A DNA stretch of 44,134 nucleotides from Bacteroidales bacterium (lineage in GTDB: Bacteria > Bacteroidota > Bacteroidia > Bacteroidales > UBA7960): assembly GCA_007134525.1 (NCBI GenBank), contig SLKR01000110.1, forward strand, positions 1-44,134, read 5' to 3'. The notes beneath the pieces were generated by a model, which searched no databases, was not told where the DNA came from, and worked only from the letters and a program-made list of their open reading frames with translations. Both the position numbers and the translations under genes were made by a program. Shown here piece by piece: positions 1 through 44,134 of the stretch. The stretch's first letter is position 1. Each line of letters begins with the position of its first letter.

Positions 1-560
1 AATACTCACTTAAGGTTGAAAATGTTTTCAGCAGGATGGGCTACGGGCTGAAGTCACTGCACAGAAGCACAGATCCTGCTGCAGATGTTATGGGGGCTGA
101 AGCGATTGTTATCGGCGGAGGTAATACATTTCATCTGGTTTATATGATGCATAAAACAGGTATCATGAAAACCATACGTAAAAAGGTACTCGGCGGCACC
201 CCTTTTATCGGCTGGAGCGCGGGGAGCAATGTAGCCTGCCCCTCACTTAAAACAACCAACGACATGCCAATTATACAACCTGAGAGTTTTGAGACCCTTG
301 GGCTTGTCAGCTTCCAGATTAACCCGCATTATACCGACTCGGCTATCCCCAACCACAATGGCGAAAGCAGGGAAGACAGGATCAGGGAGTTTCTGGAAGT
401 CAATCCGGAAACAATAGTGATAGGCCTTAAAGAAGGCAGTATGCTAAGGATAGAGGGAGATTCAGTAAAGTATATCGGTTCAAAGACCGTCAAAGTATTC
501 AAAAAGGATCAGCCTACCCTGGAGTTCGACAAAAACGCTGCTTTTGATTTCCTGACTTAA
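1..560 (+). CDS. pepE: Dipeptidase E (peptidase S51), 5' truncated
   Basis: Cytoplasmic serine peptidase that, in the characterised family, cleaves dipeptides with an N-terminal aspartate. The reading frame is open to the left edge (first full codon at base 3), so the N-terminus is missing; about 185 residues remain of a family length near 230. The class I glutamine-amidotransferase-like fold is visible: a GGGNTF loop, the nucleophile elbow GWSAGSN with its catalytic serine, a TTNDMPI segment with the aspartate, and QINPHYT with the histidine that completes the Ser-His-Asp set known from E. coli PepE. The C-terminal part also follows E. coli PepE closely. The next gene starts 13 bp downstream on the same strand, so the two may share a transcript. 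The internal ATG at base 36 is not the true start, because family homology continues upstream of it. Confidence 0.93.
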   Translation, partial: YSLKVENVFSRMGYGLKSLHRSTDPAADVMGAEAIVIGGGNTFHLVYMMHKTGIMKTIRKKVLGGTPFIGWSAGSNVACPSLKTTNDMPIIQPESFETLGLVSFQINPHYTDSAIPNHNGESREDRIREFLEVNPETIVIGLKEGSMLRIEGDSVKYIGSKTVKVFKKDQPTLEFDKNAAFDFLT

Positions 561-573
561 AATAAATATACAG

Positions 574-1758
574 ATGCGCAAGAGACTTTTCCCCCTATTT
601 GCAGCTGCTGGGATCATACTCGCGGCATGCGGGAGCCACAAGCCGATAACCACAGGTCATATAAACACAATGGAGCAGGGTGTGCCGGGCAATGTGTCCT
701 ATTATTTGCTTCCGCGAACAGTAATAGTTATAGATGTTGAGGTAAGCAAGAAAAAATATATTCCCGGCCCCTATGCAGAATTCGCCAACAGATACCTGGG
801 GCTCGAAGATGTTATAAGGGAGTCTTCGGAAGAGTATGCAATTTCTTCGATATCCATAAACAGCTTTGCAGAACCTGACCCTGCCCACACCTACTTTGTA
901 AACTTCCCTGAAGACAAGGAACAGGGGCTTTTCCTTTCGCTCAGCGAAGCCGGACTGATACACAGCTTTAATGTTGATTCCGGTGCAGAAAAACTTCACA
1001 CCCCTCAGGTTGAGAGTAAACATTATGTCAACTATGGAGATGATGCAACCTTTAATTATTATGTTGACGGCATCCTTGTTCAGAGAATCGACACAATTAT
1101 TGAAACTGTTCCTATAGACACAATACTGGTGCAGAGGCAATCACTCAGGCGCAGCTGGGTTGAGAAGAGCCCGGGACAGAGGGCTGAAGAAGTCGCAGAT
1201 CATATACTGGATATCAGGGAAAAGAAGCTTGATCTTATAAGCGGGTTCCAGGAAATAAACTATTCCAGGGAGACCATTGAGTTCATGTACTCTGAGATGG
1301 ACAGGATCGAGAATGATTATCTTGACCTTTTTACCGGTATAAGCTCGCAAAGAAGGATAAACTACAGGTTCGTACACAGGCCGGAAAAGGAAGACATAGC
1401 CAGGAGGCACAGACTTTTCCGCTTTTCCGCTTCAGAAGGCGTCTATCCTGCCGATGCCGGAACAGGCTTCCCGGTTACGATAACCTATGACCGAAGTAAA
1501 ACGACCGACGGACTGCAAACGCAAATCGCAAGGAATACTGATACAAGACGCAGAGGCAGCGCAGGTTTCCATTACCTTATTCCGGAATACTCAGACCTGG
1601 TATTGCATGTTGGAGAGGAAAAAAGGGCGGAGGCACGGGTGTTGGTAAGTCAGTTCGGAATAGTGACCAACCTGCCACCGGGAGACCTCCAGATCGAGTT
1701 CCATCCGGCCACCGGATCAATAAGGTCAGTTGGCGATTTTAAAAAAGGAGAGGAATAG
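574..1758 (+). CDS. DUF4831 family lipoprotein
   Basis: A 394-residue predicted lipoprotein. The N-terminus has a charged start (MRKR), a hydrophobic stretch and a lipobox ending LAAC at about residue 19, so it is expected to be lipidated and held in the envelope. The body, with a YYLLPRTVIVIDVEV segment early and a C-terminal half rich in charged residues, resembles the DUF4831 family of Bacteroidota, whose function is unknown. I see no catalytic motif. It follows pepE by 13 bp, and its stop codon is one base before the start of the next gene, so the run is probably co-transcribed. The family call is from recollection of sequence character and would need a profile search. Confidence 0.75.
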   Translation: MRKRLFPLFAAAGIILAACGSHKPITTGHINTMEQGVPGNVSYYLLPRTVIVIDVEVSKKKYIPGPYAEFANRYLGLEDVIRESSEEYAISSISINSFAEPDPAHTYFVNFPEDKEQGLFLSLSEAGLIHSFNVDSGAEKLHTPQVESKHYVNYGDDATFNYYVDGILVQRIDTIIETVPIDTILVQRQSLRRSWVEKSPGQRAEEVADHILDIREKKLDLISGFQEINYSRETIEFMYSEMDRIENDYLDLFTGISSQRRINYRFVHRPEKEDIARRHRLFRFSASEGVYPADAGTGFPVTITYDRSKTTDGLQTQIARNTDTRRRGSAGFHYLIPEYSDLVLHVGEEKRAEARVLVSQFGIVTNLPPGDLQIEFHPATGSIRSVGDFKKGEE

Positions 1759-1759
1759 T

Positions 1760-2515
1760 ATGAGGTATTTTATTATTACAGGCGCAAGCAAAGGGCTTGG
1801 AGAGGGAATAGCACTTGCCCTGCTTGATGAAGATCACCATTTGTTCTGCATATCCAGGAGCGAAAACAAAGATCTGAAAAAGCTGGCCGTGGCCAGAAAC
1901 TGCAAACTCGACTTTCATCTTTTTGACCTCGCAGTCAGCATGGATATTGACAGCCTTGCAGAACTTATATTCACTGATATTGACAAAAGCAAGGCAGAAG
2001 GGGTTTACCTTATAAATAATGCCGGTCTTATAGACCCCGTAAAAAGGGTTGAAGACTGCAGCGCGGAGGCAGTTGACATGCATATGAGGGTAAACCTGAT
2101 CGCACCGATGCTGCTAAGCTCTGCCTTTATTAAACATACAGCTGGTATCAGGGCTGAAAAGCGTATCCTTAACATATCTTCAGGGGCGGCAAGCAACCCT
2201 TATTACGGCTGGAGCTGCTATTGTACAGGCAAGGCCGGGATAGAGATGTTCGGGCGTTGCATAACTGTCGAACAGGAGGACGAGGACTATCCGGTACAAA
2301 CAATGTCGGTGGCGCCGGGGGTTATAGATACCGGTATGCAGGAAACGATCCGCAGCACAAATGAGCGTGATTTCATTAACAGGGAAAAGTTCGTAGACCT
2401 GAAAGAAAGTGGCCAGCTAGTTCCACCGGGCATGGCAGGCAAAAAGCTTGCTGGCCTTCTTCTTTCGCCGAAGTTCCGCGACGGACAGGCAATTGATATC
2501 AGGGACAGTTACTGA
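1760..2515 (+). CDS. SDR family NAD(P)-dependent oxidoreductase
   Basis: Classical short-chain dehydrogenase/reductase of 251 residues with a Rossmann fold. Visible motifs: TGASKGLG cofactor loop at residues 7-14, NNAG at 86-89, catalytic serine in NISSGAA (140/141), and the YxxxK pair Tyr154/Lys158. The overall pattern is closest to the benzil reductase / sepiapterin reductase-like SDRs, but substrate cannot be read from the sequence. The start was set at the ATG directly after the upstream stop codon, where a purine-rich AAAAAAGGAGAGG precedes it by a few bases; a longer in-frame extension would overlap the preceding gene and lacks fold homology. The next gene begins one base after its stop, a strong sign of translational coupling. 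Confidence 0.9.
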   Translation: MRYFIITGASKGLGEGIALALLDEDHHLFCISRSENKDLKKLAVARNCKLDFHLFDLAVSMDIDSLAELIFTDIDKSKAEGVYLINNAGLIDPVKRVEDCSAEAVDMHMRVNLIAPMLLSSAFIKHTAGIRAEKRILNISSGAASNPYYGWSCYCTGKAGIEMFGRCITVEQEDEDYPVQTMSVAPGVIDTGMQETIRSTNERDFINREKFVDLKESGQLVPPGMAGKKLAGLLLSPKFRDGQAIDIRDSY

Positions 2516-2516
2516 A

Positions 2517-4079
2517 ATGGAAAAAATTGACCTCCACGACTTTGAATTCCAGCTGAACGTCAGGAAACTCCGTTTTGAGGATTTTGACGAACTGCTGTCT
2601 ATGCAGAAAATCTGTTTCCCGGGTATGGATACCTGGAGCCGGGATAACATAGAGAACCAACTGAAGAAATTTCCGGAAGGCCAGATAGTAATTGAGATTG
2701 ACGGCAGGCTTGTCGCATCTTCAGGCAGCCTTATAATTGACTCTGAGGATTTTGACATGAATATGTCATGGGATGAAATTTGTGATTATGGCAATATAGG
2801 CACACACAACCCCACAGGCGACACGCTTTACGGTATGGAGATAATGGTGCATCCCGAGTTCAGGGGTATGAAACTTGCCACCCGGCTTTATGAAGCCAGG
2901 AAGGATCTGTGTCGCAGGTTTAACCTCAGGAGAATAGTAATAGGGGGACGCCTGCCGGGCTATAAGAACCACAGGAGCAAGCTAAGTATCACCGAATATG
3001 TCGACAGGGTTACCTCCAGGGCAATTTTTGACCCCGTTCTCACCCCCCAGCTATCCAACGGCTTTTCACTGAAAAAGATTATAAGGCAGTATATGGACGA
3101 TGACAGCGAATCGTCAGGATACGCCACCTATCTGGAATGGACAAACTTCGATTTCAACGAGGAGAAGGAGAAGCAGTTCCTGGCCGCTGCACCGGTGAGG
3201 ATTTGCGTAGTTCAATACCAGATGCGACCGATAAAGAGTTTTGATGAGTTTGCAATACAGTGTGAATACTTCGTTGACGTTGCCTCAGGCTACAAGAGTG
3301 ATTTCGTTCAGTTTCCCGAGATATTCACCCTTCAGTTGCTCTCTTTGTTCCCAAAAGAGGAACCTGGTACCGCAGCCCGAAAGATTGGTGAATTTACAGA
3401 ACAGTACCTGGATCTTTTCAGTGAGCTGGCAATTAGGTACAATATAAATATTGTGGCCGGCTCTCATTTCACCCCGGAAGGAGACAGCCTGTACAACATA
3501 GCCTACCTGTTCAAGAGGAACGGGGAGATAGGCAAACAGTACAAACTCCATATAACCCCGAACGAAAAGAAATGGTGGGGCGTTCAGCCGGGAAACCACC
3601 TGGAGGTATTCGACACCGACAAGGGCAAGATTGCTATAATGATCTGCTATGATATTGAATTCCCCGAGCTGGCCAGGATCGCTGTAGAGCGGGGAGCACG
3701 CCTTATCTTTGTGCCCTTTTGCACCGACGACCGCCAGGGCTATCTCAGGGTCAGGTACTGTGCCCAGGCAAGGTGTGTGGAAAACCAGATATTCGTTGCC
3801 ATTGCGGGCACGGTAGGGAATCTGCCCCAGGTTGACAATATGGATATTCAGTATGCACAGTCGGGGATATTCACCCCCTCTGATTTCTCATTCGCACGTG
3901 ATGCAATTGCGGGTGAATGCACCCCCAATGTTGAAACGGTTATAATAAACGACATTGACCTTGAACTGCTTAAAAGGCACCGCAACAGGGGAACGGTAAC
4001 AAACTGGAACGACAGGCGTACCGACATCTACCGCATAGTGTCGCTCGACCAGCACAGTAATATTTCACATGATGAGTAA
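2517..4079 (+). CDS. GNAT acetyltransferase / carbon-nitrogen hydrolase fusion protein
   Basis: A 520-residue two-domain protein. Residues about 12-210 form a GNAT N-acetyltransferase domain with an acetyl-CoA loop around RGMKLA (116-121). Residues about 226-510 form a nitrilase-superfamily domain with the Glu-Lys-Cys triad: Glu268 in QFPEIF, Lys343 in QYKLH, and Cys377 in MICYDIEFPE. The latter class hydrolyses or transfers amides and nitriles. Fusions of this kind are known in bacteria, but no substrate is established to my knowledge. The ATG chosen lies one base after the SDR stop; the longer frame would run back into the SDR gene. Coupling to the SDR suggests a shared small-molecule pathway, which is inference. 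It ends 16 bp from the convergent neighbour. Confidence 0.9.
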   Translation: MEKIDLHDFEFQLNVRKLRFEDFDELLSMQKICFPGMDTWSRDNIENQLKKFPEGQIVIEIDGRLVASSGSLIIDSEDFDMNMSWDEICDYGNIGTHNPTGDTLYGMEIMVHPEFRGMKLATRLYEARKDLCRRFNLRRIVIGGRLPGYKNHRSKLSITEYVDRVTSRAIFDPVLTPQLSNGFSLKKIIRQYMDDDSESSGYATYLEWTNFDFNEEKEKQFLAAAPVRICVVQYQMRPIKSFDEFAIQCEYFVDVASGYKSDFVQFPEIFTLQLLSLFPKEEPGTAARKIGEFTEQYLDLFSELAIRYNINIVAGSHFTPEGDSLYNIAYLFKRNGEIGKQYKLHITPNEKKWWGVQPGNHLEVFDTDKGKIAIMICYDIEFPELARIAVERGARLIFVPFCTDDRQGYLRVRYCAQARCVENQIFVAIAGTVGNLPQVDNMDIQYAQSGIFTPSDFSFARDAIAGECTPNVETVIINDIDLELLKRHRNRGTVTNWNDRRTDIYRIVSLDQHSNISHDE

Positions 4080-4095
4080 TAAACCGGGACTGTTT

Positions 4096-5922
4096 TCAGG
4101 GCATATTCTCCCATCCTTCATAGAAGGATTGCCTGTAAATACTCAGCCAGGGATCCCCTGCGTTAAGCTCATCGAGCAATGTCTCCGGTTTTTTGCTTCC
4201 TGGGGCCCCTGGCTCCCATAGCTCTGCGGCAGCAAGCCTTCCTGCAATTCGCTGATGAAAGGTCACCTCTGATGCCCTTACTCCCCTTTGCTGCAATTTT
4301 ACAAGCATCTTAATAGCCACTGCGGGCATTCCTGCAACCGAATAGTTTAGAACTGCCGACTGCAGGTCTGCATTACTTACACTTTCAAGCAAATGTTTAT
4401 GGAGTAACTCATACTCTTGCCCTATATCCCTTACAGCATTGATGTGCTCATTATCACCTCCGGAGTTTCCGAACATGCCAAACAGGTCCGAAAGTACCCT
4501 GTGGCGTGTAAAAACACTGAATAGCAGATCCAGGGCATCACCATCAGTGGGTATGAAATCATTATTAGCCTGCTGGTAGTCCAAAGCACTGTCAATATAT
4601 ATCCGGGCAAGGCGCAGGTTGTCATTCCGAAGGGCCCTTGACGAGACTACCAGGAATGAGTCATAAATACCCATGTGGCTTGCTCTAAGTAACTGGCCTA
4701 GTTCTCCGGTACATGTATAAAATTCGTCAGACAGGGTACAGAAACGTGTTGCATGCTCCAGAAGTTCAAGCGACTGTGTGAACCTCTGCTCTCCGATGTA
4801 CTCCCGGGCATCATCATAAAACGCCTTCAGCACGCTGTCTGTCATATAAGAGGCATCCCGGAGCTCCAAGCCGACGGGGTTCATCACTGAAAAAACATCG
4901 CCAAGCCTGGCAAGGGCTTCAACCTTACTTCCGGACTTAAGGTCAGCATCAGCTATTGCCACGTGGGAGGGAATATGGAAGGGGTTGTATGTTATGGCCG
5001 AAAGAAAATATTCCCTTGCCAGCTCCGGGCTATCTTCAGTAATGGATATACCGCTCCTGTAAAAAAGTTGATCTATCAACGTAATTGAAGCATTGAATCT
5101 GGTGCGAAGGACATCTATCCGTTCAATAAGTCTTTCATAGGCGGGAATCACCTGTTCAGGGTCGGCCTGCGGCAGATTAAGCCAACTGTGGAAAGTGGCC
5201 TGTGCTATTTCGCCTGCAAGAGCCTCTGCCTGGCAAAGCCTGAATTCATCAAGAAGCAGGGTTTCAGGATTGTCAGGATCCAGGCCATCAATAAGCTCCT
5301 CTGCTTCCTCTATAATAAATGTGGCCTGATAATAACCTGCCAGGGCTTCCCCCCAGCTTTTTATCCTTTCCAGTGTACGGTGATCATAATAAAGCTCGGT
5401 ATCACTGAACTCTGCATATATACCGTTAAGGTTCTCCCCGGGCAGGCTAACCATAAACCAGTCAGAGTCTTCACTTTCAATATCAAGCCCTTCTAAACGG
5501 GTCTCAGTAACAAGGCTGCCACTTTCAGCATAAAGACGCAGAACGAAATCTGCCTTGTCGGGAATGAGCAAGTGTGACAGGTCAAAATCCCTGTAACCGG
5601 TATCACCGGAAATGCTCGTTCTCTCAATCCCAAAAACCAGCCCCGCCTGCTTGCCGGGTTCCATTAAGGGCCTGTATACAATCTCAAGTTCGGCCTTATA
5701 GGAGGTAAAGGCCCTTAATTTACCGGACCCCTCTGAAATTGTCTGCAGCACCGAATTTACCACGTCCTGCCGCCTGTCAGGATATGGGTTGAATGAAAAT
5801 GATGAGGAAATTACAGTACTTCTGACATGCTGCTCATCCATGGAAAACCCGGACACCGGATTCGCACTCATGCTCAATACTATTACAATTGAGATAGTTA
5901 GCAGGCGTAGTAAGGTCAACAT
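4096..5922 (-). CDS. Exported protein of unknown function, helical-repeat-like
   Basis: I do not recognise this 608-residue protein. It begins with a clear signal peptide (MLTLLRLLTISIVIVLSMS, likely cleaved after about residue 25 near VSGFS) and has no further membrane helix, so it should be periplasmic or surface-exposed. The first 150 residues or so look beta-rich; the rest is dominated by amphipathic helices, with stretches reminiscent of TPR-like solenoids (for example around SPELAREYFLSAITYNPFHIP and the region after it). No catalytic motif is evident. An in-frame TTG ten codons upstream was rejected because it overlaps the predicted -7 promoter element (TATATTTG on the minus strand); the ATG chosen leaves a leader of about 20 nt and starts directly at the signal peptide. 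It stands alone between convergent and divergent neighbours. Confidence 0.8.
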   Translation of the reverse strand: MLTLLRLLTISIVIVLSMSANPVSGFSMDEQHVRSTVISSSFSFNPYPDRRQDVVNSVLQTISEGSGKLRAFTSYKAELEIVYRPLMEPGKQAGLVFGIERTSISGDTGYRDFDLSHLLIPDKADFVLRLYAESGSLVTETRLEGLDIESEDSDWFMVSLPGENLNGIYAEFSDTELYYDHRTLERIKSWGEALAGYYQATFIIEEAEELIDGLDPDNPETLLLDEFRLCQAEALAGEIAQATFHSWLNLPQADPEQVIPAYERLIERIDVLRTRFNASITLIDQLFYRSGISITEDSPELAREYFLSAITYNPFHIPSHVAIADADLKSGSKVEALARLGDVFSVMNPVGLELRDASYMTDSVLKAFYDDAREYIGEQRFTQSLELLEHATRFCTLSDEFYTCTGELGQLLRASHMGIYDSFLVVSSRALRNDNLRLARIYIDSALDYQQANNDFIPTDGDALDLLFSVFTRHRVLSDLFGMFGNSGGDNEHINAVRDIGQEYELLHKHLLESVSNADLQSAVLNYSVAGMPAVAIKMLVKLQQRGVRASEVTFHQRIAGRLAAAELWEPGAPGSKKPETLLDELNAGDPWLSIYRQSFYEGWENMP

Positions 5923-5949
5923 ATCCCGGGTTAAGTAATTGACAACTGG

Positions 5950-5957
5950 CAAATATA
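5950..5957 (-). promoter_or_regulatory. Predicted -7 promoter element for the exported protein
   Basis: On the minus strand this reads TATATTTG, a perfect match to the Bacteroidota -7 consensus TAnnTTTG. It sits 27 bp upstream of the chosen ATG. The -33 region is T-rich but has no exact TTTG. Confidence 0.5.
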
Positions 5958-6035
5958 CATGATTATTTTTTCATGAAAAAGCAGTGAGGTTTCAGGCTGT
6001 TAGCCTAAATAGATGCTTTTTTAAGTGGATAAGTG

Positions 6036-6043
6036 TATTTTTG
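6036..6043 (+). promoter_or_regulatory. Predicted -7 promoter element for the yciO-type gene
   Basis: TATTTTTG is a perfect TAnnTTTG match and lies 28 bp before the chosen ATG. The -33 element is weak. It overlaps an upstream in-frame GTG, which argues that the GTG is not the start codon. Confidence 0.5.
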
Positions 6044-6071
6044 CAATAATGTAACTCAAAACAAAAATGCC

Positions 6072-6692
6072 ATGTTGCTGAAGATACACCCGGAGAACCC
6101 CAGCGAGCGCCTTATAAAAATTGTCGTAGACTGCCTCCGCAACGGGGGAGTTGTTATCTATCCTACCGACACTGTCTATTCGATAGGCTGTGACATCTAT
6201 CAGCCCAAGGCCGTGCAGAAAGTGGCGCAGATAAAAAACATAAAACCGGAAAAGGCCAACTTCTCACTTATCTGCGACGACCTGAGCCATTTGTCAGATT
6301 TCACCAAACCTTTCCCCACAACCATATACAAGACCATGAAGAAGGGGATGCCGGGCCCTTACACCTTTATCCTGAGGGCAAACAGCAATGTCCCAAAGTT
6401 GTTTCAGAGCAGCAAAAAAACAGTTGGTATAAGGGTGCCTGAAAACAAGATCGCCAGACTTATTGTAAAGGAGCTGGGGAACCCAATAATCTCATCATCC
6501 GTCTATGATAACGACAAAATAGTTGAATACACAACCGATCCTGAACTAATACATGAGAATTACCAGCATCTGGTTGACATTGTAATAAACGGAGGTTACG
6601 GAGGCAACCAGGCTTCCACAGTAATAGACTGTACGGGGTATGAAATGGAAGTGGTGCGTGAGGGTAAGGGTGTCATAGATGATATTATGTAA
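6072..6692 (+). CDS. YciO/YrdC/Sua5-family protein (threonylcarbamoyl-AMP synthase-like)
   Basis: A 206-residue YrdC-fold protein. TsaC/Sua5 members make threonylcarbamoyl-AMP from threonine, bicarbonate and ATP for the t6A modification of tRNA. This one is closest in length and layout to E. coli YciO: IHPENPSERLI at the start, GGVVIYPTDTVYSIGC, then a loop ending NFSLICDDLSHLS, and a C-terminal STVIDCTG...VVREGKG segment. YciO subfamily members may have little or no TsaC activity, so the reaction is not certain. The start was set at the ATG downstream of the predicted promoter. kdsA follows after 18 bp and is probably co-transcribed. Confidence 0.9.
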   Translation: MLLKIHPENPSERLIKIVVDCLRNGGVVIYPTDTVYSIGCDIYQPKAVQKVAQIKNIKPEKANFSLICDDLSHLSDFTKPFPTTIYKTMKKGMPGPYTFILRANSNVPKLFQSSKKTVGIRVPENKIARLIVKELGNPIISSSVYDNDKIVEYTTDPELIHENYQHLVDIVINGGYGGNQASTVIDCTGYEMEVVREGKGVIDDIM

Positions 6693-6710
6693 AGCTAAAA
6701 AACAAAAATC

Positions 6711-7532
6711 ATGCACCATACCATTGAAAGAATAATGGGATTACCGGGCAAGAAAAAGACCCCATTCTTCCTGATTGCGGGGCCCTGTGTCCTGGAAGAC
6801 GATCAAATGGGTTTTGAGATCGCAGCCAGAATATGCGAAATAACATCAAGGCTTGATATACCCTACATTTTCAAGGCTTCCTACAAGAAGGCAAACAGGA
6901 GCAGGATAGACAGCTTCACCGGCATTGGCGACCTTAAGGCCATTGGAATATTGGGCGATATCGGGAAAAAATATGACGTACCCGTTCTTACCGATATACA
7001 CAATGAAAAAGAGGCGGAACTTGCGGCCCCTTTCGTGGATGTTTTACAGATTCCGGCCTTTTTATGCAGGCAAACTGAGTTGCTTATGGCGGCAGGCAAA
7101 ACCGGAAAGGCAGTGAATATAAAAAAGGGACAGTTCCTTTCGCCAGGGGCAATGCGCTTTGCTATAGACAAGGTAAGGGCAAGCGGCAACAAGAATATTT
7201 TCGTAACCGAAAGAGGCACCAGCTTTGGTTATGCCGACCTGGTCGTTGACTTCAGGGGGATACCCGAAATGCAGGGTTTCGGGGCGCCAGTTGTGCTCGA
7301 CATTACCCACTCACTTCAGCGACCCAACCAGGATACAGGCGTAAGCGGCGGCTTGCCGCACCTTATCGGGACAATGGCAAAGGCAGGGATCGCAGCAGGT
7401 GCTGATGGATTATTTATAGAAACACACCCACAACCGGAGAGGGCAAAATCAGACGGGGCAAATATGCTCAGACTTGATAAACTCGAAGAGCTTCTCTCGA
7501 TGCTTATACGCATCAGGAGGGCCGTTCAGTGA
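6711..7532 (+). CDS. kdsA: 3-deoxy-8-phosphooctulonate synthase
   Basis: Condenses phosphoenolpyruvate with arabinose 5-phosphate to give Kdo-8-phosphate, the committed step to the Kdo sugar of lipopolysaccharide. The 273-residue protein covers the whole family. Motifs: AGPCVLED at 23-30, FKASYKKANRS, LTDIHNE, QIPAFLCRQT, FVTERGTSFGY and FIETHPQPERAKSDG. Cys26 aligns with Asn26 of E. coli KdsA; in this family that cysteine marks the metal-dependent class, so a divalent metal requirement is predicted. It follows the yciO-type gene closely. Its last 20 bases overlap the 3' end of the convergent M23 gene. Confidence 0.96.
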   Translation: MHHTIERIMGLPGKKKTPFFLIAGPCVLEDDQMGFEIAARICEITSRLDIPYIFKASYKKANRSRIDSFTGIGDLKAIGILGDIGKKYDVPVLTDIHNEKEAELAAPFVDVLQIPAFLCRQTELLMAAGKTGKAVNIKKGQFLSPGAMRFAIDKVRASGNKNIFVTERGTSFGYADLVVDFRGIPEMQGFGAPVVLDITHSLQRPNQDTGVSGGLPHLIGTMAKAGIAAGADGLFIETHPQPERAKSDGANMLRLDKLEELLSMLIRIRRAVQ

Positions 7533-8784
7533 AGGCTATCATTTCCATCCTTGATTTCAGAGAATAAGCCTTTTCCCTGAAATCATACATGTATTCTTCG
7601 GGAAGGGGATCGCCACTCGGAAATTCCAGTCTTAGATGATCAACCTGCTGCCCGTTCATCCAGAAACGGAAACATACATGGGGACCCGTTGCAACACCGG
7701 TACTTCCCACGTATCCGATCACATCCCCCTGATCAACCCTTGTACCCGCGCGTATACCGGAAGCAAATCGCGACATGTGCAGGTATTGTGTTTCATAAAC
7801 CGAATTATGCCTGATCCTCACGTAATTGCCATTTCCTCCAGAATAGGCGGCTCTGGTTACTACGCCGTCGCCTACAGCCAGGATTGGTGTACCACGGGGG
7901 GCTGCATAATCAGTTCCGAGATGCGGCCTGCGGTCTCCATGGACCGGATGCATGCGGTTGTGCGAGTAACGGGAAGTGATCCTGACAAACTCCAGTGGTG
8001 CCCTTAAAAATACCTTTCGCAGATTATTGCCATCAATGTCATAATAGCCCTTCAGTGTATCGGCCTCAAACCTGAAACCCTCAACCTCCCTGCCGCGGTG
8101 CATAAAGTAAACCGCATCAATTTGCGATATTCCCACAGCTCTGTCGCCGGCATACTGCTCTGTATATAATACACGGAAGCGGTCTCCCGCCTCTATCCTG
8201 TAGAAATCAACCGACCAGGCCAGTACACGCGACATGTGAATAGCAAGTTCAGGACTTGCCCCGTTTTCTATCAGTGTATTCCACAATGAAGAATTGATTA
8301 TGCCGCTGGCCGAACGGCTTATCTCCGTAACCTCCCTTTCCCCCCTCCTTATCTGAAGGGTGTCGCTTAGGTCAACTGCCAGATATTCAAGATCGGATAT
8401 TTCGTAAACAAAATAGGAAAGATTCCTTATGGAATCGTCAGAATAATAGGCGAAGTAATTATTCCCCCGCCTTATCCTTCTGGGATTGAACACATCCTGC
8501 ATTCCTTCGGCAATTTGATGAATTTCATAATGGTCAAGACCCAGACCAGATAATATATGTGACAATGTTTGCCGCGCCTGGACGATTCCTTCCTCAACAA
8601 CGAGCCCTGATTCGGGAATGCCGAAATCATCAAGCTGGGGAAGATTCTCCCGGACAGGGTTTTCCTGAACAGTGGCAGGCACTTCATCACCCCCTCCCAG
8701 GGGAAAAATAATGGCAGCCACGCCAATTAAAATAAACAGTACAGGGAGGGCAATGAACAGTTTGGCCCGGAAACTTCTTTTCAT
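7513..8784 (-). CDS. M23 family peptidoglycan endopeptidase with HxC variant site
   Basis: A 423-residue envelope protein with one N-terminal membrane anchor or uncleaved signal (residues about 8-28), a periplasmic region about 60-260 resembling the N-terminal domains of MepM/Csd3-type endopeptidases, and a C-terminal M23 (LytM) domain. M23 enzymes cut peptide cross-links in peptidoglycan. In LytM numbering, the zinc ligand pair HxxxD is present (His288, Asp292), the catalytic histidine equivalents are His336 (QYLHMS) and His369, but the third zinc ligand, normally the last His of HxH, is Cys371 (GPHVCFRF). Cysteine could still bind zinc, so activity is plausible but not assured. A perfect -7 element lies 24 bp upstream of the ATG. 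The gene ends inside the 3' end of kdsA. Confidence 0.9.
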   Translation of the reverse strand: MKRSFRAKLFIALPVLFILIGVAAIIFPLGGGDEVPATVQENPVRENLPQLDDFGIPESGLVVEEGIVQARQTLSHILSGLGLDHYEIHQIAEGMQDVFNPRRIRRGNNYFAYYSDDSIRNLSYFVYEISDLEYLAVDLSDTLQIRRGEREVTEISRSASGIINSSLWNTLIENGASPELAIHMSRVLAWSVDFYRIEAGDRFRVLYTEQYAGDRAVGISQIDAVYFMHRGREVEGFRFEADTLKGYYDIDGNNLRKVFLRAPLEFVRITSRYSHNRMHPVHGDRRPHLGTDYAAPRGTPILAVGDGVVTRAAYSGGNGNYVRIRHNSVYETQYLHMSRFASGIRAGTRVDQGDVIGYVGSTGVATGPHVCFRFWMNGQQVDHLRLEFPSGDPLPEEYMYDFREKAYSLKSRMEMIAFTERPS

Positions 8785-8808
8785 ATTATCGAATCATTTA
8801 TTCCTGTG

Positions 8809-8816
8809 CAAAAATA
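8809..8816 (-). promoter_or_regulatory. Predicted -7 promoter element for the M23 gene
   Basis: Reads TATTTTTG on the minus strand, a perfect TAnnTTTG match, 24 bp upstream of the start codon. The -33 element is not clear. Confidence 0.5.
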
Positions 8817-8866
8817 TCTCATATTATTTAATGGACAGTATAAAATATGCTCCCGCTAAAAGTAAA

Positions 8867-9439
8867 TTACCCTCCGAATGCAAACATATTAGATATCAAA
8901 AAAATAACCAGATGGGACAAACCGAATATTATAAAGAATGCTATCAGGGTGAATCCCGTGGTTCTGCCCTCCGGGGTACCAAGCATATATCCGGTTCCCC
9001 GGGAAAACAGGAACAGGGTGTAAGCTATTCCAAGAAAGATAACCGGATTCATAAAGGGATTAATTGCACCAAGCAGCTGAGATATCATAAATGGAGTATA
9101 TGCTGTCATACAGAGAATTACTCCTGCGTTACTATCCTCTCTGCCACCGAAAGCACCTGAAAGTTTCGACAAAAGGTGGCCCCCGATCCACACAGAGATT
9201 GTATATGCTACAAGGCTTATTATAAAAACCACCAGCATCTGCCATGCCATTAGCAGCTCACCTTGTTCAACAGCTGCCCGGTTAAGGACCCTGACCATAC
9301 GGCCTGCAGCACCGGCTACTATTACTGGCAGCCCATACAAGACAAACCACTCCCCGGAGCCGTAAACCTGACCATAAAGTTTGCGGTAAAAGTATGCCGG
9401 GCTAAAAAGTATTCCAATTAGGGCTTTTAAAAATTTCAT
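8867..9439 (-). CDS. Yip1 family integral membrane protein
   Basis: A 190-residue protein with about five hydrophobic segments and a short soluble N-terminus starting MKFLKALIGILFSPAYFYRK. The layout (an FSP/P-type amphipathic start, then four to five membrane helices with small residues and a GGREDSNAGVILCMTAYTP loop) fits the Yip1-domain membrane proteins common in bacteria, whose function is unknown. The ATG chosen is preceded by a perfect -7 element; a start 11 codons earlier would lie on the far side of that element and adds a poor N-terminus. The 82 bp gap to the downstream M23 gene contains that gene's own promoter, so the two need not be co-transcribed. Confidence 0.75.
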   Translation of the reverse strand: MKFLKALIGILFSPAYFYRKLYGQVYGSGEWFVLYGLPVIVAGAAGRMVRVLNRAAVEQGELLMAWQMLVVFIISLVAYTISVWIGGHLLSKLSGAFGGREDSNAGVILCMTAYTPFMISQLLGAINPFMNPVIFLGIAYTLFLFSRGTGYMLGTPEGRTTGFTLIAFFIIFGLSHLVIFLISNMFAFGG

Positions 9440-9450
9440 AACGTATGATC

Positions 9451-9458
9451 CAAAAATA
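9451..9458 (-). promoter_or_regulatory. Predicted -7 promoter element for the Yip1-family gene
   Basis: Reads TATTTTTG on the minus strand. It is only 11 bp from the chosen ATG, which would leave a leader of a few bases. Confidence 0.4.
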
Positions 9459-9527
9459 AAAAAATTAAACAAGCTTTGTGAATATATCGCAAAGATGATT
9501 TATATTAAGCATTAATTGCAGATTTTT

Positions 9528-10445
9528 ATGAACTGGAAATCGTGGATAAGAGGTTTTACAGATTACCTGAGGCTGGAAAGGTCTCTTTCCGAAAACTCAG
9601 TTTCAGCATATGCTTCTGATCTTGCCAAACTGGCAAAATTCATATCTGACAACAAAAGAAGACCAAGTGCATCAGACATAAGCCAGCAGGACCTCAACGA
9701 CTTCGTGTACCACCTTCATTCTGCCGGACTAGGACAAAGATCGCAGGCAAGAATCATATCCGGCATCCGGACCTTTTTCAGATACCTGCTGATTGAGGGG
9801 GAGGTGGATACTGATCCTGCAGCTACACTCGATCTCCCGAAAACCGGCAGGCAACTTCCCGAGGTTCTGACAATAGAAGAGACAGAGAGGGTTATTGCTG
9901 CAATCGATATGAGCAACCCACTTGCCCAACGCAACAGGGCAATAATAGAAACGCTCTATGGATGCGGCATAAGGGTTTCGGAGCTATGCGGCATGAAGGT
10001 CTCTGACCTGCGTATAAAGGAAGAGTTTATCAGGATTAGTGGAAAGGGTATGAAACAGAGACTGGTTCCTGTGGGTAGTGAAGCCCTGAAGCATATTAAG
10101 TACTATCTTGATTCATCCAGGATGCAGACACCCCCCTTAAAGGGCTATGAGGACATTGTTTTCCTTAACAGGCGGGGTAGATCCATCAGCAGGGTAATGG
10201 TTTTCAATATTGTAAAAAGACTCTGCCGGGAAGCAGGAATACGAAAAAGGGTAAGCCCCCACACCCTGCGCCACAGCTTTGCCACACATCTTGTAGAAGG
10301 GGGTGCTGACCTGAGGGCGGTACAGGATATGCTGGGTCATGAATCCATTACTACTACTGAAATTTATACTCACCTGAGCAGGGAGTATTTAAGGGAGAAT
10401 CTATTATCCTTTCACCCCAGGGCCGGGGCAGGCAGAAAAGAATGA
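9528..10445 (+). CDS. xerD: Tyrosine recombinase XerC/XerD family
   Basis: Site-specific recombinase of 305 residues, close to the 298 of E. coli XerD. In the housekeeping role it resolves chromosome dimers at dif together with a partner and FtsK. An N-terminal SAM-like core-binding domain (residues 1-90) is followed by the catalytic domain with the full set: Arg149 in GCGIRVSEL, Lys173, His245 and Arg248 in HTLRHS, His271 in LGHESI, and nucleophile Tyr280 in EIYTHLS. The ATG was preferred over a TTG four codons upstream. A possible promoter (TTTG at 9475-9478 and TATATTAA at 9501-9508) is weak. No attachment-site repeats or mobile cargo flank it, so a core Xer function is more likely than an integrase. 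XerC versus XerD cannot be settled here. Confidence 0.88.
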   Translation: MNWKSWIRGFTDYLRLERSLSENSVSAYASDLAKLAKFISDNKRRPSASDISQQDLNDFVYHLHSAGLGQRSQARIISGIRTFFRYLLIEGEVDTDPAATLDLPKTGRQLPEVLTIEETERVIAAIDMSNPLAQRNRAIIETLYGCGIRVSELCGMKVSDLRIKEEFIRISGKGMKQRLVPVGSEALKHIKYYLDSSRMQTPPLKGYEDIVFLNRRGRSISRVMVFNIVKRLCREAGIRKRVSPHTLRHSFATHLVEGGADLRAVQDMLGHESITTTEIYTHLSREYLRENLLSFHPRAGAGRKE

Positions 10446-10461
10446 CACCGATGGTTCCTCC

Positions 10462-11592
10462 CTATTCATCAGAGAAAAGACCGGCAGCTATTCCGTCGGC
10501 AAGGAATTTGCCATTTTGTGTTATTATAAGGTGGGAGTTCTGCCTTTTGAGCAGTGATTGTTTTAAATACTTAACTGCCCTCTTTTCCAGGCCCGAAAGC
10601 ATCTGCTCCCCCCAGATATCCCTTACCCTCTCCATGTCGCATCCAACTGAAGTACGCAAGGATGTCATAATATATTCATTGAAGGACTGAACGGGGCTTA
10701 GAACCTCATTTTCACAAGGTAATACACTCGCCCTCAGTGACTCTGTATAAAGCGAGGTATTTGACACGTTCCAGTATCTTGTGTTGCTGCGGTAGCTGTG
10801 GGCTGAGGGTCCAAGCCCAAGGTAATGACTGCCCGTCCAGTAAGAAATATTATGCCTTGAGTAATGGCCGGGAAGACAGAAATTGGAAGTTTCATAGTGC
10901 TCATATCCATGCCCGGCACAAAACCTGCAAAGGATCTCGAACTGTCTCGCAGATTGGCTGTCGCTTACAGGCTCTGCCCTTCCCTTGCGGATAAAATACT
11001 CCAGGGCGGTGTTCTTTTCCACTGTAAGAGCGTATGCAGATATGTGAGGTACCCCAAGTTCCATCACCTGCATGATATTATTCTCCCACATCTTGTCGGT
11101 CATGCCCGGAGTTCCATATATAAGGTCGACACTGATATTGTCAAATCCGAGTTTTTGCGCATTTAAAATGCATTCAACAGCCTGCACCGGCGAATGTATC
11201 CTGTTCATGTACCTCAGGTCGGAATGGTGAAAACTCTGAACCCCAATGCTGAGTCTGTTTACCGGCAGCTGCCTGAGCGACATCAGCTTTTCTATTGTAA
11301 GGTCATCAGGGTTAGCCTCCAGGGTAAACTCCCTGACTCCTTCAAGGCTGAAGCTCTTGTGCAATGCAGCATAGATCCTGATCAGCTCGGATATCCCAAG
11401 TACTGAAGGGGTACCGCCTCCTATATAAATGGTATCTATGGTTTCACCATCCAGAAAATCTGACTGAAGCGCAGCCTCATTTACAAGTGCATCAATAAAT
11501 GCAGGCCTGTTTCTAATGGATACGGAGAAGTGAAAATTGCAGTAGTGGCACGCCTGCCTGCAAAAAGGAATGTGAATATAGATACCCGCCAT
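10462..11592 (-). CDS. hemW: Radical SAM heme chaperone HemW
   Basis: A 376-residue radical SAM protein, matching the usual HemW length (E. coli 378). The cluster motif is Cys11-x3-Cys15-x2-Cys18 followed by NF, the HemW pattern, and the conserved YIGGGTPS, GVQSF, DLIYGTPG and YETSNF segments follow. HemW binds heme and is thought to deliver it to respiratory proteins; it was formerly annotated as oxygen-independent coproporphyrinogen oxidase, but it lacks the extra residues of true HemN. The frame is open 71 codons upstream, but homology begins only at the ATG used (MAGIYIHIPF). Convergent with the recombinase (16 bp apart) and divergent from pgeF. Confidence 0.93.
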   Translation of the reverse strand: MAGIYIHIPFCRQACHYCNFHFSVSIRNRPAFIDALVNEAALQSDFLDGETIDTIYIGGGTPSVLGISELIRIYAALHKSFSLEGVREFTLEANPDDLTIEKLMSLRQLPVNRLSIGVQSFHHSDLRYMNRIHSPVQAVECILNAQKLGFDNISVDLIYGTPGMTDKMWENNIMQVMELGVPHISAYALTVEKNTALEYFIRKGRAEPVSDSQSARQFEILCRFCAGHGYEHYETSNFCLPGHYSRHNISYWTGSHYLGLGPSAHSYRSNTRYWNVSNTSLYTESLRASVLPCENEVLSPVQSFNEYIMTSLRTSVGCDMERVRDIWGEQMLSGLEKRAVKYLKQSLLKRQNSHLIITQNGKFLADGIAAGLFSDE

Positions 11593-11663
11593 ATTTGCTG
11601 TTGCTTTGTCTAAAAACAAACTACAATATAAGCAATTATCAGAACCTGCCAGATCTCCATGAT

Positions 11664-11696
11664 TATGAATGCATGTTGCAATTTTTATTATTTTTG
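11664..11696 (+). promoter_or_regulatory. Predicted promoter of pgeF-pepT
   Basis: TATG at 11664-11667 as a near -33 element (TTTG consensus), a 21 bp spacer, and a perfect -7 element TATTTTTG at 11689-11696. The start codon is 24 bp further on. Confidence 0.5.
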
Positions 11697-11720
11697 ATAA
11701 AATACAGTTAAAAAACAGGT

Positions 11721-12542
11721 ATGCAGGAACACAGGCTGGATGATATGGTTGTCTGGAAATTTGACAAGCTTTCGCGCTTTGGCGAACTGCTTCATTTCGT
11801 TTCAACCAGAGCTGGCGGCATCAGCGAAAGGAGTTTTTCAGGCCTTAACACCGGGTTTCATGTTGGTGATGACAATTTCAGGGTACTCCAGAACAGGCGG
11901 ATGCTTACCGAGGCCCTTGGAATAAACCTGCTGAACTGCACCTTCGCAAATCAGTGCCACAGCGCAAATGTAGCCATTGTAAATGAATCCTGCAGGGGAC
12001 GTGGTGCTCTGGAAAAGGAGACCGGATTACCGAATACAGATGCATTGATTACAAATGTACCCGATATCTGCCTGGGGCTGCAGGTTGCCGATTGTGTACC
12101 TATCCTGCTCTTCGATCCGGTAAGGAAGGTGATAGCATCAGTGCATGCAGGATGGAAGGGTACTGTCAGGAAAATTGCAGGTGAGGCAGTTTACAAAATG
12201 GTTTATAATTACGACACCAGACCAGAGAACATCATAGCATGCCTCGGACCTTCAATAGGTCCATGTTGCTATGAAGTGGGAGCAGATGTATTACGTGATG
12301 TGGTCAGCTCACTTGGGCCGGTCAAAGAAATAATCAGGGAAACCGGCCGTGAGGGGAGTTTTATCTTTGACCAGTGGTCTGCAAATATCAGGCAGCTGAA
12401 AGATTCAGGGGTAAAGGAAGATAATATTGAACTCTCGGGTATCTGCACTCATTGCAATTCCGGTGTATTTTACTCCTACAGGAAGCATAACGGCGTAACA
12501 GGACGCTTCATGGCAGGAATAATGCTTAAAAGGAAGCGTTGA
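11721..12542 (+). CDS. pgeF: Peptidoglycan editing factor PgeF (YfiH/LACC1 family)
   Basis: A 273-residue protein of the multicopper-oxidase-like DUF152 fold. E. coli YfiH removes wrongly placed L-serine-containing muropeptide precursors, and family members also show purine nucleoside phosphorylase/adenosine deaminase activity. The zinc-binding triad is visible as His80 (QCHSANV), Cys125 (VADCVPILL) and His142 (VHAGWKG), with GPSIGPCCYEV and the C-terminal FYSYRKHNGVTGR typical of the family. The older name polyphenol oxidase or laccase is not supported for this family. pepT starts 4 bp after the stop, so the two are likely co-transcribed from the promoter in the gap shared with hemW. Confidence 0.92.
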   Translation: MQEHRLDDMVVWKFDKLSRFGELLHFVSTRAGGISERSFSGLNTGFHVGDDNFRVLQNRRMLTEALGINLLNCTFANQCHSANVAIVNESCRGRGALEKETGLPNTDALITNVPDICLGLQVADCVPILLFDPVRKVIASVHAGWKGTVRKIAGEAVYKMVYNYDTRPENIIACLGPSIGPCCYEVGADVLRDVVSSLGPVKEIIRETGREGSFIFDQWSANIRQLKDSGVKEDNIELSGICTHCNSGVFYSYRKHNGVTGRFMAGIMLKRKR

Positions 12543-12546
12543 AAAA

Positions 12547-13791
12547 ATGAACATGAAATACAGCATAGACAATAACTTTCTGCTTGACAGCTTTTTCAGA
12601 TACATTTCAATTGATACCACCAGCGACCCATCTTCCTCACAAACACCGAGCAGCCCCGGCCAGGCAGTACTGGCACGCCGGCTTGCAGAGGAACTTAGCT
12701 CTATGGGCATGGAGGATGTAAGGCTCGATGACAGGTCATACTTAATGGCAGGTCTGAGGTCAAATACCGGCAGTAAAGAGCCAACCATCGGTTTCATATC
12801 CCATCTCGACACCAGTCCCGACATGAGCGGCCTGGGCGCCAGGCCGGTTATACACGAAAACTACGGGGGAGGAGATCTGATCCTGAACCGGGAGAAAAAT
12901 ATTGTAATGCGAGTCAGCGACTTTCCGGTACTGAACCAATACCGGGGGCAGACCCTGATAACCTCCGACGGTACGAGCCTGCTGGGAGCTGACAACAAGG
13001 CAGGCATTGCAGAGATAATGACAGCTTTGCGTTTTATGGCAAGAAACCCGGATCTGCCGCGGGCAAATATCAGAGTCGCATTCACACCGGATGAGGAGAT
13101 CGGAAGGGGAGCTGATTTTTTCAATGTTGAGGATTTCGGGGCAGATTTTGCCTACACGGTTGACGGTGGGGGTATCGGCGAACTTCAGTACGAAAACTTC
13201 AATGCCGCATATGCCAAAATAGTTATTTCAGGGCGCAATATACACCCGGGTGATGCATTTGGGAAGATGATAAATGCCACCAGGGTGGGAATGGAACTTG
13301 ACAGTTTGCTGCCAGGTAAAGAACGGCCGGAATATACCACCGGACACGAAGGATTCTTTCACCTTTACTCCTTTAGTGCCGGTGTAGAAACTGCAGTAAT
13401 TGAATATATCATCAGGGATCATTGCAGCAGGGGCTTTGACCGGCGCAAGGAGAAAATGCGGCAATCAGTCAGGCTCCTGAATGAAAAGTATGGTGGGGTG
13501 CAGCTGGAACTCAAAGACCAGTACTACAATATGGCTGCAAGGATAAAGCCGGTGATCCATGTTGTGGAACTTGCAAAAAGAGCAATGGAGGAAACCGGTG
13601 TAAGGCCTGTTATCAAACCCATAAGGGGAGGGACCGACGGTGCAAGGCTTTCGTTCATGGGCCTTCCCTGCCCGAATATTTTCTGTGGCGGACACAACTA
13701 CCACGGCCGTTTTGAATTTATCCCGTCTGAGAGCATGGAGAAAGCAAGCAGGGTTATTGTAAAGATAGCGGAGCTAGCAGCCCGGGGATAA
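12547..13791 (+). CDS. pepT: Peptidase T (tripeptide aminopeptidase)
   Basis: M20B family dizinc aminopeptidase that releases the N-terminal residue of tripeptides in the cytoplasm. The 414-residue length is typical. Metal and catalytic positions are visible: His86 and Asp88 in ISHLDTS, bridging Asp149 in GADNKAG, catalytic Glu183 and metal-binding Glu184 in PDEEIG, Asp206 in TVDGG, and the late histidine in CGGHNYHGRFEF. It follows pgeF by 4 bp. It ends 54 bp from the convergent parC; that gap holds only a weak 4 bp stem (TTCG/CGAA), so I do not call a terminator. Confidence 0.95.
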   Translation: MNMKYSIDNNFLLDSFFRYISIDTTSDPSSSQTPSSPGQAVLARRLAEELSSMGMEDVRLDDRSYLMAGLRSNTGSKEPTIGFISHLDTSPDMSGLGARPVIHENYGGGDLILNREKNIVMRVSDFPVLNQYRGQTLITSDGTSLLGADNKAGIAEIMTALRFMARNPDLPRANIRVAFTPDEEIGRGADFFNVEDFGADFAYTVDGGGIGELQYENFNAAYAKIVISGRNIHPGDAFGKMINATRVGMELDSLLPGKERPEYTTGHEGFFHLYSFSAGVETAVIEYIIRDHCSRGFDRRKEKMRQSVRLLNEKYGGVQLELKDQYYNMAARIKPVIHVVELAKRAMEETGVRPVIKPIRGGTDGARLSFMGLPCPNIFCGGHNYHGRFEFIPSESMEKASRVIVKIAELAARG

Positions 13792-13845
13792 CTGAAACCC
13801 TGATATCTTTCGTTATAATCGAATTTGTTCTGCTTTCATATTTCT

Positions 13846-16464
13846 TTATATATCCAGATCCAGCCTTATTTGTCTTTCCTTGCTGGCAGGGCTGTCTGGA
13901 GGCTCACTCTTTTCTTCGGCGGGTTCTTCACTGACCGGCTCAAGCCATCTGAGTGATTTTATACCGGAGCCCGGTAACTTTTTTCCCCTTGCCTTGTAAC
14001 TTTTCACCCCTATAAAATCAATAAGATCAAGTTCCTCTTCGGTATTCTGCCTGCGGGGTGATTCAGGGTAGGAAAGTACCATCCTTGGGTGTTTATCAGT
14101 AGTCGCCAGTACCAGTTTATTGTCCGGATCATCTCCGATGAAGTTACACACCTTGCCGTTTATCTCAGGTTTGAAACGCTTTACATAATATGCTTCCTTA
14201 CCGGCATCATAATACACTGAAGTAACAACCGTTTCCGGGCTTAGCTTCTGAATAATCTGCGGTGCCTGATCAAAATGGTTTGAAAGATCAAAGTTCATAA
14301 CCCGGTAACTACCTGCAGAATAAACTGCAAGAATCTTCTCATCACCCTTGAAGTCGCCCAGGAATTGCCCCCGTCTTTCGGCATTGAGCCTCAGCACTGT
14401 GTCGTCAAACCAAATCCCCATGGCCCCGAGGGTGGATACCCCCTCATCCTTAAGAACAATTCTCCTAACCTGGTGTTTTGTAAGTATGTTACCTGCCGCA
14501 CTCCTGCCCTTTATACCAAGCTCGCTGAAATCCATATCGAAGACAGTCTTTTTAAGCCGGGGCCTGTGTCTGAGATACACGGTAACAACTTCAGCCTCTC
14601 CATTGGGGTTGGCAGTAAAGTATAATACCTTGCTGTCTTTTTTCCCTTTGGTAAGATCATACTCCTTGTCTCGTGTAACACCCTTTACCGGGAAACGTTT
14701 CATATATACGGAACCACCCTGGCCGTCCCTGTATATTACGTTGTATATGGTTCTCTCATCATTTTTCTCAAAAACGCCAAGGTGAATTATATTCCTGCCA
14801 ACAAAGGATTTTTCAGCCACCTTCGTTACCATATACTTACCATCCTCCCTGAATACTATTATGTCGTCCAGGTCTGAACACTCACATACGAATTCATCCT
14901 TTTTAAGTGCCGTTCCGGCAAAACCCTCGGCACGGTTAACATAAAGCTTTTCATTTGCAACCGCCACCCTTGATGCATCAATGCTGTCGAAGAACCTGAT
15001 CTCGGTTTTCCTTTCCCTGCCTTTACCGTACTTCTTTTTTATGTTGCAGAAATAATTTATAGTATACTCTGTGATATTTTCCAGATTGTAAAGGGCATTT
15101 TCAAGCCTCTTTTCGAGTTCTATTATCTCTTTGTCGGCCTTAAAGCTGTCATACCTGGAGATACGCTTGATCTTTATTTCAGTCAGATGTATTATATCGT
15201 CCCGGGTTATGCCGCGGTAGAAATTATCCCTGTAAGGTTCAAGTCCCTTATCAATGGTGGAGATAACCCCTTCCCAGGTCTCACACGATTCTATATCCCG
15301 GTATATCCTGTTTTCAATAAATATTTTCTCCAGGCTTGAATAAAGCAGTTTTTCCTTCAGTTCACCCCTCTCTATCTCAAGTTCCTTCTTCAGTAAACCA
15401 AGGGTGTTGCGTGTGGATATCCTGAGTACATCATTAACGCCGACAAAGCGCGGTTTCCCTTCATCTATCACACAGCAGTTGGGCGATATACTGACTTCAC
15501 AGTCGGTAAAAAGATACAGGGCATCAATTGCCTGGTCGGGTGATATCCCCTGGGCAAGATGAACCACTATCTCAACATGTTCGGCTGTGTTGTCCTCAAT
15601 TTTCCTGATCTTGATCTTCCCTTTGTCATTTGCCGCCACTATACTCTCCATAACACTAACAGTGGTGGTGCCAAAGGGTACCTCACTTATAACAAGGGTC
15701 TTCTTGTCCTGAATATTTATTCTTGCCCGGATCCGGACCCTTCCTCCTCTTGTACCCTCATTGTACCTGGAGAAATCAGCCAGGCCACCAGACGGGAAGT
15801 CCGGCAGTATATCGGGTTCCTTGCCCTTTAGATAGTCTATAGATGCTTCAATAAGCTCATTGAAGTTATGGGGAAGAATCTTGGATGCAAGGCCCACGGC
15901 AATACCCTCCACTCCCTGGGCAAGCAGCAGGGGGAACTTCACAGGCAGACTGAGCGGCTCTTTGTTTCTGCCGTCATAGCTTGTTTTCCAAACGGTGGTT
16001 TTCGGATTGTAGAGAACCTCTGAAGCAAACTTTGAGGGTCTGGCCTCGATATACCTTGGGGCAGCAGAGCTGTCTCCGGTAAGTATATTACCCCAGTTTC
16101 CCTGTGTATCGATTAAGATATCCTTCTGCCCAAGCTGCACAAGTGCATCTCCTATCGATGCATCCCCGTGGGGATGGTATTTCATTGTATGGCCAATAAT
16201 ATTGGCAACCTTATTGTACCTGCCGTCATCAAGCTCCTTCATGGCATGCAGTATCCGGCGCTGCACAGGTTTAAGGCCATCGAGGATGTCGGGTACAGCC
16301 CTCTCCAGAATTACATAGGATGCATAGTCAAGGAACCAGTCGCGATACATTCCCTGCAAACGGGCAGGTTTGCCGGTTTCAGGTGATGAACCATCTGAAT
16401 CGCCCCTGTCAGCCCCCCCCGGTTGAAAGGGGGTTAAACCATCCTGTGTATTATCATCAAGCAT
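13846..16464 (-). CDS. parC: DNA topoisomerase IV subunit A
   Basis: Type IIA topoisomerase DNA-breaking subunit, 872 residues, which with ParE decatenates daughter chromosomes. The first 35 residues are an acidic, Gly/Ser/Pro-rich extension; the breakage-reunion domain follows, with HPHGDASIGDAL at 97-108 and catalytic Tyr138 in AAPRYIEAR. A long coiled segment near residues 430-480 and a beta-pinwheel-like C-terminal domain follow, without the QRRGGKG GyrA box, so ParC is preferred over GyrA. The position of the quinolone-binding serine (E. coli ParC Ser80) is Ala102. The last 50 residues are charged and low in complexity. No parE lies beside it. It has its own predicted promoter, inside the end of the upstream gene. 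Confidence 0.9.
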   Translation of the reverse strand: MLDDNTQDGLTPFQPGGADRGDSDGSSPETGKPARLQGMYRDWFLDYASYVILERAVPDILDGLKPVQRRILHAMKELDDGRYNKVANIIGHTMKYHPHGDASIGDALVQLGQKDILIDTQGNWGNILTGDSSAAPRYIEARPSKFASEVLYNPKTTVWKTSYDGRNKEPLSLPVKFPLLLAQGVEGIAVGLASKILPHNFNELIEASIDYLKGKEPDILPDFPSGGLADFSRYNEGTRGGRVRIRARINIQDKKTLVISEVPFGTTTVSVMESIVAANDKGKIKIRKIEDNTAEHVEIVVHLAQGISPDQAIDALYLFTDCEVSISPNCCVIDEGKPRFVGVNDVLRISTRNTLGLLKKELEIERGELKEKLLYSSLEKIFIENRIYRDIESCETWEGVISTIDKGLEPYRDNFYRGITRDDIIHLTEIKIKRISRYDSFKADKEIIELEKRLENALYNLENITEYTINYFCNIKKKYGKGRERKTEIRFFDSIDASRVAVANEKLYVNRAEGFAGTALKKDEFVCECSDLDDIIVFREDGKYMVTKVAEKSFVGRNIIHLGVFEKNDERTIYNVIYRDGQGGSVYMKRFPVKGVTRDKEYDLTKGKKDSKVLYFTANPNGEAEVVTVYLRHRPRLKKTVFDMDFSELGIKGRSAAGNILTKHQVRRIVLKDEGVSTLGAMGIWFDDTVLRLNAERRGQFLGDFKGDEKILAVYSAGSYRVMNFDLSNHFDQAPQIIQKLSPETVVTSVYYDAGKEAYYVKRFKPEINGKVCNFIGDDPDNKLVLATTDKHPRMVLSYPESPRRQNTEEELDLIDFIGVKSYKARGKKLPGSGIKSLRWLEPVSEEPAEEKSEPPDSPASKERQIRLDLDI

Positions 16465-16489
16465 GAATCAACGTCGTTTAAAAACCATG

Positions 16490-16522
16490 CAAATATACGC
16501 GACTATCTTCAATTATTTCAAA
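16490..16522 (-). promoter_or_regulatory. Predicted promoter of parC
   Basis: On the minus strand, TTTG (16522-16519), a 21 bp spacer, and TATATTTG (16497-16490): both elements match the Bacteroidota consensus exactly. The -33 element lies within the last codons of the upstream BatA/VWA gene. The ATG is 25 bp beyond the -7 element. Confidence 0.6.
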
Positions 16523-18549
16523 AACCGCAGCAGTGCAATTTCAATAAGAAGAGACAACAGTGCAAGTATTATAAACAGGCGCCAGAGTTGCCTGCCGAGG
16601 CCTAGCTCGCTAAGCACCTCCTTAAGTGGGATATTACCCGCCTCCACAATATTTATTCCCTCAAGTTGCATATCGGTCAGCATCTCTTCCATTTCACTGG
16701 CATCATACGACTCAAGACGGGATTCCCGGCGGTCATAATTGAAAGATATACCGCCTGTTTCAGTGTCGCCTAAATACAATGAATAGTTACCGGCCTCCTC
16801 CACCTGGCCGTGAAAGAACAGCTGCATCATGTTTCCGGAGCGCCTCTGCTCAGGTATTACTTCGTAACCTTCTGACCGGACCGAGAGTACCCTATCGCCC
16901 TGGTGTCTTACTCCGGGAATAACAAACGGACTTTCATCCCCGATTGTATGGTAAAGATCCAACACCCAACCACTCTGAAGCGCAAGATTGACCATAAGTG
17001 GCACGAATACCGAGTGCCTCTGGAGGGTGCTGAATTCATCCGATAGGGGAACTGCCGAAAGCATCACCCTTCCGCTTCCGGGTGTATAAGTGGAAAGCAG
17101 CGGCATCCCATTCTGAAGCCTTAGCAGCTCCTCCCCAGTTGAAGATGCTGAAGTTCTTATGGGATAGCGGGAGGAAACATAGGGCAGGTCAATATTTTCG
17201 GGAATATCCTCAAAGACCCCCTCGAAAAGCAGATGCTGATCATTCAAATAGTTTACCCTGATTCCAGAAGTGTCGATGCCTCCAAGATTATCTGTACCAA
17301 GCCGGTTCAGAAAATCATTGTAGGAGCCCAGTTCAGCATCCCTTCCGGGAAATATTGCCAGGCTTCCGCCATCCCTTACAAAACGTTCAAGTTCTGCAGC
17401 TAAACCTGGGGGGATACGCTCCAGGGCATCCAGTACAACCAGGCTGAACCCGGCAATAGAGGAATGATCAATGGCAAAACCAGGCATTGTCTGGTAATCA
17501 AACAGTTCATCCCTTCCATACAATACGTCCAGGTAATGATTTCTTCCCCCTCCCTCTATTGCAAGTACGGGGATCTCATTATCAACCCTGTATGTAAAAT
17601 ACATCCTGTCATCGAAGCTAACCGGATGATCATTGATGCTTACATAAGCCTGGTTAACCTCCTGCGAACCTGCCGACCATCCCAGCTCAAGTACTGCCTC
17701 CCCACCGGGATCAGCATCAAACGATACAACAGTGCGCTGCTGACCGTTAATGAATAAACGCAATGACTGGTTTGTCAGCTCCCTGTCACCCTCATTGCCT
17801 ACCCTCACACCAATGGATACCGGCTGGCCTGCAAGTATCACGGGCGATTCCATCCATACAGAATCAACAAACAGGTTATCCGGCCTTTGTGCCACAAGTG
17901 GCAAAAAGTAGACGGGAAGCCCGTGGTCACGGTCAATTTGTTCAAATCCAGAGGTGCTTTTCTGAAAATCACTTAAATAATATGTTATCTTGTTTTCAGC
18001 CGGTTCACTTCCGAACAGATCCTCCTTTCGTGTCATCACCTCACCAATTGACCTGATCCGGGCTGATTGCCCCACCTGTAAAACCATCTCCCTGAACTCA
18101 TCCCGGCTCAGTAAACGCTGATGTCTTCCTTCAAAATCATTAGTCTGCAGAAGGAATCTGTCTGCAGGACCATACAGGTCAGAGATCTCTAGAGCCCTGT
18201 TCCGGGCCTCCTCAAGAAGGGTGGACCTTGATGACATAGCACTCATGCTGAATGAATTGTCAATATATACACCTACAACATTACCCTCCGCGCTCACCGT
18301 TGTTTCTCCAGAGGGGATATAAGGCCTGGAAAATGCAATTACCAGAAATGCAATAGCCAGCATCCGGGCTATAAGCACAAGAATGTGCTTCAGTCTAGAC
18401 TCCCTGTCGGAAGCCTCACTCAGCTGGCGCAGGAAAGCAATATTCGGGAAGTAAACCGTCTTGAATCTCCTGAAGCGGAACAGGTGTATCAGCAATGGAA
18501 CCGCAAGCGCTGAAAGTGCAAACAAAAAGCCTGGAAAAACAAAATTCAT
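16513..18549 (-). CDS. BatA-domain / von Willebrand factor A membrane protein
   Basis: A 678-residue inner-membrane protein. The N-terminus has the BatA-type start (FPGFLFALSALAVPLLIHLF, membrane segment at about 5-24, then RFRR and FPNIAFLRQL) and a second membrane segment at about 56-76. A VWA domain follows with the MIDAS start Asp97-x-Ser99-x-Ser101. Then come a beta-rich domain, a GATase-like alpha/beta region around VLAIEGGG and FVRDGGSLAIFPG, and a last membrane helix at about 656-676. Bacteroidota carry several such BatA-like proteins outside the MoxR-Bat operon; their role is unclear, with envelope stress or assembly suggested. It lies 48 bp upstream of parC on the same strand, but parC has its own promoter. 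A perfect -7 element lies 47 bp upstream of its ATG. Confidence 0.85.
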   Translation of the reverse strand: MNFVFPGFLFALSALAVPLLIHLFRFRRFKTVYFPNIAFLRQLSEASDRESRLKHILVLIARMLAIAFLVIAFSRPYIPSGETTVSAEGNVVGVYIDNSFSMSAMSSRSTLLEEARNRALEISDLYGPADRFLLQTNDFEGRHQRLLSRDEFREMVLQVGQSARIRSIGEVMTRKEDLFGSEPAENKITYYLSDFQKSTSGFEQIDRDHGLPVYFLPLVAQRPDNLFVDSVWMESPVILAGQPVSIGVRVGNEGDRELTNQSLRLFINGQQRTVVSFDADPGGEAVLELGWSAGSQEVNQAYVSINDHPVSFDDRMYFTYRVDNEIPVLAIEGGGRNHYLDVLYGRDELFDYQTMPGFAIDHSSIAGFSLVVLDALERIPPGLAAELERFVRDGGSLAIFPGRDAELGSYNDFLNRLGTDNLGGIDTSGIRVNYLNDQHLLFEGVFEDIPENIDLPYVSSRYPIRTSASSTGEELLRLQNGMPLLSTYTPGSGRVMLSAVPLSDEFSTLQRHSVFVPLMVNLALQSGWVLDLYHTIGDESPFVIPGVRHQGDRVLSVRSEGYEVIPEQRRSGNMMQLFFHGQVEEAGNYSLYLGDTETGGISFNYDRRESRLESYDASEMEEMLTDMQLEGINIVEAGNIPLKEVLSELGLGRQLWRLFIILALLSLLIEIALLRFLK

Positions 18550-18596
18550 AAGGATCAGCTCAAATGTCCACAGATGTGTTTATCATAATAACTCAG

Positions 18597-18604
18597 CAAA
18601 GTTA
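18597..18604 (-). promoter_or_regulatory. Predicted -7 promoter element for the BatA/VWA gene
   Basis: Reads TAACTTTG on the minus strand, a perfect TAnnTTTG match 47 bp before the ATG. No clear -33 element. The rest of the 196 bp gap shared with the divergent KAS III-like gene shows no other clear signal. Confidence 0.4.
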
Positions 18605-18745
18605 CATTTATTTCGCAAGTCAGGCGGGACAGGGGGAGTTGACATTAGTGGCAGAATTTCTTTTCCCGTCTGAAAAAAAAAATGTAATTTTCGGGATTTT
18701 TGAGACACATTTTACTGCTGATTAAATCATAACTAATAAAGTTTT

Positions 18746-19825
18746 ATGATGAAATATTTGAACACGGAAATAACCGGCACGGGGAGCTATATCCCTAAAA
18801 ACCGCATCCATAACAGCAAATTCACCCAACAGGTTTTCTTCGACAAGGACCATCTTCCAATCGACAGTCCGGGCGATGAGGTTGTTCGCAAGTTCCGAGA
18901 TATTACAGGGATAGCTGAGAGGCGGTGGGTGTCTGAAGACCAGACCACTTCAGATATCGCAACCATCGCATCCAAAAGGGCGATAGAGGCTGCTGGTACC
19001 GATCCGGAAACCATCGACCAGATAATAGTTGCCCAAAACTTCGGTGACATCATAAAAGGCACAAACCAGACAGATATGCTTCCATCCATAGCATCAAGAG
19101 TGAAGCATAAGCTCGGGATACAGAATCCGGCCTGCATACCATACGACATCATATTCGGCTGCCCGGGCTGGCTGCAGGGTATTATACAGGCTGACTGCTA
19201 TATACGTACCGGAATTGCAAAAAAGTGCCTGGTTATCGGTGCAGAGACCCTATCAAGGGTGGTTGACAAATATGACAGGGACACCATGATCTTTTCTGAT
19301 GGTGCCGGAGCAGTTGTGGTTGAAGGTAAAGAATCTGAAGAGAAGAAAGGGGTTCTTTCGCACGCCTATGTGAACCACAGCAATGAAGAGGCTTACTATC
19401 TCTATTTCGGCAAATCCAACCACCCGGAAAGCGATCCCGGAATAAGGTACATCAAAATGGATGGCAGGAAGGTTTACGAATATGCAATATCACAGGTACC
19501 TCATGCTATGAAAGCCGCACTGGACAAGAGCGAAGTAAAGGCCGAAGATATAAAGAAAGTTTTACTGCACCAGGCGAATGAAAAAATGGATGCTGCAATC
19601 GTAAAGCGATTCTACAGGCTTTTCAACCTCAGGCCCTCAATTGACGATGTTATGCCAATGAATATAGGAGAGCTCGGCAATAGTTCGGTGGCTACTATAC
19701 CCACCCTGTACGACATGATATTAAGGCACGAACTTGGTGATCACCGGATTGAAGAAGGCGACATACTGATGTTCGCTTCCGTTGGTGCAGGAATGAATAT
19801 TAACGCAATTATCTACAAACAATAA
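18746..19825 (+). CDS. 3-oxoacyl-ACP synthase III-like protein
   Basis: A thiolase-fold KAS III (FabH-like) enzyme of 359 residues, longer than the typical 317-330 of FabH. FabH condenses acetyl-CoA or another acyl-CoA with malonyl-ACP to begin fatty-acid synthesis. The triad is present: Cys139 in FGCPGWLQG, His275 in LLHQANEKM, and Asn312 in ELGNSSVATIPT. The extra length comes from insertions in the first half, so the primer substrate may differ from acetyl-CoA, and a role in a specialised acyl product cannot be excluded. Weak promoter-like matches (TAATTTTC at 18685-18692) lie upstream. The tricorn-like gene starts 13 bp downstream, which suggests co-transcription but no obvious shared function. 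Confidence 0.85.
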   Translation: MMKYLNTEITGTGSYIPKNRIHNSKFTQQVFFDKDHLPIDSPGDEVVRKFRDITGIAERRWVSEDQTTSDIATIASKRAIEAAGTDPETIDQIIVAQNFGDIIKGTNQTDMLPSIASRVKHKLGIQNPACIPYDIIFGCPGWLQGIIQADCYIRTGIAKKCLVIGAETLSRVVDKYDRDTMIFSDGAGAVVVEGKESEEKKGVLSHAYVNHSNEEAYYLYFGKSNHPESDPGIRYIKMDGRKVYEYAISQVPHAMKAALDKSEVKAEDIKKVLLHQANEKMDAAIVKRFYRLFNLRPSIDDVMPMNIGELGNSSVATIPTLYDMILRHELGDHRIEEGDILMFASVGAGMNINAIIYKQ

Positions 19826-19838
19826 AAACCCGGCAAAA

Positions 19839-22800
19839 ATGAAAAACATCCTTATACGGACAGCCTTACTTACATTCTTTGCAATAATCGCCCTGGGGCT
19901 TCAGGCCCGTGAAGATGCGCGTCTTTTGCGCTACCCGGACATAAATGGGGAACAGATAGTCTTTGTATATGCAGGTAATATATGGACCGTGGATGCAGGT
20001 GGAGGCGATGCACGCCAGCTTACCTCACACAAGGGGCTCGAACTCTTTCCAAAGATATCGCCCGACGGGAAATGGATAGCTTTTTCAGCTGAATACAGCG
20101 GCAGCCGACAGGTATACGTAATGCCATCACAGGGAGGCACACCAAGGCAACTTACCTGGTATAATGATGTCGGGCCAATGCCGCAGCGTGGCGGTTTTGA
20201 CAATGTGGTGCTGGGCTGGACACCCGACAGCCGCAAGGTACTTTTCAGAAGCAACCGTACTGCTTACGGAGACAGGATGGGCAAATACTTCCTGGCCGAC
20301 CTGGAAGGAGGTCTTGAAGAGCCTCTCCCCATACCTCACGGCGGGTTCGGGGTACTCTCGCCCGGTGGTAACAAACTCGTATTCGCATATGTTGACAGGG
20401 AGTTCAGGACATGGAAGAGATACAAGGGGGGAAGGGCTTCAAATCTCTGGATATACGACTTCGAGGAGCAGCATTCAACAGAGATAACTGATTTCAAGGG
20501 TACTGATCATATACCGGTATGGTACGGAGATATGATCTACTTTGCATCCGACCGCGACGAATGGCTGAACATACACGCTTACGATACAAATACAAAAGCG
20601 GTCAGACAGCTTACCTTTCACGACGACTTTGACGTGATGTGGCCCAGCGGAACCGGCGGACAGCTTGTATATGAGAGCGGGGGGCACATTTACCGGCTGA
20701 ACCTTGAAACAGAAGAGAGTGAAAGGCTTGTTGTTAACATACGATATGATTATTCCAACACACTGCCCTATCATAAAAATGTAAAGGACAACATTCACAG
20801 TGTGGCCATATCACCTTCGGGCAACAGGGTACTGTTCGATGCGCGCGGAGACATATTTTCCTTACCAGCTGGTGAAGGGACAACGCGAAACCTTACCAGA
20901 AGCCCTGGTGTCAGGGCCGTTTATCCACAGTGGTCACCCGACGGCAAATGGATTGCATATTATGACGACAGCAAAGGTGAATATGAGGTATTTCTGCTTG
21001 AAAACATTGATGGCGCCGAACCCAGGCAGATATCATCAAACAGCCGGGGCTGGAAATATCAGCCAAAATGGTCGCCCTGCAGCCGCTACCTTGTATTCTT
21101 CGACCGCAGCATGCAGCTGCAGCTGCTCGATACAGAAAGCGGGGATTTAATTTTGGTTGACAGGCCGAATGCAGAAGAGATACGACATTACGACTTCTCA
21201 CCCGACAGCAGGTGGATCACCTACGCAAAGAGCAGCAGAAACGGGCTTGCTGCAATATGGGTTTACAATATCGGCGATAATGAGGCATTTCAGCTTACCG
21301 GGGATGATTACAGTGATAGTAATCCGGTTTTCAGCAAATGCGGGGAGTATCTTTATTTTACATCGGAACGTGATTTCAATCTGAGTTTTTCTGCCTTTGA
21401 GTTTAACTACCTGTACAACACTAAAATTTATGCCCTTCACCTTACCAATGAGAGCCCGAGGCTTTTTGAGCCTGAAGAGACTGAAGAGGAAGCAGGCAGA
21501 CAGGAGCAGGCAGATGATAATAGCAGCGAGGTGTATGTAAATATCGACCCTGAAGGTGCTGACCACCGCACAGTTGCCTTCCCTGTCCAGGCAGGGAGCT
21601 ACAGAAGTCTTCAGGCGACGGATAATGGAGTTGTATATATTTCAAACAGCAGTCTGAATAAATTTATACTCGACAGCCAGAGTGAGGAAACCATAATGGA
21701 AGGTATAAGTATGGCAATTGTTTCGGCAGACGGGAGCAAATTCCTTTACCAGTTCCAGGGGGATTTCGGTGTGGAAAGCCTTACCCCGGGCCGTAACCCA
21801 TCTGAAGGCCTGCTGGATCTTTCAGACATGAATATGCGAATAGACCCTGTGTTGGAGTGGGAGCAGATATTCAGGGACGGATGGAGAATATACAGGGATT
21901 TCTTTTATGTTGAGAACCTGCATGAGGTTGACTGGGAAGGTTTCTACGAGAGGTACTCAGCTTTGCTACCCTACCTTAACCACCGTTTTGACCTGGATTA
22001 TATGTTCGGTGAAATGATAGCCGAAACCAATACGGGTCATGCCTATGTAGATTACGGAGATTTCGAAAGGGTTGACAGGCTTGAGACAGGATTGCTTGGA
22101 GCCGAGCTTGAGGCAGACCACCAGAGCGGAAGATATGTCATTTCCAGGATCTATGAAGGGGAGAACTGGAATGAGAACCTCAGGTCACCTCTCAGGGAGC
22201 AGGGAATAGATATTGAAGAAGGTGAATACCTGATAAGCATTGAGGGGGCTGACATAACCACAGCTGACAACCCGTACATGTACCTGGAAGGAAGGGCAGG
22301 CAAGACCACAAGGATAATGGTAAACAGCAGTCCCGGTCCTGACGGGGCCCGCACATATACCATCAGGCCAATCTCAGGCGAGAATGAACTGCGCCACCTG
22401 GACTGGGTAAATACCAGGAGAAGGATGGTGGAAGAGATGTCTGACGGCAGGATAGGGTACATTTATGTCCCCAACACTTCATTCGAGGGCAACCGCGAAC
22501 TGTTCAGGGGTATGTATGCTTACCACCACAAGGATGCCCTGATAATAGATGAAAGGTTTAACGGTGGAGGCTTTATACCCGACCGGATGGTGGAGATACT
22601 CGGAAGGGAAACTCATGCCAAGTGGTACAGCGCAGGCCTGGAATATCCAATGAGGACGCCCGGAGTTGCCCATGACGGGCCAAAGGCAATGCTCATAAAT
22701 CAGTTCAGTTCTTCAGGCGGAGACGCCTTCCCCTACTTTTTCAGGCAAAAGGAACTAGGAACCATCATTGGGACCAGGACATGGGGAGGACTGGTAGGAA

Positions 22801-23075
22801 TGACAACAAATGCAGGCCTTAAAGACGGCGGCTATATAGGTGTACCCCGGTTTGGCATCTACAACGAAGAAGGTGAATGGATAATCGAAGGCATAGGAAT
22901 TTATCCTGATATTGAAGTGGTTGATGAGCCCCACAGGATTGCCCGTGGCGAAGATCCGTCACTTGAAAAGGCTGTTGAAGTTCTTATGAGGGAGCTTGAG
23001 GAAAATCCTCCCCGTGAATGGCCGGTACCTGATCCGCCAGACCGTTCAGGCTGGATAGAGGCAGAAATAGAATAA
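19839..23075 (+). CDS. Tricorn-like S41 protease, exported
   Basis: A 1078-residue protease. A signal peptide covers about residues 1-23 (ending LGLQA), followed by many PD40/WD-like repeats with the signature SPDGKWIAF or variants (about 30-540), an acidic linker near 545-565, the core with catalytic His734 (TGHAYV), a PDZ-like region around 750-850, and the S41 catalytic region with SSSGGD at 957-962 (nucleophile likely Ser959) and Glu1017 in IIEGIGIYPD. These match His746, Ser965 and Glu1023 of archaeal tricorn; the accessory Ser745 is Gly here. Archaeal tricorn is cytosolic and trims peptides, while this one is predicted to act in the periplasm. Its stop codon directly abuts the stop codon of the convergent tamL. 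Confidence 0.93.
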   Translation: MKNILIRTALLTFFAIIALGLQAREDARLLRYPDINGEQIVFVYAGNIWTVDAGGGDARQLTSHKGLELFPKISPDGKWIAFSAEYSGSRQVYVMPSQGGTPRQLTWYNDVGPMPQRGGFDNVVLGWTPDSRKVLFRSNRTAYGDRMGKYFLADLEGGLEEPLPIPHGGFGVLSPGGNKLVFAYVDREFRTWKRYKGGRASNLWIYDFEEQHSTEITDFKGTDHIPVWYGDMIYFASDRDEWLNIHAYDTNTKAVRQLTFHDDFDVMWPSGTGGQLVYESGGHIYRLNLETEESERLVVNIRYDYSNTLPYHKNVKDNIHSVAISPSGNRVLFDARGDIFSLPAGEGTTRNLTRSPGVRAVYPQWSPDGKWIAYYDDSKGEYEVFLLENIDGAEPRQISSNSRGWKYQPKWSPCSRYLVFFDRSMQLQLLDTESGDLILVDRPNAEEIRHYDFSPDSRWITYAKSSRNGLAAIWVYNIGDNEAFQLTGDDYSDSNPVFSKCGEYLYFTSERDFNLSFSAFEFNYLYNTKIYALHLTNESPRLFEPEETEEEAGRQEQADDNSSEVYVNIDPEGADHRTVAFPVQAGSYRSLQATDNGVVYISNSSLNKFILDSQSEETIMEGISMAIVSADGSKFLYQFQGDFGVESLTPGRNPSEGLLDLSDMNMRIDPVLEWEQIFRDGWRIYRDFFYVENLHEVDWEGFYERYSALLPYLNHRFDLDYMFGEMIAETNTGHAYVDYGDFERVDRLETGLLGAELEADHQSGRYVISRIYEGENWNENLRSPLREQGIDIEEGEYLISIEGADITTADNPYMYLEGRAGKTTRIMVNSSPGPDGARTYTIRPISGENELRHLDWVNTRRRMVEEMSDGRIGYIYVPNTSFEGNRELFRGMYAYHHKDALIIDERFNGGGFIPDRMVEILGRETHAKWYSAGLEYPMRTPGVAHDGPKAMLINQFSSSGGDAFPYFFRQKELGTIIGTRTWGGLVGMTTNAGLKDGGYIGVPRFGIYNEEGEWIIEGIGIYPDIEVVDEPHRIARGEDPSLEKAVEVLMRELEENPPREWPVPDPPDRSGWIEAEIE

Positions 23076-25379
23076 TCAGAAAGGATAACCTATACCAAGG
23101 TTAAATACGATATTATCCCTCCTCCACTGGCGGTCGGAAAGCCTTACAGGCCCGAAGAACCGTTCGCCGGTGGTGGCAGGATCTGCAAGCGGCATGGCAA
23201 AATCAAACCTTAGAATGAAAAATCCGGCATCAATCCTCAGGCCGGTACCGGCACCAACCGCTATTTCCCTGTAAAAGCCGGTGTGATCAAACTTACCGCC
23301 GGGAACTTCTTCATCTTCTTTGATTCGCCAAATATTTCCGGCATCAACGAAAAAGGCGCCCTTGAACATATTTGTAATGTCAAAGCGGTATTCAATATTT
23401 GCCTCAAGCTTGAGTTCTCCTGTTTGCCGGATGCTGTATCCTCTTTCCGTACCCTCGGGAAGCGAATATGATCCGGGGCCGAGGCTCCTGGGATGAAATG
23501 CCCTCACGCTGTTTGATCCTCCGATAACATATTGCTTCACATATGGCATCATGTCTGAGTTTGCATATGGAATGCCTGCACCCATGAACAACCTTGTTGC
23601 AAGCCTCTTTCCCTCCCCGATCTGCCTGTAGTATCTCAGGTCAAAATCAGCCTTGGTATATTGCGCAAAACTCTGGTTGAAAATGCCGTAACCCCCTTCC
23701 TCAAGTTGTGATACTCCCGGTATGCCTTTCATCAGAAGGTAAGCCACATTACCAGACATATCCAGGTTAAAATTGAAATACCAGTCGTTGATTCCCGGCG
23801 ACTTAAGTCTTGAATTATAGACATATAAATATGTGCCACCAATAACAAACTGCTCAAACAGGCCCCTTCGTAAAATGGTCCCCCTATCCAGTACATCGTC
23901 AATATCACCCGAAACTTTCCCGAGTACGAACAGATTAAAGGCAAGGGGCGACAACCTGTGCTGTCTGGCCGGGCCAAGGTTCCAGGAATAGCCATATCCC
24001 GCATGAATCGTGGTAAGCCTGAAAGCATCTGTACGATTGAGAAAATTAATCCCCATGTTTATATTGGTTTTTGGCGAAAGAGGCTGATACCTTTCATATA
24101 AGCCCTGCGGCAGCAAAAAGCGTGGTAAAGACAAAGCCGCATCCAAACCTGCTTCTCGTGAAGAGGCACTGTACTGCTGGCCCACGAGCACTTCATAAGC
24201 AGCATTCAGTCTTAGCTTAAAGGATTCAGCACCTCCGAAAATATTATGATTTGTAAGCTCTGTATTAAAGCCCGGGCCTGCGAAGTTATTCGATTTGGTT
24301 ACGCCCTTAATCTCAGCAGATACTGACCTGCGCTCCAATGGAGTAAGCAGCACCCTAATATCCAGACGGTCACTGTCCTGTCGAGGGCTGAACCGTATGT
24401 TCACAAACCGGAAGGTCCCAAGACTCATGAGCTGGTTCAGGGTCCGGTCGTGGTCACTCATATTGTAAAGGCTGTCCTTTTTGAAATAGATGGCTCTTTT
24501 GATTACATTGGGCTTGAAGTTTGAGAGCCTGTCGGTAAAGTAAAATCCATCCCCAAGCAAAAGAGTATCTGTACTTCCATCCCCGGGTGCGGTAAGGACA
24601 TTATAATCAGCATGAATATAAATATTACCTGTGCGGTATTGTTTCAGGGCATCACGGGTAGCATCAGCCTTTATCACGGGGTAAACATCAACCCTTCTGT
24701 CACCTGCAGCAGAATCAGCCCGGAAAAGGATATTATCAGGGTGAAAATAGAAGTATCCCATCTGTTTCAGAGACCTGTCAATCCTCTGTCTCTCGTTTCG
24801 CAGCAAGTCAAGCCAGTAGGGTTCATCCTCGGCAATCAGGCTGTTCTCCAGCTCATTGTTTATATGACCGGCAAGCCTTGTGGTGTCATCAACGGTATAA
24901 AGTCTGCCAAACCTGTAAGGTGGCTTAAGCAGAATGTCGTAGTTAAGTGATACCGTTTTACCGGTAGTATCAACCGAGTGAACTGCATATGCATCAAAAT
25001 AGCCCATATTGTACAAACGGTTATTGATCAGCCTGAGGTTCCGTTCTGCATATTCGGGTTCAAACAGCACAGCCTCCTCCCCCAGCCTTTCACTCATCCA
25101 GTACCTCAACCCCCTGCCGGTAGGCTCTCCGGCTACCTGATTCATCCATAACCGCGGACGCGAAAATAATAATTTGGAGTTAGGCTCCGGACGCAAAACC
25201 CGGCTGAGTTCTCTGTCAATATTCCTTTTGTCGCGAAACTCTTCTTCCTTCTCAATGCTGATATCACTTCCTGTGTATAGATATTCATCACCGGATATAT
25301 TTCGGAGGCCCGTACATGCAGACAACAATGCCAGCAGGGAGAATGCGGAAATTATGTAATATGTCCTGTATCTATTCAT
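23076..25379 (-). CDS. tamL: TamL, TamA-like Omp85 lipoprotein
   Basis: A 767-residue Omp85-superfamily outer-membrane protein. Unlike TamA, it has a lipobox (LLSAC, Cys22), as in the Bacteroidota variant TamL. POTRA-like domains fill about residues 25-330 (e.g. NRLYNMGYFDA, KQMGYFYFHPDN and LMSLGTFRFVNI), followed by a 16-strand-type barrel ending in the aromatic C-terminus GYPF. The Omp85 loop-6 motif appears at residue 625 as VRAFHPRSLGPGSY. TamA/TamB act in envelope assembly, with proposed roles in outer-membrane protein insertion and phospholipid transport. The start overlaps the last 8 bases of tamB (ATGAATAG), consistent with translational coupling. Confidence 0.92.
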   Translation of the reverse strand: MNRYRTYYIISAFSLLALLSACTGLRNISGDEYLYTGSDISIEKEEEFRDKRNIDRELSRVLRPEPNSKLLFSRPRLWMNQVAGEPTGRGLRYWMSERLGEEAVLFEPEYAERNLRLINNRLYNMGYFDAYAVHSVDTTGKTVSLNYDILLKPPYRFGRLYTVDDTTRLAGHINNELENSLIAEDEPYWLDLLRNERQRIDRSLKQMGYFYFHPDNILFRADSAAGDRRVDVYPVIKADATRDALKQYRTGNIYIHADYNVLTAPGDGSTDTLLLGDGFYFTDRLSNFKPNVIKRAIYFKKDSLYNMSDHDRTLNQLMSLGTFRFVNIRFSPRQDSDRLDIRVLLTPLERRSVSAEIKGVTKSNNFAGPGFNTELTNHNIFGGAESFKLRLNAAYEVLVGQQYSASSREAGLDAALSLPRFLLPQGLYERYQPLSPKTNINMGINFLNRTDAFRLTTIHAGYGYSWNLGPARQHRLSPLAFNLFVLGKVSGDIDDVLDRGTILRRGLFEQFVIGGTYLYVYNSRLKSPGINDWYFNFNLDMSGNVAYLLMKGIPGVSQLEEGGYGIFNQSFAQYTKADFDLRYYRQIGEGKRLATRLFMGAGIPYANSDMMPYVKQYVIGGSNSVRAFHPRSLGPGSYSLPEGTERGYSIRQTGELKLEANIEYRFDITNMFKGAFFVDAGNIWRIKEDEEVPGGKFDHTGFYREIAVGAGTGLRIDAGFFILRFDFAMPLADPATTGERFFGPVRLSDRQWRRDNIVFNLGIGYPF

Positions 25380-28300
25380 CAGTTATAACTGTTTCTTCCT
25401 CCTTCCTTATGAAGATTTCCCTGAAACTGTCGAAGGTTTGCCTGAAAATAAGTGAGACCCCACTCTCAATTAACTCACCGTCAAATACATCCTGGAATCT
25501 TCTTTCCCTGTAGCCCCTTATGGTATATCTTCCTGACGGATCTAGCAGGTATTCTACAGAAAAATCGCCTGCGATGTCAGAAGGGTCGAGCTGTCTGCGT
25601 GTTTCATCCTCAAGCTCGAAATGTCCGCCGGCTGTTATCCTTAGCCGCTGATCCATAAAGTCGCGCGAGACCTCCATCTGCAATTCGGTACGACCTACCA
25701 CCTGCCCTTCCTCAATGCCTTCATACGATTCCAGTTCAAAGTTTATATCAACCCCCCTGATATACTTGCCGGAAAGCCTGTTAAGCTGCTGCGACAATAT
25801 CCTGCTGGCACTTGTACGGGCCGTTGAAGACAGTCCCGGACCTGAAGTAACCGCTGATATTGGGTCGTCCTGGATGAAATTGCCGAGTATAAGCAGTGCA
25901 AATACCTGTTTATTTAGTTCTGACTCATTCTGGCCCAGCTCATTTACCCTGGCTTCGAGCCTTCCCTCCATAGCCCCCCTGTGTTCGGGCGGTAATGATA
26001 TGTTAAAACTGATATCTGGGCTCATCAGCTCCCCCCTCATATATAAAAAGACATCAAAGGGATAGATCTGCCTGAAAGCTACTTCCTGATGAGTTGCAGC
26101 ACCCGAGTGAGATGTCATTAGTTCACGCGGTGATGTGCGTATCGTATACTTTGCAGTTATATCCATGCGCGCATCCATCGGATCACCGGTCCATACTATA
26201 TTGCTTCCGCTCTCTATACTGAAGTTTCTTCTTACCACATCATAGAAGGTCATCTGATATGCTCCCTGGCTTATTTCATAGCGTCCTGCAAGGCTTATAC
26301 GGCCACCGGGATCCAGACCGAAGCTCAATAAACCCCCTCCCCTTAACTCAAGCTGGTCACCTGCAACCTGATCAATTATTACAACCACCTCGGTCTGGGG
26401 ATCCAGTTCGAAGTTCAGGCTTACATCCAGATTTTCAAAACCTGTGGTCATAAGCACAGGATCAGCGGGCCTGGATACCAGGTCAGGAAACAGATCTTCA
26501 TGAACTGCAATAAACTCCACCACACCCTCATCACCAATAGTTTCAGGTACAGACTGAGGTGGAATCACTGAAAGCCTCGAACCCTGATTCAGTTTCATGC
26601 TCCCCTCAATAACCGGCCTTGACAAATCCCCGGCAATGCCAATATCGGTATCTATAAGCAGGCGGCCGTAAAACATTTCATTCTGCCCCTGCCCGATGTC
26701 CATTAAGAGGAAATTTCCGGAGGTGAGCCTCAGGTCAAAGCCTATACTTTCAATACCCGTAGTGGATAGCTGACCGTCTAGCGATGCTGTTCTGCCGCTT
26801 CTGTCAAGGAGAGTGAAGTTATCGAAACCTATACGGTTGCCATCAAAAACAATACTCTCCTCAACTATTGTGTATGAAGTGCTCAGAAAGGGTATGCGGA
26901 AGCCAACTGAAGCAAAGTCTATACGGCCGTCTATTTCCGGGTTCCCGGGATTGCCGCTGACCCTTAAGTTGCCTGAAACATCGCCCTGAAGTTCCGTAAT
27001 ATCATCAGAGGTAATGGCCTCAAGGGTTGAAAGCTCAAGTCTGGCAAGACTTAACTCAACGTCCATAAGGGGAGTTTCAGTATCCTGGCGGTAAAAGCCT
27101 TCGAGCGAGACCCTGTTGCCGTAACCACTTATGCCGGCAATTACAGAGTAAATACCCGGAGCAGAACTCGTTAAATGCAAATCTATATCCCCTATGGTGT
27201 CACCCTTGTATGACAAGTGTTTAGCAGCTACATCAGCCTCAAATGAAAGATCACCGGAAATACCGGATGCAACAACGGATGCGTCAAAAACTCCTCCTAT
27301 ATATTGTGTTCCGCCCCACAGATCAAACTGTCCCAAATCGATCCCATCAAAGTGAAGTTCAAGAGGAGAGTCCATAACTGATGGATCACTGCTGAAAAAG
27401 TCTATCTGCTTACCCTCTGAGGATAATATAAAATCCCCGGCTGTAATGCCGCCGTTTGCAAGCCTGATGTAGTTGCCGGAAGAAACACCCCACTCCTGCC
27501 TGTTTACAGTTATTATATCATCAAGGCTAATGCGTGTGTATCCATCCTGAAAACTGGTAATACCAGCGATATCCAGCCATTGTATTCCATCCCCATCATC
27601 AAAAGAGATCCCAAACGCAGCCTCACTGTCGCTTATCACTGCATTAAGCAATATATTGCTGAGAGCAAGCTGATCGCTGCCAAGAGCCGGAAGATGCAGT
27701 GAAAGCTCCATCTGCCCGGGATCAGATTCAGCATTTATGCTTATATTCTGAAAATGCCAGCCTGCAATTGAAATATCTGGAATTGTTGCATCGGCCGAAA
27801 GAATTCCGGTTCGGCTGTCGAAGCCAGCATTCAGGGAAAGAGGTTCAAAGCTGTCTATAGCGGGAATAAGTAATTCGGTAAAATATGGGGAGGGGAATAC
27901 ATTCAGTTTGAGGTCAAACATGGGGGCTTCCGTATAGGCTGGAAGCAAGGTATCTGGTTCGAGATATTCCGAAAAGTAGGCAGAAAGCACATCAGGCAAA
28001 GATACAGGCGATATATTGCCCCTGTATTCCCCGCGGACTATCGGGGATATAATCTCCATCAGGAATGAGCCATTCTGCCTGGATGATAATACTAGCAGGG
28101 AATCGAGTGTAAACACCTCCCTGTCAAGCAATAAATGAGTAGGGCCAGCAAATAATCTCCCTTCCGGAAAGTCATTTTCACCCAGCCTTCCAGATCCTCT
28201 AAGCAAAGTCTGTACCGCTATGAGTTCATCCGAGAATCCGAGCTCCAGCGCATTCAGGTGGTCAAGTTCCCATATGATATCAAATTTGGGGTAATCCTGG

Positions 28301-30201
28301 CTGAAATCAATGGTGTTTTCTGCCACCAGCTTAAGGTTATCATCATCATACCGTATGGCGGCCTCAGTAACCCCTTTACTTCCCACGGCCGATAAAAACA
28401 GGTTTCTGTAATTATAATTGTTAAAAAATACCGAATCAACAACCAGGTCAAGATCAAATTCCATACTTGCCGGGTCAAACCCAACACCACTTGATTCAGC
28501 AGACAGGGAAAGATCCTGTATCAGAGTGTCAAGGCCTATAAGCGACAGGGGGTGGCTTCCTTGCAGCTTCAGTCCGGCTGACCAATCAGGCACACCTGTG
28601 CCGGGATCCCTGTAGTTGAAAGCCACCTCCAAATGGGCAGCATCCATATCAAGTAAAGCCCCTGCCTCAAAATTATCAAGGCTTCCGAACCAGGAGGCCT
28701 TCAGGTCAATACTATCAGGCAGGTCAGTAAATTCGTCATACGGGCCTCCGGGAATATATGGAATTATTGATCCGGGATGTCCGTATAGCCTTATGTCAGG
28801 AAGGCGGAGGAGTAGACCGGCAGCATCTGGAAGGCCTTTCACCTCAGCCTTATCAAGAGTAAACGTGAAACGGTCCGGTACCTCCAAATAGAAGGTCTCC
28901 ATTGCAATATCGCCAATAACACCTTCAGCCCTGGCAACCAGGTTTATTGACGGAGCCAGGTTGTCGGGAAAAATCATTTCCAGTTCTGGCACAAGAAGCA
29001 TCAGGTCCCTTCCGAGAACAGCCCTGCTGATATCTGCACTTACAGCATATTGAGGTGAGAACATTGGCCCCGCAGGATCAAGCAGTGGTATCGAAGTGGA
29101 GAAATCTCCGGCCAAAAAGCTTTCTGATGTTTCAAGCAGCAACCCTTCGACCCTGGTGGTACTCCCGGTCTGAATAACTGCCGAAAGATTCTTTAGTTCA
29201 ATACCCCCCATTTGTTTGCCGCTTAAACCCGACATAATAAATGACAGTGAATCAGGTGAAGCAAAGACCTCCCCGATGTCCATTGATATTCCTGCAAGCT
29301 CCATTTCACCGAAACTAACCACTGCCTCACTGGCACGTATATATTCCAATGCAAGAGTCATGGACTCCAGGTCCATATATCGCGGCATTATATCCAGATT
29401 ACCCAGGTAAGTATCTGCGACAACTCCATCTTCATCGCCATAATAAAAGGACACGTTATCAATACGCAATCTCTCCAGGCCAATTTTGGGCATCTCTGCC
29501 TCCTTTTCATCCGGAGGCGGAGATTCACGACTGCCTTCAACCATTACCAGACTCACACGGCCATTGGCAATAATAGTACTTCCGAGCGAAAAGGTGTTCT
29601 TTTCAAGCAGCAGTTCATCTGCAGACGTTGACAGCAGTCCCAGACGGACATCAAGCTCCATACCGCTGATATGATCGCTGAAGAGCACAGCGGCATCCCT
29701 AAATTCCAGCTTGCCAATATCAAAGCTCCATGCAGTACCAGTACCGCCGGGTTCATTATTCTCATCTGTACCGGTCTGCAGGGAGTTCAGGAACAAATCC
29801 AGGTTAAACAGGGAATCGGGCTCTTGCCTTACCATCCTGAAGGTGGCATCTCCAATATTTATTCTTGCAGCCCTGATATTATTTCTGGCAAGCGCCAGTA
29901 AGCGGATATTAATATCAATACTGCCGGCATACAACAGTGTATCTCCCCTGTGATCCTCTACATACAATCCGTCCATACTGAATTTTGCAGGAATACCGAT
30001 TGCAAGTCGCTCTATGCTTATAGTTGTCCCGGTGCGGGAGGCAAGGTGCCGGGTGAGGTGTCCGGCAAGCCAGGTCTGTACACCGGAGAACTGCACAAGG
30101 ACAAGAAGTATGAACAGCAGGGCAAACAAACCAATCAGAACCCCTGAAAGGTATTTCAGCAGCATCCGCAACAAACTCTTTCTTTTTTTCGTCTTTGCCA
30201 T
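25372..30201 (-). CDS. tamB: Translocation and assembly module protein TamB
   Basis: A very large (1609-residue) AsmA-like bridge protein. One N-terminal membrane helix (about 14-38) anchors it in the inner membrane; the rest is long runs of beta-strand with alternating hydrophobic residues, as in the beta-taco groove that spans the periplasm in TamB and its relatives. The last 400 residues carry the conserved TamB domain (formerly DUF490), including FYGRLLIDTDIGIAGDLSRP, then ELRGGGLLSFGLDP, then YEISQGAYQMTF, and the C-terminal EYLLDPSGRYTIRGYRER. It is followed by tamL with an 8 bp overlap. A rho-independent terminator lies 17 bp upstream of its ATG, and I see no good promoter between the two. 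Confidence 0.93.
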   Translation of the reverse strand: MAKTKKRKSLLRMLLKYLSGVLIGLFALLFILLVLVQFSGVQTWLAGHLTRHLASRTGTTISIERLAIGIPAKFSMDGLYVEDHRGDTLLYAGSIDINIRLLALARNNIRAARINIGDATFRMVRQEPDSLFNLDLFLNSLQTGTDENNEPGGTGTAWSFDIGKLEFRDAAVLFSDHISGMELDVRLGLLSTSADELLLEKNTFSLGSTIIANGRVSLVMVEGSRESPPPDEKEAEMPKIGLERLRIDNVSFYYGDEDGVVADTYLGNLDIMPRYMDLESMTLALEYIRASEAVVSFGEMELAGISMDIGEVFASPDSLSFIMSGLSGKQMGGIELKNLSAVIQTGSTTRVEGLLLETSESFLAGDFSTSIPLLDPAGPMFSPQYAVSADISRAVLGRDLMLLVPELEMIFPDNLAPSINLVARAEGVIGDIAMETFYLEVPDRFTFTLDKAEVKGLPDAAGLLLRLPDIRLYGHPGSIIPYIPGGPYDEFTDLPDSIDLKASWFGSLDNFEAGALLDMDAAHLEVAFNYRDPGTGVPDWSAGLKLQGSHPLSLIGLDTLIQDLSLSAESSGVGFDPASMEFDLDLVVDSVFFNNYNYRNLFLSAVGSKGVTEAAIRYDDDNLKLVAENTIDFSQDYPKFDIIWELDHLNALELGFSDELIAVQTLLRGSGRLGENDFPEGRLFAGPTHLLLDREVFTLDSLLVLSSRQNGSFLMEIISPIVRGEYRGNISPVSLPDVLSAYFSEYLEPDTLLPAYTEAPMFDLKLNVFPSPYFTELLIPAIDSFEPLSLNAGFDSRTGILSADATIPDISIAGWHFQNISINAESDPGQMELSLHLPALGSDQLALSNILLNAVISDSEAAFGISFDDGDGIQWLDIAGITSFQDGYTRISLDDIITVNRQEWGVSSGNYIRLANGGITAGDFILSSEGKQIDFFSSDPSVMDSPLELHFDGIDLGQFDLWGGTQYIGGVFDASVVASGISGDLSFEADVAAKHLSYKGDTIGDIDLHLTSSAPGIYSVIAGISGYGNRVSLEGFYRQDTETPLMDVELSLARLELSTLEAITSDDITELQGDVSGNLRVSGNPGNPEIDGRIDFASVGFRIPFLSTSYTIVEESIVFDGNRIGFDNFTLLDRSGRTASLDGQLSTTGIESIGFDLRLTSGNFLLMDIGQGQNEMFYGRLLIDTDIGIAGDLSRPVIEGSMKLNQGSRLSVIPPQSVPETIGDEGVVEFIAVHEDLFPDLVSRPADPVLMTTGFENLDVSLNFELDPQTEVVVIIDQVAGDQLELRGGGLLSFGLDPGGRISLAGRYEISQGAYQMTFYDVVRRNFSIESGSNIVWTGDPMDARMDITAKYTIRTSPRELMTSHSGAATHQEVAFRQIYPFDVFLYMRGELMSPDISFNISLPPEHRGAMEGRLEARVNELGQNESELNKQVFALLILGNFIQDDPISAVTSGPGLSSTARTSASRILSQQLNRLSGKYIRGVDINFELESYEGIEEGQVVGRTELQMEVSRDFMDQRLRITAGGHFELEDETRRQLDPSDIAGDFSVEYLLDPSGRYTIRGYRERRFQDVFDGELIESGVSLIFRQTFDSFREIFIRKEEETVITDE

Positions 30202-30217
30202 TACTGATTAAAAATAC

Positions 30218-30252
30218 AAAAAAAAGCCGGACCCGTAAGCCGGCTTTTTTTT
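30218..30252 (-). terminator. Rho-independent terminator after ferritin
   Basis: A run of eight A, stem GCCGG, 9-base loop, stem CCGGC, and a run of eight T. With the A/T pairing the stem can extend to 13 bp. It is symmetric enough to work in both directions, but the only transcript reaching it is from ferritin on the minus strand, whose stop codon is 31 bp away. It stands between ferritin and tamB. Confidence 0.85.
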
Positions 30253-30283
30253 GCTTCCCTTTGTAGTTGCTGCTTTTGAGGGT

Positions 30284-30775
30284 TTAATCTTGTCCCCTCA
30301 TTGACATTATATCCCTGTCGAATACATAAAGCCCCTGTTTGCCAAGAAGCTCAAGCTTATCGAGTATTCCCTGAACTGAATCCTCTTCCTCCCTCTGTTC
30401 CGCAACAAACCACTGTATCCAGTTATTTGTAGCATAATCCTTCTCCTTCAGCGACAATTCCACAATATCATTTATTGCGCCTGAGACCATTTTCTCATGC
30501 TCGAGCGCTGCCTCAAAGGCTTCCTTTATCCCCGGAAACTCTGCCGGAGGTTGATCAACCCTTGGTACTACGGCATGTCCGCCCCTTTCATTGATATATC
30601 TGACAAACTTCAGCATATGTTCACGTTCCTCTTCCGATTGCGCGTAAAACCAGGCAGAAACACCATCAAATCCCTGGTCTTCTGCCCATGAAGCCATAGA
30701 GAGATAAAGATGTGAGGCATAGACCTCCTTGGCAACCTGATCATTCAGGATATTCAACATTTTTTTCGATAACAT
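30284..30775 (-). CDS. ftnA: Non-heme ferritin (FtnA type)
   Basis: Iron-storage protein of 163 residues that forms 24-subunit cages and oxidises Fe(II) to a ferric mineral. The ferroxidase residues fall at the same numbers as in E. coli FtnA: Glu17, Glu50, His53, Glu94, Glu126 or Gln127, and Glu130. The heme-binding methionine context of bacterioferritin is not evident, so it is a ferritin and not a Bfr. The gene is flanked by a terminator downstream and is divergent from a BFD-type [2Fe-2S] gene 99 bp away. A possible promoter is TTTG (30884-30881), 21 bp, then TTAATTTG (30859-30852), one mismatch from consensus; this would give a leader near 70 nt and overlap the start of the BFD gene. Confidence 0.95.
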   Translation of the reverse strand: MLSKKMLNILNDQVAKEVYASHLYLSMASWAEDQGFDGVSAWFYAQSEEEREHMLKFVRYINERGGHAVVPRVDQPPAEFPGIKEAFEAALEHEKMVSGAINDIVELSLKEKDYATNNWIQWFVAEQREEEDSVQGILDKLELLGKQGLYVFDRDIMSMRGQD

Positions 30776-30851
30776 AATTTTTGTGTATTTTTAGGTTTAT
30801 ACTTCCAAAAGCAATAACACTTGGGAACTGCTTTTGTTTAGCAGAAAATTC

Positions 30852-30884
30852 CAAATTAAAACCGATTTAGCCATATGAGCCAAA
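30852..30884 (-). promoter_or_regulatory. Possible ferritin promoter
   Basis: Minus strand: TTTG (30884-30881), 21 bp spacer, TTAATTTG (30859-30852), which has one mismatch to TAnnTTTG. It overlaps the start of the divergent BFD gene, so expression of the two may interfere. I see no Fur box that I could defend. Confidence 0.3.
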
Positions 30885-31069
30885 AAGATGAAACTATCTG
30901 CACCTGCAATGATGTCAGCAGGCAAAAAGTAGAGAATGCCATAAGTGAGAAAGGATTGAAAACCATTGAAGAGGTAGGCGACCATACAGATGCCGGTACC
31001 ATGTGCGGTGGATGTGTTGACGAAATTTACCTGCTGCTTGAGAAAATAAACGGCAAGGTGGAGCTTTGA
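30875..31069 (+). CDS. BFD-like [2Fe-2S]-binding protein
   Basis: A 64-residue protein that is a single BFD domain. The cluster ligands are Cys9-x-Cys11 and Cys44-x2-Cys47, the spacing known from bacterioferritin-associated ferredoxin and from the BFD domains of nitrite reductase and NifU-like proteins. In the known case Bfd donates electrons to bacterioferritin to release stored iron. Divergent placement against a ferritin gene supports a similar role in iron mobilisation, but with an FtnA-type partner this remains inference. The next gene starts 49 bp downstream on the same strand. Confidence 0.85.
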   Translation: MSQKDETICTCNDVSRQKVENAISEKGLKTIEEVGDHTDAGTMCGGCVDEIYLLLEKINGKVEL

Positions 31070-31118
31070 TACCCTTATCTTTCATATATTTAACCCTGTA
31101 AAACCAAGTAAAAGCAAT

Positions 31119-33011
31119 ATGAAATCAGTCTTCCCGAATTTTTCGCGCTGCCTTCTGCTTGCAGGCATATTTCTTTTTATGTCCTTACGGGCATTTTCGC
31201 TTGACAGCAAGGAAGAACTTGCTGCCTACATGGACGGGCTGATACATTCACACATGAAGGAGTACAGGGCTGCAAGCGGGGTTGCGGTCATAATCCGCGA
31301 CGACGAGCTCATATTCCGCAAGGCCTACGGATATGAACACCTGGCTTCTGCCAAACCCGCTGATGCCGGCTCAACACTCTACAGGCTCGGATCGGTATCG
31401 AAACTATTTACCTGGATTGCTGTTCTCCAACAGGTTGAAAGGGGGCACCTTGACCTGGATGCAGATATAAATGTTTACCTGCAGGAATTTTCAATACCAG
31501 AAACATTTGATGAACCGGTTACACTGCGCAGCCTGATGTCTCACACTCCTGGGTTTGAAGATATCCTGCTTAAAATATTTATCAGGGAGGGGGAATCCTC
31601 GCCAACCCTTGAGGAGATCTTTAGAAAACAAATGCCCAGAAGGGTAAGGCCACCGATGAAGGAGGCATCCTACAGCAATCATGGCACCGGCCTGGCTCAA
31701 TATATCGTTGAAGTTGTAAGCGGTAAAAGATTCGAGACCTATGTTGAAGAGAACATACTGTCTCCCCTGGGCATGAATCACACAACTTTCCGCCAGCCCC
31801 TGCCAGGCCACCTGAAAGGAAGTATGGCCACCGGTTATTCCTACCAGGACGGGGTGTTCAGGGAGAAAGGATTTGAAGTCGTACCCATGACGGGAGCCGG
31901 CGGGGCATCTGCAACAGCCGATGATATGGCGATTTTCTTAAGGGCGCTGCTGAACCACACGGCACATGATACCATAAGTCTTCTGGATTCGGCAAGCTTT
32001 GCGATAATGAGAGAGCCTGCAATCCAGCATGCGAATTTTATGAACCCTGCACTGCACGGGTTTATTGACATGAGCCCAGCCCATGTAAGGATAATCGGGC
32101 ACGGGGGAAACACATTTTTGTTTCACTCAATGCTGGCGCTTTTCCCTGAGCATAATACAGGCATATTCATGTCTTTCAGCGGTGAGCAGGCAGCACCAAT
32201 ATGCAATCTGATACTTCAGCACATTGTAAAAATGTACTTCCCGGCAAGCCAGACGGATACAACTTTAACTAAACTCGAAGATGATTACCTGAGAGGCTTT
32301 GCAGGCACATATATTCCCAATCGCAGGCCACATTCCGACATACTGAAGATTATCGGACTTATAAGCGCAGTTGAGATCAGCGTTGAAGGTGAAAAGCTCC
32401 GCTTTACCGATCCCTACGGCGAAGTCCACATTATGCAGGCTGCAGACAGTACGACATTCCATGTTGAAGACAAGAACATATATGCCGGGTTTGAAAGAGC
32501 CCCGGGAGAGAAGGCGGAAAAGTTCTATATCAGTGATTTTCCAATAATAGCATGGGAGAGGGCTACAGGCCTATACAATATCAACCTCCATGTTCTGATC
32601 TTTCTTGCTACCCTGGCTGTGTCGCTGTATATACTCTTAGTATGGCCCTGGCTCTATTTTGCAAGAAAGAGATATGATAAAAAGAACAGGATGCGCAACA
32701 CGCTGCCTTTATTTCCTAAGGCCGCTGCATGGATGGCATCACTCTTGATATTCCTGTTCTATATTGTCCTGCTGCTCTCAACTGAAGGTAACGAAATAGT
32801 TTTTGGCATCCCTTCATCAATAAGGGCGGGGTTGATACTACCCCTGGCAGCAATCCCGTTTGTGCTTTTGATGGTGGTAAACAACATATATATATGGAAT
32901 ACACCCAATCTAAAGAGGCTCAGCAGGATATTTTACCTGATGGCAACAATTGTTCTGATATGCGGCATCCTGCAGTTACACTTTTTTAACTTACTGGGGT
33001 GGAGGTTTTAA
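31119..33011 (+). CDS. Class C beta-lactamase-like serine hydrolase with C-terminal membrane domain
   Basis: A 630-residue exported penicillin-binding-protein-fold hydrolase. A signal peptide (about 1-27) precedes the catalytic domain: Ser92-Val-Ser-Lys95 (SxxK), Tyr185-Ser-Asn187 (YxN), and His328-Gly-Gly330 in the KTG position. The HGG form is common in the esterase/DD-peptidase-like members of this family. After a beta-rich linker (about 395-490), four hydrophobic segments follow at about 507-530, 550-570, 577-597 and 610-628, so the enzyme should be anchored with its active site in the periplasm. This family ranges from D-amino-acid peptidases to esterases; resistance to beta-lactams should not be assumed. 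A lipoprotein gene follows after 14 bp. Confidence 0.9.
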   Translation: MKSVFPNFSRCLLLAGIFLFMSLRAFSLDSKEELAAYMDGLIHSHMKEYRAASGVAVIIRDDELIFRKAYGYEHLASAKPADAGSTLYRLGSVSKLFTWIAVLQQVERGHLDLDADINVYLQEFSIPETFDEPVTLRSLMSHTPGFEDILLKIFIREGESSPTLEEIFRKQMPRRVRPPMKEASYSNHGTGLAQYIVEVVSGKRFETYVEENILSPLGMNHTTFRQPLPGHLKGSMATGYSYQDGVFREKGFEVVPMTGAGGASATADDMAIFLRALLNHTAHDTISLLDSASFAIMREPAIQHANFMNPALHGFIDMSPAHVRIIGHGGNTFLFHSMLALFPEHNTGIFMSFSGEQAAPICNLILQHIVKMYFPASQTDTTLTKLEDDYLRGFAGTYIPNRRPHSDILKIIGLISAVEISVEGEKLRFTDPYGEVHIMQAADSTTFHVEDKNIYAGFERAPGEKAEKFYISDFPIIAWERATGLYNINLHVLIFLATLAVSLYILLVWPWLYFARKRYDKKNRMRNTLPLFPKAAAWMASLLIFLFYIVLLLSTEGNEIVFGIPSSIRAGLILPLAAIPFVLLMVVNNIYIWNTPNLKRLSRIFYLMATIVLICGILQLHFFNLLGWRF

Positions 33012-33025
33012 ACACAGATTTTGCA

Positions 33026-33679
33026 ATGAACAGGATTTACAACAGCCTGCTGATAGTATTGCTGCTTTTACAGTGCCTTTACATTCCCTCATGCAAGCAG
33101 GAAAAGGAAACCAACGACTGGCCATCAGAAAGGCTTCAGAACTGGCTGGATTATTATGATCTTTCAATGGAAGACTTTGACGAAAAGGACCGTTTCGACA
33201 GGGCCTACCGGGTCATTTACGAGTTCAGCCTGTCGGAAGATGATATGTATGCCCCCCTTTATATATATTCCGAAGACTCTTCCAGGGCGATTGATATAGA
33301 CAGTTACCATCTGGTGCTTGAGAGAACAGATAAAGGAGAACTTTTCTCCCCGGGCAGGGAGGCTGATATGGAGGCTGCACTCATAGACCTGAATAAAGGG
33401 GTGAGAAAGAGGCTGCTGTTCTGTGGCCCGTCATGTGTATTCGAGGAGGCTGGCTTTCATCCCGGGGGACATGTCTTTGTAGCCGGTTTTGCAGAGAGTG
33501 AAACAGCTTACTATCCTGTTATATGGTATATTGATGAAGATAACGGTTATATAGTGATTGAGAGAGCCTCAGAAAGAGATCTCCCGGCAGCAAAGATCAG
33601 ATATATACCTGACAGGCGCCTGAGCGGGGTTATCTTCTGGCACCAGCCCGAAGGACTGCATCTGGATGTTCCCCTGTAA
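33026..33679 (+). CDS. Lipoprotein of unknown function
   Basis: I do not recognise this 217-residue protein. It has a hydrophobic N-terminus and a lipobox ending IPSC at about residue 23, followed by a charged linker (KQEKETND), so it should be a lipoprotein. The mature part is acidic and rich in Tyr and Asp, with no visible motif. The ATG was preferred over an upstream in-frame GTG that overlaps the previous gene. It lies 14 bp after the serine hydrolase and probably shares its transcript. Confidence 0.75.
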   Translation: MNRIYNSLLIVLLLLQCLYIPSCKQEKETNDWPSERLQNWLDYYDLSMEDFDEKDRFDRAYRVIYEFSLSEDDMYAPLYIYSEDSSRAIDIDSYHLVLERTDKGELFSPGREADMEAALIDLNKGVRKRLLFCGPSCVFEEAGFHPGGHVFVAGFAESETAYYPVIWYIDEDNGYIVIERASERDLPAAKIRYIPDRRLSGVIFWHQPEGLHLDVPL

Positions 33680-33948
33680 TTTTAATTGCATATCCTTTTC
33701 TCAGATACCCGGACACCTCAGTATCCTGTTGCGGAACCTTTGCCTGGAAGTATAGAAGTCGAAGGCAGTGCTTAACTCATGGGAGGGGTCGACGCATCTT
33801 TCAGCAGCTTATGGCATCAGGTGAGGCAATACCGGTCTTTTCAAATATAGTTAAAATTATCCGGGTTTCAGCAGCCAAAACTGAGCTTTTTATTATCTTC
33901 GCCCCGGATTTTAAATTATAAAAACGGCATTGCTTTAATTCTCTGTTA
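33680..33948 (+). other. Intergenic stretch of 269 bp, no gene seen
   Basis: No convincing open reading frame, repeat or terminator. The right end is AT-rich. Only a degraded -7 match (TATCTTCG, 33894-33901) with poor -33 spacing was seen, so the promoter of the following gene is not resolved. Confidence 0.5.
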
Positions 33949-36417
33949 ATGTTGTCATTCAGGTTCTTTTTTCGCTGTACACTTCTTCTCCATTTTCTAT
34001 TACTGACTGGTTACAACTACTCAAATGCAAACGAGCGAAGGGAACTCACCGCTGTCAGGACACCCCTGCCGCCTGTAATTGACGGGACGATAAGGGATCC
34101 GCTTTGGCAAACTGCAAATGTTACAGACAGGTTTCAGCAGTATGAGCCACGAAATGACCGTCCTGCAACATTCGATACCGAGGTAAGGGTATTGTACGAT
34201 GATGAGGCCCTTTACATTGCTGCAAGATTATATGACTCCTCACCCGACAGCATCCTTCGTGAAATGGGCCTGCGCAATTCCGGAAATGACCTTAATGCTG
34301 ACAGATTCTACGTTGATATAAACCCATTTGATGATGGTATAAACGGATTTCGCTTCCAGGTTTCGGCTTCGGGTGTTCAGACCGATGCAAACCTTGCAGG
34401 GCCGGGCCGTAACGGCGATCTGAACTGGGATGCCGTATGGGTAAGTGAAGTCGGTACAACTGAAAACGGCTGGACAGTGGAAATGAAAATACCATACTCC
34501 GCCCTTCGGTTCCCCAGGGGTAACATTCAGAAGTGGGGCATAAATTTCTGGAGGGAGATAAGGCGCAAAAGAGAAACCTCAAGCTGGAACTTCGTTGACC
34601 GCCGTGTCGGTGATGAACTTGCCTACCTTGGCAGCCTCACGGGAATTGATGGGGTAAGCCCTCCCCTGAGGCTGGCATTCTACCCCTACATTTCCAATTA
34701 CGTTGAGAAGAATGGCTTCGACCGCGGCTGGGCAAATTCATTCAATGGCGGTATGGATGTGAAATACGGCATCAGCCCAAGCTTCACTATGGACATGACA
34801 CTCATACCCGACTTTGGCCAGGTACAGTCGGATGCCAAGGTCCTTAACCTGACACCGTTTGAGGTTAAATATGACGAGAACCGCCAGTTCTTTACAGAAG
34901 GCACAGAGTTGTTTGAAAAGGCAGACCTGTTCTATTCAAGGCGTATAGGTGACAGGCCCCGGGGTTATCAACTGGCCGCAGCTGAGGCGGGCGAAGGTGA
35001 GATTGTGTATGAGAACCCACTTGAAAACCGCATGATAAACGCCACAAAGATTTCCGGGAGGACCTCGGGGGGGCTTGGTGTCGGATTTTTCAACGCCATG
35101 ACTGCGGCAAGCAGGGCCACCATAATGGACACCCTGAGCGGTGAATCCAGGAAGGTAACTACCCAGCCATTCACCAACTACAATCTGATGGTACTTGACC
35201 AGAGCCTTAAAAACAACTCATATATGAGCCTTGTGAATACTAATGTAGCAGGCTCAGAGGAAGGATATACCGCAAATGTCACCGGTACCGAGTTCAGGTT
35301 CATGGACAACAGCAATATGTTCAGGATAAGCGGATCTGGCGCAATAAACCAACAGTACTTCTCCGGCGGTGAAAACAACTATGGGTTCAAGTATGATATT
35401 GAGGCCGGCAAAACGGGGGGCACCTGGAGGTATTACTACAGCCGCAGTGTAATAAGCGATACTTACGACCAGAATGACATGGGGTTTTTAAGAAGGAACA
35501 ACCGTATTGACGACGGACTTACACTTGGCTACAATGTATTTGACCCTTTCTGGAGGTTCTGGTCGCTGACCAACTCTCTCAGTCTTACCTATTCCAGGCT
35601 TTTTGAACCCAATACTTTCACCTCTCTGGAGATCGGCCATAATATGATGATGCTATTTGATACTCGCTTCCATATAAGCCTTAACACAAGGTATAGACCA
35701 AGGGGGGAAAGGGATTATTATGAACCCAGGGTGCCGGGAAGGTATTACAGGACAAATGAGGAACTCAGCATCAATATGCGTTACTCATCGGATTACCGCA
35801 AAAGGCTGTATGTCGACGGCAGCTTCAGTTACGGAATACAGGAATCAGCCGTCAGGAAGAAGGAGTACGGATTTATGCTGCGCCCCACCTTCCGCATCAG
35901 CGACAGAATGAATACATCTTATGGTTTCGAGTATGAAGAAAAGATAAACGATCTGGGATATGTGATGCATACCCGGCAAGATTCTGTCTATTTCGGCAGA
36001 AGACACTCCCCGACAGTGACCAATACCCTGCGGACCACCTATATCTTTTCCAATGACCTGTCGCTCGATTTTAATCTCAGGCATTACTGGTCAAGGGTTG
36101 ACTATGACGGGCAGTATTACCTGCTCGGCAGCAACGGCATACCGGAAGAAACAGCCAGGGATCTAGATGTGCACGATATAAATTACAATGCCTTTACCAT
36201 CGACATGATGCTTACCTGGCATTTTGCACCCGGAAGTCAGATGACCCTTGCCTGGAAAAATGTTATAGATCACAGAGTGACCGGGATACATCATGGCTAT
36301 ATTGACAATTTCCGCGACATGCTGGACCATCCCCAGATAAACAGCCTTTCACTAAGAGTCTTATACTACCTTGACTTCCAAAATGTTAAAACCCTGAATG
36401 AGAGACTCAGGAGTTGA
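33949..36417 (+). CDS. DUF5916 outer-membrane protein with CBM9-like N-terminus
   Basis: An 822-residue exported protein. A signal peptide ends near residue 27 (SNANE). Residues about 35-220 form a carbohydrate-binding family 9-like beta-sandwich (PVIDGTIRDPLW, then EVRVLYDDEALYIAARLYD, and DRFYVDINPFDDGINGFRFQV). The remaining 590 residues are alternating strands rich in aromatics, typical of an outer-membrane beta-barrel, as in the DUF5916 family. TonB-box or plug features are not visible. Function is not established; with CBM9-like domains a role in binding or moving glycans at the surface is possible but unproven. It ends 86 bp before argR and is not clearly linked to it. Confidence 0.85.
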   Translation: MLSFRFFFRCTLLLHFLLLTGYNYSNANERRELTAVRTPLPPVIDGTIRDPLWQTANVTDRFQQYEPRNDRPATFDTEVRVLYDDEALYIAARLYDSSPDSILREMGLRNSGNDLNADRFYVDINPFDDGINGFRFQVSASGVQTDANLAGPGRNGDLNWDAVWVSEVGTTENGWTVEMKIPYSALRFPRGNIQKWGINFWREIRRKRETSSWNFVDRRVGDELAYLGSLTGIDGVSPPLRLAFYPYISNYVEKNGFDRGWANSFNGGMDVKYGISPSFTMDMTLIPDFGQVQSDAKVLNLTPFEVKYDENRQFFTEGTELFEKADLFYSRRIGDRPRGYQLAAAEAGEGEIVYENPLENRMINATKISGRTSGGLGVGFFNAMTAASRATIMDTLSGESRKVTTQPFTNYNLMVLDQSLKNNSYMSLVNTNVAGSEEGYTANVTGTEFRFMDNSNMFRISGSGAINQQYFSGGENNYGFKYDIEAGKTGGTWRYYYSRSVISDTYDQNDMGFLRRNNRIDDGLTLGYNVFDPFWRFWSLTNSLSLTYSRLFEPNTFTSLEIGHNMMMLFDTRFHISLNTRYRPRGERDYYEPRVPGRYYRTNEELSINMRYSSDYRKRLYVDGSFSYGIQESAVRKKEYGFMLRPTFRISDRMNTSYGFEYEEKINDLGYVMHTRQDSVYFGRRHSPTVTNTLRTTYIFSNDLSLDFNLRHYWSRVDYDGQYYLLGSNGIPEETARDLDVHDINYNAFTIDMMLTWHFAPGSQMTLAWKNVIDHRVTGIHHGYIDNFRDMLDHPQINSLSLRVLYYLDFQNVKTLNERLRS

Positions 36418-36440
36418 TAATAAATATTTTTTGTATTTTT

Positions 36441-36472
36441 CTTGTTAGGATAAAGAATAATGTATATTTTTG
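36441..36472 (+). promoter_or_regulatory. Predicted promoter of the argR-argGH-carAB operon
   Basis: CTTG at 36441-36444 as the -33 element (one mismatch to TTTG), a 20 bp spacer, and a perfect -7 element TATTTTTG at 36465-36472. The transcript should start near 36479, about 25 nt before the argR ATG. Confidence 0.6.
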
Positions 36473-36497
36473 CACTTTATATGCATATTTATACATT
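36459..36497 (+). promoter_or_regulatory. Tandem ARG boxes (ArgR operator)
   Basis: Two 18 bp sites, 36459-36476 and 36480-36497, separated by 3 bp, so their centres are 21 bp apart, as in classical E. coli operators. Against the ARG-box consensus (wnTGAATwwwwATTCAnw), the second site matches except at two positions and the first except at three. The first site covers the -7 element and the second the expected transcript start, so binding should block the promoter. Confidence 0.65.
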
Positions 36498-36503
36498 ACA
36501 GCC

Positions 36504-36992
36504 ATGAGATCACAACGACTACTTGCGATCAAAAAGATCATCCAGACCGAGAAGATCGGCAACCAGGAAGAGCTCCTTCAAAGATTAACAGATCAGGGAT
36601 TCGACCTCACCCAGGCAACAGTTTCCCGAGACCTTAAAGCCCTGCAGGCCGGCAAAAAGGCAGACCCGGAAAAGGGCAGTATATTGTACCTTCCCGGGCA
36701 GAGCGGGTCACTTCAGGATTATCCGTCAATAGACCAGTCATTGCTTACCTCGGCATTCCAGTCGGTCCAATTTGCCAACCAGTTCGGTGTAATAAAGACC
36801 ATCCCCGGCTATGCCAACAGTGTGGCAGTTGCTATCGACAAAGCAGGCAGGCATGAAATAGTTGGTACAATTGCCGGCGACGACACAATACTGCTTATAC
36901 CCCAGGAGGGCATGGATAAAAATGCAGTAAAAAAAGCCTTACAGATCATTTTTCCGGGGCTCGATGATGTAATATTCTCTCCCGGTTACTAA
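36504..36992 (+). CDS. argR: Arginine repressor ArgR
   Basis: A 162-residue transcription factor, slightly longer than E. coli ArgR (156). The N-terminal winged helix-turn-helix spans about 1-65, with the recognition helix TQATVSRDLKAL. The C-terminal domain that forms hexamers and binds arginine carries EIVGTIAGDDTILLI (about 125-140), with the conserved Gly-Thr and Asp-Asp pair. The frame extends upstream to 36414, but homology begins at the ATG used, and upstream lie the promoter and operator. It leads the arginine cluster: argG starts 48 bp downstream with no clear promoter between. Tandem ARG boxes in front suggest that it represses itself and the operon when arginine is abundant. Confidence 0.93.
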   Translation: MRSQRLLAIKKIIQTEKIGNQEELLQRLTDQGFDLTQATVSRDLKALQAGKKADPEKGSILYLPGQSGSLQDYPSIDQSLLTSAFQSVQFANQFGVIKTIPGYANSVAVAIDKAGRHEIVGTIAGDDTILLIPQEGMDKNAVKKALQIIFPGLDDVIFSPGY

Positions 36993-37040
36993 AACAATAA
37001 CAAACAGATTCATCAATACTTAATCTCTTTTAAATGCCTT

Positions 37041-38336
37041 ATGAACTACAATAAACAGGAAAAGATAGTACTTGCTTACAGCGGGGGATTGGACACATCA
37101 GTAATACTGAAATGGCTCATAGACCAGGGATACGAGGTAATAGCATACATTGCCGACGTAGGTCAGGAAGATGATTTTCAGGAGGCCAAAAAAAAGGCTC
37201 TGCAGATAGGGGCCAGTGAAGTTTATATAGAGGATCTCCGGGAGGAGTTCGTAAGGGACTTTATATTTCCGGCGATCCAGGCATCTGCAATATATGAGAA
37301 CCGTTATCTGCTCGGTACTGCCCTGGCAAGGCCCCTTATTGCAAAAAGACAGATTGAGCTGGCTGCTGAAACGGGCGCATCATACGTATCGCACGGAGCC
37401 ACGGGGAAGGGAAATGACCAGGTACGCTTTGAGCTCACATATTATGCACTTAACCCCTCCATAAAGGTTTTTGCCCCCTGGAAGGATCGTGAATTCCTTG
37501 AACAGTTCAAAGGCAGGACAGACATGCTGAACTATGCAGAGCAAAAAGGCATACCCGTAAAGGCATCACTTAAGAAGCCATACAGTGAGGACGACAATCT
37601 GCTGCACATAAGTCACGAGGCCGGAGTCCTTGAAGACCCTGCCTTCAAACCCGGCAAGGATATACTGTCAAGGATAACCCATCCTGCCGACGCACCCGAC
37701 AAGGTGACCAGTATAAGTATCACCTTCAGGGATGGAATACCTGTAAAGGTTGAAAACCCGGAGGAAGGTGTTTCAGTGACCGGGCATCTTGAATTGTTCA
37801 ACTACCTGAATGAGCTTGGATGCAAAAATGGCATCGGCCTGCTCGACATGGTCGAGAACCGCTATGTCGGGATAAAATCAAGGGGTGTTTACGAAACCCC
37901 GGGTGCCAGTATCCTCTTTATTGCACACATGGATATCGAAGGTATTGCAATGGACAGGGAAGTACTCAGGCTGCGGAATATGCTTTCTCCAAAGTTTGCC
38001 GAGCTGGCATACAATGGATTCTGGTACAGCCCTGAAATGGATTTTTTAAGGGCGGCACTCAACAAGAGTCAGGAACTCATTGACGGTATTGTATACCTCG
38101 GGCTATATAAGGGCAATGTGTTGGTTGAAGGCAGGGAGTCACCAAGCGCATTGTATGACAAGGACCTCTCTAGTATGGATATTGAAGGGGGTTTCGATCA
38201 GCAGGACTCGGAGGGTTTCATAAAGATAAACGCCATACGCCTTATGGCGCATCACGCCATCCTGGCGAAATCACAATCAAGGCTGAAGAAAAATAATATA
38301 ATCAACAACAGCTTAATCCAGGAGATGATAAAATGA
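37041..38336 (+). CDS. argG: Argininosuccinate synthase
   Basis: Joins citrulline and aspartate, with ATP going to AMP, to give argininosuccinate. The 431-residue protein has the N-type PP-loop SGGLDTS at 14-20, the IADVGQ motif, [16 protein letters not shown], a [12 protein letters not shown] aspartate/citrulline loop and RGVYETPG later on. The C-terminus carries about 25 extra residues beyond the usual family length near 405; they are basic and polar ([13 protein letters not shown]). Its stop overlaps the argH start (ATGA). Confidence 0.96.
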
Positions 38337-39667
38337 CGATTTGGGATAAGGGGAAAAAAACCGATGAGAGGATGATGGAGTTCACCTCAGCAAGGGACAG
38401 GGAGCTCGATCAACAGCTTCTTTGGGCTGATATTGCCGGAACTGCTGCACATGTTGTCATGCTGGGCAAAACCGGTATTATATCCGCAGAGGACTCCAAA
38501 AAAACAGTTGATGCGCTCAGGGAGATGTTTAAAGACTCCCTTGAAGGCAATGTCAGAATTGATAAAGACTCAGAAGATGTCCACAGCTTCATTGAATCAT
38601 ATCTGGAGAAAAAGACTGGTGAAGCAGGCAAAAAGATACATACCGGGAGATCCAGGAATGATCAGGTTATGGTGGCAATGCGCTTGTACATGAGGCGCAA
38701 TATGAATGAAATATGCAATCTTACCGACCGCCTGTTCTTGCTGCTCCTGAACTATGGTGAACAATACCGCGACATGGCAATGCCTGGTTACACGCATATG
38801 CAGGTTGCCATGCCATCCAGTTTCGGTCTCTGGTTCTCGGCATATGCCGAGAGCCTTGCCGACGATCTGAAGGCAATCCGGTATGCCTATTCAATGGTAA
38901 ACCAGAACCCCCTTGGCTCAGGCGCAGGATATGGGTCTTCATTTCCCCTCGACAGGGAGATGACAACGAGGCTTCTGGGTTTTGAGGAGCTGAACATAAA
39001 CCCTATATATGCACAGATGACAAGGGTAAGGGCAGAAAAGGCCTTTGCGGTTGCAATAGCATCCCTTGCCACAACAATAGGCCGGCTGGCCACAGATATC
39101 TGTATGTATTCAGGCGAAAACTTTGCATTTATCAGGATAAAAGAGGAGGTAACTACCGGATCAAGCATTATGCCGCACAAGCAGAATCCCGACCTCGCCG
39201 AGTTAATAAGGGGGCGCTGCAATATACTCCAGAACCTGCCTCAAAACATAAACATGCTGGCTGCCAACCTGCCCACAGGATACCACCGCGACTTTCAGCT
39301 GATCAAGGAGGTTCTCTTCCCGGCAACAGACACCATAAAGGATTGCCTGGATATGATGCACCTGCTTGTATCCAATATATCTGTAAGGACAGGAATATCG
39401 GGTGATCCCAGGTACACCTATATGTACAGTGTTGAGGAGGTTAACCGCCTGGTGATGAAAAATATACCTTTCAGGGAAGCTTACCACAAGGTAGCACTAA
39501 AGATACGGAAGGGTGAATTTGCACCGGGAAGAATTGTCAAACATACCCATACAGGAAGTACCGGCAATCCCTGTCTTGATAAAATAGAGGAAAAATACAA
39601 AAGGCTTAGGGGGTCCATTCCTTTCGACGAAGCTGATAAAGCAATTGAAAAATTAATGAATACCTGA
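38333..39667 (+). CDS. argH: Argininosuccinate lyase
   Basis: Fumarase/aspartase-superfamily enzyme that splits argininosuccinate into arginine and fumarate. The 444-residue protein has TGRSRND at 104-110, the catalytic-base histidine context GYTHMQ (His155), and the flexible signature loop [12 protein letters not shown] with its catalytic serine at 277/278. All hallmark residues are present. It overlaps argG by 4 bases and carA by 1 base (TGATG), so the three should be translated in close coupling. Confidence 0.96.
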
Positions 39668-40776
39668 TGAAAGATACTGTTAAGAAGAACCTTCATGAAA
39701 ATGATGCGGTACTGCAGCTGCAAAACGGAATATCATTAAAAGGAAGATCATTTGGTTACAAAAAGCGGGTTTCAGGCGAAGTGGTTTTCAATACAGCAAT
39801 GACCGCATACCCCGAGAGTCTGACCGACCCGTCATATACAGGGCAGATCCTGGTAGCGACATACCCCCTGATAGGCAATTACGGTATTCCTCCTTCCGGA
39901 TCCGTTAACGGCTTAAAGGAAAACTTTGAATCGGACGGTATACATATTGCAGGCCTTGTGGTCACAGACTATTCATGGCGCTATAGCCACTGGAATGCGC
40001 GCGAAAGCCTTGGTGACTGGTTGAAGTCCCACAGGGTGCCGGCGATCTGCGGCATTGACACCAGGGAGCTTACCAGAATTTTGCGGGAAGAAGGATGTAT
40101 GCCCGGACGAATTATTTCAGGTGGTGGTGATAGCGAAGAAGATTGGACATTTCAACCCGGACAGACTCCCGTTTCCGGGGTAAGCACAAAAGAGGTAAAA
40201 ACATACGGAAGCGGAAAATACAGGATACTTCTTGTCGACTGCGGGGTAAAGTTCAATATCATCCGCAGCCTTCTCAGGTACGATACAACCGTTGTACGAG
40301 TACCCTGGGATTATGACTGCAGCAGGGATGATTACGACGGCCTGGTTATATCCAATGGCCCGGGTGATCCGGGTTTATGCATGCCAGTTGTGGACAACCT
40401 AAAAAAGTCGTTTCTGTCAGACGCACCAATTTTCGGAATATGCCTTGGAAGCCAACTGATGGGGCTCGCATCCGGAGGGCGGACATATAAGCTGAAATAC
40501 GGTCACAGGAGTCACAACCAGCCGGTGATATGCAGTAAAGATGATCGCTGCTATATAACTTCCCAGAATCATGGATATGCACTTGACAGCTCAAGCCTTG
40601 GAGAAGGATGGGAGGTATATTTTTCCAATCTCAATGACGGAAGCTGCGAAGGTATAAAACACAGGGAGAAACCGTTTTTCGCTACGCAGTTTCACCCGGA
40701 AGCCTCAGGAGGACCAACCGATACCGCTTTCCTGTTTGATGATTTCATGAATTTAGTTACACGTTTCAGATCATAA
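39667..40776 (+). CDS. carA: Carbamoyl-phosphate synthase small subunit
   Basis: Glutaminase subunit that feeds ammonia to CarB. The 369-residue protein has the N-terminal CarA domain (GEVVFNTAMTAYPESLTDPSYTGQ) and a class I glutamine amidotransferase domain from about 185 with nucleophile Cys259 (GICLGSQ), His343 and Glu345 (QFHPEAS). The residue after CLG is Ser instead of the more common His, and QFHPEA replaces the QGHPEA usual in E. coli-like CarA, so it belongs to a somewhat different branch. Placement after argH suggests arginine-linked carbamoyl phosphate supply, while a separate pyrimidine-linked copy may exist elsewhere (inference). Confidence 0.94.
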   Translation: MKDTVKKNLHENDAVLQLQNGISLKGRSFGYKKRVSGEVVFNTAMTAYPESLTDPSYTGQILVATYPLIGNYGIPPSGSVNGLKENFESDGIHIAGLVVTDYSWRYSHWNARESLGDWLKSHRVPAICGIDTRELTRILREEGCMPGRIISGGGDSEEDWTFQPGQTPVSGVSTKEVKTYGSGKYRILLVDCGVKFNIIRSLLRYDTTVVRVPWDYDCSRDDYDGLVISNGPGDPGLCMPVVDNLKKSFLSDAPIFGICLGSQLMGLASGGRTYKLKYGHRSHNQPVICSKDDRCYITSQNHGYALDSSSLGEGWEVYFSNLNDGSCEGIKHREKPFFATQFHPEASGGPTDTAFLFDDFMNLVTRFRS

Positions 40777-40797
40777 ACCTTACATCACCCAAAAAAA

Positions 40798-43700
40798 ATG
40801 ACAGAGAACGAACCCAAACAAAATATCTCCAAAATACTGGTACTTGGATCAGGGGCACTTAAGATCGGTGAAGCCGGTGAGTTTGACTATTCCGGATCAC
40901 AGGCCCTGAAAGCACTTAAGGAAGAGGGTATCTCAACAGTACTGATCAATCCCAATATTGCAACCGTACAAACATCTGAGGGTATAGCCGACAAGGTATA
41001 CTTTCTTCCGATTACCCCTGAATTTGTCGAGAAGGTTATTAAAAGGGAAAAGCCCCAGGGAATAATGCTCTCATTCGGGGGCCAGACCGCACTTAACTGC
41101 GGTATAGCGCTGGAAGACAGCGGTGTGCTCCAAAGGGAGGGTGTCAGGGTATTGGGCACTCCGGTAGGTGCCATTAAGGCAACCGAAGATCGCGACCTGT
41201 TTATCCGCAAACTGGATGAAATTGATGTAAAGACCGCCCGAAGTCATGCTGTATCTTCTTTTAAGGAAGCCCATAAAGCAGCAGATTCTGTTGGTTATCC
41301 CGTAATTGTAAGGGCTGCTTACGCCCTTGGGGGCCTGGGCAGCGGATTTGCCAGGAACCAAAGCGAACTTGAAGATCTTTGCCGGACTGCATTCGCTTAT
41401 TCATCCCAGGTACTGATTGAAGAATCCCTGAAGGGATGGAAGGAGATAGAGTACGAAGTAGTGCGCGACAGCAGGGACAATTGCATTACAGTGTGCAATA
41501 TGGAGAATGTCGATCCTCTTGGTATACATACCGGAGAGAGCATAGTGGTGGCACCTTCACAGACCCTGTCTAACGAAGAGTACCACTACCTTCGCAGGCT
41601 TTCGATAATGATAATACGCCATATAGGGGTAGTAGGGGAATGCAATGTACAGTACGCCCTGGATCCAAAATCCCTTGATTACAGGGTAATAGAGGTAAAC
41701 GCGAGGCTATCGCGCTCCAGTGCACTTGCCTCCAAGGCCACAGGCTACCCGCTTGCTTTCGTTGCCGCAAAGCTGGGGCTTGGTTACGGTCTTCACGAAC
41801 TCAAAAACAATATTACCCAAACCACTACAGCCTTTTTTGAACCCGCACTAGACTATGTGGTCTGCAAACTACCCCGGTGGGATATGGGAAAGTTCAGCGG
41901 GGTGTCGAAGGAGATCGGAAGCAGCATGAAAAGCGTGGGTGAGGTAATGGCGATCGGACGTACCTTTGAGGAAGCGATCCAGAAGGGCATTAGAATGATC
42001 GGGCAGGGATTGCATGGATTTGTGGGCAACTCAGACCTGCAATTCGAGGATATAGAATCCGCCCTGGGCAACCCCACCGATATGCGTCTTTATGCAATCC
42101 AGGCCGCGATGGCTTCCGGATACACAACAGAAAAGATACACGATCTGACCAGAATAGACATATGGTTTCTGGACAAGCTCAGAAACATATACGAGGTAAA
42201 CATTGAACTCGGAGAATATGGGAAGCTAGAAAATATCCCGGCCGGGCTTCTTAAGGAAGCAAAGCTCAGAGGGTTCTCTGACTTCCAAATAGTCAGGTCA
42301 GTGCTTAAGTGCGACGACAGGGATTTCGAGAATAATATACACCGGCTGCGTAAAATAAGAAAAACAAAAGGGATTATACCCTATGTGAAACAAATAGATA
42401 CAATGGCAGCTGAGTATCCTGCCAAAACAAACTACCTTTACCTCAGCTATGCCGCATCCACGCACGATGTGGAATTCATCAATGACCAGAATTCGGTTGT
42501 TGTTCTGGGATCGGGTGCCTACAGGATAGGAAGCAGCGTGGAATTCGACTGGTGCGGTGTTAATGCCCTGCAAACAATTGCTGCAGAGGGGATGCGTTCT
42601 GTTATGATAAACTACAACCCCGAAACCGTCAGCACCGATTATGATGTATGTGACCGGCTTTACTTCGACGAACTGTCACTCGAAAGAGTACTCGACATAC
42701 TTGAGCTGGAAAGGCCCAGGGGGACCATAGTATCAACCGGCGGACAGATCCCGAATAACCTGGCAATGAGACTGCACAGATACAATATGCCGGTTCTGGG
42801 CACTTCACCCCTTTCAATAGACAGGGCCGAAAACCGTCATAAATTCTCGGCCATGCTTGATAAGCTCGGCATCGACCAGCCCCGATGGAAGGAGATGACA
42901 ACAATAGAAGAGATCACCGGGTTTGCAGAAAAGGTGGGATTCCCTCTGCTTATAAGACCATCTTACGTACTGTCAGGTGCTGCGATGAATATCGTTTCCA
43001 ACAGCGAGGAACTGCACCACTTCCTGACACTGGCCACAAAAGTATCAAAACAGTATCCGGTTGTAGTTACTGAGTTCATTGAAGAGGCCAAGGAAATAGA
43101 AATAGATGCCGTGGCATCTGGCGGTGAGATACTGGCATATGCACTCAGCGAACACATAGAGTTTGCCGGGGTTCACTCAGGTGATGCAACAATGGTAATG
43201 CCACCCCAGAAGCTATATTTTGAAACGATCAGAAGAGTCAAGAGGATCAGCACTGCAATCGCCCACGAACTTAATATAACCGGACCGTTTAATATGCAAC
43301 TGCTGGCCAGGGACAACCAGGTAAAGGTAATTGAGTGCAATCTTAGGGCATCCAGAAGCTTCCCCTTTGCATCCAAGGTGCTGCACTTTAACCTTATAGA
43401 GCTTGCTACAAAGGCAATGCTGGGCAAAAAAGTAGAGAAACCTTCGGGGTCAATGTTCGAAATAGACCATATAGGGATCAAGGCCCCCCAGTTCAGCTTT
43501 TCGCGCCTTGCCAAGGCAGATCCAGTGCTGGGGGTTGAGATGTCCTCCACAGGTGAAGTAGGCTGCATAGGCGACTCATATTACGAGGCCGTGCTAAAGG
43601 CAATGCTGTCGGTTGGCTATACAGTCCCGAAAAAGAACATCCTCCTCAGCACAGGCCCAATGAGGTCTAAGGTGGAGCTGATAAAATCATGCAAAATGCT

Positions 43701-44040
43701 AGTAGATAAGGGGTATGAGCTCTTTGCCACCAAAGGCACCTCTCATTTCCTTGGCCTTAACGGTATAGAGGCAACAGCACTACACTGGCCCGATGAAGAT
43801 GCCAAGCCAAATGTCCTTGATTACCTCAGGAGCAATATAATTGATCTTGTGATTAACATCCCGAAGGATAATACCCGGAACGAATTGTATAATGACTATA
43901 CTATCAGGAGGAATGCCATAGACTGCAATATCCCGCTTATAACAAATGCAAGGCTTGCAAGCGCATTTATTTACTCTTTCTGTATGCTTTCGACTTCCGA
44001 ACTGCAGATAAAGAGCTGGGACGAATACTACCAGGCGTGA
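40798..44040 (+). CDS. carB: Carbamoyl-phosphate synthase large subunit
   Basis: A 1080-residue synthetase making carbamoyl phosphate from bicarbonate, ammonia and two ATP. Two homologous ATP-grasp halves are visible: the first begins with KILVLGSG and GEFDYSGSQALKALKEEG, and the second with VVVLGSGAYRIGSSVEFDWCG near residue 565. The oligomerisation segment lies between them, and the last 140 residues form the MGS-like allosteric domain (ATKGTSHFLGLNGI, ending NARLASAFIYSFCM). In E. coli that domain binds ornithine and UMP; I cannot assign the binding residues here by eye. The GEFDYSGSQ form resembles the CPSase II-like branch. It starts 21 bp after carA and is the last gene of the arginine cluster. 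Confidence 0.96.
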   Translation: MTENEPKQNISKILVLGSGALKIGEAGEFDYSGSQALKALKEEGISTVLINPNIATVQTSEGIADKVYFLPITPEFVEKVIKREKPQGIMLSFGGQTALNCGIALEDSGVLQREGVRVLGTPVGAIKATEDRDLFIRKLDEIDVKTARSHAVSSFKEAHKAADSVGYPVIVRAAYALGGLGSGFARNQSELEDLCRTAFAYSSQVLIEESLKGWKEIEYEVVRDSRDNCITVCNMENVDPLGIHTGESIVVAPSQTLSNEEYHYLRRLSIMIIRHIGVVGECNVQYALDPKSLDYRVIEVNARLSRSSALASKATGYPLAFVAAKLGLGYGLHELKNNITQTTTAFFEPALDYVVCKLPRWDMGKFSGVSKEIGSSMKSVGEVMAIGRTFEEAIQKGIRMIGQGLHGFVGNSDLQFEDIESALGNPTDMRLYAIQAAMASGYTTEKIHDLTRIDIWFLDKLRNIYEVNIELGEYGKLENIPAGLLKEAKLRGFSDFQIVRSVLKCDDRDFENNIHRLRKIRKTKGIIPYVKQIDTMAAEYPAKTNYLYLSYAASTHDVEFINDQNSVVVLGSGAYRIGSSVEFDWCGVNALQTIAAEGMRSVMINYNPETVSTDYDVCDRLYFDELSLERVLDILELERPRGTIVSTGGQIPNNLAMRLHRYNMPVLGTSPLSIDRAENRHKFSAMLDKLGIDQPRWKEMTTIEEITGFAEKVGFPLLIRPSYVLSGAAMNIVSNSEELHHFLTLATKVSKQYPVVVTEFIEEAKEIEIDAVASGGEILAYALSEHIEFAGVHSGDATMVMPPQKLYFETIRRVKRISTAIAHELNITGPFNMQLLARDNQVKVIECNLRASRSFPFASKVLHFNLIELATKAMLGKKVEKPSGSMFEIDHIGIKAPQFSFSRLAKADPVLGVEMSSTGEVGCIGDSYYEAVLKAMLSVGYTVPKKNILLSTGPMRSKVELIKSCKMLVDKGYELFATKGTSHFLGLNGIEATALHWPDEDAKPNVLDYLRSNIIDLVINIPKDNTRNELYNDYTIRRNAIDCNIPLITNARLASAFIYSFCMLSTSELQIKSWDEYYQA

Positions 44041-44064
44041 CCGGCAATAATACAGAAACACAGG

Positions 44065-44095
44065 TTTGTACACAAAAATAATTGTTGTACTTTAG
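44065..44095 (+). promoter_or_regulatory. Predicted promoter of the gene at the right edge
   Basis: TTTG at 44065-44068, a 19 bp spacer, and TACTTTAG at 44088-44095 (one mismatch to TAnnTTTG). The expected transcript start is within a few bases of the ATG at 44100, which would make the mRNA nearly leaderless, unless the real start codon lies beyond the window. Confidence 0.4.
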
Positions 44096-44099
44096 CCTG

Positions 44100-44134
44100 A
44101 TGACCAATTCAGAAAATATACCCGACGACAGGAA
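44100..44134 (+). CDS. Start of an unidentified gene, truncated by the window edge
   Basis: An ATG 59 bp after carB opens a frame (MTNSENIPDDR) that runs to the end of the window. Only 11 full codons are visible, too few to identify. The promoter-like sequence just upstream supports a new transcription unit. Confidence 0.4.
   Translation, partial: MTNSENIPDDR

Follow-up and report, generated by a model that had tools for sequence, protein, structure and literature searches.

A tandem ARG-box pair over the core promoter of a predicted autoregulated argR-argG-argH-carA-carB operon in Bacteroidales

The 86-bp intergenic region between an 822-codon gene and argR in a Bacteroidales genome holds two ARG-box-like palindromes laid over a Bacteroidota core promoter, and the comparative evidence gathered here makes it very probable that an autoregulated argR-argG-argH-carA-carB operon has its operator-promoter at this site and is repressed by arginine-bound ArgR. 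The region lies in a stretch of 44,134 nucleotides (the window), which is an entire contig whose end comes shortly past carB. A first-pass annotation of the window had proposed that ArgR has its operator on the promoter of argR and controls the arg and car genes from there. Comparison across genomes supports this arrangement, from which we infer that ArgR binds, that a hexamer bridges the boxes, that arginine is required, and that the outcome is repression and not activation.

Results

The operon and its repressor

In the window argR stands at the head of the gene order, followed by argG, argH, carA and carB (Table 1), with 48 bp between argR and argG, overlaps of 4 bp between argG and argH and of 1 bp between argH and carA, and 21 bp between carA and carB. 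The TAttTTTG element in front of argR is the sole plus-strand candidate for a -7 element between 21148 and 41961, and no further TAnnTTTG was found on the plus strand from 36473 to 41960. Since the window's genome has an ornithine carbamoyltransferase and a profile search of it returned no argC, the starting point for arginine synthesis by the operon is probably ornithine or citrulline and not glutamate. The genes argR and argG were found together in 19 genomes, argR without argG in one, and argG without argR in two. Of 21 genomes in the window's genus only 7 have argR, always with argG; it is absent wherever argG is absent, and argC is missing throughout. In this genus the block from argR to carB (36504-44040) reads as an accessory module for arginine that was either inserted or lost at a single site.

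Table 1. Positions in the window of the candidate operator-promoter and of the genes around it
Feature	Position	Strand	Remark
822-codon gene	ends 36417		upstream neighbour of argR
-33 element, TTG of cTTG	36442..36444	+	TTG-N20-TAnnTTTG match
ARG box 1, 18-mer AATGTATATTTTTGCACT	36459..36476	+	contains -7 element; core TGTATATTTTTGCA 36461-36474
-7 element TAttTTTG	36465..36472	+	fits consensus TAnnTTTG
3-bp gap between 18-mers	36477..36479	+	expected transcription start (about +1 to +3), from -7 position
ARG box 2, 18-mer TATGCATATTTATACATT	36480..36497	+	5' untranslated region; core TGCATATTTATACA 36482-36495
argR, ArgR/AhrC arginine repressor, 162 aa	36504..36992	+	TIGR01529, E 1e-35
argG, argininosuccinate synthase	37041..38336	+	TIGR00032, 482.9 bits
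argH, argininosuccinate lyase	38333..39667	+	TIGR00838, 326.5 bits
carA, carbamoyl-phosphate synthase small subunit	39667..40776	+	TIGR01368, 419.5 bits
carB, carbamoyl-phosphate synthase large subunit	40798..44040	+	TIGR01369, 1494.5 bits

The ArgR protein matches its family profile over the full length (residues 4-148 of 162 align to positions 2-144 of the 146 in TIGR01529), with a score of 122.9 bits that falls slightly under the curated cut-off of 130.45, and the aligned sequences of 13 family members find solved arginine repressors as matches, with 1f9n at the top (E 2e-41). The DNA-binding helix TQATVSRDL is present, with S41 and R42 invariant in the 13 members, and the arginine-binding and hexamer motif GTIAGDDT, matched by motif only, lies near the C terminus at 121-128. 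Judged by this conservation of TQATxSRDL and GTIAGDDT, the protein appears competent as a repressor.

A box pair that includes the -7 element

Close inspection of the intergenic region bears out what the first-pass annotation had described, namely two ARG-box-like palindromes 3 bp apart, the first of which covers a perfect Bacteroidota -7 element. The centres of the two cores are 21 bp apart, and all 20/20 core positions are matched. The palindrome of box 1 is imperfect, for its right half reads TTTGCA where symmetry would require TATACA. A 20-bp spacer separates the upstream TTG from the -7 element, and the combination TTG-N20-TAnnTTTG occurs once in the 44-kb window, at argR (chance expectation 0.54). 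Because TAnnTTTG, the Bacteroidota -7 consensus (PMC7366714), sits at -12 to -5 (PMC9723704), transcription likely starts near 36477-36479, inside the gap and not under box 2 as had been suggested; box 1 would then extend from about -18 to -1 and box 2 from about +4 to +21.

The pair is far from what chance delivers. With three mismatches allowed, the pair pattern matches the window at argR alone (0.10 expected by shuffling) and is unique in the 2.69-Mb genome, where the reversed control gave no match; in 20,000 shuffles of the intergenic region the score never rose above 18, short of the 20/20 of the real sequence. The same pattern search found no second tandem operator in the window's genome, so control of other arginine genes is unsupported there. 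A genome-wide scan for single boxes proved too unspecific (119 one-mismatch matches against 40 in the control), and the other zero-mismatch single boxes in the genome have no partner at 21 bp. One perfect single ARG-like palindrome, TGTATATTTATGCA, lies about 0.35 kb before ilvD (G000 C52:18714-18727, L024), with a weaker box 150 bp off and no partner at 21 bp.

Spacing and linkage to argR across the order

The strongest single result came from a search of 393 genomes of the order in which the gap between the cores was left free from 2 to 14 bp. It returned 28 perfect sites, against none for the reversed control, and 27 of these have the inter-core gap of 7 bp seen in the window (3 bp between the 18-mers), the remaining one having 8; the spacing of the boxes is fixed to the base pair. 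When one mismatch was allowed, the pair was present in 51 of 295 genomes of the order and the pattern read backwards in none. Among 83 Bacteroidota argR upstream regions, 39 score at least 17/20 at a spacing of 21, with at most 9 at every other spacing.

A search of 59 relatives found ArgR proteins in 20. The pair stands before argR in 15 of the 18 with both argR and a full upstream region, so that the operator withstood an attempt to refute it by lack of conservation in close relatives; a strict pair is absent at argR in the other three (G052, G055 and G056). A two-mismatch pair in G050 was counted as background, since a control match occurs in that genome too. At the site loci newly fetched in the order-wide search, argR is present in 23 of 26, mostly directly behind the boxes, and it is absent within 1.5 kb in three. 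Within the window's genus, the six argR carriers with an upstream flank share the same upstream gene and have pair scores of 19-20/20; in the 12 genomes without argR, the DNA behind that upstream gene scores 10-13, which is the background level. Judged by these scores, the boxes follow the argR gene within the genus.

Pairs were also observed away from argR. In a same-family relative without detectable argR or argG (G025 C22:35815-35849, L145), a 19/20 pair with spacing 21 follows the same upstream gene and now precedes an amidohydrolase gene, the first T of its -7 element being changed to C; it looks like an operator left over after loss of the operon. A perfect pair flanked by a fabF-like and an unrelated gene, with argR absent within 1.5 kb (L270, G570 C17:70130-70164), is either another leftover or a different ArgR target. 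A one-mismatch pair lies near a trpB-like gene with argR absent nearby (L274, G681 C1051:9102-9136).

Since the neighbours of argR are always near as well, linkage by itself might point to some other local regulator; the pair could be a genuine operator that serves another protein, or else an RNA leader or a signal for translation. We consider this improbable, because the pair precedes argR in genomes of many families and its core conforms to the general ARG-box pattern, spaced by 3 bp as in E. coli (PMC6640053). The leader RNA, moreover, folds no better than shuffles (z -0.78) and has no Rfam match, and box 2 is not a translation signal, because its distance from box 1 is constant whereas the ATG lies anywhere from 0 to 54 nt away, depending on the genome.

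Proposed mode of repression

In the preferred reading, an operator-promoter repressed by ArgR, plentiful arginine would let an arginine-bound ArgR hexamer occupy the two boxes at once, next to each other at a distance of two DNA turns. With box 1 over the -7 element and box 2 over the first transcribed bases, RNA polymerase would be excluded and the whole operon, including argR itself, repressed; when arginine falls, ArgR would leave and the operon would be read. As the boxes lie on the only recognisable promoter of the operon, in a layout that recurs across much of the order, the operon probably shuts itself off at high arginine.

ArgR can activate elsewhere, as at the E. coli ast operon (PMC3293853), and it might here bind and activate, or weakly damp its own synthesis while argGH-carAB stay little regulated. 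This is a quite remote alternative: with boxes over the -7 element and the start, the polymerase has no room, as is usual in repression; the boxes are 3 bp apart, like those at structural genes in E. coli and unlike the pair at E. coli argR with its 2 bp; and the genes of the operon are biosynthetic.

Box 1 as operator and core promoter

The overlap of box 1 with the -7 element raises the matter of what is conserved there. The -7 element is in frame in box 1 at 34/34 Bacteroidales sites, in box 2 at 0/34 and in the outgroup box 1 at 0/9, where the outgroups are Spirochaetes and Marinimicrobia argR genes with the same 21-bp pair and the 34 aligned sites share descent, so that the counts are not independent trials. 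At core position 10, where the score allows A or T, these 34 sites always have T in box 1 and always A in box 2; T in box 1 thus stands at 34/34 against 1/9 in the outgroup, which has A in 8/9 (Fisher p = 6e-8). Since the element is in every Bacteroidales box 1 and in no box 2 or outgroup box 1, we conclude from this pattern that box 1 serves as operator and core promoter, fitted in Bacteroidales to the Bacteroidota promoter. Its right half would be shaped both for ArgR (..TNTNCA) and for the Bacteroidota sigma factor (TAnnTTTG).

The left half-site tells the same box apart from an ordinary promoter. TGNA directly precedes TAnnTTTG in 40 of 76 argR promoters, compared with 16 of 535 (3%) other sites in the same DNA, an enrichment of about 17-fold; because a promoter needs TAnnTTTG and not TGNA, box 1 is more than a promoter. 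A TTG at a spacer of 18-21 is found in 19 of the 34 conserved argR promoters, where shuffles lead one to expect 2.2. Between the cores, where length is conserved and sequence is not, the mean information per column is 0.38 bit, compared with 1.65 for box 1 and 1.54 for box 2, the box values being raised by selection on score while those of the gap and of position 10 are not.

The notion that only the Bacteroidota promoter is conserved, the boxes being no more than a chance AT-rich match around TATATTTTTGCA, a frequent promoter form, can draw on the perfect TAnnTTTG in box 1 and on the CA that directly follows 19% of background TAnnTTTG sites, but it is the least credible of the alternatives and already contradicted by the enriched left half-site, by the fixed spacing of box 2, which has no promoter element, and by the Spirochaetes and Marinimicrobia pairs, which exist without an in-frame TAnnTTTG and so make the ARG-box pair independent of the Bacteroidota promoter.

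Taxonomic limits and variants

The earlier claim that the operator layout is kept in Bacteroidota on a different core promoter stands for many Bacteroidales; the layout is relaxed in Bacteroidaceae. No pair was seen upstream of the argR genes fetched from other Bacteroidota classes, and a look through the listed members of the other orders in the class yielded no argR. In Bacteroidaceae, assigned by close match to the ArgR of Bacteroides mediterraneensis (144 of 151 genomes have ArgR), box 2 is retained, box 1 has mostly lost its left half and the gaps are 1-2 bp longer, the distance from the -7 frame to box 2 being 22 bp in 43/76, 23 bp in 18/76 and 21 bp in 9/76.

In several genera of Bacteroidaceae a further palindrome resembling an ARG box lies about 42-44 bp before box 2 (L059, L071, L074, L108, L114 and others), and one Prevotella lineage has CTGCAAAAATATGCAG at -63 (L069, L076, L078, L079, L081, L082, L089 and L092). 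These extra palindromes may replace box 1. We do not claim that the partner box moved to -42 or -63, multiples of 21 bp, as the signal was weak on re-test: in 130 Bacteroidaceae genomes with genera weighted equally, z was about 2 at -42 to -44, and -63 came mainly from the one Prevotella lineage.

One history that would unite these variants, to which we give about even chances, is that Bacteroidales merged operator and core promoter, leaving the right half of box 1 doubly selected, and that Bacteroidaceae undid the merger, possibly with a replacement box upstream. Under the same history a sigma element would have replaced the symmetrical half-site, and Bacteroidaceae would have lost the left half while the gap grew by 1-2 bp. 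If true, the merger and its undoing form a natural series for the rebuilding of an operator around a different sigma factor.

Beyond the phylum, argR genes of Spirochaetes (L103, L109, L111, L120) and Marinimicrobia (L095, L110, L112, L123) are 37-43% identical to Bacteroidales argR, and several of them have the same 21-bp box pair. An old transfer of argR together with its operator among Bacteroidales, Spirochaetes and Marinimicrobia is possible.

Discussion

Transcription-factor operators in Bacteroidota are poorly charted, and in the open-access literature we found neither a paper on ArgR operators in this phylum nor a description of an ARG box that contains the Bacteroidota -7 element. A tandem ArgR operator is of a known kind; the variant in which one ARG box contains this element is conserved across many Bacteroidales families. 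The E. coli operator geometry is thus found again in a phylum whose core promoter differs, with the spacing kept to the base pair and one half-site bent to fit the sigma element. The pair makes a clean query for sites of arginine control in Bacteroidales at large, and serves as a test case for the joint evolution of operator and promoter.

Comparison with known ArgR operators and promoters

The half-site core in the window's group is TGYATA/TATRCA, unlike the TGAAT/ATTCA core of the E. coli ARG half-site. In E. coli, argR is not known to be the first gene of an arginine operon. Operators of E. coli arginine genes consist of two 18-bp imperfect palindromes 3 bp apart that overlap the promoter (PMC6640053, PMC6245113), and those of carAB P2, artJ and artP resemble the window site in all three respects: paired 18-bp palindromes, a 3-bp gap and promoter overlap. 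The E. coli pairs overlap sigma-70 promoters (at carAB P2, the -35 element), whereas box 1 of the window itself contains TAnnTTTG. The E. coli argR operator is likewise an ARG-box pair on the repressor's own promoter, with a gap of 2 bp compared with 3 bp in the window. Since the gap in E. coli is 3 bp at structural operators and 2 bp at argR (PMC3293853), the window's operator has the structural-gene gap, and the spacing of 3 bp and 21 bp first likened to that of E. coli agrees with the structural-gene operators and departs from that of argR.

Bacillus AhrC and Streptomyces ArgR belong to the same ArgR/AhrC family and, as in the window, have tandem boxes before arginine operons; the Streptomyces boxes are 2 bp apart and those of B. 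subtilis argC 11 bp (PMC3293853). Both elements of the Bacteroidota primary-sigma promoter, TTG/TTTG at about -33 and TAnnTTTG at about -7, are present in the window with their 20-bp spacing and, unlike in an ordinary promoter of this class, the -7 element belongs to a predicted repressor box.
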